Shown one piece after another: positions 1-47,812 of a DNA stretch of 47,812 nt. The notes under the pieces are model-generated. The model made no database searches. It worked only from the letters and a program-made list of their open reading frames with translations, and was not told the DNA's origin. How positions within the stretch are numbered: position 1 is the stretch's first letter; every line of letters starts with the position of its first letter. Position numbers and translations under genes: made by a program. Source of the stretch: Oscillospiraceae bacterium (lineage in GTDB: Bacteria; Bacillota; Clostridia; Oscillospirales; Ruminococcaceae); contig JAFQBH010000025.1 of the NCBI GenBank assembly GCA_017399765.1, forward strand, positions 1-47,812, read 5' to 3'.

Positions 1-54
1 GGTCTTTACGGACTTGTTGTAGCGCTCCTCCTCATCTTCGTAAAACCCTTCTGA
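1..54 (+). CDS. atpE: ATP synthase F0 subunit c, C-terminal end only (partial)
   Basis: The window opens inside a reading frame that encodes 17 residues ending in a hydrophobic helix followed by Lys-Pro-Phe and a TGA stop. The Gly-Leu-Tyr-Gly-Leu-Val-Val start of this segment matches the last transmembrane helix of F-type c subunits, and the next gene is subunit b, as in the standard order. The ion-binding carboxylate lies upstream of the window, so proton or sodium specificity cannot be judged. Confidence 0.8.
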   Translation, partial: GLYGLVVALLLIFVKPF

Positions 55-93
55 TTTTAAAATCAAAAATACTACGGAAAGATTGGTAACAAT

Positions 94-600
94 ATGGAAA
101 GCTGGCTTATAAAAATCGATGCCAGTCTTATAAGGCAGGTTATCATTCAGGGCGCTACTTTTCTTGCGTTCTTCGTTGTTGTAAAGGTTTTCTTTGCGGA
201 TAAAATAAAAGCTATGCTTGAAAAACGGCAGGAAGTTATTGAAAAAGACCTTTCCGCCGCAACCGAAGCAAAAGCAAACGCGGAAAAACTTGAAAACGAA
301 TATGCTGAAATTATGAAAGGCGCACATGACGAAAAAGCGGCCATTCTTCATTCTGCAACCGAAGACGGCGAACAGATGAAAGAAAAAATTGTTGCGGAAG
401 CCCGCGAACAGGCCGAAAATATCATAACCAACGCCAGAAAAGAGATTGACAGAGAGCGCACGCAGGCTGAAAAAGAACTGCGTGATTCCATTGTCGATAT
501 GACAATCGACGCCGCAGAAAAAATTTCGGGAAAATCCTTTACAAAAGAGGATCACGCCCAGCTTATAAGCGAATCCATCTCCATGATCAAGGAGGTGTAA
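94..600 (+). CDS. atpF: ATP synthase F0 subunit b
   Basis: This 168-residue protein is the peripheral stalk subunit that links the membrane sector to F1. One N-terminal membrane helix (about residues 12-34) is followed by a long charged helix rich in Glu, Lys and Ala, starting around KAMLEKRQEVIEKDL, which is typical of the b-subunit dimer. Length is normal for the family. It lies between atpE and atpH. The ribosome binding site of atpH (AAGGAGG) sits within its last codons, which suggests translational coupling. The assignment rests on fold pattern plus position, because b subunits diverge strongly. Confidence 0.93.
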   Translation: MESWLIKIDASLIRQVIIQGATFLAFFVVVKVFFADKIKAMLEKRQEVIEKDLSAATEAKANAEKLENEYAEIMKGAHDEKAAILHSATEDGEQMKEKIVAEAREQAENIITNARKEIDRERTQAEKELRDSIVDMTIDAAEKISGKSFTKEDHAQLISESISMIKEV

Positions 601-604
601 GCTT

Positions 605-1141
605 ATGAGCCTTGCGGTCAGAAGATATTCCGAAGCGCTTCTGGATATTGCTTTTGAGGAAAAATGTGAAGACGAAGTTTACGAACAGTTCAGAACCCTT
701 TATTCGGAGATGAAAGCCGATAAGGATTTTGAACGCCTTATGACCGAAAAAATTCTTTCTTCCGAAGAACTCAAAGCAACCGTTTCCAAAATCCTCGACG
801 GCGGAAACACCTATCTGATAAGCTTCCTTATGACTCTTATCGACAGAAACCGCATGGACGAAGTTATGGATATGTTCCTTGACTTTGAACGCGGATATAA
901 AGAAAAGAAAAATATTCTTGAAGCGGAAGCCGTTACCGCAATCGAGATGACCGAAGACCAGATCGAACAGGTCAAAAGGGAACTCGGTGAAAAATACGGC
1001 AAAACCATCGTGCTCAAAACCTCGGTGGATCCTTCGATAATCGGCGGAATGGTTCTTTATGTCGGGAACGAAATGCTCGACGCTTCCGTTAAAGCAAAAT
1101 TCGAAGGACTTAAAAAACAGCTGAAAACAATTCAAATATGA
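605..1141 (+). CDS. atpH: ATP synthase F1 subunit delta
   Basis: This 178-residue protein is the stator subunit that joins subunit b to the alpha crown of F1. The N-terminus (SLAVRRYSEALLDIAFEE) is the standard opening of the six-helix OSCP/delta domain. The C-terminal half contains the conserved stretch around DPSIIGGMVLYVGNEMLDAS. The ATG follows AAGGAGG at 590-596. The gap to atpF is only four bases. Gene order and size agree with an F-type operon. Confidence 0.95.
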   Translation: MSLAVRRYSEALLDIAFEEKCEDEVYEQFRTLYSEMKADKDFERLMTEKILSSEELKATVSKILDGGNTYLISFLMTLIDRNRMDEVMDMFLDFERGYKEKKNILEAEAVTAIEMTEDQIEQVKRELGEKYGKTIVLKTSVDPSIIGGMVLYVGNEMLDASVKAKFEGLKKQLKTIQI

Positions 1142-1144
1142 TAA

Positions 1145-2674
<1,530 letters not shown>

Positions 2675-2689
2675 TGCAGAGGTGTATTT

Positions 2690-3613
2690 ATGGCTGACTC
2701 AATGCGCGATATCAAACGTCGCATAAAAAGTGTCACTTCCACTAAACAGATCACTCACGCCATGCAGCTTGTTGCAAGCGCAAAGCTCCGTAACGCAAGA
2801 ATGAAGGCTGACGCCAGAAGAGCTTATACCAATTATGTGATCGAAACCATGCATATGATTTCCGGCGCACTTGAAAGGGAAGAACCGGGCGCATTTTTTA
2901 AATCCAACGGCTGCGAAAAAGATCTTTATATCGTTGTAACAAGCGATAAGGGTCTTGCGGGCGGTTTCAACTCCGGTCTTCTCAAATTCACCGCGGAAGC
3001 GATGAAACAGAGCAGGGAATGTGCTGTAATGGTTTCCGGCGCAAAAGGACTTGATTATTTCAAAAGAAGAAATTATGAAATCCTCGGTTCCTATATTGGT
3101 GAAAGCGATGAAGCAAGCCTTGGCGTTGCGAACAGCATTGGAAAAGCGGCAACCACCCTTTTCCTCGACGGAAAGGTCGGCAATATCTATATCATGTATA
3201 ACCGTTTTGTTTCGGTAATTTCCCAAAAGCCCACCATGATCAAGCTCCTTCCTCTTTCAAGAGAAGAACTTGCCGAAAAGGCTGATGAGATCGATACCGA
3301 AACCGCAATCGGCGAATATAAGCCCGAAAGCGGACTTTTCGGCAATGAACCGGCAAAGAACATGATTTTCGAACCTTCCGCAAACTATCTTGCGAATATG
3401 CTCATTCCGTCCTATATCGACAACGCCGTTTACGGCGCGTTGCTCGAAAGCGCCGCGGGTGAGCTTGCCAGCAGAAGAATGGCTATGGAAAACGCAACAG
3501 ACAACGCGGACGAAATTATCGCGGATCTCAGCCTTGCTTATAACAGAGCAAGACAGGGCGCAATTACCCAGGAGATCACCGAAATCGTAAGCGGCGCCAA
3601 CGCAATAGGTTAA
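2690..3613 (+). CDS. atpG: ATP synthase F1 subunit gamma
   Basis: This 307-residue protein is the central rotor shaft of F1. The N-terminal helix (MRDIKRRIKSVTSTKQITHA) and the C-terminal helix (RMAMENATDNADEIIADL) are the two conserved coiled-coil arms of the family. The Rossmann-like middle domain includes the conserved SDKGLAGGFN segment. The gap to atpA is 15 bases, with AGAGGTG as ribosome binding site. Nothing looks truncated. It is followed by atpC rather than atpD. Confidence 0.97.
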   Translation: MADSMRDIKRRIKSVTSTKQITHAMQLVASAKLRNARMKADARRAYTNYVIETMHMISGALEREEPGAFFKSNGCEKDLYIVVTSDKGLAGGFNSGLLKFTAEAMKQSRECAVMVSGAKGLDYFKRRNYEILGSYIGESDEASLGVANSIGKAATTLFLDGKVGNIYIMYNRFVSVISQKPTMIKLLPLSREELAEKADEIDTETAIGEYKPESGLFGNEPAKNMIFEPSANYLANMLIPSYIDNAVYGALLESAAGELASRRMAMENATDNADEIIADLSLAYNRARQGAITQEITEIVSGANAIG

Positions 3614-3627
3614 GGAGGTCTGCTGCG

Positions 3628-5465
<1,838 letters not shown>

Positions 5466-5483
5466 TTTTTTCAAAATAAAAGG

Positions 5484-5507
5484 CACCGCTTCGGCGGTGT
5501 TTTTTTT
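5484..5507 (+). terminator. Intrinsic terminator of the ATP synthase operon
   Basis: A six-base-pair GC stem (CACCGC/GCGGTG, 5484-5489 and 5494-5499) is closed by a UUCG tetraloop and followed directly by eight T residues. It lies 18 bases after the atpD stop codon. Confidence 0.93.
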
Positions 5508-5586
5508 ATTTGAAAAATATTACATATTTAAAAAAACAGAGAGATATGTTAAAATAAAGCTATATTAAAAAAAAGGAGGATTTGCT

Positions 5587-6069
5587 GTGAATATTCCGCA
5601 AAGCAACTTTAAACCTTTGGAGCCGGTTCTGACAGAATATGCCAAAATTCCCGGAAGCCTTATCACAATACTCCAGAAAGCACAGGAAATTTACGGTTAT
5701 CTTCCGAAAGATGTGATATATCACATTGCCGAAAAAGTTGGAACAACTCCGGCGGAAGTGATGGGCGTTGCAACCTTTTATTCCCAGTTCCGCCTTGCTC
5801 CCATAGGCAAATATCTCATTATGGCCTGTCAGGGCACCGCTTGCCACGTTAACGGAAGCGAAAGAGTTTCTGCCGCGGTTTCCGAATATCTTGGAATTGA
5901 AAGCGGAGAAACCACCGAAGACGGAATTTTTACCCTTGAAAATGTAGCTTGCCTTGGCTGCTGTTCCCTTGCACCGGTAATTATGATAAACGGCGAAGCT
6001 TTTGGCAATCTTACTCCGGAAAAAGCGGTTTCCATTCTTGAAAATCTGCGTGAAAAGGAGGAAGCATGA
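5587..6069 (+). CDS. NuoE-like [2Fe-2S] thioredoxin-fold subunit of a bifurcating oxidoreductase
   Basis: This 160-residue protein matches the 24-kDa NuoE/HydC/StnC family, whose thioredoxin-like domain carries one [2Fe-2S] cluster. The ligands are visible as Cys81 and Cys86 (CQGTAC) and Cys122 and Cys126 (CLGCC). A helical N-terminal domain precedes them. The start is GTG, seven bases after AAGGAGG. The stop overlaps the next start as ATGA, so it is translationally coupled to the NuoF-like subunit. It lacks every membrane-complex partner of NADH dehydrogenase, so it belongs to a soluble flavoprotein complex. Confidence 0.92.
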   Translation: MNIPQSNFKPLEPVLTEYAKIPGSLITILQKAQEIYGYLPKDVIYHIAEKVGTTPAEVMGVATFYSQFRLAPIGKYLIMACQGTACHVNGSERVSAAVSEYLGIESGETTEDGIFTLENVACLGCCSLAPVIMINGEAFGNLTPEKAVSILENLREKEEA

Positions 6070-7823
6070 TGCGTATAGTTATCGGCGAAGGTTCCTGCGG
6101 AATTGCCGCAGGAGCTTTGAAAGTACATAAAGCGATTGAAAATGCTCTTGAAAATAAGAGCAAAATCGAGATCGGAAAAACCGGCTGTATCGGAATGTGT
6201 TTCCTTGAACCAATTGTGGATATTTACGATGGAAAAAAACTTCTCAGAAGGCTTGTGCGTGTTTCCGAAGAAGATGCCGGAGCAATTGTTGAAGCGGCAG
6301 AAACAGAAGATTTTTCAAAAATTGAGAATATTGCAATTTCTGAAGAAGATGAAGAATTTCTCAGCCGTCAGACAAGGATAGCTCTTCGCCATTGCGGAAT
6401 TATCGACCCGACTTCCATCGAAGATTACCGGGAAGAAGACGGATATAAAGCTCTTAAAAAAGTTCTTGAAACAATGACGCCGGAAGAGGTCATTGAAGAA
6501 ATAAAAATCTCCGGACTTGCCGGACGCGGCGGAGCGGGTTTTCCGACATGGTTCAAATGGAACGCCGCGCGCCAAAGCAAAACCGAAGGGAAAAAGTATC
6601 TTATCTGCAACGCCGATGAGGGCGACCCGGGCGCATTTATGGACCGTGCGGTAATCGAATCCGACCCGCACAGTCTTATTGAAGGTATGCTTATCGGGGC
6701 TTATGCCATCGGTGCGGAAGAAATGATAGTTTACGTCCGCGCGGAATATCCCCTTGCAATAAAACGGCTTGAAAAAGCCATTGAACAGGCAAGGGAAAAC
6801 AATCTTCTCGGAAAAAATATTCTCGGAAGCGGTTTTTCTTGCGAAATGATAATAAAAGCCGGAGCGGGCGCTTTTGTTTGCGGCGAGGAAACCGCGCTTA
6901 TCGAATCGCTTGAGGGAAAAAGAGGAATGCCGAGAATTAAGCCGCCTTTTCCTGCACAGCGAGGATATATGGACGAACCTTCCAATATAAATAACGTTGA
7001 AACTTTTGCAAACGTTGCGTGGATTTTGAACAACGGCGGCGCTGCTTTTGCGGCAATGGGTACCGAAAACAGCAAGGGAACAAAAGTTTTCGCACTTACT
7101 GGAAAGGTAAAGCGAAGCGGACTTATTGAAGTTCCGATGGGAAAGACCCTCCGGGAGGTGATTTTTGATATCGGCGGCGGAATCCGCGGCGAAAAAGAAA
7201 TTAAAGCCGTTCAGCTTGGCGGACCTTCCGGCGGATGCATTCCGAAAAACCTTCTGGATACGGTCATTGATTACAGAGCTCTTGCAGAAACCGGAGCCAT
7301 CATGGGTTCCGGCGGCATGGTCGTTATGGACGAAAGTACCTGTATGGTCGGAATGGCAAAATTCTTTCTTGACTTCACCGCACTTGAATCCTGCGGAAAA
7401 TGCGTTCATTGCCGTATCGGAACAAAACGCATGCAGGAAATTCTCACAAGGATCGTAAACGGAAAAGGAAGAGAAGGCGATATCGAACTTCTTGAAGAAC
7501 TTTGCGAAGCCGTTAAGGACGGCGCACTCTGCGGACTTGGCCAGACTGCACCAAATCCCGTGCTCACGACAATCAAGTATTTCAGAAACGAGTACAACGC
7601 TCATATAAATGAGCACCGATGCCCGGCGAAAGAGTGCGCAGCGATGCTCACATATAAAATTGATGAGGAAAAGTGCCGCGGATGCACCCTTTGCGCAAAA
7701 AAATGCCCGGCAAAAGCAATTTCCGGAGAAGTTAAGAAGCCGCATATCATAGATGAAAACTTATGTGTAAAATGCGGAGCGTGCTCAAAAGTGTGCCGGT
7801 TTGGCGCGGTGAAAATTCTGTAA
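6066..7823 (+). CDS. NuoF-like NADH/FMN subunit with extra ferredoxin domains
   Basis: This 585-residue protein is the NADH-oxidising flavin subunit of HydB/NuoF/StnB type. The N-terminal thioredoxin-like domain has only three obvious Cys (11, 41, 45), so a full [2Fe-2S] site there is uncertain. The FMN/NADH domain begins with GRGGAGFP at residues 153-160. The [4Fe-4S] site of the N3 type is at Cys443, 446 and 449 (CGKCVHC). Two more [4Fe-4S] ferredoxin motifs close the protein at Cys537-547 and Cys567-577. This architecture is known from electron-bifurcating hydrogenases and Stn transhydrogenases. The start overlaps the previous stop, and a second ATG three bases later is equally possible. 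Confidence 0.93.
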   Translation: MMRIVIGEGSCGIAAGALKVHKAIENALENKSKIEIGKTGCIGMCFLEPIVDIYDGKKLLRRLVRVSEEDAGAIVEAAETEDFSKIENIAISEEDEEFLSRQTRIALRHCGIIDPTSIEDYREEDGYKALKKVLETMTPEEVIEEIKISGLAGRGGAGFPTWFKWNAARQSKTEGKKYLICNADEGDPGAFMDRAVIESDPHSLIEGMLIGAYAIGAEEMIVYVRAEYPLAIKRLEKAIEQARENNLLGKNILGSGFSCEMIIKAGAGAFVCGEETALIESLEGKRGMPRIKPPFPAQRGYMDEPSNINNVETFANVAWILNNGGAAFAAMGTENSKGTKVFALTGKVKRSGLIEVPMGKTLREVIFDIGGGIRGEKEIKAVQLGGPSGGCIPKNLLDTVIDYRALAETGAIMGSGGMVVMDESTCMVGMAKFFLDFTALESCGKCVHCRIGTKRMQEILTRIVNGKGREGDIELLEELCEAVKDGALCGLGQTAPNPVLTTIKYFRNEYNAHINEHRCPAKECAAMLTYKIDEEKCRGCTLCAKKCPAKAISGEVKKPHIIDENLCVKCGACSKVCRFGAVKIL

Positions 7824-7834
7824 GGAGGCAAAGC

Positions 7835-9865
7835 ATGGATAAAATAAAAATTACCATTGACGGAAAAGAAATTTTTGTTGAAAACGGAAAAACCGTGCTT
7901 GAAGTTGCTGCCGAAAACGGAATCGAAATCCCTAACCTTTGCTATAATAAAAATCTTAAAATATACGGTGCCTGCGGACTTTGTGTTGTTGAAATAAACG
8001 GTGCTCAAAAACTTTTCCGGGCATGCGCAACCGCCGCGGCGGACGGAATGGTTATTAATACCGACACCCCAAGAGTAAAACGGGCACGCAAAGTTGCGCT
8101 TGAACTTATTATGAGCGACCATGTGGGCGACTGCAAAGGTCCGTGTTCTCTGAACTGTCCGGCACACACCGATGTTCAGGGCTATCTCAAACAGATCGCC
8201 CTTGGAAACGATAAAAAAGCTGTTGAAATCATCAAGAAAAAAATCCCGCTTCCGGCTTCAATCGGAAGAGTATGTCCGCACCCCTGCGAGGCAAACTGCC
8301 GCCGCAAATTTGTTGAAGAACCGCTTTCAATAGCATATCTTAAGGCTTTTGCCGCGGATAACGATCTTGCTTCGCCGGAACCTTATAAGCCGGAAGTTGC
8401 AAAAGCAACCGGAAAACGGGTTTCTATCATAGGCGGCGGTCCGGCCGGACTTTCCGCAGCATATTATCTCCGCCTTGCGGGACACACCGTTACAATTTAT
8501 GACGCAATGCCTGAAATGGGCGGAATGCTCCGCTACGGAATCCCGGAATACCGCCTTCCGAAAAGCGTTCTTGCAAAGGAAATCAAAGCGATAGAAAAAC
8601 TTGGCGTGCTCATGAAAAACAACGTGAGCATTGGTAAAGATATATCTTTTGAAGAAATCAGAAAAAATTCCGATGCGGTGCTCATTGCCATCGGCGCTTG
8701 GAAGGGAAGCAGCATAAGATGCCCGGGAGAGGAACTTGAAGGCGTGCTCAGCGGAATAGATTTTCTCCGGGAAGTCAATCTTGGAAAGCGTCCGGATATC
8801 GGTAAAAACGTTGCCGTTGTGGGCGGCGGAAACACCGCAATGGATGCCTGCCGGACTGCGGTAAGGTGCGGGGCCGAAAATGTTTACGTAATATATCGCC
8901 GCACAAGAGCGGAAGCTCCGGCGGAGGATGCCGAAATCGAAGAAGCCATTGAAGAAGGCGTAAACTTCAAATTCCTTACCAATCCTGCGGAAATTATAGG
9001 TGAAAACGGAAAAGTAAAGGAAATAAAGCTTCAGATCATGGAACTTGGCGAACCCGATGACTCGGGCAGACGCAAACCCGTTCCCGTTGAGGGAAAATTT
9101 GAAACTCTTGAAGTGGATACCGTTATTTCCGCTATCGGTCAGAAATGCAGCGCCTTTGGTCTTGATTCCGTTGAACTTACAAAATGGGGAACAGTTGCAG
9201 CAAATGAAAACAACATGCTTACCAATCTCGAAGGTGTTTTTGCTGCAGGCGACGCAACCAATAACGGAGCTTCCATTGCGGTCGATGCCATTGCCGAAGC
9301 AAACATTGCGGCAAAAGCGATAGATGCTTACCTTAGCGGACTTCCTCTTGAATTTTTTAAACCTTATTATTCCGAAAAGGAAGTTAAGGAAAAAGATTTT
9401 TCCGGAAAAGAGAAAATCCAAAGAGCTGTCATGCCGGTAAGAACTCCGGAAAAGAGGAAGAAAAATTTTAATTCCGTAATTCTCGGATTCAGTGAAGAAC
9501 AGGCAAGAAACGAAGCAAAACGTTGCCTTGAATGCGGATGTCATGACTTCAAAGATTGCAGGCTTATCCGTTATGCAAATCTGCAGCCGATAGTTCCGGA
9601 AAAATTCAAAGGTCAGGAACACAAAAGCTTTGTTGAACGCAAGCTTGTGACAATTGAGCGTGACCAGGGAAAATGTATTCTTTGCAATCTTTGCGTAAGA
9701 ACATGCAAAGAAGAAGCACAAAAAGGAATTCTTGGTCTTGTTGGCCGTGGTTTTGAAACGGTTATCAAACCGGAATTTGAAAGCCCGGAAACCGTAAGAT
9801 TTTGCAAAGACTGTCATAAATGTGCAGATGTTTGCCCCACAGGTGCGCTTAAAATTCTGGAATAA
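7835..9865 (+). CDS. 2Fe-2S/GltD-like/4Fe-4S fusion flavoprotein, probable Stn-type NADPH subunit
   Basis: This 676-residue protein starts with a NuoG-like [2Fe-2S] domain (Cys36, 47, 50, 64). A GltD/NfnB-type domain follows, with cysteine-rich linker (CKGPCSLNC, CPHPCEANC), an FAD fingerprint GGGPAG at 200-205 and a pyridine-nucleotide fingerprint GGGNTAMD near 330. The C-terminus has a further cysteine group (564-569) and two [4Fe-4S] motifs (614-624 and 657-667). No hydrogenase H-cluster domain exists. With the two upstream genes this gives the subunit set of Stn-type NADH/ferredoxin:NADP+ transhydrogenases; this assignment is inference from domain order. The ATG follows AAGGAGG at 7822-7828. 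An upstream in-frame ATG lies inside the previous gene and lacks such a site. Confidence 0.88.
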   Translation: MDKIKITIDGKEIFVENGKTVLEVAAENGIEIPNLCYNKNLKIYGACGLCVVEINGAQKLFRACATAAADGMVINTDTPRVKRARKVALELIMSDHVGDCKGPCSLNCPAHTDVQGYLKQIALGNDKKAVEIIKKKIPLPASIGRVCPHPCEANCRRKFVEEPLSIAYLKAFAADNDLASPEPYKPEVAKATGKRVSIIGGGPAGLSAAYYLRLAGHTVTIYDAMPEMGGMLRYGIPEYRLPKSVLAKEIKAIEKLGVLMKNNVSIGKDISFEEIRKNSDAVLIAIGAWKGSSIRCPGEELEGVLSGIDFLREVNLGKRPDIGKNVAVVGGGNTAMDACRTAVRCGAENVYVIYRRTRAEAPAEDAEIEEAIEEGVNFKFLTNPAEIIGENGKVKEIKLQIMELGEPDDSGRRKPVPVEGKFETLEVDTVISAIGQKCSAFGLDSVELTKWGTVAANENNMLTNLEGVFAAGDATNNGASIAVDAIAEANIAAKAIDAYLSGLPLEFFKPYYSEKEVKEKDFSGKEKIQRAVMPVRTPEKRKKNFNSVILGFSEEQARNEAKRCLECGCHDFKDCRLIRYANLQPIVPEKFKGQEHKSFVERKLVTIERDQGKCILCNLCVRTCKEEAQKGILGLVGRGFETVIKPEFESPETVRFCKDCHKCADVCPTGALKILE

Positions 9866-9912
9866 AATATTAAAAAGGAACCTGCCGTGTGGCAGGTTCC
9901 TTTTTAATATTT
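9865..9912. terminator. Long symmetrical terminator after the transhydrogenase genes
   Basis: A perfect 20-bp stem (9867-9886 with 9891-9910) encloses a GTGT loop. The GGAACCTGCC core is flanked by A-runs on the 5' side and T-runs on the 3' side, so it can act in both directions. Confidence 0.92.
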
Positions 9913-10007
9913 GTATTTATAAAAATTTACATTTTGTTAAAACGAAAAAGAAAAAAAGAGTTATAATATAATTGTGGAAAAATATCACCGGAAAGGAGAT
10001 TTTTAAT

Positions 10008-12083
10008 ATGAAAAAAATTTTGTTTCAGGCTATTTCGGTTTTGCTCGCTTTGGCTCTTTCAGCCTGCGGAGTCAACGAACCTGCTGAAAGAGAAGACCCC
10101 GAAGTTCCTATAATTTCCGAAAACCCCGAAATTCAGGAAAAAGACGAACCTGAAAATGATAATTCCGAAACCGTGGAAACAAACGAAAGAAAAGAAGTTT
10201 CTGCAGAAAATTTCAAGGATTCGGTTGAAATTGTTCTTTCGGAAAAAATTACTGTCGGTGGAAAATCCGCGGAAGAAAGCGATTGTGTAACGGTCGGCGG
10301 GGAAATAATCTATTATCACGATATGGAAAAATATCCGAGCGGAAATAAATATGGCGAAGGCGAAGCAAAAGACAGACATACCGAAGCCGAAGCTGCGGAG
10401 CATACTCTTGTTACGATCACTAAACCCGGAAAATATTTTTTAAGAGGCGAACTTAAAGGACAGATTGCGGTTGACCTTGGCGAAAACGCAAAAGACGACC
10501 CGAAAGCGAAAGTTACTCTTATTTTCGGCGGAGCAGATATAGTATGTGAAATTGCTCCGGTAGTGATTTTTTATAATGTTTATGAATGTGAAACTCTTTC
10601 CGCAGAAGCTTCGGCAAATGTTGACACTGCAAAAGCCGGAGCAAACGTTGTTATTGCGGAAGGAAGCGTAAACAACGTAAAAGGTTCAAACGTTGCGAAA
10701 ATTTTCAAAGACAACGGAGAAGAGAAAAAATTACATAAATATGATTCGGCACTTTATTCCAAAATGTCAATGAATATAGACGGTGCGGGCGTTCTCAATA
10801 TTGAAGCTGAAAACGAAGGTATCGGAAGCGAAATGCATCTGTCGGTTAACGGTGGAATAATTGACATTGTTTCCAAAGACGACGGAATCAACACAAACGA
10901 AGACGGTGTTTCCGTAACTGCAATTAACGGCGGAAAGCTTTCTGTTAAGGGCGGACTTGGAATTGAAGGCGACGGAATCGATTCCAACGGCTGGCTTGTT
11001 ATAAACGGCGGGGAACTTTTTGCTTCGGGAAATCCTAAATCTGCAGACGGAGGAATTGATGCAGACTGCGGAATAATTATAAACGGCGGAACTGTATATG
11101 CATTTGGCAATAAAAATGACAGGATCTCTTCGGAATCCGCGCAGCTTTTTGCAAGACTTGAATTTGCGTACAACGAAAAACCGGAAAGCAAAATAGAGTT
11201 TGTCGATGCAGAAGGAAAAGGCGTAAAAACAGAAAGCGACCGCACTTTCAAAAGCCTTGTGATTTCTTCACCTGAATTTGTAAAGGACACCGGGTATAAA
11301 CTTTATGTAAACGGAATTATGCAGGAATTTTCTTCGAACGAGGATATTTGGGAAAACATTATGGGCGAAATAAACGAAGCTCTTTCAGGATTTACTGAAG
11401 GTGGTTTAGGAAATTCTCAGCGCCCGGAAATGAATGAAGAACCAAAACACGAAATAAAAAATCCTTATGAAGTTCCAAAAGAACTTGACCGGTGGCTTGA
11501 AAAAGAAGACATACCCGAAGAGATTAAAGAATGGATAGAAACAATGAAAGATGTTTCTGAAAACATTAAACCCTTCGGAAATTACCGTCCGGGAAGAAAT
11601 GAAAACAGCGTTCCCGAGATGCCTTCTTATGAAAAACCCGGCAATGAAAACGGTTCGGAAAGCCACATTGAACTTGAGGAAGAAAAATTTTTGGACCATA
11701 CGGTTTTTGTTTTAAACGATGAAACAAAATATTATTCGGGAATTTTTGATTCTTCCGAAGCAACGGGAAAAGAAAGAGTTTATTTCACTGTTAACGGAAG
11801 AGAACGCATGGAAGACGTTTTCAAAGGCGATATTCCGGAAATAGAATCTGTTGAATGTACGGAAAAAGTTCCGGAAAAAGATGTTTTGATAAGCCTTACC
11901 TATGAAGGAAGAGCGGAAAATATTGAAATTTCAAGAAATTGCACCCTTGCGGAAGGGTATGACGCGATAGAAGCACTTTTCAAAGATCTTGAAGTAGGAA
12001 GTTACTGCCTTAAAATAACCGTAAGCGAAGAAAATGGAAATTACAACGGTTCAAGCGAGTTCGGTTTCAAAGTTGTGGATTAA
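10008..12083 (+). CDS. Lipoprotein with carbohydrate-binding beta-helix domain (DUF4353/Cthe_2159-like)
   Basis: This 691-residue protein has a lipoprotein signal peptide ending LALSAC, with lipidated Cys20. An acidic linker rich in Glu follows. About residues 140-440 resemble the DUF4353 family of Cthe_2159, a right-handed beta-helix that binds acidic polysaccharide: repeated units of the type INGG, GDGIDSNGW and GGIDADCG are visible, with many Asp near turns as possible calcium sites. The C-terminal 200 residues are charged and unrecognised. The start follows GAAAGGAG. A TATAAT at 9962-9967 may be its promoter, but no good -35 is seen. Export and fold are fairly sure; the ligand is unknown. 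Confidence 0.82.
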   Translation: MKKILFQAISVLLALALSACGVNEPAEREDPEVPIISENPEIQEKDEPENDNSETVETNERKEVSAENFKDSVEIVLSEKITVGGKSAEESDCVTVGGEIIYYHDMEKYPSGNKYGEGEAKDRHTEAEAAEHTLVTITKPGKYFLRGELKGQIAVDLGENAKDDPKAKVTLIFGGADIVCEIAPVVIFYNVYECETLSAEASANVDTAKAGANVVIAEGSVNNVKGSNVAKIFKDNGEEKKLHKYDSALYSKMSMNIDGAGVLNIEAENEGIGSEMHLSVNGGIIDIVSKDDGINTNEDGVSVTAINGGKLSVKGGLGIEGDGIDSNGWLVINGGELFASGNPKSADGGIDADCGIIINGGTVYAFGNKNDRISSESAQLFARLEFAYNEKPESKIEFVDAEGKGVKTESDRTFKSLVISSPEFVKDTGYKLYVNGIMQEFSSNEDIWENIMGEINEALSGFTEGGLGNSQRPEMNEEPKHEIKNPYEVPKELDRWLEKEDIPEEIKEWIETMKDVSENIKPFGNYRPGRNENSVPEMPSYEKPGNENGSESHIELEEEKFLDHTVFVLNDETKYYSGIFDSSEATGKERVYFTVNGRERMEDVFKGDIPEIESVECTEKVPEKDVLISLTYEGRAENIEISRNCTLAEGYDAIEALFKDLEVGSYCLKITVSEENGNYNGSSEFGFKVVD

Positions 12084-12140
12084 AAATTATGAAGAACAAA
12101 GCTTTTTGCAGCATTAGCGTAATTTGTTTGGAATAAACTC

Positions 12141-12169
12141 TTGAAATATTATGTGTTAAAGGATATAAT
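12141..12169 (+). promoter_or_regulatory. Promoter of the first foldase gene
   Basis: TTGAAA at 12141-12146 and TATAAT at 12164-12169 are separated by exactly 17 bases. The roughly 60-base leader contains a small hairpin (GCCGA/TCGGC). Confidence 0.8.
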
Positions 12170-12235
12170 ATATATTTGTCATACTATGCCGAACAAATCG
12201 GCAAAAGCTAATATAAAAGCAAGGATGGTTTATTT

Positions 12236-13675
12236 ATGAGCGAAAAAGAAACTCTTGGCATGACTGAGCAGACTTCTGAAAAGAAAGAACTCAGCGCTGC
12301 CGAAAAAGCTAAAAAGAAAAAAGCAAAATATAATCTTGCAAAAGTAATTGTTGCTCTTTGCGTTGTGCTTTGCGTTGTTCTCACCGTTTTTGAACTTGGT
12401 GTAACTTACCGCACTGTTAAAGCCGCCGAAGTTGACGGAACCGAATATTCCGTTGCTGAATACAACTGGCTTTATACCAACAGCGTTTACGAGATTTATA
12501 ACAACTATTACAGAACCTATGGCGAAATGGCCGCATATTTCTTCAATCCCCAGGGAAATCTCAGCGAACAGGTTTATAATTCCGAAACCGGCGAAACCTG
12601 GGCAGATTACGTTAAAGATTATACCGACAGAACCTTTGTCGAAATGACTAAACTTTATGACGAAGGTAAAGCAGCCGGTTACGAACTTGACGAAGAATAT
12701 TATGAAACCATTGAAGCCGAATGGGATTCCATGGAAGCTGTTGCAAAATCTTACGGATATTCCGCAAACGAATATGCAGAGCTTAACTATGGCCGCGGCG
12801 TTAACGAAAAAGTTTTTAAAGAAATGTATGAACGTTACTACTACGCTTTCACTTATGCAGAAAACGTAGCTGAAAACGAAGAAGTTACCGCAAGCGATAT
12901 TGATGCTTATTACGGTGAACACGCTGAAGATTTTGACAGCGTTTCTTATAAAACCTATTTTGCAAGCGGAAGCGCAGCAGAAGGTGAAGACGCAGAAGCA
13001 GCAATGGACGAAGCAAAGGCAAAAGCCGAAGCTGTTCTTGCAGGAACTGAAGAAGCTGAATTCAGCGAAGTTGATTATTCCGTAAAAGCTTCTGTAAGCG
13101 GAACTTATGCAGACTGGCTTTTTGATGAAGCAAGAGTTGCCGGCGACAAAGAACTTTTCGAAACCGAAAGCGGTTATTATGTTGTTGAATTTGTTGAAGC
13201 AAACGACCTTCATTACAACACCGTTGATGTAAGACATATTCTTGTTGCTCCCGCAGATACCGCAAACGAAACCGCATGGCAGGAAGCTCTTGAAGCAGCA
13301 GAAAAATATGAAGCTGAATGGAAAGAACTTGGCGGAAGCGAAGAAAACTTCGCAGAAATCGCCGCAAAATATTCCGTTGACGGTTCCGCAGCAAACGGCG
13401 GTCTTTACGAAAATGTTTTCAAAGGCCAGATGGTTAAAGAATTTGAAGATTGGTCTTTTGACCCGGCAAGAAAAGCAGGCGATTCCGAAATCATCAAAAC
13501 CCAGTTCGGTTATCACATCATGTATTTCTCCGGTGTTGCAGAAGAATATTATTCTTATGTTGTTGACAGCGCCGTAAGAGGCGAAAGACTTAACGCATAT
13601 ATCGATGAAATTATCGAAGGCGTTGAAGTTTCCGAACTTTTCGGAAACAGATTTGTGGGCAAACATCTTGCCTGA
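12236..13675 (+). CDS. Membrane-anchored parvulin-type peptidyl-prolyl isomerase
   Basis: This 479-residue protein has a short cytoplasmic lysine-rich N-terminus, one membrane helix at about residues 34-54 and a large extracellular part. The PpiC/rotamase domain lies at about 328-440. It starts with VDVRHILV and ends with the FGYHIMYFSG strand typical of PrsA/SurA-like foldases. The region before it (about 70-320) is helical and holds the SurA_N-like chaperone part. The likely role is folding of exported proteins outside the membrane. The next gene is a paralogue with a lipoprotein anchor, so the pair may share clients. The start is preceded by AAGGATG. Confidence 0.86.
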   Translation: MSEKETLGMTEQTSEKKELSAAEKAKKKKAKYNLAKVIVALCVVLCVVLTVFELGVTYRTVKAAEVDGTEYSVAEYNWLYTNSVYEIYNNYYRTYGEMAAYFFNPQGNLSEQVYNSETGETWADYVKDYTDRTFVEMTKLYDEGKAAGYELDEEYYETIEAEWDSMEAVAKSYGYSANEYAELNYGRGVNEKVFKEMYERYYYAFTYAENVAENEEVTASDIDAYYGEHAEDFDSVSYKTYFASGSAAEGEDAEAAMDEAKAKAEAVLAGTEEAEFSEVDYSVKASVSGTYADWLFDEARVAGDKELFETESGYYVVEFVEANDLHYNTVDVRHILVAPADTANETAWQEALEAAEKYEAEWKELGGSEENFAEIAAKYSVDGSAANGGLYENVFKGQMVKEFEDWSFDPARKAGDSEIIKTQFGYHIMYFSGVAEEYYSYVVDSAVRGERLNAYIDEIIEGVEVSELFGNRFVGKHLA

Positions 13676-13694
13676 TTGAATTTCAGTAAAAATT

Positions 13695-13728
13695 GGGACG
13701 GCTTTTTCCCTTAAAAGCCGTCCCATAT
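13695..13728 (+). terminator. Hairpin between the two foldase genes
   Basis: A 12-bp stem (GGGACGGCTTTT with AAAAGCCGTCCC, 13695-13706 and 13713-13724) is followed by ATATTTT. The T-tract is weak, so it may attenuate rather than stop transcription into the next gene. Confidence 0.65.
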
Positions 13729-13759
13729 TTTAAATTAAGCCGAAAGGATTTTGAAAACC

Positions 13760-15544
13760 ATGAAAAGATTTTTTGCGGTTTTTCTCGCCGCAATGCTTTT
13801 GATTTCCGCTTTTGCCGGTTGTTCTTCGGAAAAAGCACCGGAAGAAACCGGCGGAGAATCTCCGGTTGCGATTAAAATCGGAAATACAGAATTTACCGTT
13901 GAAGACGTTGATTATATGTATGTAACAACCTTTAACGATATGTATAACTATTATGCATCCACTTATGGAAATTACATCAGCGCAATTATTGATATTACAA
14001 AACCGCTTGATGAACAGATGATCGATGAAACCACAAGCTGGCACCAGTATATCGTTGATTACACAGTAAATTCTCTTAAAAGTTTTACCGGAATTTATGA
14101 AAAAGCAATTGCAGAGGGATTTGTTCTTCCCGAAGAATATCAGGCAGATCTTGATACCCTTGAACAGCAGCTTGATGAAATTGCCGTTTCCGCAGGAATG
14201 ACCAGAGAAGAATATCTTTCAAGCATGTACGGCGGAAGAGTTGGAATTGAAACTGTCAAAAAGATGACGGAATTCCGTTATCTTGTTGCATCTTATGCCG
14301 AAGCATATGAAGCTGAAATCGAAGTTGCCGCAGAGGATATTGAAGCTTACTACAATTCCAACAAACAAAACATAGATACCGTTGATTTCCGTTTCTATTC
14401 TTCTTATTATGAGGATCCGGCAGAAGAAACCGAAACGGAAGAAACCACCGAAGAAAAGGAAAAAGTTCTTACACAGGAAGAAGCAAAAGCACAGGCAGAT
14501 GCCCTTGCCGCCGTTCATACCGCAGAAGAATTCAATGCTCTTGCAAAAGAATTTACCACCGACGAAGAGCAGAAAAAACTTTTTGATGAAGGCGACGCAA
14601 CTCTTTTTGCCGGGGCAGGATATTCTTCCACCGGAATTGAGGAAGTTTCCAAATGGCTTTTTGATGAAAGCAGAAAACAGGGCGATACTTTTATCCACCA
14701 TGACGAAGATTACAACAGCTATCTTACAATTATGTTTGAACAGCGTGTTGACCCGGATTACGATTATATCGATGTTCGCCATATCCTTATAATGCCCGAA
14801 GAAAATGAAGAGGGCACCAAAACTGACGAAGCCTGGGCAGAAGCCGAAGCAAAGGCAAACGAAATTTATGACGGCTATCTTGCCGGTGAACAGACCGAAG
14901 AAGCTTTTGCAGCCCTTGCGGTCGAACATTCCCAGGACGGAAATGCTTCCCGCGGCGGAATTTATGAAAATGTTAAAAGGGGACAGATGGTTCCGACTTT
15001 TAACGATTGGTGCTTCGATGAAACCAGAGTTCCCGGTGACAGCGGAATTGTAAAAACTCCTTATGGTTACCATATCATGTATTTTTCCGGAACCGGCGAC
15101 AACAACCTTGTAAGCCTTATTGAACCCGCTGTTAAAAGCGAAAGAGTTGATGCATGGGTCGTTGAATGCTCCGCAGAGCTTAAAGAAGAAAGAACAGAAG
15201 AATTTGATTCCGTCGGCGGAATGATCGATGAAATTGTTGCGGCAGCAAACGAAGCCGCAGGAAACGAGCCCACCGCGGAAGAGGAAAAGGAAGTTAAATC
15301 CTACACCGGAATCATCATCGGCGTTCTTATTGCAATTATCTTTGTATGCATTATTATTATCATTAAGAATGTAAAGAAAAAACCGGAACAGGAAGAAATG
15401 ACCGAATCCGAAGAAACCGAAGAATCTGTTCTTGAGGCTACCGACGAAGACCTTACCGAAGAGGAACTTCTTGCAGAGGAAGCTTTTGAGGAAAATCCTT
15501 CCGAAGAAGAAGCTGAAGAAGTTTCCGAAGAAACCGAAGAATAA
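13760..15544 (+). CDS. Parvulin-type foldase lipoprotein with C-terminal membrane helix
   Basis: This 594-residue protein has a lipoprotein signal ending FAGC (Cys21) and a parvulin domain at about 335-450 (DVRHILI to YGYHIMYFSG). A low-complexity Glu/Thr stretch near residues 215-235 interrupts the chaperone part. Near the C-terminus a hydrophobic helix (about 515-536) is followed by Lys-rich residues and an acidic tail of about 50 residues. A lipid anchor at one end and a membrane helix at the other is unusual for PrsA proteins. The ATG at 13760 is preferred because GAAAGGA sits 11 bases upstream; an in-frame TTG at 13751 is too close to it. Confidence 0.84.
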   Translation: MKRFFAVFLAAMLLISAFAGCSSEKAPEETGGESPVAIKIGNTEFTVEDVDYMYVTTFNDMYNYYASTYGNYISAIIDITKPLDEQMIDETTSWHQYIVDYTVNSLKSFTGIYEKAIAEGFVLPEEYQADLDTLEQQLDEIAVSAGMTREEYLSSMYGGRVGIETVKKMTEFRYLVASYAEAYEAEIEVAAEDIEAYYNSNKQNIDTVDFRFYSSYYEDPAEETETEETTEEKEKVLTQEEAKAQADALAAVHTAEEFNALAKEFTTDEEQKKLFDEGDATLFAGAGYSSTGIEEVSKWLFDESRKQGDTFIHHDEDYNSYLTIMFEQRVDPDYDYIDVRHILIMPEENEEGTKTDEAWAEAEAKANEIYDGYLAGEQTEEAFAALAVEHSQDGNASRGGIYENVKRGQMVPTFNDWCFDETRVPGDSGIVKTPYGYHIMYFSGTGDNNLVSLIEPAVKSERVDAWVVECSAELKEERTEEFDSVGGMIDEIVAAANEAAGNEPTAEEEKEVKSYTGIIIGVLIAIIFVCIIIIIKNVKKKPEQEEMTESEETEESVLEATDEDLTEEELLAEEAFEENPSEEEAEEVSEETEE

Positions 15545-15561
15545 TTATTAAGCAAAAAAGA

Positions 15562-15590
15562 AAACCGCCCGGAAGGGCGGTTTTTTTATT
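15562..15590. terminator. Bidirectional terminator between convergent genes
   Basis: CCGCCC and GGGCGG (15565-15570, 15575-15580) enclose a GGAA loop. A-run and T-run flanks lengthen the stem, and T residues follow at 15581-15587. Confidence 0.92.
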
Positions 15591-16269
15591 CATAGGATTC
15601 TCCGAGAGTCCGGAGCAGGTATTCGTTTTCACCGGAATATTCAATCCAGCAAAAAAGGTTTGTTCCGGAAATTCTTCCGTTGCTCACAAATGCAACAACC
15701 TGGGATTCACCGGCTTTCGGAACGAAAATCGTTGCGGTGCAGGTTCCAGTTTCCGGGTCATAGACAGCGTCGCTTTTCCGGACTGTGTTGCGGTCGTCAG
15801 ACTCATAAAATACGGAAAGGGAATAACGGTATCCGTCCTTGTGGTTTCCAGGGGTGAAAATTATTTCAACGGCAAGAAAATCCTCGGTGCATTCTTCCAG
15901 AACAAGGCTGTGGGAATAGGAAGTTATGGGGAAACGGATTGTTTTTTCGGTTTGCACGCCGTTTTTGCAGCCATAAAAAATTAAAATAATAAGAAGAATT
16001 GTGATACCGAAAATGGCAAGGGATTTTGAGCTGATTATAATTTTTTTATCTTCGGGAGGAGATTCTCTCTGGGGTTCATATCCGAAAAGTTCGTTTGGAG
16101 AAACTTCGAGAACTTCGCAGAGTTTTAAAATGTTGGCGGTTTCCGGCTGGGCTGTGCCGTTTTCCCATTTTGAAACAGCCTGGCGCGAAACTTCAATTTT
16201 TGCGGCAAGTTCTTCTTGCGAAAAGCCTTTGGCTTTTCTTGCGGCGGAAAATTTTTCACCAAATTCCAT
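15586..16269 (-). CDS. Xre-type HTH regulator with a membrane helix
   Basis: This 227-residue protein begins with a Cro/Xre helix-turn-helix (residues 1-60, SQEELAAKIEVSRQAVSKWE). A linker follows, then one membrane helix at about 82-100 and an extracellular domain of about 120 residues with no recognised family. Such proteins are thought to link an outside signal to a DNA-binding domain. ATG at 16269 is chosen because an AGGGGGCGG site precedes it; an upstream in-frame ATG lies in the promoter. It is divergent from the flavodoxin-like gene across a palindrome that may be its operator. The signal is unknown. Confidence 0.83.
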   Translation of the reverse strand: MEFGEKFSAARKAKGFSQEELAAKIEVSRQAVSKWENGTAQPETANILKLCEVLEVSPNELFGYEPQRESPPEDKKIIISSKSLAIFGITILLIILIFYGCKNGVQTEKTIRFPITSYSHSLVLEECTEDFLAVEIIFTPGNHKDGYRYSLSVFYESDDRNTVRKSDAVYDPETGTCTATIFVPKAGESQVVAFVSNGRISGTNLFCWIEYSGENEYLLRTLGESYE

Positions 16270-16294
16270 AAAACCGCCCCCTTTTTCTGATTTT

Positions 16295-16323
16295 ATTTTA
16301 TCAGAACAAAGACTTTTTAACAA
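16295..16323 (-). promoter_or_regulatory. Promoter of the HTH regulator
   Basis: Read on the minus strand, TTGTTA (16318-16323) and TAAAAT (16295-16300) are separated by 17 bases. It ends about 25 bases before the regulator start codon. Confidence 0.7.
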
Positions 16324-16340
16324 CCGCTTTTGGCTTGAAA

Positions 16341-16379
16341 TTCCGCAACCTTGGGTTGCGGAAGGAATTTTATTATGTT
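16341..16379 (+). promoter_or_regulatory. Palindromic operator candidate overlapping the flavodoxin-like gene promoter
   Basis: A perfect 10-bp inverted repeat (TTCCGCAACC, 3-base spacer, GGTTGCGGAA; 16341-16363) overlaps a possible -35 (TTGGGT, 16351-16356). A TATGTT -10 lies 17 bases on (16374-16379). It lies between divergent genes, one of which is a regulator, so operator function is a reasonable inference. Confidence 0.6.
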
Positions 16380-16414
16380 AGAATTATCAAAGAAACAAAA
16401 AGGAGGCGATTTTC

Positions 16415-16903
16415 ATGAAACCTTCCGCAATTTTATATAATTCAAACACCGGATTTACCGAAAGATATGCAAAAATGCTCGGCGAAAAAACGGGGCTTCC
16501 GGTTTTTTCTGCCGAAAATCCGCCGAAAAAGGGAGCGGCGGTGATATATATGGGCTGGCTTATGGCCGGAAGCGTTTTCGGCTATAAAAAAGCCGCAAAG
16601 AATTATGATATAAAAGCGGTGATCGGAACAAGCCTTGCCCCAACAGGAGCGCTTGTTGAATCAATCAGAAAAAACTGCGGCGTTCCGGAGGATTTTCCGG
16701 TTTTCAACGTCCAGGCGGGAATGAACCGCGAAAAGCTCAAAGGCGGTTACGCTTTTGGAATAAAAATGCTCACGAAATTTATGTCAAAAAAGAAAAAACG
16801 CAGCCCGGAAGAAGAAGCCATGCTTGAACTTCTTGTTAAGGGCGGCGATTATGTTTCGGAAGAAAATCTTTCCGAGGTACTTGAATGGTATAATAAGTTA
16901 TAA
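16415..16903 (+). CDS. Flavodoxin-like domain protein
   Basis: This 162-residue protein has the flavodoxin fold signature. The first strand and phosphate loop are ILYNSNTGFTERYA, where the loop after NS holds the T-G-x-T pattern that binds FMN phosphate. The YMGWLMAGSVFGY segment matches the second loop of the HemG/Flavodoxin_5 type. It probably carries FMN and acts in electron transfer, but its partner is unknown. The Lys-rich C-terminus (KFMSKKKKRSPEEE) is not part of a standard flavodoxin. An AAGGAGG site lies 11 bases before the ATG. It ends at a shared terminator. Confidence 0.78.
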   Translation: MKPSAILYNSNTGFTERYAKMLGEKTGLPVFSAENPPKKGAAVIYMGWLMAGSVFGYKKAAKNYDIKAVIGTSLAPTGALVESIRKNCGVPEDFPVFNVQAGMNREKLKGGYAFGIKMLTKFMSKKKKRSPEEEAMLELLVKGGDYVSEENLSEVLEWYNKL

Positions 16904-16908
16904 AAAAA

Positions 16909-16938
16909 GACCCGTCCGAAAGGACGGGTCAGATTTTT
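16909..16938. terminator. Bidirectional terminator between convergent genes
   Basis: GACCCGTCC and GGACGGGTC (16909-16917, 16922-16930) enclose a GAAA loop. Seven A residues precede and a T-run follows. Confidence 0.92.
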
Positions 16939-16941
16939 TTA

Positions 16942-17427
16942 TTAAAGGGTTTTCATAAGAAGCCATTCGCCGATTCCTTTTTTAAGAAGATCGGGGACGA
17001 GAAGAAGGGGTTTGAAACCTTTTTTCTGATAAAGGGCTTTTGCTCTGGGGTTGAAGTCGGAAACAGCGATGAATGCTTTGTCGAATCCCATCTGTTTGGA
17101 AATTCCGAGGAAGATATCGATAAGCTGGTCGCCGATTCCTTTTCCGCGGTAGCCGTCTTTAACGCCGAGAAGAGCAAGATAGGGAAGTTCGCCATACATA
17201 CCCATCATATCATATACCATAAGACCGACGGGTTCGCCTTTTTCGGTTTCGGCAATAATTACGTTTCCGTTTTCAAGAGGACCATAAACCCATTCACGGA
17301 GGGTATCGGTATCTTTGAAATAGTGGTCATAAAGAGGGCTTTTATCGAAAATTTTGACGTATTCGTCCCATTTTTCGGTGGTGCCTTTTACAAAATTAAC
17401 TCTGTATTTATAATCCATCTGAGACAT
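16942..17427 (-). CDS. GNAT-family N-acetyltransferase
   Basis: This 161-residue protein has the GNAT acetyl-CoA binding signature GVKDGYRGKGIGDQLI in its middle (R-G-x-G-I-G) and the C-terminal NPRAKALYQKKGF segment typical of motif B. The substrate cannot be read from sequence. ATG at 17427 is chosen because GGGAGG lies eight bases upstream; the in-frame ATG at 17445 overlaps that site. The gene is a single transcription unit ending at a terminator shared with the flavodoxin-like gene. Confidence 0.86.
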   Translation of the reverse strand: MSQMDYKYRVNFVKGTTEKWDEYVKIFDKSPLYDHYFKDTDTLREWVYGPLENGNVIIAETEKGEPVGLMVYDMMGMYGELPYLALLGVKDGYRGKGIGDQLIDIFLGISKQMGFDKAFIAVSDFNPRAKALYQKKGFKPLLLVPDLLKKGIGEWLLMKTL

Positions 17428-17509
17428 TTTTAAAATTCCTCCCAAAAAGACAAATTTTTACAACTGAATTATACTCCCGAAGAGATAAATTGTCAATATA
17501 ATTTGTGTC

Positions 17510-17538
17510 TTGACAATAATTTTAAGGGGTGTTATAAT
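17510..17538 (+). promoter_or_regulatory. Strong promoter of the valS T-box transcript
   Basis: Consensus TTGACA (17510-17515) and TATAAT (17533-17538) are separated by 17 bases. Transcription should start near 17545, just before stem I of the T-box. Confidence 0.92.
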
Positions 17539-17549
17539 CCTTATGTTAT

Positions 17550-17845
17550 CTAAAGGCTATGATGAAGAGTGCGCTTTGCAAAAGCTGTTTTTGAAAGAGA
17601 GCCGGCGGTTGGTGAAAGCCGGAAAACGGTTGCTTTGCGCTGTAGCTTCGGAGCCGAAGGGAAGAAAACCGAAAGGCGATTAGAACCCTTCCGCGAAAGG
17701 CTGCGTAAGTGTCCCGGAAGCATTATCCGTTGCTTCCAAAGAGCGGTATCCGCCTTTTGGCGGATGCAATTTGAGTGGTACCGCGGGTCTGTTGATATTA
17801 CAAGCTCGTCTCAAAGAAAAATTTCTTTGGGACGAGTTTTTTTAT
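17550..17845 (+). promoter_or_regulatory. T-box leader controlling valS, probable Val (GUA) specifier
   Basis: The T-box motif TGGTACCGCGG lies at 17776-17786. The terminator is CTCGTCTCAAAGAAA paired with TTTCTTTGGGACGAG (17805-17819, 17822-17836), then T residues. In stem I, GGCT/AGCC and GAAG/CTTC close a kink-turn and specifier loop, and GCGC/GCGC pairs above it. The 3' side of that loop reads U-GUA-G (17641-17645), which puts a valine codon at the specifier position, in agreement with valS downstream. Uncharged tRNA-Val should favour antitermination. Confidence 0.94.
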
Positions 17846-17895
17846 TTTTCCCAAAGCTAAAACGGAAATATATTAAAGAAAGAGGAAAATCAGAA

Positions 17896-20514
17896 ATGCG
17901 CAAAGAACTTGACAAAACTTATGATCCTGCGCAGGTGGAAAAACGCATCTATCAGTTCTGGCTCGACGGAGGCTATTTCCACGCAGAAGTTAACCCGGAA
18001 AAGAAACCTTTCACAATCGTAATTCCGCCGCCAAACATCACCGGTAAGCTCCATATGGGCCATGCTCTTGACAACACCATTCAGGATATTCTTATTCGTA
18101 TGAAGAGAATGCAGGGCTATGAAGCTCTCTGGATGCCCGGAACCGACCATGCTTCTATTGCAACTGAAGTTAAAATCGTTGAAAACATGAGAGCGGAAGG
18201 TCTTTCAAAAGACGACGTAGGCCGCGAAGGATTCCTTGAAAGAGCATGGGAATGGAAAAAGAACTATGGCGGAACCATTGTAAAACAGCTTAAAACTCTC
18301 GGCTGTTCCTGCGATTGGGACCGCGAAAGATTTACCCTTGATGAAGGCTGTTCCAAAGCGGTTCGCAAAGTTTTTGGAGAACTTTATAACAAAGGTCTTA
18401 TTTATCGCGGCGAAAGAATCATCAACTGGTGCCCGAAATGCGGAACCTCCATTTCCGATGCGGAGGTTGAATATGAGGACCAGGCGGGCCATTTCTGGCA
18501 TCTTCGCTATCCGCTTACCGATGGAAGCGGCTGGCTTGAACTTGCAACAACCCGTCCGGAAACCCTCCTCGGCGATACTGCCGTTGCAGTTAACCCCAAG
18601 GACGAAAGATACACTTCCTATATAGGAAAAACCGTAACCCTTCCCCTCGTCGGAAGAGAAATCCCCGTTGTTGCCGATGAATACGTTGATATGGAATTCG
18701 GTACCGGCGTTGTAAAAATCACCCCGGCACACGACCCCAACGACTTTGAAGTAGGTCTTCGCCACAATCTTCCCGTAATCAACGTTATGACCGATGACGC
18801 AAAAATCACCGAAGATTATCCCAAATATGCAGGTATGGACCGTTATGATGCAAGAAAAGCAATCGTTGCCGATCTTGAAGAAGGTGGATTCCTTGTTCGC
18901 GTTGAAGACCATGAACATAACGTAGGAACCTGCTATCGCTGCCATACCACCGTTGAACCCAGAGTTTCTCTCCAGTGGTTCGTTGCAATGAAGGAACTTG
19001 CAAAACCCGCTATCGAGGCTGTAAAAGACGGTGACGTTCGTTTCGTTCCCGAAAGATTTGACAAAAACTATTTCCACTGGATGGAAAATATCCGTGACTG
19101 GTGCATCAGCCGTCAGCTCTGGTGGGGTCACAGAATCCCCGTCTGGTACTGCGACGATTGCGGAAAGGATACCCTTTGCGTTGACGGTGAACCGAAATGC
19201 TGCGAACATTGCCACAGCGAAAATATCCACCAGGATCCGGATACCCTTGATACCTGGTTCAGCTCCGCTCTCTGGCCTTTCAGCACCATGGGCTGGCCGG
19301 AAGAAACTCCTGAATATAACTACTTCTATCCTACCAATGTTCTCGTAACCGGATATGATATCATCACTTTCTGGGTTTCCAGAATGATTTTCTCCGCCCT
19401 TGCCTATACCGGCAAGAAACCTTTCACCGATGTTGTTATCCACGGACTTGTTCGTGATGCTCTCGGCAGAAAGATGTCCAAATCTCTTGGCAACGGCATC
19501 GATCCCCTTGAAATCATCGATACTTTCGGTGCAGACGCTCTCCGTCTTGCCCTTGTAACCGGTATTTCCGCAGGTAACGATACACGTTTCACCGACGAAA
19601 AAGTAACTTCCTGCCGTAACTTTGCAAATAAACTCTGGAACGCGGCAAGATTCGTTCTTATGAACCTTCCGGAAGATTTCAACGAAACCGAACTTCCCGA
19701 AGAACTTGCTCTTGAAGATAAATGGCTTCTTTCCCAGTATAACGACCTTGTTAAAGCCGCAACCGAAAACATCGAAAACTATGATATCGGCGTTGCGGAA
19801 CAGAAGATCGTTGATTTCATCTGGGATACTTACTGCAGCTGGTACATCGAACTTGCAAAAGCAAGACTCCAGGGAGAATCCGCAGATTCCGCAAGAAGAG
19901 TTCTTGTTTATGTTCTCACCGGTGTTCTTAAACTTCTCCATCCGTTCATGCCTTTCATCACCGAAGAAATCTGGCAGGCGCTTCCTCACGAAGGCGAATC
20001 CATCATGGTTGCCGAATGGCCCGAATATACCGAGGAACATTGCTTCACCAAAGAGGCAGAGGATTTCACCAAGGTTATGGACGCAATCAAAGCTATCCGT
20101 AACCGCAGAGCAGAGATGAACGTTCCGCCTTCCAAGAAAGCAAAACTCTTTATCGAAACCGATTCCGGCGAAGTTTTTGAACAGGGCGCACCTTTCCTTA
20201 TGAAACTTGCTTCCGCTTCCGAAGTTGACATCAATGTTGAATTCGATAAAGCAGGTGCTGTTCAGGTAATCACCGACGCTGCAAAAATCTATATCCCCAT
20301 GGCAGAACTTATCGACATGGCAAAAGAGCTTGAGCGTCTTAACAAAGAAAAAGAACAGTGCGAAAAACAGGCATCCGGTCTTGAAGCAAGACTTCAGAAC
20401 CCCGGCTTTGTAAACAAAGCACCGGAAAACGTTGTTGCCGCAGAACGCGACAGACTTGCAAAACTTAAAGAAAGACTTGCAAAACTCGAAGAATCCATTG
20501 CAGCAATGAAATAA
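17896..20514 (+). CDS. valS: Valine--tRNA ligase
   Basis: This 872-residue class I synthetase charges tRNA-Val. The HIGH-type motif reads HMGH at residues 53-56, and KMSKS lies at 526-530. An editing CP1 domain lies between them, and a C-terminal Leu/Lys/Glu coiled coil (about 800-872) is the valyl-specific tRNA arm. Zinc-ribbon-like CPKCG occurs in the insertion. Length is usual for the family. The start at 17896 follows AGAGG and lies just after the T-box terminator. Longer frames reaching into the leader are not translated. Confidence 0.98.
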
Positions 20515-20518
20515 TGCG

Positions 20519-20570
20519 CCCCTTGCCTAAAGGGGAGAGGGCCACATACCGTAAGGTGTGGCGAGGGGAT
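20519..20570 (+). repeat. Short double-hairpin intergenic element
   Basis: A CCCCTT/AAGGGG hairpin (20519-20524, 20530-20535) is followed by GGGAGAGG, a second hairpin CCACATACC/GGTGTGG (one bulge) and GCGAGGGGATT. This pattern recalls small palindromic repeats scattered between genes in many Clostridia. Only one copy is in the window, so repeat status is inference. Confidence 0.5.
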
Positions 20571-20582
20571 TCAGCTAATAAA

Positions 20583-20617
20583 AGAGCCGCCGTTTCCGGC
20601 GGCTCTTATAACTTTTT
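20583..20617 (+). terminator. Terminator after valS
   Basis: AGAGCCGCC and GGCGGCTCT (20583-20591, 20598-20606) form a nine-base-pair stem, followed by TATAAC and six T residues. Confidence 0.85.
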
Positions 20618-20638
20618 TATTGAAAGGCGGAAAAACCG

Positions 20639-21934
20639 ATGGAATATGAAGAAAGCCTTGAATATATCGCGAATTTTCCGCGGTTCAAAAAAGAACCTTC
20701 CCTCGAAGAAATGAAAAAGCTTCTTGAAAGGCTTGGAAATCCGCAGGAAAAACTTCGGAGCATAAACGTTGCCGGAACGAATGGAAAAGGTTCGACCGTT
20801 GCAATGCTCGCTTCGGTTTTGAGCACAGCGGGTTATAAAACCGGAAGATATATTTCTCCTTATGTGCTCGAATTCCGCGAGCGAATGATGATAAACGGAA
20901 AAATGATCGGTAAAAAGCGCCTTGCAAAAATCGTTGAAATGGTTAAAAAGGAAGCTGACGCTCTTCTTGAAGAGGGAACAATGCTCAACGCTTTTGAAAT
21001 AACGACCGCCTGCGCAATGCTTTGGTTTGCGGAAGAAAACTGTGATTTTGTGGTGCTCGAAGCGGGAATGGGCGGAAGATTTGACGCAACCAACACCGTT
21101 CCGGAACCGGTTTTGCAGATCATAACCGCCGTCGGGTTTGACCATACGGAGATTTTGGGTGATACTCTTGCAAAAATCACCGAAGAAAAATGCGGAATTC
21201 TCCGCCCGGGCTGCACCCTTCTTACTTCTCCGGGGCAGGAGCAGGAAGTCCTTACAACAATGCTCAACAAATGCGCCGAACTTGACGCAACTTTTGTGAC
21301 CGGTGCGGCCGGAAAGGCAAAAATTGTTTCCGAAGATGTTTCCGGAATGGATATTCTGGTTGGAAAAACGGAGCTTGCCCTTTCTCTCGGCGGAAAACAC
21401 CAGATAAACAACCTGCTTACGGTATATTCCGCCGTAAGTATCCTTCGGGAAAAGCATTTTGTTATAAAAGATGAGCATCTTGTTGAGGGAATTGCCGCAA
21501 CAAGATTCCCCGCAAGGTTTGAACTTTGCTCAAAAGAGCCGATAGTTATCCTTGACGGTGCTCATAACCCACAGGCGGCAAAGGCTCTTGCGGTGAACGT
21601 AAGAGAATTTTTGCCCGAAAAGCGGATTTTGCTTTGCGGAATGATGGCGGATAAGGATTGCGAAACCGTTATGGCGGAACTTGCGCCCTGTTTTGAGCAC
21701 GTTATAACTGTTCCGGTTCAGAACCCGAGAATGGTTGATCCGGAAAAACTTGCGGAAATGGCCTCGAAATACTGCAAAAACGTTGAAGCAAAGGAAAACG
21801 CAAAGGAAGCCCTTGCCGAAACCCTTGAAAATCTTAAAGATGACGAGGCTTTGGTCGTTGCGGGTTCGCTTTATCTTGCTTCGGAACTTCGTCCGATGCT
21901 CATGAAATTCAAAGGCAACCCGAACATTCAATAA
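20639..21934 (+). CDS. folC: Bifunctional folylpolyglutamate synthase/dihydrofolate synthase
   Basis: This 431-residue Mur-ligase-like enzyme adds glutamate to folates. The P-loop GTNGKGS lies at residues 46-52, and the folate-site segment GRYISPYVLEFRERM follows. The conserved ATNTV and GFDHTEILG motifs are in the middle. A C-terminal Mur ligase domain begins near DGAHNPQAA. The first methionine follows GAAAGGCGG. It may be transcribed with the following hydrolase gene, which starts nine bases after its stop. Confidence 0.95.
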   Translation: MEYEESLEYIANFPRFKKEPSLEEMKKLLERLGNPQEKLRSINVAGTNGKGSTVAMLASVLSTAGYKTGRYISPYVLEFRERMMINGKMIGKKRLAKIVEMVKKEADALLEEGTMLNAFEITTACAMLWFAEENCDFVVLEAGMGGRFDATNTVPEPVLQIITAVGFDHTEILGDTLAKITEEKCGILRPGCTLLTSPGQEQEVLTTMLNKCAELDATFVTGAAGKAKIVSEDVSGMDILVGKTELALSLGGKHQINNLLTVYSAVSILREKHFVIKDEHLVEGIAATRFPARFELCSKEPIVILDGAHNPQAAKALAVNVREFLPEKRILLCGMMADKDCETVMAELAPCFEHVITVPVQNPRMVDPEKLAEMASKYCKNVEAKENAKEALAETLENLKDDEALVVAGSLYLASELRPMLMKFKGNPNIQ

Positions 21935-21943
21935 GGTGAGCAC

Positions 21944-22549
21944 ATGGCGGAGATAATAAAAATAACCGACAGGATTTCTTACATCAAAGCGACAGAAAAG
22001 CCGCTTTCCGCCGATGTCGGCATAGTTGAAGGCGATGAATTTATGTGGATCTTTGATATCGGCGCAGATGAATCTGTCCCTATGTCATTAAACAAAATTC
22101 AAAAACCGAAAAACGCGGTGATCTCTCATTTTCATCCCGATCACATGGGGAATCTTGAACATGCCGAGCTTGAAAACATCTATCTCGGCGGGAACACTTT
22201 TAAATATGCGAAATGCGGAACCGTTGTTGAAGACGATGTTTTCTTTGACGATGGTGAAAAGATACATATCTTTCCGCTTCCTTCAAGCCACGCAAAAGGT
22301 TCCCTCGGAATGGAAATCGGCGATTATGCCTTCCTCGGCGATGCAACATATTCCACAATGAAGCAGGGAAGGGTCTGCTACAACGCTTCGGTGCTCAAAG
22401 AGGAAATTGCGGTGCTCAAAAAACTTTCCGCAAAATTTTTCCTCATAAGCCATGATGAAAAATTTATTCGACAGAAGGAAGAAATCATCGGGGAACTTGA
22501 AGAAATCTATAATAAACGCAACCCGAAAGAAAGTTTTATATGGATATAA
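21944..22549 (+). CDS. Metallo-beta-lactamase-fold hydrolase
   Basis: This 201-residue protein has the metal motif SHFHPDHMGN (His62, His64, Asp66, His67). Further metal-ligand candidates are in SSHAKGS and LGDATY, and a closing SHDE. It is shorter than lactamases and glyoxalase II and carries no extra domain. The substrate is unknown. The start follows AAGGTGAG directly after folC. A bidirectional terminator follows the stop codon. Confidence 0.85.
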   Translation: MAEIIKITDRISYIKATEKPLSADVGIVEGDEFMWIFDIGADESVPMSLNKIQKPKNAVISHFHPDHMGNLEHAELENIYLGGNTFKYAKCGTVVEDDVFFDDGEKIHIFPLPSSHAKGSLGMEIGDYAFLGDATYSTMKQGRVCYNASVLKEEIAVLKKLSAKFFLISHDEKFIRQKEEIIGELEEIYNKRNPKESFIWI

Positions 22550-22580
22550 AAAATCCCGCCTTCGAAGGCGGGATTTTTGT
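22549..22580. terminator. Bidirectional terminator
   Basis: ATCCCGCC and GGCGGGAT (22553-22560, 22567-22574) enclose TTCGAA, with A-run and T-run flanks. It separates the MBL-fold gene from the convergent histidine kinase gene. Confidence 0.92.
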
Positions 22581-22584
22581 TATA

Positions 22585-24030
22585 TCAATCTTTAAAAACC
22601 GGAAGTTCGATCCAGAATTCGGTTCCTTTACCGAGTTCGCTTTGAACTCCGCAGGTTCCGCCGCACATTTTTATTCCGGTGTTTACTATTGCAAGACCAA
22701 GTCCTGCGCCGCCGCCCATTCCTTTCTGATATCGCTCCCAGATTCCGTCGAGCATTTCCGGCGGAATTCCGCGGCCGTTATCAATAACGGAAACTTTTAC
22801 TTTTCCGTTTTCGGTGGTCTGGCGGACAACAATGGAAACATCTTCTCCGCCGTGGATAACCGCGTTGTTTACAAGGTTATAAATCGCTTCGGAAACAAGG
22901 ACCTCATCCGCATTGACGTAAACATCGCCGTCGTTTTCAAAAGATATATCCGTTTTTCCGGCGGAAAGTTTTTCAAATTGAGTGACGATATCCGAAGCTT
23001 CGTCGGTGATGCAGAAAACTACCGGATGGAAATTGAAGTTTCCGCTTTGGAGTTTTGAAAGATCGAGAGCGTCGTTGACAAGCTTTGTAAGGCGCTTTGT
23101 TTCGTCGATGATTATCTGGATATTTTCGGAATTGTTTTCGCCGGGAATATCGCGCATCATTTCGCCGTAACCGCCTATCATGGTAAGCGGAGTACGAAGG
23201 TCATGGCTCACGTTTGCAAGAAGTTCCTTCCGGAGTTTATCGGTTTTACGAAGTTTTTGGGTTGTGTTGTTGAGCGTTTCGCTGAGCTGGGTAAGTTCGC
23301 TGCAGCCGCCGCCTTCAAAAACAACTTCATAATCGCCGGTTGCAAGCTGTTTTGCGGAATCCGAAAGGCTGCTTATGGGGCTTGAAAGACCTTTTGAAGC
23401 GATGAAAGCAAAAATTATTCCGGCGCCGAAAGCAAAAATGCTTGCTACGGAAAGAATTATCATAAGTACTTCGCCCATTGAAGCAATGGGTTCCATTCTT
23501 GAAAGTATCACAAGAAGAGATTTTTCTCCGGAAGGAGATTTTACTTCCGTTGCCATGATCATGCTGCTGAAATCGTTTTGTTCGGGAACGTTTCCGACGA
23601 AATGGGTCGGGTCATATTCGAGAAAAACGCCGCTGTCGGTAAAAACGCCGGTGGATTCAACTTCGGTGATATATGTTCCGCCGTTTTTTGAAGCGAGGTT
23701 CCAGTATTCAAGAATTCCTTTGGAAGCTTTATCGAAACGGACGCTTGTTGAACGTTCGGTTGCGCTTTTTATCATTCCGTTTTCGCTGAGGATATATATT
23801 GAAATTTCGTTTTCCTGGCTAATGGAAATAAGAAGGCTGTCAAGTTCCGGGTTGTCGATGTTTTCGGAAATTGTTTTCGAATGTTCCTTCATGGTTTCTT
23901 TGGTATAAAGGGCATAGATGCTGTCCAGAAGAACCGTTTGCATAAGCCAGAGGATTATAAGCATCGAAACGGCAAAGCCGATGAAATAGGTGCAAAGCTT
24001 CCAGCGTATTGATACTTTATCACTCGTCAA
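22585..24030 (-). CDS. Membrane sensor histidine kinase
   Basis: This protein of about 481 residues senses an extracellular signal and phosphorylates its partner regulator. Two membrane helices (about 10-34 and 189-212) flank an extracellular domain of about 150 residues. HAMP, HisKA with the phosphorylated His in NVSHDLRTPL (about residue 276) and HATPase_c with NLVNNAVIHGG, DNGRGI and GAGLGLAIV follow. Its 5' end overlaps the regulator gene. The start is uncertain: TTG at 24030 has a GGAG at a workable distance, while TTG at 24042 has that GGAG touching it. The ligand is unknown. Confidence 0.92.
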   Translation of the reverse strand: MTSDKVSIRWKLCTYFIGFAVSMLIILWLMQTVLLDSIYALYTKETMKEHSKTISENIDNPELDSLLISISQENEISIYILSENGMIKSATERSTSVRFDKASKGILEYWNLASKNGGTYITEVESTGVFTDSGVFLEYDPTHFVGNVPEQNDFSSMIMATEVKSPSGEKSLLVILSRMEPIASMGEVLMIILSVASIFAFGAGIIFAFIASKGLSSPISSLSDSAKQLATGDYEVVFEGGGCSELTQLSETLNNTTQKLRKTDKLRKELLANVSHDLRTPLTMIGGYGEMMRDIPGENNSENIQIIIDETKRLTKLVNDALDLSKLQSGNFNFHPVVFCITDEASDIVTQFEKLSAGKTDISFENDGDVYVNADEVLVSEAIYNLVNNAVIHGGEDVSIVVRQTTENGKVKVSVIDNGRGIPPEMLDGIWERYQKGMGGGAGLGLAIVNTGIKMCGGTCGVQSELGKGTEFWIELPVFKD

Positions 24031-24691
24031 AGCGATAGCCAACTCCTCTCAGGGTGGAGATACAGCGACTGTATGGGCCGAGTATCTTGCGAAGCTGTTT
24101 TATATGGGTATCTATGGTTCTGTCGTCGCCGAGGAAATCATAGCCCCAGACTTCGTTTATGAGTTTTTCGCGGGAAAGGGCGATTCCGCGGTTTTTCACA
24201 AGGAAGAAGAAAAGATCATATTCGCGGGGGGACATATCGACGTGTTTTCCGTCAACGATAACAAGTCTTCCGGTAAAATCAACGGTAAGGCCTTCGTGCT
24301 GATAAACTTCCTTAGCTTCCGGAAGAGAAATTCCGCCGCGTTTTAAAATTGCGCCAATGCGCATCATAAGTTCCTTCGGGGAAAAGGGTTTTACAACGTA
24401 ATCGTCAACGCCGGATTCAAAGCCGTGGACTTTGTCATATTCTTCGCCTCTTGCGGAAAGCATTATTATCGGAACGTTGGAAAATTTTCTTATTTCGCGG
24501 CAGGCGGAAAAACCGTCCAGTTCCGGCATCATAACGTCCATGATTATTATGTCGGGGTCACTTGTTTTGCAGGTTTCAAGAGCCTTGAGTCCGTTGGAGG
24601 CTTCGCAGACTTCGTAACCTTCGAATTTGGCATATTTTTTAATAAGGTCGCGTACTCTAAGTTCGTCATCAACGATAAGTATTTTGCTCAT
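24020..24691 (-). CDS. OmpR-family response regulator
   Basis: This 223-residue protein has a receiver domain with Asp8-Asp9, phosphoryl acceptor Asp52 (IIIMDVMMPE) and Lys101 (VVKPF). A winged-helix DNA-binding domain at about 130-223 (SPREYDLFFFL, TIDTHIKQLRKIL, TLRGVGYRF) follows. It overlaps the kinase gene and is its cognate partner. An imperfect inverted repeat upstream (24731-24753) could be an autoregulatory site. AAAGGAAG precedes the start. Confidence 0.95.
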   Translation of the reverse strand: MSKILIVDDELRVRDLIKKYAKFEGYEVCEASNGLKALETCKTSDPDIIIMDVMMPELDGFSACREIRKFSNVPIIMLSARGEEYDKVHGFESGVDDYVVKPFSPKELMMRIGAILKRGGISLPEAKEVYQHEGLTVDFTGRLVIVDGKHVDMSPREYDLFFFLVKNRGIALSREKLINEVWGYDFLGDDRTIDTHIKQLRKILGPYSRCISTLRGVGYRFDE

Positions 24692-24772
24692 TTTTTCAGC
24701 TTCCTTTCATGGTATGCTGTCCGCATTTTAACATTACATAGTGTGCATAATGTGATGATTGAAAAAATAGAT

Positions 24773-25003
24773 TTATTTTTTATCAATAAGATCATCAAGA
24801 AGATTTTTTATTGTTTTTCTGCGAAATTCCGTTTCTTTAGGAGCAAGATAAAAACGCCCCTTTTCAAAAGTAAGGCAATCGCCGCTTTTTGAATTTTCCG
24901 GAAGGCGGCTTGCGGAAACAAAGAGCATTGCGCCGTCGGAATTTTCAACCGCGGCAATGCCTTCTTCAATTCTGTCAAGGCGATAAATTTCCAAAGCGAT
25001 CAT
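24773..25003 (-). CDS. DUF3006-type small protein
   Basis: This 76-residue protein starts with a short beta-strand segment, IYRLDRIEEGIAAVE, that resembles the DUF3006 family. Those small proteins often sit beside ComEC-like MBL hydrolases, as this one does. It begins one base after the stop of the upstream MBL gene, so the two are translationally coupled. No catalytic residues are evident. Confidence 0.72.
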   Translation of the reverse strand: MIALEIYRLDRIEEGIAAVENSDGAMLFVSASRLPENSKSGDCLTFEKGRFYLAPKETEFRRKTIKNLLDDLIDKK

Positions 25004-25004
25004 C

Positions 25005-25931
25005 TCATTTCCTTGTTGTTACGGTAACAGTTTTTCCGTCGGAACCGAAAACTATGTCACCGTCATAGTCTGTTCGGTAATATTTTATTTCAAAATCATT
25101 AAAAACTGAAATCACTTCTTTATGCGGGTGGCCGTAATCGTTGTTATAACCGCAGGAAATTGCGGCATATTCAGGGCTTGCGGCCTTAAGAAAAAGCGCG
25201 CAGTTTGAAGTTGAACTTCCGTGGTGACCGGCATTTAAAACGGTGCAGGAAACATCTGCGCCGGAATCAAGAAGCAAAAGTTCGGCTTCCTCTTCGGCAT
25301 CGCCGGTGAAAAGAAAACTTGTTTCACCAAAGGTGAGTTTTGAAATTACGGAATAATTGTTGAGGTTATCTCCGGAATATCCGGCGGGACCCAGAATTTC
25401 CAGAACAGCGCCGCCGCCAAGTTCAAAAACCTTTCCGTTTTCCGAATAGGAAACGGGAATGTTTCTTTTTGAAAGAGTTTTCAGGAAATCCTCAAAAAGA
25501 GAGGTAGTCGGAAGAAATTCCTCCGGAATTTCCGGAATTATAACTTCAGAAACCGGAAATTTTTTGATGATATCGGAAGCGGAACCAATGTGGTCCGCAT
25601 GGGGATGTGTTGCAATGAAAAGATCAATACTGAAAACGCCCTTGGTGCGAAGGTAGTTTTCAATTTTTCGTTCGCAACCGATGTTGCCGGCATCAATCAG
25701 AACAGTTTTTTCCGGAGCTTTTATAAGGATACATTCCGCCTGGTCAACGTCGATAAAATGGACTTCCAGTTCGGAACTTTCTGCAACGTTGCCTTGAACC
25801 GTTGTAAGAAGTTTAAGGTAAAAATCGTCGGAAATTATTCCGTGTTCATATAAAGTTGCGCCCAGAAAGACAACTATTATGGCGAAAAGCGCCGCAATAA
25901 GTCCGCTTGGATTTTTGTTAAATGCTTTCAT
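25005..25931 (-). CDS. ComEC/Rec2-like metallo-beta-lactamase hydrolase, membrane-anchored
   Basis: This 308-residue protein has an N-terminal membrane helix (about 9-26) and then a soluble MBL domain facing outward. The metal motif THPHADHIGS contains His109, His111, Asp113 and His114. Other ligands are in FTGDAEEEAE and NAGHHGSSTS. This is the extracellular hydrolase domain of ComEC without the channel, a common stand-alone form in Firmicutes that may cut nucleic acid or another phosphodiester. It is followed by the DUF3006 gene and overlaps the upstream SLOG gene by 14 bases. Confidence 0.87.
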   Translation of the reverse strand: MKAFNKNPSGLIAALFAIIVVFLGATLYEHGIISDDFYLKLLTTVQGNVAESSELEVHFIDVDQAECILIKAPEKTVLIDAGNIGCERKIENYLRTKGVFSIDLFIATHPHADHIGSASDIIKKFPVSEVIIPEIPEEFLPTTSLFEDFLKTLSKRNIPVSYSENGKVFELGGGAVLEILGPAGYSGDNLNNYSVISKLTFGETSFLFTGDAEEEAELLLLDSGADVSCTVLNAGHHGSSTSNCALFLKAASPEYAAISCGYNNDYGHPHKEVISVFNDFEIKYYRTDYDGDIVFGSDGKTVTVTTRK

Positions 25932-26421
25932 AAAGATTCACCGTTTCAAGACCATTTTCAAGCGCATAGTTCCAGCAATGTGCGGTTCCGCCGGAAAGAC
26001 CGTTATAATATCCGATTATGCGGCTTGAGTTATCGACCATATATTTGTTTCTGCTGTGTTCACATCCCGGAACGTATTTTTCGGAAAGAGATATTACGGA
26101 ATCTGCTTTTGCAAGGACATTCTTTATGCGTTTTGAAATTGCCGCGCTGTGGTGTTCACAAGCTTCGGAATACGGAAGAACGGAAATCAGAGCGATGCCT
26201 TCAAATTCACTTTTCATTTCAAGAACGATTTCGGCGGCGAAAAGGTCGAAACCTTCAGCCATTCCGCTCATAAAAAAGCGGAAGCCGTCGTAATAAGCGT
26301 CAAAAACTGCAGAGCGAATATTGGTTTTAAGGGCGGCAATTTCTGCTGAATATTCGTTTCCTTCCATGGGAAGGCGCTTTGGGCGGGGTCCAGTGAAACA
26401 ACAGGTGGTTTCGGGGTTCAT
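25918..26421 (-). CDS. SLOG-family (YpsA/DUF1273-like) protein
   Basis: This 167-residue protein resembles YpsA-type SLOG proteins: an N-terminal CCFTGPRPKRLP strand-loop, a glycine-containing FMSGMAEGFDLFAAE segment and ISVLPYSEACEHHS. SLOG domains bind nucleotides or nucleotide-like ligands, and several act in stress or defence signalling. No effector domain is attached. It is coupled to its neighbours at both ends (ATGA overlap at 26418-26421 and a 14-base overlap with the MBL gene). Its role is not known. Confidence 0.8.
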   Translation of the reverse strand: MNPETTCCFTGPRPKRLPMEGNEYSAEIAALKTNIRSAVFDAYYDGFRFFMSGMAEGFDLFAAEIVLEMKSEFEGIALISVLPYSEACEHHSAAISKRIKNVLAKADSVISLSEKYVPGCEHSRNKYMVDNSSRIIGYYNGLSGGTAHCWNYALENGLETVNLYESI

Positions 26422-27173
26422 AAGGCGGTTCCTTTCTCTATGACCCAGAAAAATGCGGAAAGAACGCCATAAATGACCGGCTGATGAACGATATAGATCG
26501 CAAGGGTGTTTGAACCGATTTTACAGAGAAAATCGCTGTGTTTGTTCATCATAAAATCCGGAATTTTGCGTTCCTTAAACCATTTTCCGATAAAGCAACC
26601 AAAAAGGAAAAGAAAAAACCAGGGAAGAAGCGGAAAATAATCCGCAGAGCGGAAACCGGGTCCGGGAAGACCGATCACCGCAAGATATTTTGAAAAATAA
26701 AGTTCAGAAGGAACGGCAATGTTTCCGAACATTATATTTCTTGAAGGAAGACCGTAAAGGCAAAGAAAAGCCGAAAGGGAAATTACTGCGCCGAGAAGAG
26801 CGGGCGCCTTTTTTACGGATTTTCTGAAAATATAATAGATCATCATTGAAACGCCGAGAAAATGAAGAATACCGAACCAGATAGTTTGGGAACGCATGAA
26901 AAAATAGGTTCCCAAGGTCATTAACATTCCGCAGCCGAAAACAACAAGACCATGTTTAAGGGCGTTTTTGGTAAGCCTTGAAGAGATTCCGGCAATTATG
27001 ATGAAGGTTGAACATACCGCCAGCTGAAGGGTATCCCAGCCTGCTGAAAAGAAATCAAAATCAAGACCGAAAATTGCGTAAAGATCGTAAGCCGCATGAT
27101 AAACTATCATTCCGATAAGCGCCAGAGCGCGCATTTCATCAAGGAAGAAAATTCTTCCGCCTTTTCCTGCCAT
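26418..27173 (-). CDS. DUF1624/HGSNAT-like integral membrane acyltransferase
   Basis: This 251-residue protein opens with FLDEMRALALIGMIVYHAAYDL, the catalytic-site region of the DUF1624/heparan-alpha-glucosaminide N-acetyltransferase-like family. Seven or more hydrophobic helices follow. Family members may transfer acyl groups to surface glycans; the substrate here is unknown. Start 27173 follows AAAAGGAGGTG at 27181-27191 on the complementary strand. It is the first gene of a four-gene minus-strand operon. Confidence 0.8.
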   Translation of the reverse strand: MAGKGGRIFFLDEMRALALIGMIVYHAAYDLYAIFGLDFDFFSAGWDTLQLAVCSTFIIIAGISSRLTKNALKHGLVVFGCGMLMTLGTYFFMRSQTIWFGILHFLGVSMMIYYIFRKSVKKAPALLGAVISLSAFLCLYGLPSRNIMFGNIAVPSELYFSKYLAVIGLPGPGFRSADYFPLLPWFFLFLFGCFIGKWFKERKIPDFMMNKHSDFLCKIGSNTLAIYIVHQPVIYGVLSAFFWVIEKGTAL

Positions 27174-27198
27174 AAAAAGCACCTCCTTTTATGCTAAC

Positions 27199-27227
27199 AT
27201 TATATAACAACTCAAAAAGATGTGCAA
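27199..27227 (-). promoter_or_regulatory. Promoter of the DUF1624-SLOG-MBL-DUF3006 operon
   Basis: On the minus strand TTGCAC (27222-27227) and TATAAT (27199-27204) are separated by 17 bases. The ribosome binding site follows shortly after. Confidence 0.85.
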
Positions 27228-27284
27228 TTATTTTATAGGTACAACGAATGAAATCGCTTTTTAAAAAATTGTAAATATTTATTA

Positions 27285-27319
27285 TTGCACTTGTGCAAAA
27301 GGATATTTTTTGGTATTAT
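27285..27319 (+). promoter_or_regulatory. Promoter with palindrome upstream of the acidic membrane protein gene
   Basis: TTGTGC (27291-27296) and TATTAT (27314-27319) are separated by 17 bases. The -35 lies within the perfect palindrome TTGCACTTGTGCAA (27285-27298), a possible operator. The divergent promoter has TTGCAC as its -35. Confidence 0.6.
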
Positions 27320-27386
27320 TATTTTGTGAAACTATGAGAACATATAAAAATTCGTGAAAAATGTTTGATATATGAAAGGAAAAATT

Positions 27387-28697
27387 ATGGCAGAAAAAAA
27401 CAACGGTTGGGAAAAACCCGAAGAAAAATTTCCGGAAACGGAACTTGAAGACAGTTTTGCGGTTTTTTTCAGTGAGGAAGAAGAAACAGAAGTTTCGGCC
27501 AAAGGAAAAAAACGCCGCAAAAGCAAAAACGGACCGGATATTCTTGCGGTTTCCGAGGAAACCGATGAAGGATTCGTTATCGAAGAAGTTGTCGCTCTTG
27601 ATACCGGCAAAGAAATTGTTAACATAAAAGAGGAAACCGCGGAAACAACCGATGAGCACAAAGATGAGCACGAAATTTCAGAAGAAGAAAATGCCGATGC
27701 TCATGCGGAAAATGCGAATTTCGAAGAAGATAAAACAAGCGAAGAACTTTCTGAAGACGAAATTGTTGTGGATCTTTCTTCCGGTGAAACTGAAGAACCG
27801 GGTAAAAAGAAAAAAGTTTTTTTCGAGAAAGCGAAAAAACATATAAGCAGTAAAAGAAAACATAAATATGCCGCAACGGTTGGCGCTGTGCTTATAGCGC
27901 TTGCAGTTCTCGGAACCATTAGCCTTTGCTCAATTCTTATAAATCTTGGGGCAAGGGTTCTTGATAACACAAGCCAGAAAGAGGCGTTTGAATGGAAAAT
28001 TTATCCTCTTCTTATGTTTGACCCGGCAACTTTTGAAGACCCAAGCCAGCTTGAAGAGGTTTTTGTGCTTAAAACTTCCCTTTGGTCAACTCTTCTTGAA
28101 AACCGCACCAAATATGCTTATGATGACAACGGAATGCTTCTTGTTCCGGCTTCTGACCTTGATGTTGCGGCAAAAAGACTTTACGGAAGCGCAGTGGTGC
28201 TTAAACACCAGACTTTTTCCGAAGGATATGACTTTTTCTATCTTTTTGATGAGGAGACAAATACTTATTCCGTTCCTATCATGGGACAGACCGCCGGTTA
28301 TGCGCCGAAGGTTGTTGATATCAGCAAAAACGGAAACCTTTATACTCTTATAGTCGGTTACGTTGCGCCGACAACACTTTGGAACGTAAGCGAGGACGGT
28401 TCAAAAGAATCTGTTCCGGATAAATATCTTTATTATGATCTTGAGAAACTTGACGGAGGAAACTATATAATTAAATCCGTAAGAAGAATTCCGGAAGATG
28501 AACTTCCCGAAGACCTTGAAGTTTCGGATATGCAGAGCCTTAATGCTACTCAGTATTTTGACTATGATGCAATTCAGCAGGAACAGATGAACCAGCAGAT
28601 TGAAGGAAACGAAGAACCGGAAAATTCCGAAGCAGACAATGAAGGCGAAACAAAAGAAACCGACGTTTCCGAAGAGAATTCTTCCGGAGAAGAATAA
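27387..28697 (+). CDS. Unknown bitopic membrane protein with acidic tails
   Basis: I do not recognise this 436-residue protein. A long Glu-rich, probably disordered cytoplasmic region (about 1-145) contains a basic patch (KGKKRRKSK). Lys/Arg-rich residues then lead into one membrane helix at about 161-186. The outer part (about 195-385) looks folded, with alternating hydrophobic strands and a YLYYDLEKLDGGNYIIKS segment. An acidic tail of about 45 residues ends the protein. ATG 27387 follows GAAAGGA; an in-frame ATG at 27372 overlaps that site. It is a single gene with its own promoter and terminator. Confidence 0.75.
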   Translation: MAEKNNGWEKPEEKFPETELEDSFAVFFSEEEETEVSAKGKKRRKSKNGPDILAVSEETDEGFVIEEVVALDTGKEIVNIKEETAETTDEHKDEHEISEEENADAHAENANFEEDKTSEELSEDEIVVDLSSGETEEPGKKKKVFFEKAKKHISSKRKHKYAATVGAVLIALAVLGTISLCSILINLGARVLDNTSQKEAFEWKIYPLLMFDPATFEDPSQLEEVFVLKTSLWSTLLENRTKYAYDDNGMLLVPASDLDVAAKRLYGSAVVLKHQTFSEGYDFFYLFDEETNTYSVPIMGQTAGYAPKVVDISKNGNLYTLIVGYVAPTTLWNVSEDGSKESVPDKYLYYDLEKLDGGNYIIKSVRRIPEDELPEDLEVSDMQSLNATQYFDYDAIQQEQMNQQIEGNEEPENSEADNEGETKETDVSEENSSGEE

Positions 28698-28710
28698 CGG
28701 CGAAAAACAA

Positions 28711-28738
28711 AATCCCGCGTTTTACGCGGGATTTTTTT
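28711..28738 (+). terminator. Terminator of the acidic membrane protein gene
   Basis: AATCCCGCGT and ACGCGGGATT (28711-28720, 28724-28733) enclose a TTT loop, and seven T residues follow. Confidence 0.92.
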
Positions 28739-28773
28739 GTGCTTTTCGGCATTTCGGTTTTTGTAAATTTCCA

Positions 28774-28802
28774 TTGAAAAAGAGCGGATATGGTGATATA
28801 AT
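28774..28802 (+). promoter_or_regulatory. Promoter of the recJ-relA operon
   Basis: TTGAAA (28774-28779) and TATAAT (28797-28802) are separated by 17 bases, about 55 bases before the chosen recJ start. Confidence 0.82.
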
Positions 28803-28857
28803 TATTTAAATATTTTAAATTATAATGGCAGAGTGTTTTATTGCGGAGGTTATGGGA

Positions 28858-30909
28858 ATGAAAAAATGGAAACTTATGCCGGGAAACCCGGGAAAGGCAA
28901 AACATATTGAGGAAGAACTGGGCGTTCCCGCTCTTGTAAGCGAGGTTCTTGTTGCAAGAGGAATCGATACCCCCGCAAAGGCAGGCAATTTTATTGCAAA
29001 GGAAATACCTTTTTCCGACCCGATGGCTTACCGCGATATGGATAAGGCGGTGCAGAGGATCAACGAAGCCCTTGATGAAGGCGAAAGAATCTGCGTTTAC
29101 GGCGACTATGACTGCGACGGAATGACCGCAACGGTTCTTCTTTATGATTATCTTGCTTCAATCGGCTGCGACGTCTGGTATTATATTCCGGACAGAGAAA
29201 ACGAAGGTTACGGCCTTAACAAAGGCGCAATCGATTATATCGCATCGAAAGAAACCGACCTTATCGTAACCGTTGATAACGGCGTTTCCGCCATTAACGA
29301 AATAGATTACGCTTCCTTCCTTGGAATCGACGTTGTTGTAACCGACCACCACAAACCGAGGGAAGTCCTTCCGGATGCGGTTGCGGTTGTTGACCCCCAC
29401 AGAGAAGACGAAACCGACGAGGGAATTTATAAGGAACTTGCGGGCGTAGGCGTTGCGTTCAAGCTTGTCTGCGCGCTCGAAAACGATAACGGCTGGGGAA
29501 TTATCGAACAGTATGCGGATCTTATCTGCATAGGCACTGTTGCGGATATTGTTCCGCTTACCGGCGAAAACAGAATTCTTGTGCGCCAGGGACTTTCGCT
29601 TATCAGCGAAACAACAAATCTCGGACTTCGTGCGCTTCTTGAAGAAACCGGACTTTCCGAAAAACAGCTTACTGCGGATATGATCGCTTTCGGAATTGCG
29701 CCGAAACTCAATTCGGCCGCAAGACTTGGTTCCGCATATCAGGTAACGGAACTTCTTACCACCGAGGACGAGGAACTTGCCGCCCAGCTTGCTTCCGACC
29801 TTTGTGAACAAAACCGCCAGCGCCAGCAGCTTGAGGCGGAAATTGCGAAGGATATTGACGCAATGTTCCTTGAAAAAGCCGATATTCTCAATGACAGAGT
29901 TGTTGTTCTTGACGGGGAAGGCTGGCACCACGGAGTTATCGGAATCGTTTGTTCAAAGGTTGTTGAACGCACCGGAAAACCCTGCGTTCTTATTTCCAGC
30001 GACGGCGAAGAAGCCAGAGGTTCCGCAAGAAGCGTTGAAGGTTTTTCGATGATAGATGCCGTAAGCTACGCTTCGGAACATCTTACAAGATACGGCGGAC
30101 ATCCTTTCGCCGCCGGAATGAGCCTTGATTCTTCTAAAATCGACGATTTCCGCAAGGCGGTCAACGAATTTGCCGCAAATAACTTCCTCCAGATGCCGGT
30201 TTATACCCAGAAAATCGATAAGGTTATGGATCCGGCGGAACTTACAGTTAACAACATTTCGTCCCTTAAACTTCTTGAACCTTTCGGCGCTTCCAACGAA
30301 GTTCCGGTTTTTGCGTTCAGAAAGGTTCTTGTTGACGGAATTTATCCCATAGGAAACGGAAAACACCTTCGCCTTCGCTTCAAAAAAGCCGGAATGGTAT
30401 TTTATGCGGTATATTTTGGAATGACTGCGGAAGAATTCCCCTATGTTCAGGGAGATATTGTTGACGTTGCGGCAACATGTGAAGTTAACGAATTCGGCGG
30501 AGAGGAAAGGGTTTCCGTAAAAATCCGCGATATCCGTCCTTCCTCTTTAAGCCAGGAAAAACTTTTCTCCGGAAACCTTATTTATGACGGTTACAAACGC
30601 GGAGAACCCGTTCCGGAAGAGGATATTCCGGAGCGCAACGATTTTGCCGTTGTTTACAGATTCATCAGAAACAACCAGAGTTTTAAAGGTGAACTTGATG
30701 TTCTTTTCGGAAGAATTACCGGACAGAACAAGGAATATCCCATGGATTCCTGCAAAATGCGTCTTTGCCTTGATATTATGGAGGAAATGGGACTTATTGA
30801 AAGAAAATTCGACGGAAAGGCTGAGGAAATTACCCTTAACCCCCAGTCGCAGAAGATAAATATGGAAGATTCGAAACTTCTTGAAAAATTAAGAAGAGGA
30901 AATATCTGA
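28858..30909 (+). CDS. recJ: Single-stranded-DNA-specific exonuclease RecJ
   Basis: This 683-residue DHH-family nuclease degrades single-stranded DNA 5' to 3' in recombination and mismatch repair. The DHH domain shows YGDYDCDG (residues 81-88), TVDNGVSA, VTDHHKP and VDPHR. The DHHA1 domain shows WHHGVIGIVCSK, ARGSARS and GGHPFAAGMSL. An OB-fold and a C-terminal extension follow, which makes it longer than E. coli RecJ, as in other Firmicutes. ATG 28858 is chosen because TGCGGAGG lies eight bases upstream; earlier ATGs at 28825 and 28852 do not fit. It leads an operon with relA. Confidence 0.95.
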   Translation: MKKWKLMPGNPGKAKHIEEELGVPALVSEVLVARGIDTPAKAGNFIAKEIPFSDPMAYRDMDKAVQRINEALDEGERICVYGDYDCDGMTATVLLYDYLASIGCDVWYYIPDRENEGYGLNKGAIDYIASKETDLIVTVDNGVSAINEIDYASFLGIDVVVTDHHKPREVLPDAVAVVDPHREDETDEGIYKELAGVGVAFKLVCALENDNGWGIIEQYADLICIGTVADIVPLTGENRILVRQGLSLISETTNLGLRALLEETGLSEKQLTADMIAFGIAPKLNSAARLGSAYQVTELLTTEDEELAAQLASDLCEQNRQRQQLEAEIAKDIDAMFLEKADILNDRVVVLDGEGWHHGVIGIVCSKVVERTGKPCVLISSDGEEARGSARSVEGFSMIDAVSYASEHLTRYGGHPFAAGMSLDSSKIDDFRKAVNEFAANNFLQMPVYTQKIDKVMDPAELTVNNISSLKLLEPFGASNEVPVFAFRKVLVDGIYPIGNGKHLRLRFKKAGMVFYAVYFGMTAEEFPYVQGDIVDVAATCEVNEFGGEERVSVKIRDIRPSSLSQEKLFSGNLIYDGYKRGEPVPEEDIPERNDFAVVYRFIRNNQSFKGELDVLFGRITGQNKEYPMDSCKMRLCLDIMEEMGLIERKFDGKAEEITLNPQSQKINMEDSKLLEKLRRGNI

Positions 30910-30937
30910 TTGCAGTAAGGGAAGAGGCGGTGAGAAA

Positions 30938-33100
30938 ATGCCCGAATTTTTTAAGGAATTAAAAGAAGCCATTGACGTCAACAAAGGTTATGACGTTGAA
31001 AAAATAGAGCGGGCATACGCACTTGCAAGAAGCGCGCATGCGGAACAAAAACGCGCAACGGGTGAACCCTATATTATTCACCCTGTTGCAGCGGCGCTTA
31101 CTGTTGTTCAGCTCGGAATGGATACGGATACGGTTTGCGCGGCGCTTCTTCATGACGTTGTTGAGGATACTTCCGTAACCCTTGATGAAGTCAGAAAAGA
31201 ATTCGGCGACGACGTTGCAACAATGGTTGACGGCGTTACAAAGCTCAGTAAAATCAAATTTGTTTCAAAAGAGGAAGCCCAGGCGGAAAACGTCCGCAAA
31301 ATGATGATAGCTATGGCGAAGGACGTTCGCGTTATTATCGTAAAACTTGCGGACCGCCTTCATAATATGCGCACCATTGACGCAAAGCCTTTGGAAAAAC
31401 AGCGCAGAACGGCCCACGAAACAATGGAGATTTATGCTCCTCTTGCACACAGACTCGGTATCCGCCCGATTATGGAAGAACTTGAGGACAGATGTATCCG
31501 GATTCTCGACCCGGTTGGCTATAAGGATATTGAGGAAAGAATGGAGCTTGCCAAAAACGAGCAGCAGGAATTTCTTGAGCATCTTCAGACAAAGATTCGC
31601 GAGCGCCTTGATGAAGAAAACTTCAAAGCCACACTTACTGGAAGAATTAAAAGCGTTTACGGAATTTACCGCAAAATCTATACACTCGGAAAATCCTTCG
31701 AGGAAATTTATGACGTTTATGCGGTGCGCATAATCTGTAACGATGTTTTCGGATGTTATTATGTTCTCGGCCTTATGCATGACCTTTTTAAACCGATTCC
31801 GGACCGCTTCAAGGATTATATTTCCACCCCGAAGCAGAATATGTATCAGTCCCTTCATACGACCTGTATCGATGAAAAAGGTATTCCTTTTGAAATCCAG
31901 ATAAGGACCTGGGATATGCACCACACCGCTGAATACGGTATCGCGGCCCATTGGAAATATAAAGCAGGAATTCAGGGAAAATATAAACTTGAGGAACGTC
32001 TTGCCTGGGTCCGCCAGCTTCTTGAACAGCAGCAGGAACTGGACGACGTTGAGGATATAGTAAGTTCCATCAAAACAGATATTGCCATTGACGAAGTCTT
32101 TGTTTTTACTCCCCGAGGCGACGTTATAAATCTTCCGGTAGGTTCCACAATTATTGACTTCGCTTACGCAATTCATACTGCGGTCGGCAACAGAATGACC
32201 GGCGCAAAGATAAACGGAAGAATAGTTCCTCTTGAAACGGAAGTTAAAACCGGCATGATCGTTGAGATAATCACGACCAATGCCGCCGGTCACGGACCGA
32301 GCCGAGACTGGGTAAACATGGCAAAAACCAGCGGCGCAAGAGCGAAGATCAGAAGCTGGTTCAAAAAAGAACGCCGTGACGAAAACATTGCCGAGGGAAG
32401 AATTGCCCTTGAAAAGGATTTCCGCAAGAACGGAATTATTCTTAATGAACACGACCACACCGAATTCCTCGGCGAAATTGCAAGGCGCCAGCATTGCAAC
32501 AGCATTGATGACCTCTATGCCGCAATCGGTTACGGCGGCATAAGCATGTCAAGAATTCTTCCCTGGGTAAAAGAGGAATATACCAAAAAATATAAACCCC
32601 AGGAAGAAATTGTTCCGGAAGTTGTAAAACCAAAACGCAAACCCAAGGCAAGCAGCGGCGTTATTGTTGAAGGGCTTGAAGGCTGCCTTGTAAAATTCGG
32701 ACATTGCTGCAACCCGCTTCCCGGCGACGATATCATCGGATATATTACAAGAGGAAGCGGCGTTACCATTCACACCTGCAACTGCAAAACCGCGGTAAAC
32801 GGTCTTGTTGATAAAGAGCAGGAGGGAAGATGGGTCACTGCAAGCTGGAGCGACAACATCAAAGATACCTATAAAACCAACATTCTTGTTCACGGAATGG
32901 ACAGAAGCGGTTTTGTTGCGGACGTAAGTATCACCGTTGCGAACCTTCATGTTCCGATGCACACCTTCCTTGCGCGTGAACTTCCGGATCATCAGGCGGA
33001 AGTTAAGCTTACTATTGAAACCCAGGGCGTTGAGCAGCTTCGCGGAACAATTGAAGCCCTCAAGAGGATCCGCGGGGTTGACAGCGTTGTTCGTATGTAA
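30938..33100 (+). CDS. relA: RelA/SpoT-type bifunctional (p)ppGpp synthetase/hydrolase
   Basis: This 720-residue long Rel protein makes and degrades the stringent-response alarmone. The HD hydrolase domain is intact (IIHPVAAAL, LLHDVVEDT, KLADRLHNMRT). The synthetase domain has RIKSVYGIYRKI, RFKDYISTPK and EIQIRTWDMHH. TGS (DEVFVFTPRGDVINLP), a Cys/His zinc-finger-like region (GHCCNPLPGD, HTCNC) and a C-terminal ACT domain complete it. Both activities are expected because the HD residues are present. It lies between recJ and dtd. Confidence 0.96.
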   Translation: MPEFFKELKEAIDVNKGYDVEKIERAYALARSAHAEQKRATGEPYIIHPVAAALTVVQLGMDTDTVCAALLHDVVEDTSVTLDEVRKEFGDDVATMVDGVTKLSKIKFVSKEEAQAENVRKMMIAMAKDVRVIIVKLADRLHNMRTIDAKPLEKQRRTAHETMEIYAPLAHRLGIRPIMEELEDRCIRILDPVGYKDIEERMELAKNEQQEFLEHLQTKIRERLDEENFKATLTGRIKSVYGIYRKIYTLGKSFEEIYDVYAVRIICNDVFGCYYVLGLMHDLFKPIPDRFKDYISTPKQNMYQSLHTTCIDEKGIPFEIQIRTWDMHHTAEYGIAAHWKYKAGIQGKYKLEERLAWVRQLLEQQQELDDVEDIVSSIKTDIAIDEVFVFTPRGDVINLPVGSTIIDFAYAIHTAVGNRMTGAKINGRIVPLETEVKTGMIVEIITTNAAGHGPSRDWVNMAKTSGARAKIRSWFKKERRDENIAEGRIALEKDFRKNGIILNEHDHTEFLGEIARRQHCNSIDDLYAAIGYGGISMSRILPWVKEEYTKKYKPQEEIVPEVVKPKRKPKASSGVIVEGLEGCLVKFGHCCNPLPGDDIIGYITRGSGVTIHTCNCKTAVNGLVDKEQEGRWVTASWSDNIKDTYKTNILVHGMDRSGFVADVSITVANLHVPMHTFLARELPDHQAEVKLTIETQGVEQLRGTIEALKRIRGVDSVVRM

Positions 33101-33120
33101 GGAAAGGAAAAACAAATTTT

Positions 33121-33573
33121 ATGAAAGCTGTTTTGCAAAGAGTTCTTTCCGCTTCGGTTGAATGTGAAGGAAAAACCGTTTCCGAAATCGGAAAAGGTTT
33201 TATGGTCCTTCTCGGCGTTACAAAAACCGATACCCAGGCGGAAGCGGATATTCTTGCTTCAAAAATTGCGGGACTTCGGATTTTTGAGGATGAAAACGGA
33301 AAGATGAATCTTTCCCTTGATGAAGTCGGCGGAAAAATTATTGTTGTATCCAATTTTACCCTTTGCGCCGATTGCAAACACGGAAAAAGACCTTCGTTCA
33401 TCAACGCTCAAAGACCGGTCCAGGCAAACGAACTTTATGAATTTTTTATAAAAAAGCTTAAATTTTACGGTGTTCCGGAAGTCGGAACAGGTGTTTTCGG
33501 CGGGGATATGCAGGTGCATATCCAGAACGACGGACCGGTTACGCTTATTCTGGATACCGATGATTGGAAATAA
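33121..33573 (+). CDS. dtd: D-aminoacyl-tRNA deacylase
   Basis: This 150-residue enzyme removes D-amino acids and glycine from mischarged tRNA. The opening MKAVLQRVLSASV, the SNFTL version of the SQFTL motif and the NDGPVTLIL motif near the end are clear. The Gln-to-Asn change in SQFTL is a mild variation. The rel-dtd pairing is common in Firmicutes. AAGGAAAGG lies upstream of the ATG. Confidence 0.94.
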   Translation: MKAVLQRVLSASVECEGKTVSEIGKGFMVLLGVTKTDTQAEADILASKIAGLRIFEDENGKMNLSLDEVGGKIIVVSNFTLCADCKHGKRPSFINAQRPVQANELYEFFIKKLKFYGVPEVGTGVFGGDMQVHIQNDGPVTLILDTDDWK

Positions 33574-33594
33574 ATTTTTTTGGGAGGAAACACA

Positions 33595-34221
33595 ATGGAA
33601 ATTCATGAACTTGTAGTAGGACCCCTTAAAACAAATTGCTATATCGTAACTTCCGATATGAAACATGCGGTAATTATCGACCCGGGTTTTGATGCGGAAA
33701 AAATCATTGCGAAAATCCGTGAACTCGGCGCAAAACCGAAGTTCATTCTTCTTACCCACGGACATTTTGACCACATCGGCGCGGTAAACGCTCTTAAAAA
33801 GACTTTTCCGGAGATGAAATCCGTAATTCTTGCGGAGGACGAGGATATCTGCCTCGATCCGAGCCTTATCAATAAGGAAATCGGCGTTGTTACAAAGCCG
33901 GATATGCTTTTTGCGGACGGCGACATTGTAAAACTTGATGACCTTGACTTCAAGTTCATGGCAACTCCCGGCCACACAAAAGGCTGCGCCTGCATAATTT
34001 GCGGAAGAAACATTTTCAGCGGAGATACTCTTTTTGCCCGCGGTTACGGAAGAACCGATCTTTATGGCGGTTCCCTTCGCGATATGAAGCTTTCTCTCAA
34101 AAAAATCGGTTCCCTTGAAGGCGATTACGAAATTTATCCCGCCCACGGAAGCGGAACCACCCTTGACCTTGAACGTTACGCAAACCCCTATTTAAGAAAA
34201 GCATTGGGTCTCGGAATCTGA
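33595..34221 (+). CDS. Glyoxalase II-like MBL-fold hydrolase
   Basis: This 208-residue protein has THGHFDHIG as metal motif, TPGHTKG, SGDTLFARGYGRTDL and a closing PAHGSGT, the full ligand set of a hydroxyacylglutathione-hydrolase-like (YqgX-type) enzyme. The substrate is probably a thioester or related small molecule. ATG 33595 is preferred because GGGAGG lies just upstream; an earlier in-frame ATG at 33580 would overlap it. hemZ begins one base after its stop, so the genes are coupled. Confidence 0.9.
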   Translation: MEIHELVVGPLKTNCYIVTSDMKHAVIIDPGFDAEKIIAKIRELGAKPKFILLTHGHFDHIGAVNALKKTFPEMKSVILAEDEDICLDPSLINKEIGVVTKPDMLFADGDIVKLDDLDFKFMATPGHTKGCACIICGRNIFSGDTLFARGYGRTDLYGGSLRDMKLSLKKIGSLEGDYEIYPAHGSGTTLDLERYANPYLRKALGLGI

Positions 34222-34222
34222 T

Positions 34223-35659
34223 ATGGTACTTATAATCGATTCCCACCCTTATCGTTATGAAGCAGAAGCTCTCTGCCGCATGTTTTTGCGCGGCAGGGAG
34301 CTTAAAATATTTGAAGGAGAGGATATTCCGGCGGAGGATTTTATCTATACCGGAGTTTTCGGCGACAAAATTTCCGTAAGGATAAAAATGGACGGAAAAG
34401 ACCTTTCCGCAAAGGCAGAAACTTCAGAAGGAAAAGCCGCGAAAATGGAATATCTTCTTTATGAAATTCTTTCGGAAATCACCGGACTTAAACCAAAATG
34501 GGGCACCCTTACCGGAATTCGTCCGGTAAAACTTGCTCTGCAGATGATGGACAAAGGAATTTCCGCCGACGAAGTTAGGAGAAAATTCAAAGAGGAAAGA
34601 TTGGTTTCCGACGAGAAGCTGGATCTCCTTTTGAGCACCGCCGAGCACGAACAGACAATACGAGCTCTTTCAAAACCGGAATCCGTGAGCATGTATATTT
34701 CGATTCCGTTCTGCCCGAGCAGATGTTCCTATTGTTCTTTCACCTCTCATGCAATAGAAAAGGCCGCGAAGCTTATTCCGCAGTACGTTGACCTGCTTTG
34801 CGAGGAACTGCGTGATACCGCTGTGCTCATGGAAGAACTTGGGCTTCACCTCGAAACGGTTTATATGGGCGGAGGAACTCCGACCGTGCTCACGCCGGAA
34901 CAGATGGACAGAGTTTTGAGCACAGCGAGAAGCTCTTTTGATTTCGGCGGAGTGCGTGAACTTACCGTTGAAGCCGGAAGACCGGACACGATTACACCGG
35001 AAAAGCTTGAAGTTATGAAGAAAAACGGCGTTGACAGAATCAGCATCAACCCGCAGACCATGGACGACGGCGTTCTGGAACTTATCGGAAGAAAACACAC
35101 CGCCAGGGACGTTGTTGACGCTTTTTATATGGCAAGAAGCTTCGGTTTTGACAACATCAATATGGATCTGATTTCCGGACTTCCGGGCGATGATTTTGAT
35201 AAATTCCGGAAAACAATAGATTCTGTGCTCGAACTTGAACCGGAAAACATAACTCTTCATACCCTTACGGTGAAACGCAGCGCAAATCTTGCCGGTGATG
35301 CTCAAAAAATGCTCAGCAGAAGCGTTGATGAAATGAATGAGCATGCGTTCCGGTGCTTTGATGAGGCGGGATATTATCCCTATTATCTTTACCGCCAGAA
35401 AGGAACGGTTGAGGCTCTTGAAAACACCGGTTTTTGTAAGCCTGGAAAAGAAGGCATTTACAACGTTTTTATAATGGACGAAACCCATTCCATTCTTGCA
35501 ACCGGAGCCGGCGGAGTTACAAAGCTTAAAGACCCCCACGGACCGAAGATTGAACGCATATTTAACTTCAAGTTCCCGTATGAATATATTGACAGATTTG
35601 ACCTTATGAACGAAAGAAAAGAACAGGTGAAAGATTTTTATGAACGTTATCCTCTCTGA
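34223..35659 (+). CDS. hemZ: HemZ-like radical SAM protein (coproporphyrinogen dehydrogenase family)
   Basis: This 478-residue radical SAM protein has an N-terminal domain of about 150 residues typical of HemZ. The cluster motif CPSRCSYC (Cys164, 168, 171) and the glycine-rich YMGGGTPT motif follow, and a HemN-like C-terminal part closes it. HemZ is annotated as an oxygen-independent coproporphyrinogen III dehydrogenase, but no other haem genes are in view, so the true reaction is open. Its end overlaps the kinase gene by 20 bases. Confidence 0.9.
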   Translation: MVLIIDSHPYRYEAEALCRMFLRGRELKIFEGEDIPAEDFIYTGVFGDKISVRIKMDGKDLSAKAETSEGKAAKMEYLLYEILSEITGLKPKWGTLTGIRPVKLALQMMDKGISADEVRRKFKEERLVSDEKLDLLLSTAEHEQTIRALSKPESVSMYISIPFCPSRCSYCSFTSHAIEKAAKLIPQYVDLLCEELRDTAVLMEELGLHLETVYMGGGTPTVLTPEQMDRVLSTARSSFDFGGVRELTVEAGRPDTITPEKLEVMKKNGVDRISINPQTMDDGVLELIGRKHTARDVVDAFYMARSFGFDNINMDLISGLPGDDFDKFRKTIDSVLELEPENITLHTLTVKRSANLAGDAQKMLSRSVDEMNEHAFRCFDEAGYYPYYLYRQKGTVEALENTGFCKPGKEGIYNVFIMDETHSILATGAGGVTKLKDPHGPKIERIFNFKFPYEYIDRFDLMNERKEQVKDFYERYPL

Positions 35660-36572
35660 TGCTTTTGACGTTGAAAAAATAAACGAAGGCATCGCTTCCG
35701 GTTTTGAAAAAATGATTTCCGAAGCGGAAGAGGAAATTGAAAGAAAAGTTGAAGAGACCGCGGATTTTATTTTAAAGCAGGGCGAGGATTTGAAAATTGT
35801 TCTTGTTTCCGGGCGTTCTGCTTCCGGAAAAACAACTTTTACAAAAAAAGTCTGCAAAAAACTTTCCGAAAAAGGAAGGGAAGCAAGGCATGTTGCTCTG
35901 GATGATTTCCTTCTCGGTTTCGGATATATGCCGATAAACGAAGACGGAACTTTTGATATGGAAAGCATTGAGGGACTTGATACCGCTCTTGCCAACGAAA
36001 CTTTCAGGCTTTTGCTTTCCGAAGGAAAGGCGGATTTCCCGACCTTTGATTTTCCTAAACAGCGCAGGGGAGAAAAATGGAACCGAGTTGAACTTGGAGA
36101 AAACGGAATAATTATGATAGAGGGAATTCATTCCCTTAACCCGCTTCTTACGGAAAATCTTCCGGAAAAAGGGATTCTCCGAATGTTCATTGAACCGAAA
36201 AAATCCTATGAAAAAGGAGAAAAAACGGTTTTTTCCGCGGAAGAAATACGTCTTATGAGAAGAATGACAAGGGACGAACTTTTTCGCGGTTGGGAAACGG
36301 AAAAAACTTTTGCCCAATGGAAAAGCGTTCTTTCCGGAGAAAAAATTTATATCGAACCGTATATTGATTCCGCGGAGATAAAAGTTGATTCCTCAATGGA
36401 TTTTGAACCGGCGGTTTTTGTGGATATCCTTTCGGGAATGCTTGATAAAATTGATGAAAAATCGCCGTTTTTCGGCGAAGCAAAGGCTTTTTTGGAAAAA
36501 CTTTCGGCTTTTGAAAAAATAAGTCCGGATTTTTTGCCGAAAGATTCGCTTCTTCGGGAGTTTGTCGGTTGA
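35640..36572 (+). CDS. Uridine kinase-like nucleoside kinase, short form
   Basis: This 310-residue P-loop kinase has GRSASGKT at residues 58-65, the LDDFLLGFGYMP substrate loop and DFPKQRRGEKW. It matches the kinase domain of Udk-type proteins of Clostridia that usually carry an N-terminal TGS/threonyl-tRNA-synthetase-like region. Here that region is reduced to about 50 residues. It starts inside hemZ and is translationally coupled to it. The nucleoside preference cannot be told from sequence. Confidence 0.82.
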   Translation: MNVILSDAFDVEKINEGIASGFEKMISEAEEEIERKVEETADFILKQGEDLKIVLVSGRSASGKTTFTKKVCKKLSEKGREARHVALDDFLLGFGYMPINEDGTFDMESIEGLDTALANETFRLLLSEGKADFPTFDFPKQRRGEKWNRVELGENGIIMIEGIHSLNPLLTENLPEKGILRMFIEPKKSYEKGEKTVFSAEEIRLMRRMTRDELFRGWETEKTFAQWKSVLSGEKIYIEPYIDSAEIKVDSSMDFEPAVFVDILSGMLDKIDEKSPFFGEAKAFLEKLSAFEKISPDFLPKDSLLREFVG

Positions 36573-36597
36573 TTTTTACATATTAGAGGTATATAAT
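36569..36597 (+). promoter_or_regulatory. Promoter of the coiled-coil/purine salvage genes
   Basis: TTGATT (36569-36574) and TATAAT (36592-36597) are separated by 17 bases. The -35 overlaps the stop codon of the kinase gene. Confidence 0.7.
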
Positions 36598-36635
36598 TAA
36601 AAAGGAAAATTTTGCAGAAAAGGGGAAAGATAGAA

Positions 36636-37115
36636 ATGTCTGAATTTGATGATTTCATCAGAGGCATTGGCTCTGATATAAAAAATGCCGCCGAACAGGT
36701 TGGAAAAAAAGCGGAGGAAACTTTTGAAATTTCCAAACGCCGCGCAGAAAAAATGAAGATAAAAGGCCATATCCAGAGCCTTTATCAGAAGCTTGGCGAA
36801 CTTACTTACGGCGGAATGAAAAACGGCGAAGATGTTTCCGAAGAAACCGACGCTCTTATCGCACAGCTTGACGAGGCTTTTGCAAGAGTTGAAGAACTTT
36901 TTGAAGAAATCAACGCAATCAGAAACGGCACCTTTGTTCAGGAAGAAGAAATGGACTGGGAAGAGGAATATGCCGAAGAATATGACGTTGACGTAGAGGA
37001 AATTATCGAGGAAGCAAAAGCTTTCGAAGAACCCACAGAGGAAATTGTTCCCGAAGAAAAACTTCCGGAAGAAGAACCCGCGAAAATTCAGGAATTTGAT
37101 ATCAACATCGACTGA
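36636..37115 (+). CDS. Small coiled-coil protein with acidic tail, unknown function
   Basis: I recognise no domain in this 159-residue protein. Residues 1-100 are predicted helical and amphipathic (KNAAEQVGKKAEETF, RVEELFEEINAIRN), and a Glu-rich low-complexity tail of about 55 residues follows. No signal peptide or membrane helix is present, so it is likely cytoplasmic. ATG 36636 has AGGGGAAAG upstream; an earlier in-frame codon at 36612 does not. It precedes the purine phosphorylase gene by 27 bases and likely shares its transcript. Confidence 0.72.
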   Translation: MSEFDDFIRGIGSDIKNAAEQVGKKAEETFEISKRRAEKMKIKGHIQSLYQKLGELTYGGMKNGEDVSEETDALIAQLDEAFARVEELFEEINAIRNGTFVQEEEMDWEEEYAEEYDVDVEEIIEEAKAFEEPTEEIVPEEKLPEEEPAKIQEFDINID

Positions 37116-37142
37116 TTACCGAAAAACGGAGGCAGAAAACAG

Positions 37143-37976
37143 ATGACGTATAACCAGATAAAAGGTTCGGCGGAATATATTCTTGCCCAGACAAGAATCC
37201 GCCCGAAAATCGCCGTAATCCTCGGAAGCGGACTTAACCCAATTGCTTCCGAAATCGAAAATGCGGCAAGAATTCCCTATAAGAATATTCCGCGCTGGAA
37301 CGCCACAACAAACCCCGATCATGAAGGCGTTCTTATAATCGGAACTCTCGATAAAATTCCCGTTGCGGTGATGAACGGAAGACTTCACCAGTATGAAGGA
37401 AATTCCATGAAGGAATGCGCATATCCCGTTGCGGTTTTCAAGGCCATGGGAATTGAAAAAATCATCATCACAAACGCCGCAGGCGGAATCAACACCGATT
37501 ATAAAAACGGCGATTTTGTTCTTCTTACCGATCATATCAAGTTCTTTAACGAAGGCCCTCTTACCGGCGAAGATGCTTCGATTCTCGGTGGAAACCGCTT
37601 TTTTGATATGAGCGATACTTATTCCGAATATCTCCGCAACAGAGTTGCCGGAGCTTTTGAAGCCGAAGGCGGAAAAAAACTTCAGCAGGGCGTTTATGCT
37701 TATATGCCCGGTCCCCAGTTTGAAACTCCTGCGGAAATAAGAATGCTCCGTACCCTTGGCGCGGACGTTGTCGGAATGAGCACCGTTCCGGAAGCGATTA
37801 TGGCGGCCGCCTGCAATATGAAAGTTCTTGGAATTTCCGTTGTTTCCAACATGGCGGCGGGAGTTGAAAACAAAAAACTTTCCGGCGCGGACGTTAACGA
37901 AACCTGCGCTTCTATAAAAGAAGATTTTAAAGCTCTTATCCATACCGCGGTAAAAGTTCTGGAGGAGGAAAAATAA
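37143..37976 (+). CDS. Purine nucleoside phosphorylase, trimeric class
   Basis: This 277-residue enzyme splits purine nucleosides with phosphate. Family motifs are ILGSGL (phosphate loop), GRLHQYEG, TNAAGGIN, GPQFETPAE and GMSTVPEAI, and SNMAAG with the purine-site Asn region near the end. The FETPAE and GMSTVPE versions favour inosine/guanosine phosphorylase over methylthioadenosine phosphorylase. It lies three bases before a deaminase gene, so the two probably act in sequence. GGAGG precedes its start. Confidence 0.94.
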   Translation: MTYNQIKGSAEYILAQTRIRPKIAVILGSGLNPIASEIENAARIPYKNIPRWNATTNPDHEGVLIIGTLDKIPVAVMNGRLHQYEGNSMKECAYPVAVFKAMGIEKIIITNAAGGINTDYKNGDFVLLTDHIKFFNEGPLTGEDASILGGNRFFDMSDTYSEYLRNRVAGAFEAEGGKKLQQGVYAYMPGPQFETPAEIRMLRTLGADVVGMSTVPEAIMAAACNMKVLGISVVSNMAAGVENKKLSGADVNETCASIKEDFKALIHTAVKVLEEEK

Positions 37977-37978
37977 AA

Positions 37979-39265
37979 ATGCTGTTTAAAGACATAACAT
38001 ATATTGACGAAAATTTTAATACCGTTGAGCATGCTTATATCGGCACCAAAAACGGCGTTATCGATTATATCTCCACCGAAAAACCGGACTGGGGCTATGG
38101 CGAAGTTTATGACGGCCAGGGAAAAGTCCTTATCCCCGGTTTTGTAAACAACCATTGCCACGCCGCCATGGGTCTTATGCGCGGTTACGGCGAAGGTCTT
38201 CCGCTTCAGAGATGGCTTGATGAAAAAATCTTCCCCTTTGAATCCAAATGGGACGAAAACAGCATCTATTGGGCAGGTCTTCTCGGAATGGCGGAAATGA
38301 TCGCCTGCGGAACAACTTCTTTTTCCGATATGTATTTCTTTGATGCGGTTGCGGAAAAAGTTGTCCGCGAATCCGGAATCAAATGCAATTTTGATAACCC
38401 GCCAATCTGCTTTGACGGAACTCCGCTCAAAAAACAGAAATATTTCCCGCCGGTTGACGAAATGGTAAAAAAATTCGGTCACAGCAAAGGCCGTTTTCTT
38501 GAGGAATTCGGTCTTCATGCGGAATATACTTCCACCGAGCCTCTTGTAAAAGAAGTTGCGGCTTATGCGAAGGAAAACGGAGTTCGTCTTCATATCCATA
38601 TGGACGAAACCAAACTTGAGCACGAAAACTGCAAAAAGAACCGCGGAATGACCACCGCAAAATATTTTGAATCCTGCGGAATTTTTGAAAACAACGTAAA
38701 CCTTGCTCATTGCGTTTGGGTCGAGGACGAAGATATCGCAACTCTTGCGAAATATCCCAACGTTTCCGTAACCCACTGCCCTTCAAGCAACATGAAGCTC
38801 GGTTCCGGTTTTGCTCCCATCAGAAAGATGCTTGATGCGGGAATCAATGTCTGCCTTGGTACCGACGGCGCTTCCAGCAACAACAACCTCAATATTTTTG
38901 AGGAAATGCATCTTGCTGCAATGATCTGCCGCGGAAACACCGGTGACGCCGACAACGTTTCCCCGAAGGAACTTTTCAAAATGGCAACGGTGAACGGCGC
39001 AAAATCCCAGGGAAGATTCGATACCGGCGTTATCAAAAAAGGCAATAAGGCAGACCTTGTTGTTCTTGATTTCAACAAGCCGCATCTTGTTCCCTGCTAT
39101 GACGTTATTACCAATATCGTATTTTCCGCACAGTCCAGCGACGTTGTTCTTACAATGGTCGACGGCGACGTTCTTTACCGCGACGGAAAATATAAAACCA
39201 TTGATATCAATAAAGTTTACGACAAAATCAGCTATTATCTTCCCAAAATTCTTGAACAGCTTTGA
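37979..39265 (+). CDS. SAH/MTA deaminase-family amidohydrolase
   Basis: This 428-residue metal-dependent deaminase shows the N-terminal metal motif NNHCHAAMG (His59, His61), a conserved HIHMDET, then LAHCVW and LGTDGASSNNN with the catalytic Asp. This is the pattern of S-adenosylhomocysteine/5'-methylthioadenosine deaminases. The product would be an inosine-type nucleoside that the adjacent phosphorylase could cleave. Guanine or other deaminase activity cannot be excluded. GGAGG overlaps the end of the preceding gene. Confidence 0.85.
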   Translation: MLFKDITYIDENFNTVEHAYIGTKNGVIDYISTEKPDWGYGEVYDGQGKVLIPGFVNNHCHAAMGLMRGYGEGLPLQRWLDEKIFPFESKWDENSIYWAGLLGMAEMIACGTTSFSDMYFFDAVAEKVVRESGIKCNFDNPPICFDGTPLKKQKYFPPVDEMVKKFGHSKGRFLEEFGLHAEYTSTEPLVKEVAAYAKENGVRLHIHMDETKLEHENCKKNRGMTTAKYFESCGIFENNVNLAHCVWVEDEDIATLAKYPNVSVTHCPSSNMKLGSGFAPIRKMLDAGINVCLGTDGASSNNNLNIFEEMHLAAMICRGNTGDADNVSPKELFKMATVNGAKSQGRFDTGVIKKGNKADLVVLDFNKPHLVPCYDVITNIVFSAQSSDVVLTMVDGDVLYRDGKYKTIDINKVYDKISYYLPKILEQL

Positions 39266-39293
39266 TTTTTTAAACTTTTTCGACGCTTTTTTT

Positions 39294-39329
39294 CGGTGAC
39301 CGGAAAGAATTCTTTCCGGTCACTGTTTT
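39294..39329 (+). terminator. Palindromic terminator-like hairpin
   Basis: GTGACCGGAAAGAA and TTCTTTCCGGTCAC form a perfect 28-bp palindrome (39296-39323), followed by TGTTTTG. The T-tract is imperfect. Confidence 0.7.
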
Positions 39330-39357
39330 GAATTTTTAAGCGAAAGGGGAACAGCAT

Positions 39358-41109
39358 TTGAGTTCCAAAAAACAGAATTTTTTACAGGGCGCGCTGATCC
39401 TCAGCCTTGCGGCAATTATAGTAAAAGTTATCGGCGCTGTTTATAAAATTCCGCTGATGAACATAATAGGCGGTGAGGGTTTTGGTTATTATAATACTGC
39501 CTACACAATTTTCACCCCGCTTTATACTATAGCAACAGCGGGAATTCCCGTTGCGGTTGCAAGAATGGTTTCGGAATGTGTAACTCTCGGAAGATACCGT
39601 GATGTCAGAAGGATTTTCCAAATTTCGATGACCTGTTTTCTTGTAACAGGTACCGCAGGAAGCCTTATTATGCTTTTTGGAAGCAAATTCCTTGCGGGAA
39701 CCGTTTGCGGAAACCCGGGAGCTTTTCTTCCGGTAATAATCCTTTCGCCGGCGGTTTTCTTCCTTTGTATAACAAGCGCTTACCGCGGTTATTATCAGGG
39801 ACTTCGCAATATGTATCCGACCGCGGTTTCACAGGTTATTGAAGCTGTAGTAAAAGTTGTAGTAGGCCTTGCGCTTACCGTTCTTGTTACAAAGCTTGGG
39901 GTTTCCGGATATGCGGAAACCGGAAAATTCCTCGGGATCGACCTTGGAATTCCGGCGGAAGGTCTTTCCGAAACTTCCGCGATAGCTCCGGTTGCCGCAG
40001 CTGCGGCAATTGCAGGCGTTATGATTTCCACAATGGTTGGAATGCTTTATCTTATGGTGCATTATCATTTTAAAGGCGACGGAATTACCCAGCCGGAACT
40101 TTATGATGCGCCGGAAGCAACTTCGAAGAAAAAGCTTCTTAAAACCCTTGTTACGATTTCCGTTCCGGTTTGCCTTGCAACCCTTTCCACGAACATCACG
40201 AACCTTATCGACCTTGTTTCGCTGATGAACAGAATGGAATATGCGATCCGCCTTGACCATTTCACCGTTCTGGAAATGTATAAAGGTCTTCTTCCGGAAG
40301 GACTTGAGCTTGAAGGAATTCCGAACTATCTTTATGGTGTCTATTCCGGAATGCCGGTAACTCTTTTCAACCTTGTTCCGACCATTGCAATGACTTTCGG
40401 AACTGCGGCTTTGCCCAACGTTGCGGCGGCCTGGACTTCACATAACCGCCACAGAATCAAAAATTCCATTGATACGGTTCTTCGCCTTACAACTCTTATT
40501 GCGGTTCCGGCGGGAATCGGTCTTTCGGTAATGAGCAAAGAGGTTCTTTCGCTTCTTTATCCCATGAGAATGAACGAAGTCGAAATTGCCGCGCCGCTTC
40601 TTCAGGTTATGGGAATTACGGTAATTTTTGTTTGCACATGCGCTTCCTGCCACAGCATTCTTCAGGGAATCGGTAAGGAACGCCTTCCGCTTATCTTTAT
40701 GCTTATCGGCGCGGCGGTCAAACTTGCGGTAAACTATATTTTTGTTGCAATTCCAAGCCTTAATATCCAGGCGGCGCCCTATGGTTCGCTTGTTTGCTAT
40801 ATTATAATAATGATAATAGATATTATAGCGATAAACCGCTTTGCGCAGATAAGGATAAACCTTTACGCAACATTCATTCTTCCGGTAGGCTGCGGAATCC
40901 TTTGCGGAATCGGCGCAAAACTTTCTTACTATGTGTTTGACATCCTGTTTTCCGAAAGACTTTCGACCGTCGGCGCAATAGGCGTTGCGGTTATAATTTA
41001 CGGTTTTGCAATACTTTTGACAAAAGGAATTACAAAAAAAGATTTTTTAATGATTCCAAAAGGCGAAAAAATCGCTAAAGTACTTGAAAAAATTCATTTA
41101 TTGAGATAA
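39358..41109 (+). CDS. SpoVB/MurJ-type lipid or polysaccharide flippase
   Basis: This 583-residue integral membrane protein has about 14 hydrophobic helices of the MVF/MOP flippase type. The opening NFLQGALILSLAAIIVKVIGAVYKIPL and IIGGEGFGYYNTAYTIF are the SpoVB/YtgP signature. It probably flips an undecaprenyl-linked cell-wall precursor. TTG is the likely start, with AAAGGGGA nine bases upstream. It leads the mazG-HU-rqcP group. Confidence 0.9.
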   Translation: MSSKKQNFLQGALILSLAAIIVKVIGAVYKIPLMNIIGGEGFGYYNTAYTIFTPLYTIATAGIPVAVARMVSECVTLGRYRDVRRIFQISMTCFLVTGTAGSLIMLFGSKFLAGTVCGNPGAFLPVIILSPAVFFLCITSAYRGYYQGLRNMYPTAVSQVIEAVVKVVVGLALTVLVTKLGVSGYAETGKFLGIDLGIPAEGLSETSAIAPVAAAAAIAGVMISTMVGMLYLMVHYHFKGDGITQPELYDAPEATSKKKLLKTLVTISVPVCLATLSTNITNLIDLVSLMNRMEYAIRLDHFTVLEMYKGLLPEGLELEGIPNYLYGVYSGMPVTLFNLVPTIAMTFGTAALPNVAAAWTSHNRHRIKNSIDTVLRLTTLIAVPAGIGLSVMSKEVLSLLYPMRMNEVEIAAPLLQVMGITVIFVCTCASCHSILQGIGKERLPLIFMLIGAAVKLAVNYIFVAIPSLNIQAAPYGSLVCYIIIMIIDIIAINRFAQIRINLYATFILPVGCGILCGIGAKLSYYVFDILFSERLSTVGAIGVAVIIYGFAILLTKGITKKDFLMIPKGEKIAKVLEKIHLLR

Positions 41110-41128
41110 AATAGGGGGTAGCCGCGCC

Positions 41129-41941
41129 GTGGGTAATGATTTTGTTATAAAAGAAAGGTATTCAATCGAGGACCTTACAAAAATCATGTCGCTTTTAAGA
41201 AGCGAAAACGGCTGCCCTTGGGATAAGGAACAAACCCATGAATCCATCCGCAAAAATTTCATTGAAGAAACTTATGAAGCGGTGGAAGCCATTGACCAAA
41301 GCAACCCTGAAATGCTTCGGGAAGAATTGGGAGATGTGCTTTTGCAGGTTGTGTTCCACACACAAATGGAAAAAGAAAAGGGCAATTTCGATTTTGACGA
41401 CGTTTGCGACGGAATTTGCAAAAAGCTGATAGTTCGCCACCCGCATATTTTCGGGGACGAAAAAATCGGGGAAGCAAAGGAAGTTGCGAACCGTTGGGAC
41501 GAAATTAAAAAAGAGACCAAAGGACAAAAAACCGGAAGCGAAACTCTTCGCGCTGTTCCGAAACAGCTTCCCGCGCTTATGCGCTGTGCTAAGCTTCAGC
41601 AGCGTGCGGAAAAAGCCGGCGGTTACCGTTTCGATACTGCCTGGTCGCTGAGAAAGATTGATGAAGAAATTTCGGAACTGCGGGAAGCGATTGTTTCAAA
41701 CAACGCTATCAGATGCGGCGAAGAAATCGGTGATCTTTTGTTTTCCGCGGTTTATGCCGCGCGTACTTTGGATCTTGAACCGGAAGAATGCCTTACAGCT
41801 TCTTCCGAGAAATTTATAAGGCGTTTTGCCGCCGCGGAAAAAATTGCCGAAGAAGAGGGAAAAGAAATTTCCGAAATTCGTGGCGAAGAACTTTCCGCAC
41901 TTTGGCAGAAAGCCAAAGAAGAAACAAAAAAACGCGGATAA
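41129..41941 (+). CDS. mazG: MazG-family nucleoside triphosphate pyrophosphohydrolase
   Basis: This 270-residue protein has two MazG repeats. The first has FIEETYEAVEAI and EELGDVLLQVVFH, and the second has IDEEISELREAI and EEIGDLLFSAV, which give the paired Glu/Asp metal sites. It hydrolyses non-canonical or excess NTPs. The conserved opening CPWDKEQTHESI supports the GTG start with GGGGGTAG upstream. It follows the flippase as in the yabM-yabN order of Bacillus. Confidence 0.94.
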   Translation: MGNDFVIKERYSIEDLTKIMSLLRSENGCPWDKEQTHESIRKNFIEETYEAVEAIDQSNPEMLREELGDVLLQVVFHTQMEKEKGNFDFDDVCDGICKKLIVRHPHIFGDEKIGEAKEVANRWDEIKKETKGQKTGSETLRAVPKQLPALMRCAKLQQRAEKAGGYRFDTAWSLRKIDEEISELREAIVSNNAIRCGEEIGDLLFSAVYAARTLDLEPEECLTASSEKFIRRFAAAEKIAEEEGKEISEIRGEELSALWQKAKEETKKRG

Positions 41942-41974
41942 TTCCGCAGATATTTAAAACGGAGGTATTTTAAA

Positions 41975-42247
41975 ATGACCAAATCTGATCTTATTGCAGC
42001 AGTAGCAACCAAACTTGGTTCTTCTAAAAAAGACAGCGAAAAAGCTGTTTCCGCAGTTCTTGAATCCATCACCGAAGCTCTTGCAAACGGCGAAGCTGTT
42101 CAGCTTGTCGGTTTCGGCACTTTCGAAGTAAAAGAACGCGCTTCCAGAAAAGGCATCAACCCCAGAACCAAAGAAGTTATCGACATCGAAGCTTCCAAAC
42201 TTCCTTCCTTCAAAGCAGGCAAAGCTCTTAAAGAAGCAGTTAAATAA
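41975..42247 (+). CDS. hup: HU-family DNA-binding protein
   Basis: This 90-residue histone-like protein has the HU/IHF fold. The N-terminal helices ([14 protein letters not shown]) lead to [22 protein letters not shown], which is the DNA-binding arm with its conserved NPRT. It bends and compacts DNA. HU can also assist site-specific recombination such as the inversion proposed at 42862-46204. GGAGG precedes the ATG, and a strong terminator follows. Confidence 0.97.
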
Positions 42248-42264
42248 TTTTTGCTTAAAAAGTT

Positions 42265-42291
42265 CCCCTGCCGAAAGGCAGGGGATTTTTT
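42265..42291 (+). terminator. Terminator after the HU gene
   Basis: CCCCTGCC and GGCAGGGG (42265-42272, 42277-42284) enclose a GAAA loop, and seven T residues follow. A weaker GCCTTTCC/GGGAAGGC hairpin lies downstream at 42300-42320. Confidence 0.92.
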
Positions 42292-42337
42292 TGAAGAAAG
42301 CCTTTCCTAAAAGGGAAGGCAAAGAAGGAGAAAAACT

Positions 42338-42580
42338 ATGCGTCTTGATAAATATTTAAAGGTTACAAGATTAATAAAACGCCGGACCATTGCGAACGAG
42401 GCTTGCGATGCGGGAAGGGTTTTGGTCAACGGGAAAGTTGCCAGAGCTTCCTATGAAGTTAAAGAGGACGATATTATTGAAATTCAGCTTGGACAGCGCC
42501 CGCTTAAGGTTCAGGTTGTTTCCATTGTGGAATCCACCAAAAAAGAAGACGCCGCACAGAATTACAGGGTGGTGGAATAA
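42338..42580 (+). CDS. rqcP: S4-domain ribosome-associated quality control protein RqcP
   Basis: This 80-residue protein is a single S4 RNA-binding domain (MRLDKYLKVTRLIKRRT, GRVLVNGKVARASYEV). It belongs to the RqcP/YabO/Hsp15 family, which holds tRNA on stalled 50S subunits during alanine tailing. In Bacillus it follows mazG. The genes yabP, yabQ and divIC, often found next, are absent, and the surface-protein locus starts here. Confidence 0.95.
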   Translation: MRLDKYLKVTRLIKRRTIANEACDAGRVLVNGKVARASYEVKEDDIIEIQLGQRPLKVQVVSIVESTKKEDAAQNYRVVE

Positions 42581-42692
42581 AAGTCTTTCCACAGAGAAAG
42601 ACCGGAATTTTATTCCGATTGGGAATAAATTACGACAAAAGTTACAAAAATGTAACTTTTGTAATAAAATTTCAATATTTTTGTAAAAAAGC
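42581..42692 (+). promoter_or_regulatory. Hairpins and repeated TTACAAA motifs upstream of the surface-protein promoter
   Basis: No gene is seen. GTCTTTC/GAAAGAC (42583-42602), CGGAA/TTCCG (42603-42617) and a perfect 11-bp stem ACAAAAGTTAC/GTAACTTTTGT (42635-42662) are present. TTACAAA or its complement occurs at 42642, 42658 and 42680, and again in the leader at 42740 and 42759. The last stem could end rqcP transcription, but no T-run follows it. Protein-binding sites are a second possibility. Confidence 0.55.
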
Positions 42693-42694
42693 TG

Positions 42695-42723
42695 TTGACA
42701 TTTGGTTTTTGCTGTGGTATATT
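42695..42723 (+). promoter_or_regulatory. Single strong promoter of the surface-protein switch
   Basis: Consensus TTGACA (42695-42700) and TATATT (42718-42723) are separated by 17 bases. It lies about 140 bases outside the left inverted repeat, so it stays fixed if the segment between the repeats inverts. Confidence 0.9.
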
Positions 42724-42729
42724 ATGGTC

Positions 42730-42892
42730 GTGATAAATGTTACAAATTGGTTAAAAAGTTTGTAACCAAACATAACTCTCCGATGGGTTAACAAACCGAG
42801 CATTTATCACCGTTAACGATTGGATTTGTCCGAATGGAGAGACGGACTTTTCTGATAATTGCTCAAAAAAATATTTTAGGAGGAAACTAAAC
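42730..42892 (+). promoter_or_regulatory. Long structured 5' leader of the surface-protein mRNA
   Basis: The leader is about 160 bases. GTGATAAATG and CATTTATCAC (42730-42739, 42801-42810) pair at its 5' end. GTTACAAA/TTTGTAAC (42739-42766) is an alternative inner stem. GTCCG/CGGAC (42828-42832, 42843-42847) carries the 10-base loop AATGGAGAGA. CTCTCC at 42776-42781 can pair with that loop. Such leaders stabilise abundant surface-layer-type mRNAs; that function here is inference. The ribosome binding site TAGGAGGAAA is at 42877-42886. Confidence 0.7.
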
Positions 42893-42985
42893 ATGAAAAA
42901 AGCACTTGCTCTTGTTCTTGCTCTTGTTCTTGCTCTCAGCATGGGCGTTTCTGCTTTCGCAGAACTCGTTGAACTCGACAGAGTT
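42862..42985 (+). repeat. Left arm of a perfect 124-bp inverted repeat
   Basis: This stretch is identical to the reverse complement of 46081-46204. It covers 31 bases before the start codon including the ribosome binding site, and the first 31 codons of the surface protein. Identity stops sharply at both ends (G against T outside, T against C inside). It holds a 12-bp tandem repeat in the signal peptide code and a TTTAG-7 bp-CTAAA motif at 42875-42891. Confidence 0.96.
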
Positions 42986-44335
42986 TATCCCGAAGCTGAC
43001 GAACCTATCGAAATCGAAGTAATCGATGTTGAAGATGAAGAAGTTATTCTTTACACCTATCCCCTTTGGGACGAACTCACCGATTCTTTCGTAACCTACA
43101 TTGCTCTTGATCCTACCGTTCCTTTTGTTGACGTAAAACTCACTGCTAACGGCAATGTTGATGCAGAGCTTGTAGAATTCGATCCTGACACCATGGTAGC
43201 TCTTGGCGATCTTGAACTCACCTACTCCATCCTTTACAAAGGCGAAGTTCCCACCGCTCCTATCATGTTCTCTGAATCCGTTGACGTAGAACTCGATTAC
43301 TTCAATGGCGTAGAAACCACCATCGATGGTGTTGACGTTTTCGAAGGCCACACCTACAACGATGCTCAGATCCTTGCTGGTCTTATCAGAGATGAACTCA
43401 GAGTTTCCAAAGCTGTTGTTGATGTTGATTGCGAACAGTATGTAAACATCATCAAAGTTACTGTTGAAAACAACTTCTCTGCTCATTACACTGAAGGCAC
43501 CCTCAAAATCGAAGCTAAAAACGCTGCAAACAAAAAGAACTATTCTAACACCCTTACTCTTATCAACGACGTAGCTATCTTCGAATATGAAGAAGTTAAA
43601 TACGCTGCTGACAACAACGAAGACGGCGCAACCCTTCAGCTCGGTGCTGCTGGTTATTCTGACTATGTAACCGATGAATGGGGCTATGGTCCTGAATACA
43701 ACGAAGATGTTCTTCGTAACCCTGAACTCTACGCTCTCGTAGTATCCACCACTGCTTTCCGTGCAATCGAAGGCAAAGACCTCACCCTTGACGTTCTTGC
43801 TAACGACGATATGGAAATCTCTGTAACCCTTAAAGAAGTTGCAAAAGGCCAGAAAGGCGTAAACTTCTTCGCATGGGGCGATTACACCTTCGAAGATAAA
43901 GACGAAAACGGCGTAAAGAACGGTTCTGAAGACTTCGAAAGCATCTCCTTCGGCTTCATGGGCGACCAGGTTGTTAAAGGCAAATTCGAAATCGTTGTTG
44001 ACCTTCCTATCGACTACTATGAACTCCGTGAACTCTTCGGTGAAAAAGTAGAAGAAGAAGACATCATCTCTTACTATGTAGTAAACCAGAACAACGAAGT
44101 TGTTAAAACCATCAAAGTTGACTACATGACTTTCGATCCTTCCGAAAACGTTGAATTCACCATCGAAGGCGAAAACGAAAAACTCGGTTGGTACACTCTT
44201 GCTCTTGAAGTTCCTTCTGCTGAAGTTGAAGGTGAAGAAAACCCCAACACCGGTGCTGAATCTGTTGTTGGCGTAGTTGCTGCTCTTGCAGTAGTTTCTC
44301 TTGCATCTGCTGCTGCTGTTTCCCTCAAAAAATAA
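42893..44335 (+). CDS. Sortase-anchored surface protein A, in the expressed orientation
   Basis: This 480-residue protein has a signal peptide (cleavage after SAFA, about residue 23) and a large acidic beta-rich domain of unknown family. A C-terminal sorting signal follows: NPNTG at 450-454, a hydrophobic stretch and Lys-Lys at the end. NPxTG motifs are sortase signals in several Clostridia. Codon choice is strongly biased, as in the atp genes, which suggests high output. It lies behind the fixed promoter and leader. The paralogue B (44707-46173) shares its first 31 residues exactly and much of its C-terminal half; the most divergent parts are near residues 32-75, 120-160 and 255-275. Ligand and role are unknown. 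Confidence 0.88.
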   Translation: MKKALALVLALVLALSMGVSAFAELVELDRVYPEADEPIEIEVIDVEDEEVILYTYPLWDELTDSFVTYIALDPTVPFVDVKLTANGNVDAELVEFDPDTMVALGDLELTYSILYKGEVPTAPIMFSESVDVELDYFNGVETTIDGVDVFEGHTYNDAQILAGLIRDELRVSKAVVDVDCEQYVNIIKVTVENNFSAHYTEGTLKIEAKNAANKKNYSNTLTLINDVAIFEYEEVKYAADNNEDGATLQLGAAGYSDYVTDEWGYGPEYNEDVLRNPELYALVVSTTAFRAIEGKDLTLDVLANDDMEISVTLKEVAKGQKGVNFFAWGDYTFEDKDENGVKNGSEDFESISFGFMGDQVVKGKFEIVVDLPIDYYELRELFGEKVEEEDIISYYVVNQNNEVVKTIKVDYMTFDPSENVEFTIEGENEKLGWYTLALEVPSAEVEGEENPNTGAESVVGVVAALAVVSLASAAAVSLKK

Positions 44336-44373
44336 TTTTTGACCGAAATAGTCAAAGCTTCTAACTAAACAAT

Positions 44374-44410
44374 AAAAATCCCCCGGAACTCTCCATCCGG
44401 GGGATTTTTT
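44374..44410 (+). terminator. Terminator of surface gene A
   Basis: AAAAATCCCCCGG and CCGGGGGATTTTT (44374-44386, 44397-44409) enclose the 10-base loop AACTCTCCAT. The last eight loop bases are complementary to the loop of the leader hairpin (42834-42841). Confidence 0.93.
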
Positions 44411-44635
44411 CTTATAAAATGGCTTTATTGCAAGAAAAAATACAAATATTTGCAGCCGAAAAATAATGGGAAACTGCTGAACGCAAAATTGGACTTTTGC
44501 TGGGTTGCCAGTGAAATATGGCTGAAAAAGTCAGCTTTATTAAAAAAGATTTTTACTTTAAGTAAAAATACGGATATTTAGCTGCACAGTGGACAGTTTG
44601 TAGTACACCGTTTCACGGTGCGGATATTAATAAAT
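44411..44635. other. Intergenic stretch between the two surface-gene terminators
   Basis: No gene is seen. It contains an AT-rich inverted repeat TTTTTACTT/AAGTAAAAA near 44550-44570 and a small CACCG/CGGTG hairpin near 44610-44624. It lies at the centre of the predicted invertible segment. Confidence 0.6.
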
Positions 44636-44673
44636 AAAAAAGTCCCCGGATGGAGAGTTCCGGGGACTTTTTA
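44636..44673 (-). terminator. Terminator of surface gene B
   Basis: On the minus strand the stem is AAAAAGTCCCCGG/CCGGGGACTTTTT with the same loop AACTCTCCAT as terminator A. Two stem pairs differ from terminator A, and both partners changed so that pairing is kept. Confidence 0.92.
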
Positions 44674-44706
44674 ATTAGCTTTAAAGTTCAACTGTTTCAG
44701 TCAGAA

Positions 44707-46173
44707 TTATTTTTTGAGGGAAACAGCAGCAGCAGATGCAAGAGAAACAACTGCAAGAGCAGCAACTACGCCAACAACAGATTCAGCACCGGTGTTGGGG
44801 TTTTCTTCGCCTTCAACTTCAGCTGCAGGAGCTTCGAGAGCGATGGTGTACCAACCGAGTTTTTCGTTTTCGCCTTTGATAACGAGTTCAACGTTTTCGG
44901 AAGGATCGTAGGTCATGTAGTCAACAGTGAAGGAATCGAATGCTACACCGTTTTTGAGTACATAGTAGGTTACGATGTCGTCTTCTTCAACTTTTTCGCC
45001 GAAGAATTCGCGGAGTTCATAGTAATCGATAGGAAGGTCAACAACGATTTCGAATTCGCCTTTGATAATCTGATCGCCCATGAAGCCAAAGGAAGCTGCT
45101 ACGAGTTCGTCGTTAGCATAATCAGGCTGATCACCGTCGTTGTCGTCTTTGTCATCGATTTCGAGATCGCCCCATGCGAAGAAGTTTACGCCTTTCTGGC
45201 CTTTTGCAATTTCTTTAAGGGTTACAGAGATTTCCATGTCGTCATCGGAAAGAACGTCAAGAGTGAGGTCTTTGCCTTCGATTGCACGGAAAGCGGTGGT
45301 GGATACTACGAGAGCATCTTCCCAAGTGCGGAGATAATCTTCGTCGTATTTGTTGTCGCCTGCGTCATAACCGTATTCATCGGTTACATAGTCGGAGTAA
45401 CCAGCAGCACCGAGCTGGAGGGTTGCGCCGTCTTCGTTGTTTTCAGCAGCGTATTTAACTTCTTCATATTCGAAGATGCAAACGTCGTTGATGAGTTCAA
45501 TGGTGGTTGCATAAGCTTTTTTGTTAGCAGCGTTGGTTGCTTCAATTTTGAGAGTGCCTTCAGTGTAGTGTGCAGAGAAGTTGTTCTCGATGGTGAGTTT
45601 GATGATGTTTACATACTGTTCGCATTCAACATCAACGATACCTTTGGAAACTTTTTTGTCAGCTCTGATGAGGCCAGCAAGGGTCTGAGCATCATTGTAG
45701 GACCAACCAGTGAAGTTGTCGATGGTGAGGATGTCGATTTCTGCGTCAGCAGCTTCAAGATAAACATCTTCTGCTACTTCTTTGAGGGTGTAGGGAGCTT
45801 CAAGAACTTCACCTTTGTACATTACAGAGTAGGTGAGGTTGAGAGCGCCGAGAGCTACCATGGTTTCGGGATCGAATTCTACGAGCTCTGCATCGAGGTT
45901 GCCGTTAGCGGTGAGTTTTACGTCAACATAAGGAACGGTAGGATCGAGAGCGATGTAGGTTACGAAATCTTTACCAAGTTTTGCGTCATCTTCAGTGATG
46001 ATAGGTCTGGTGTAAACGAGATATTCTTCTTCCTGCATATCGAATACAACGAGTTCTGCAGGTTCGTCTTCTTCGGGACGAACTCTGTCGAGTTCAACGA
46101 GTTCTGCGAAAGCAGAAACGCCCATGCTGAGAGCAAGAACAAGAGCAAGAACAAGAGCAAGTGCTTTTTTCAT
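44707..46173 (-). CDS. Sortase-anchored surface protein B, in the promoterless orientation
   Basis: This 488-residue paralogue of protein A has an identical signal peptide and first 31 residues, a related acidic beta-rich domain and an identical C-terminal sorting signal (NPNTG at about 458-462). Differences concentrate near residues 32-80, 120-165 and 260-285, and one insert (about 330-345) is Asp-rich. ATG 46173 is chosen because TAGGAGG lies just upstream, within the repeat; a longer frame to 46221 runs into the recombinase gene end. No promoter lies in the 37 bases up to the recombinase stop, so only read-through could express it in this orientation. Confidence 0.87.
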   Translation of the reverse strand: MKKALALVLALVLALSMGVSAFAELVELDRVRPEEDEPAELVVFDMQEEEYLVYTRPIITEDDAKLGKDFVTYIALDPTVPYVDVKLTANGNLDAELVEFDPETMVALGALNLTYSVMYKGEVLEAPYTLKEVAEDVYLEAADAEIDILTIDNFTGWSYNDAQTLAGLIRADKKVSKGIVDVECEQYVNIIKLTIENNFSAHYTEGTLKIEATNAANKKAYATTIELINDVCIFEYEEVKYAAENNEDGATLQLGAAGYSDYVTDEYGYDAGDNKYDEDYLRTWEDALVVSTTAFRAIEGKDLTLDVLSDDDMEISVTLKEIAKGQKGVNFFAWGDLEIDDKDDNDGDQPDYANDELVAASFGFMGDQIIKGEFEIVVDLPIDYYELREFFGEKVEEDDIVTYYVLKNGVAFDSFTVDYMTYDPSENVELVIKGENEKLGWYTIALEAPAAEVEGEENPNTGAESVVGVVAALAVVSLASAAAVSLKK

Positions 46174-46204
46174 GTTTAGTTTCCTCCTAAAATATTTTTT
46201 TGAG
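46081..46204 (-). repeat. Right arm of the perfect 124-bp inverted repeat
   Basis: This arm is the reverse complement of 42862-42985 over all 124 bases. Its outer edge lies six bases from the recombinase stop codon. It covers the ribosome binding site and first 31 codons of gene B. Confidence 0.96.
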
Positions 46205-46210
46205 AGAAAG

Positions 46211-47314
46211 CTAAAAAACACCTGCGATTTTTTCCATTTCCGAAGCCCTTGTTTCGGGCATTACATGGCTGTAAAGATCCATTGTCATTGCAAGGGAACT
46301 GTGACCGAGAATTGTTTTGAGCACCTGGGGCGACATTCCGGCTTCAATTGCGCGGGTGGCAAAGGTGTGACGAAAAACATGTGGAGTTATGTGCTCGAAA
46401 TTATAGCCGTGCTCATTTATTCTTGCGGTTATGCGATCGAGTTCGGTCTGAACAAAATCACGACTTAACGGAGAACAGCCTTTTCCTTTGAAAACGTAAC
46501 CGGAAGGCAGGGAAGAATCTTTTTGCGAATCAAGCAGAGAAATAATATCGGGGGTTAAGGGGATGTCTCTTAAAGATGAATTTGTCTTTGGAGTGTCTTC
46601 GAAATATCCGCGGCCGTCGATATACTTTATGGTGCGGCGAACGTGAAGAACATTTTTTTCAAGATCGATATCACTGAATTTCAGTCCGCGGAGTTCGCCG
46701 TTGCGAAGACCGGTTCTTAAGAGAACTGCAAAAAATTCATAGAGCCGGCTTTCTTTTGAAAACTCGGTAAAAATTTTTTGCTGTTCCTTCGTAAGAGCGG
46801 AACGGCGGTTTGGAGCGGTCCTTCTTGGGAGCTGGACCGAAACGGCGGGGTTGCGTTCGAGCATTCCGTTGTACATTGCCTGGCGAAGGCTGCTGTTTAT
46901 TAAAGAAAACACTATTTTTATTGTTGAATAGGCGTATTCTTTTTCTGCAAGACGGTTTATAAGAATCTGGATATCGGTGCTTCTGATGTTGCAAAGCGGT
47001 ATATTTCCCAGATCGGAAAAAATAAGGCTTTTATAAAATTGGCGATAGGTTTCGTAAGTTCCGATTTTAATGCGGAATTTTCTATACTCATCCAGCCAGA
47101 CACAAAACCATTCGTCGAAAGTGGCTCGGGAATTTTCTGCGAAAATTCCACGGGAAAGCTTGTAACGCAGTTCGGTAAGCTTTTGCTGTGTTTCGGTTAC
47201 GGTTTTTCCGTGAACAGAATGGGTTTTGCCGTTTATTGTGGCGCGCCCTTCAAATGATTTTCCGCGCTGACGGATTCCTTTCGGAAGTTTTCTTCCGCGC
47301 TGATCTTTTGCCAT
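46211..47314 (-). CDS. Tyrosine site-specific recombinase (integrase family)
   Basis: This 367-residue recombinase has an N-terminal arm-binding-type domain (GRKLPKGIRQRGKSFEGRA) as in Tn916-like integrases. A core-binding domain lies at about 60-155 and the catalytic domain at about 170-367. The active-site set is complete: Arg204 (TGLRNGE), Lys243, His312 and Arg315 (HVFRH), His338 (LGHSS) and Tyr348 (DLYSHV). No excisionase, relaxase or phage gene is near, so it does not look like part of a mobile element. It ends six bases from the right inverted repeat and is the obvious candidate inverting enzyme. AAGGAGG precedes the ATG. Its transcript should read into gene B. Confidence 0.93.
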   Translation of the reverse strand: MAKDQRGRKLPKGIRQRGKSFEGRATINGKTHSVHGKTVTETQQKLTELRYKLSRGIFAENSRATFDEWFCVWLDEYRKFRIKIGTYETYRQFYKSLIFSDLGNIPLCNIRSTDIQILINRLAEKEYAYSTIKIVFSLINSSLRQAMYNGMLERNPAVSVQLPRRTAPNRRSALTKEQQKIFTEFSKESRLYEFFAVLLRTGLRNGELRGLKFSDIDLEKNVLHVRRTIKYIDGRGYFEDTPKTNSSLRDIPLTPDIISLLDSQKDSSLPSGYVFKGKGCSPLSRDFVQTELDRITARINEHGYNFEHITPHVFRHTFATRAIEAGMSPQVLKTILGHSSLAMTMDLYSHVMPETRASEMEKIAGVF

Positions 47315-47649
47315 AAATAATCCTCCTTATTATACTATTATTATAAAGGTGAATTAATTATAGCAGAATGGTGCAGGTGAGCTTACTTATATACTATATA
47401 TTAATATATAAACAAAAATTGGAATCGTTTCCAATTTATAAAAATAATATATCCTCGAAGCCGGGTGTTCCGTGTTAACAGGCTAAAGTGAAACTGTAAA
47501 ATATGGTGAAAACGCAGATTTTTTAGTTGCTTTTTTGTTGAAATTGCTGTAAAATAGTCCTTGGAACACCCGGAAAGGTGTGATAAAAACGATTCGGCAT
47601 TTTTTACGAAAAAAATTTAAAAAAATCTTGAAAAATAACGAAAAAACGC
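47315..47649. other. Gene-free AT-rich region with two inverted repeats
   Basis: No convincing gene is seen. AAATTGGAA/TTCCAATTT with centre TCGT (47416-47437) resembles a LacI-type operator with a central CG. CCGGGTGTTCC (47461-47471) and GGAACACCCGG (47563-47573) form an 11-bp inverted repeat 91 bases apart. Between them CTGTAAAATA occurs twice as a direct repeat. A small RNA, operator or old recombination site is possible. Confidence 0.5.
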
Positions 47650-47678
47650 TTGACAATGGGCTTGTTATATAATATAAT
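47650..47678 (+). promoter_or_regulatory. Strong promoter near the window end
   Basis: TTGACA (47650-47655) and TATAAT (47673-47678) are separated by 17 bases. Confidence 0.92.
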
Positions 47679-47684
47679 ATGTCT

Positions 47685-47812
47685 TGCGTGACTGCAACAA
47701 GGCGGATGCTATGCAAGCATATCACTTGTGTGACGTCCGCACGATATGCGATGAAGCGGGAGGTTGCTGTCTGTGTGACAGGTAATTTCCGCAGAGTATG
47801 TCCGATTTTAAA
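47685..47812 (+). promoter_or_regulatory. Structured leader, possibly of a ribosomal-protein (rpsJ/S10) operon
   Basis: Pairing elements include GCGGA/TCCGC (47702-47706, 47736-47740), GCATATC/GATATGC and CTGT/ACAG. GAAGCGGGAGGTTGC and the later TTTCCGCAGAGTATG recall leaders before rpsJ in Clostridia. No start codon of the downstream gene is in view, so the assignment is a memory-based guess. Confidence 0.45.

Follow-up and report, generated by a model that had tools for sequence, protein, structure and literature searches.

In the 47,812-nucleotide stretch of Oscillospiraceae DNA analysed here (the window), two genes for paralogous surface proteins carry a pair of inverted repeat arms and adjoin a tyrosine recombinase gene, an arrangement that is best read as a switch in which DNA inversion probably determines which of the two proteins is made. 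In the mechanism that we propose, an integrase-derived recombinase would recombine two inverted sites at the ribosome binding site (RBS) regions of gene A and gene B, inverting a segment of ~3.3 kb with both genes and both of their terminators, while the promoter and a structured leader would remain outside. The gene at the left end would then be strongly transcribed with the common RBS and signal peptide, and the other gene would sit behind the recombinase gene, essentially silent. From the sequence, we infer that the local recombinase performs the inversion, that inversion occurs at present and that B is presently silent.

Paired surface genes, repeat arms and RNA signals

Gene A (42893..44335, plus strand) encodes a protein of 480 aa with a signal peptide and a C-terminal NPNTG tail and currently lies behind the promoter. 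Its paralogue, gene B (44707..46173, minus strand), for which a strong promoter was not found, encodes 488 aa. The two genes are convergent and their products share 75% amino acid identity. The left arm of the inverted repeat (42862..42985, plus strand) holds the site, the RBS, the start codon and the signal peptide, and it matches the right arm (46081..46204, minus strand) over 124 bp with 0 mismatches, which bears out a preliminary description of convergent paralogues that share a perfect inverted repeat extending from the RBS through the start codon into the signal peptide. Beyond the arms, the adjoining 120 nt are 25% identical between the two sides, as in unrelated flanks. Inverted paralogous surface genes with a common 5' sequence were found here and in a second species of the genus (G007).

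The putative core site of the recombinase, CTCAAAAAAATATTTTAGGAGGA, lies at 42862..42884 (plus strand) and includes the RBS AGGAGG (42878-42883). Its position is suggested by the start of the repeat, which coincides here in both species that carry the pair, and by the symmetric arms, CTCCTAAA/TTTAGGAG, of the copy on the recombinase side in G007. The core-site pattern occurs only twice in its own genome (≤1 mismatch).

A sigma-70-type promoter, TTGACA-17-TATATT, in which a TG precedes the -10 element, lies outside the invertible segment at 42695..42723 (plus strand) and scores 11/12. TTGACA-N17-TATATT is present at 11/11 syntenic loci. As had been proposed, no other strong promoter was found to face into the pair, so that consensus search and conservation agree on one promoter, located beyond the inverted segment. 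The same search found no promoter-like site above 9/12 for the recombinase or B; the sole minus-strand candidate upstream of B scores 9/12 and lies inside the recombinase ORF. Promoter-like sites numbered 13 in the whole window, compared to 8.6 ± 2.9 in shuffled sequences, and lone weak sites therefore mean little.

Downstream of the promoter and also outside the invertible segment, the leader contains a hairpin (42828..42847, plus strand; loop AATGGAGAGA), the stem of which varies in sequence while its pairing is mostly kept in an 11-species alignment (columns 131-135/147-151). The leader loop is complementary to the loops of the terminator hairpins, and the terminator loop is the same for A (44374..44409, plus strand; conserved loop AACTCTCCAT) and B (44637..44672; loop AACTCTCCAT on the minus strand). 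This complementarity, together with a base-pair difference in the loops between two paralogue groups, suggests a 5'-3' contact within these mRNAs.

Both surface proteins end in NPNTG followed by a hydrophobic stretch and KK. The preliminary description had called them sortase-anchored, which is plausible: NPNTG is invariant in 13/13 aligned family members and the genome has 10 sortase-domain matches, while the NCBIfam NPXTG-anchored model (NF033846) scores 15 bits, below its curated cut-off of 23.5. Profile searches of Pfam and PDB found no known fold for the protein, its family was confined to one genus in the sample searched, and a search of IMG/VR with gene A, made to look for the alternative orientation, yielded no relative among its 9 pattern matches. 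The protein is probably abundant or dominant at the surface.

The recombinase and its relatives

The recombinase gene (46211..47314, minus strand; 367 aa) is intact and stops 6 bases short of the right arm. Its product matches Phage_integrase (PF00589) at 2.4e-27 and contains R204, K243, H312, R315, H338 and Y348, which are conserved among aligned relatives and which we take to be the catalytic residues; Y348 is present in 34/35 aligned sequences, the exception being that of G012. Domain match and residues thus identify a tyrosine recombinase of the integrase type abutting the right arm, in agreement with the earlier description. Comparison with the G014 enzyme gave a dN/dS of 0.08, indicating purifying selection. 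The closest relatives outside the genus are Lachnospiraceae proteins of the integrase type (50-58% identical), and the PDB match was to the Int protein 6emy/6en0/6emz (2.6e-29), presumably the Tn1549 integrase. These proteins belong to the same sequence family as the enzyme here. In contrast to the Lachnospiraceae integrases, however, its gene adjoins inverted sites and is not accompanied by element genes: about 430 bp without such genes separate its start from the S10 leader, and the surface gene B lies on the other side. Element genes between the integrase and a second att site, as in an integrative and conjugative element, were thus not found.

We examined 45 of 79 recombinase loci for exact inverted repeats, 42 of them outside the genus and some ending at a contig edge. 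None of the loci outside the genus had an exact inverted repeat of at least 16 nt, a search that shorter or imperfect repeats escape, and the nearest relatives of the recombinase therefore show no sign of being invertases. Among all 45, the G007 locus (L075) was clear; a 16-nt repeat on the G012 contig (L085), with copies 555 apart, was taken as noise, and the other 43 had none. The centre of the G007 locus also holds an exact 11-bp pair of arm-type repeats, similar in form, by eye, to those next to some Lachnospiraceae integrase genes. The scanned stretches of G014 and of the genome studied here (G000) contained no arm-type repeat at ≤1 mismatch except an A-rich one upstream of the recombinase in the latter. 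Integrase arm sites are left out of our claim because the exact pair occurs in G007 only.

Comparison within the genus and alternative readings

At a cut-off of E ≤ 1e-40, the recombinase was present in 4 of 15 genomes of the genus, every time at this locus. The four proteins form one clade (100/99) among integrase-like proteins, in a tree that conflicts with the species tree. G007 has the same convergent pair and adjacent recombinase with different sequences and a 72-bp exact repeat, which begins at the same point before the RBS as in G000. The nearest relatives of the two G007 copies are each other, as is also the case for A and B. In G012, a sister species, there is no gene B, and the recombinase, encoded on a separate contig together with the S10 flank, lacks its N-terminal part and the conserved tyrosine. 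This joint loss counts for the switch, whereas G014, with an intact recombinase beside a single surface gene, counts against it. The reverse orientation was not seen among these genomes, one per species.

Codon adaptation was similar in B (0.841), A (0.838) and the two G007 copies (0.849 and 0.841), close to that of HU (0.863), and it was 0.434 in the recombinase. When neutral drift was simulated across half of the synonymous changes between A and B, the value fell to 0.737 ± 0.013. Thus B, with no strong promoter found, is codon-optimised like A and ribosomal genes, far above the expectation for silent drift. The A/B switch of the preliminary description accordingly has in its favour the anatomy of the locus, the arrangement in G007, selection on the recombinase, the codon adaptation of B and the joint decay in G012; the single gene of G014 does not fit it.

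The recombinase is absent (E ≤ 1e-40) from 7 of the 11 species with the syntenic gene, and the DNA of their RBS and signal peptide is still similar, so that part of the arm identity is ordinary conservation. Over the 94 nt from the RBS site to the signal peptide, four compared species without the enzyme differ from A at 3-8 positions. Over the following 24 nt, the same four differ at 17-21 positions, G012 at 6 and B at 0. The two arms differ at 0/118 compared positions despite an A/B dS of 0.43, larger than the 0.155 obtained for a flanking gene when sister species are compared, and we therefore consider the arms to be recently homogenised, that is, recombining. This homogenisation beyond the core, and the 3' halves of the G007 gene pair, which are 94% identical, point to homologous recombination or gene conversion also being at work.

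As an alternative, inversion could be real but driven by homologous recombination of the RecA type acting on the long arms, with the recombinase a bystander from an old integration, and this would suit the 124-bp arms and long paralogous stretches, the homogenised 3' halves in G007 and the apparent resemblance of the enzyme's relatives to integrases of elements. We consider it unlikely, since the enzyme is under strong purifying selection with no element genes up to the S10 leader, four relatives occupy the same place, and G012 shows damage to both the enzyme and the pair. Somewhat less likely still, B could be a mostly silent donor from which gene conversion alters A in a fixed orientation. 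A and B resemble other species in a mosaic fashion, which, like the homogenised blocks in the G000 arms and the G007 3' half, agrees with a donor, but one that is silent should have lost its codon optimisation over a dS of 0.43, which B kept, and the recombinase would be left without a role.

It is improbable that A and B are simply co-expressed without a switch, B being transcribed together with the recombinase or from a promoter that went unnoticed. B does start 37 nt past the recombinase stop in the same direction, and codon adaptation is at the ribosomal level in both genes; that of the recombinase is low, however, the best site for the recombinase or B reaches only 9/12, and the conserved promoter is on the left in 11/11 species. 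We give very little weight to B and the recombinase being a recent functionless import, too young for decay. The same arrangement in G007, with copies mutually nearest like A and B, and purifying selection on the enzyme argue against an import, although the locus is hyperdivergent between sister species (dS of 0.65 for A and its G012 counterpart, as compared to 0.155 for a MATE-type gene), the recombinase and species trees conflict, and the 3' flanks differ slightly in nearest relative: for A, identity is 90.7% to G014 (75 nt) and 83.8% to G005 (80 nt), and for B it is 84.4% to G005 (77 nt) and 85.1% to G014, the last over only 47 nt. Unrelated duplication is less likely, given that two species share the point at which the repeat begins. 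At the G012 junction, the RBS site looks to have been joined by deletion to the sequence at the stop codon, which had raised the idea of mobile cassettes, each made up of one gene with a site at either end. This was set aside, as species that lack the enzyme also conserve the 3' sequence and deletion at a short repeat accounts for the junction equally well.

Known inversion systems and implications of the proposed switch

That the preliminary description did not recognise the arrangement does not make its principle novel: single-promoter inversion switches of surface genes such as Vpma and slpA/slpB are already known in other bacteria, and it is the parts and the lineage that are new. Inversions of Moraxella pilin and Campylobacter fetus S-layer genes are analogues. 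As described in PMC2268961, the Vpma family of surface-protein genes in Mycoplasma agalactiae is served by one promoter, and its locus also encodes the tyrosine recombinase Xer1. Recombination sites immediately precede the start codons (-1 to -72), terminators follow the genes, and inversions demonstrated experimentally place one gene at the promoter. The A/B locus is similar in layout, with a single promoter, a local tyrosine recombinase, putative pre-start sites and terminators. Vpma comprises six lipoprotein genes and Xer1, whereas here there are two NPNTG-tailed proteins and an integrase-type recombinase, and inversion is predicted from the DNA.

In Lactobacillus acidophilus, of slpA and slpB, two genes for a dominant surface protein, one is active and one silent, and a chromosomal inversion swaps them, an interchange observed experimentally by Boot et al. 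1996 (cited in PMC7858073 and PMC6176008). An exchange of such a gene pair by inversion is what we propose for A and B. The slp proteins are of another family, in contrast to the sortase-type tail here, and the slpA/slpB passages of these two papers describe no recombinase. In Clostridioides difficile, also a clostridial gut bacterium, RecV drives on/off inversion of a 195-bp segment without an ORF between imperfect 21-bp repeats at cwpV, and recV is not adjacent (PMC2784873, passages on the switch). Recombinase-driven control of a cell-wall protein with the promoter outside the inverted segment would be common to both; here, the segment between the arms contains two complete ORFs, and whole genes would invert, giving A/B instead of on/off. 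The passages on invertible segments in PMC5903667 and PMC11892184 do not describe the A/B locus.

A more speculative possibility, to which we give a low probability, is that the integrase of a mobile element became a resident surface-gene switch, with the host RBS serving as one arm of the crossover site, and that an RNA layer enforces expression of one gene: only the leader-bearing mRNA would have a 5' hairpin able to pair with the terminator hairpin of the same molecule, and only this message would be stabilised. We infer that the benefit of switching is escape from phage or host immunity. If the proposed switch is real, a recombinase of integrase origin in gut Oscillospiraceae would switch a surface protein that is probably dominant and whose family has been little studied, an example of an integrase becoming a local invertase. 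The orientation of one 3.3-kb segment would then be a clear marker, readable in existing gut metagenomes, by which surface switching in uncultured bacteria could be tracked.

Layout of the locus

The window is the entire contig C24 (47,812 bp) of a genome, G000, that is 88% complete and comprises 1.83 Mb in 44 contigs. Relatives in the public collection are recorded as 'Oscillospiraceae bacterium' from deer gut, including G014 (RGIG8954), G007 (RGIG4531) and G012 (RGIG8734). From left to right, the locus contains a MATE-type gene, a MazG-type gene, HU and an S4-domain gene (all four names were assigned by eye), a promoter and leader, surface-protein gene A (42893-44335, + strand), two terminators, gene B (44707-46173, − strand), the tyrosine recombinase gene (46211-47314, − strand) and the S10 leader RF03136. 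The preliminary description of A and B as convergent paralogues was borne out: B is reversed, and the two proteins (480 and 488 aa) are 75% identical, with a signal peptide and an NPNTG-containing tail in common. Its claim of one consensus promoter outside the left repeat arm also held. This promoter (42695-42723) matches the consensus at 11 of 12 positions and has TG before the -10 element, while a scan upstream of B returned just one 9/12 site, within the recombinase gene. The promoter arrangement TTGACA-N17-TATATT was present in all 11 syntenic loci of the genus.

Identity of the repeat arms and codon adaptation

Each arm (42862-42985 and 46081-46204) is the perfect reverse complement of the other over 124 bp, as first described; the adjoining 120 nt on the outer sides share 25% identity and are thus unrelated. 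Gene A was compared with genes of other species over a 94-nt stretch that starts at the RBS site and extends to the signal peptide, and over the next 24 nt, with G003, G006 and G010 left out of the count. The differences in these two stretches numbered 2 and 6 for the G012 gene, 3 and 21 for G002, 4 and 19 for G014, 5 and 17 for G011, 7 and 17 for G005, 8 and 20 for G009, and 8 and 16 and 12 and 17 for the left- and right-hand genes of G007, respectively. The few differences over 94 nt indicate that this stretch is conserved in its own right. In contrast, A and B did not differ at all in either stretch, while outside the arms they have diverged to a dS of 0.43. The arms have thus become identical in recent times, which requires recombination between them.

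Codon adaptation, calculated against 13 G014 ribosomal-operon ORFs that were judged ribosomal by eye and by place, was 0.838 for A and 0.841 for B, with HU at 0.863 and the recombinase at 0.434; the G007 pair gave 0.849 and 0.841. When silent drift of B over half of the A/B synonymous changes was simulated in a simple way (100 runs at each step), its value fell to approximately 0.737 ± 0.013. These values argue that both A and B have been expressed, and that the gene now on the right was not there all along.

The repeat start was also examined. The G000 repeat starts at CTCAAAAAAATATTTTAGGAGG, and that of G007 at the equivalent position, with AAATAATTT in both copies. The recombinase-side copy in G007, CTCCTAAAAAAATAATTTAGGAG, has symmetric arms, one of which holds the RBS, and G012 and G014 retain similar left arms (TTTCCTCCTAAAA and TTTCCTCTCAAAA) at the recombinase end of the locus. 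With up to one mismatch, the pattern AAAAAWATWWTTWAGGAGGAAA matched its own genome exactly twice, once per strand, and the control gave 0 matches. From this, we infer that the site at the repeat start is a candidate recombinase core site.

Distribution, origin and probable exchange of the locus

The surface family was found in all 15 genus genomes (E <= 1e-3, distant paralogues counted). At E <= 1e-15 it occurred in 4 genomes of a 297-genome family-level sample, all of this genus, and thus in 1 of 126 genera. At least 11 of the genus genomes have a syntenic copy next to HU and S4. Leaving the window aside, 10 syntenic loci were compared, and in 9 of them the S10 upstream region follows the surface gene or recombinase, the G006 match spanning 61 nt only; in the tenth, G009, the sequence stops 213 nt after the gene. 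The recombinase was found in 4 of the 15 genomes (E <= 1e-40), always at the surface-gene locus. Both the gene pair and the enzyme are present in G000 and G007. G014 has an intact enzyme and a single surface gene; the enzyme can thus be kept where the pair is missing, or else it serves another role. G012 has a single surface gene and a second terminator region in inverted orientation; its recombinase, on a separate contig carrying the S10 flank, lacks the N-terminal part (tblastn covers 59-367) and has Ser where 34 of 35 sequences have the conserved tyrosine. Between its A-type gene and recombinase lies a repeat-rich stretch (L035:1-720, L050:2400-2872) bordered by this inverted copy, which comprises the 3' flank and terminator of the gene. 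G012 has no gene B, and at the junction the RBS site's left half is fused to post-stop-codon sequence.

A tree with 31 relatives, of 79 loci fetched, placed the four recombinases in a single clade (100/99) among integrase-type proteins, the majority of which come from Lachnospiraceae; the best solved relatives are the Int proteins 6emy/6en0/6emz. Some relatives share neighbour ORFs (the commonest other family occurs in 9 of 28 loci), and a AGTTTTGTTTTACGAGTGGAAGGTCTCGAAC-like sequence was seen by eye in 13 of 32 downstream flanks inspected, which suggests that these relatives are parts of integrative elements. The window's recombinase is no longer accompanied by element genes. The protein has evidently been kept working, since dN/dS between G000 and G014 is 0.08. 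An exact tandem 11-bp repeat, TTGTCCAACTT, lies between the two G007 genes (L040:9502-9523) and resembles repeats that immediately follow the integrase gene in some Lachnospiraceae loci (L060, L069, L084).

The enzyme tree grouped G000 with G014 (100/100), whereas the flanking-gene tree grouped it with G012 (100/97); the locus therefore probably moved between species. Gene A and its G012 counterpart (L035:634-2118) differ by a dS of 0.65, as compared to 0.155 for the MATE-type gene, with protein identities of 67% and 98.8%, respectively. This excess divergence over the neighbours in a sister species points to exchange or strong diversification at the locus.

Leader and terminator loops and the proposed switch

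The stem of the leader hairpin (42828-42847) varies, with pairing mostly kept. All 11 main-locus genes have TGGAGAG in the loop of this hairpin, and their terminator loops carry CTCTCCA; in the window, the terminator hairpins lie at 44374-44409 and 44637-44672. The comparison of leader and terminator loops also covers loci L053, L146-L157 and L046. In a second, divergent paralogue group (n = 13), nine genes have CGGAGAG/CTCTCCG, three TGGAGAG/CTCTCCG (a G-U pair) and one a mismatch. The terminator motif CCGRAMCTCTCCATYCGG (up to one mismatch) gave 15 matches in 11 of 15 genomes, and none in the control. L046 (G013:C8:1-11713) holds a same-strand array of three divergent family members, two with both loop motifs (one with one mismatch) and one without the leader motif; their terminator loops read CTCTCC in two and ATCTCC in one. 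Against the pattern, CTCTCC was absent after the gene in six further paralogous ORFs (L158-L162), which stand outside the loop-motif table; L045 and L163 yielded no ORF that passed the filter applied. Letter shuffling gave a probability of 0.036 that the G000 leader would contain a 7-nt complement to the terminator loop by chance; the case for contact is therefore built on conservation together with the T-A/C-G difference, and the latter may reflect a single event. A reasonable hypothesis is that the 5' and 3' hairpins of these mRNAs meet loop to loop. Among the literature matches listed, titles and abstract openings described no comparable mRNA 5'-3' case.

Judged from sequence, two-site inversion is the most likely working of the locus. 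Inversion would swap the gene placed behind the outside promoter and leader; the leader would remain outside the invertible segment, each gene would carry its own terminator along, and the two terminators between A and B would block transcription coming from either side. The proposed A/B inversion would work like the Vpma/Xer1 (PMC2268961) and slpA/slpB (PMC7858073, PMC6176008) systems.
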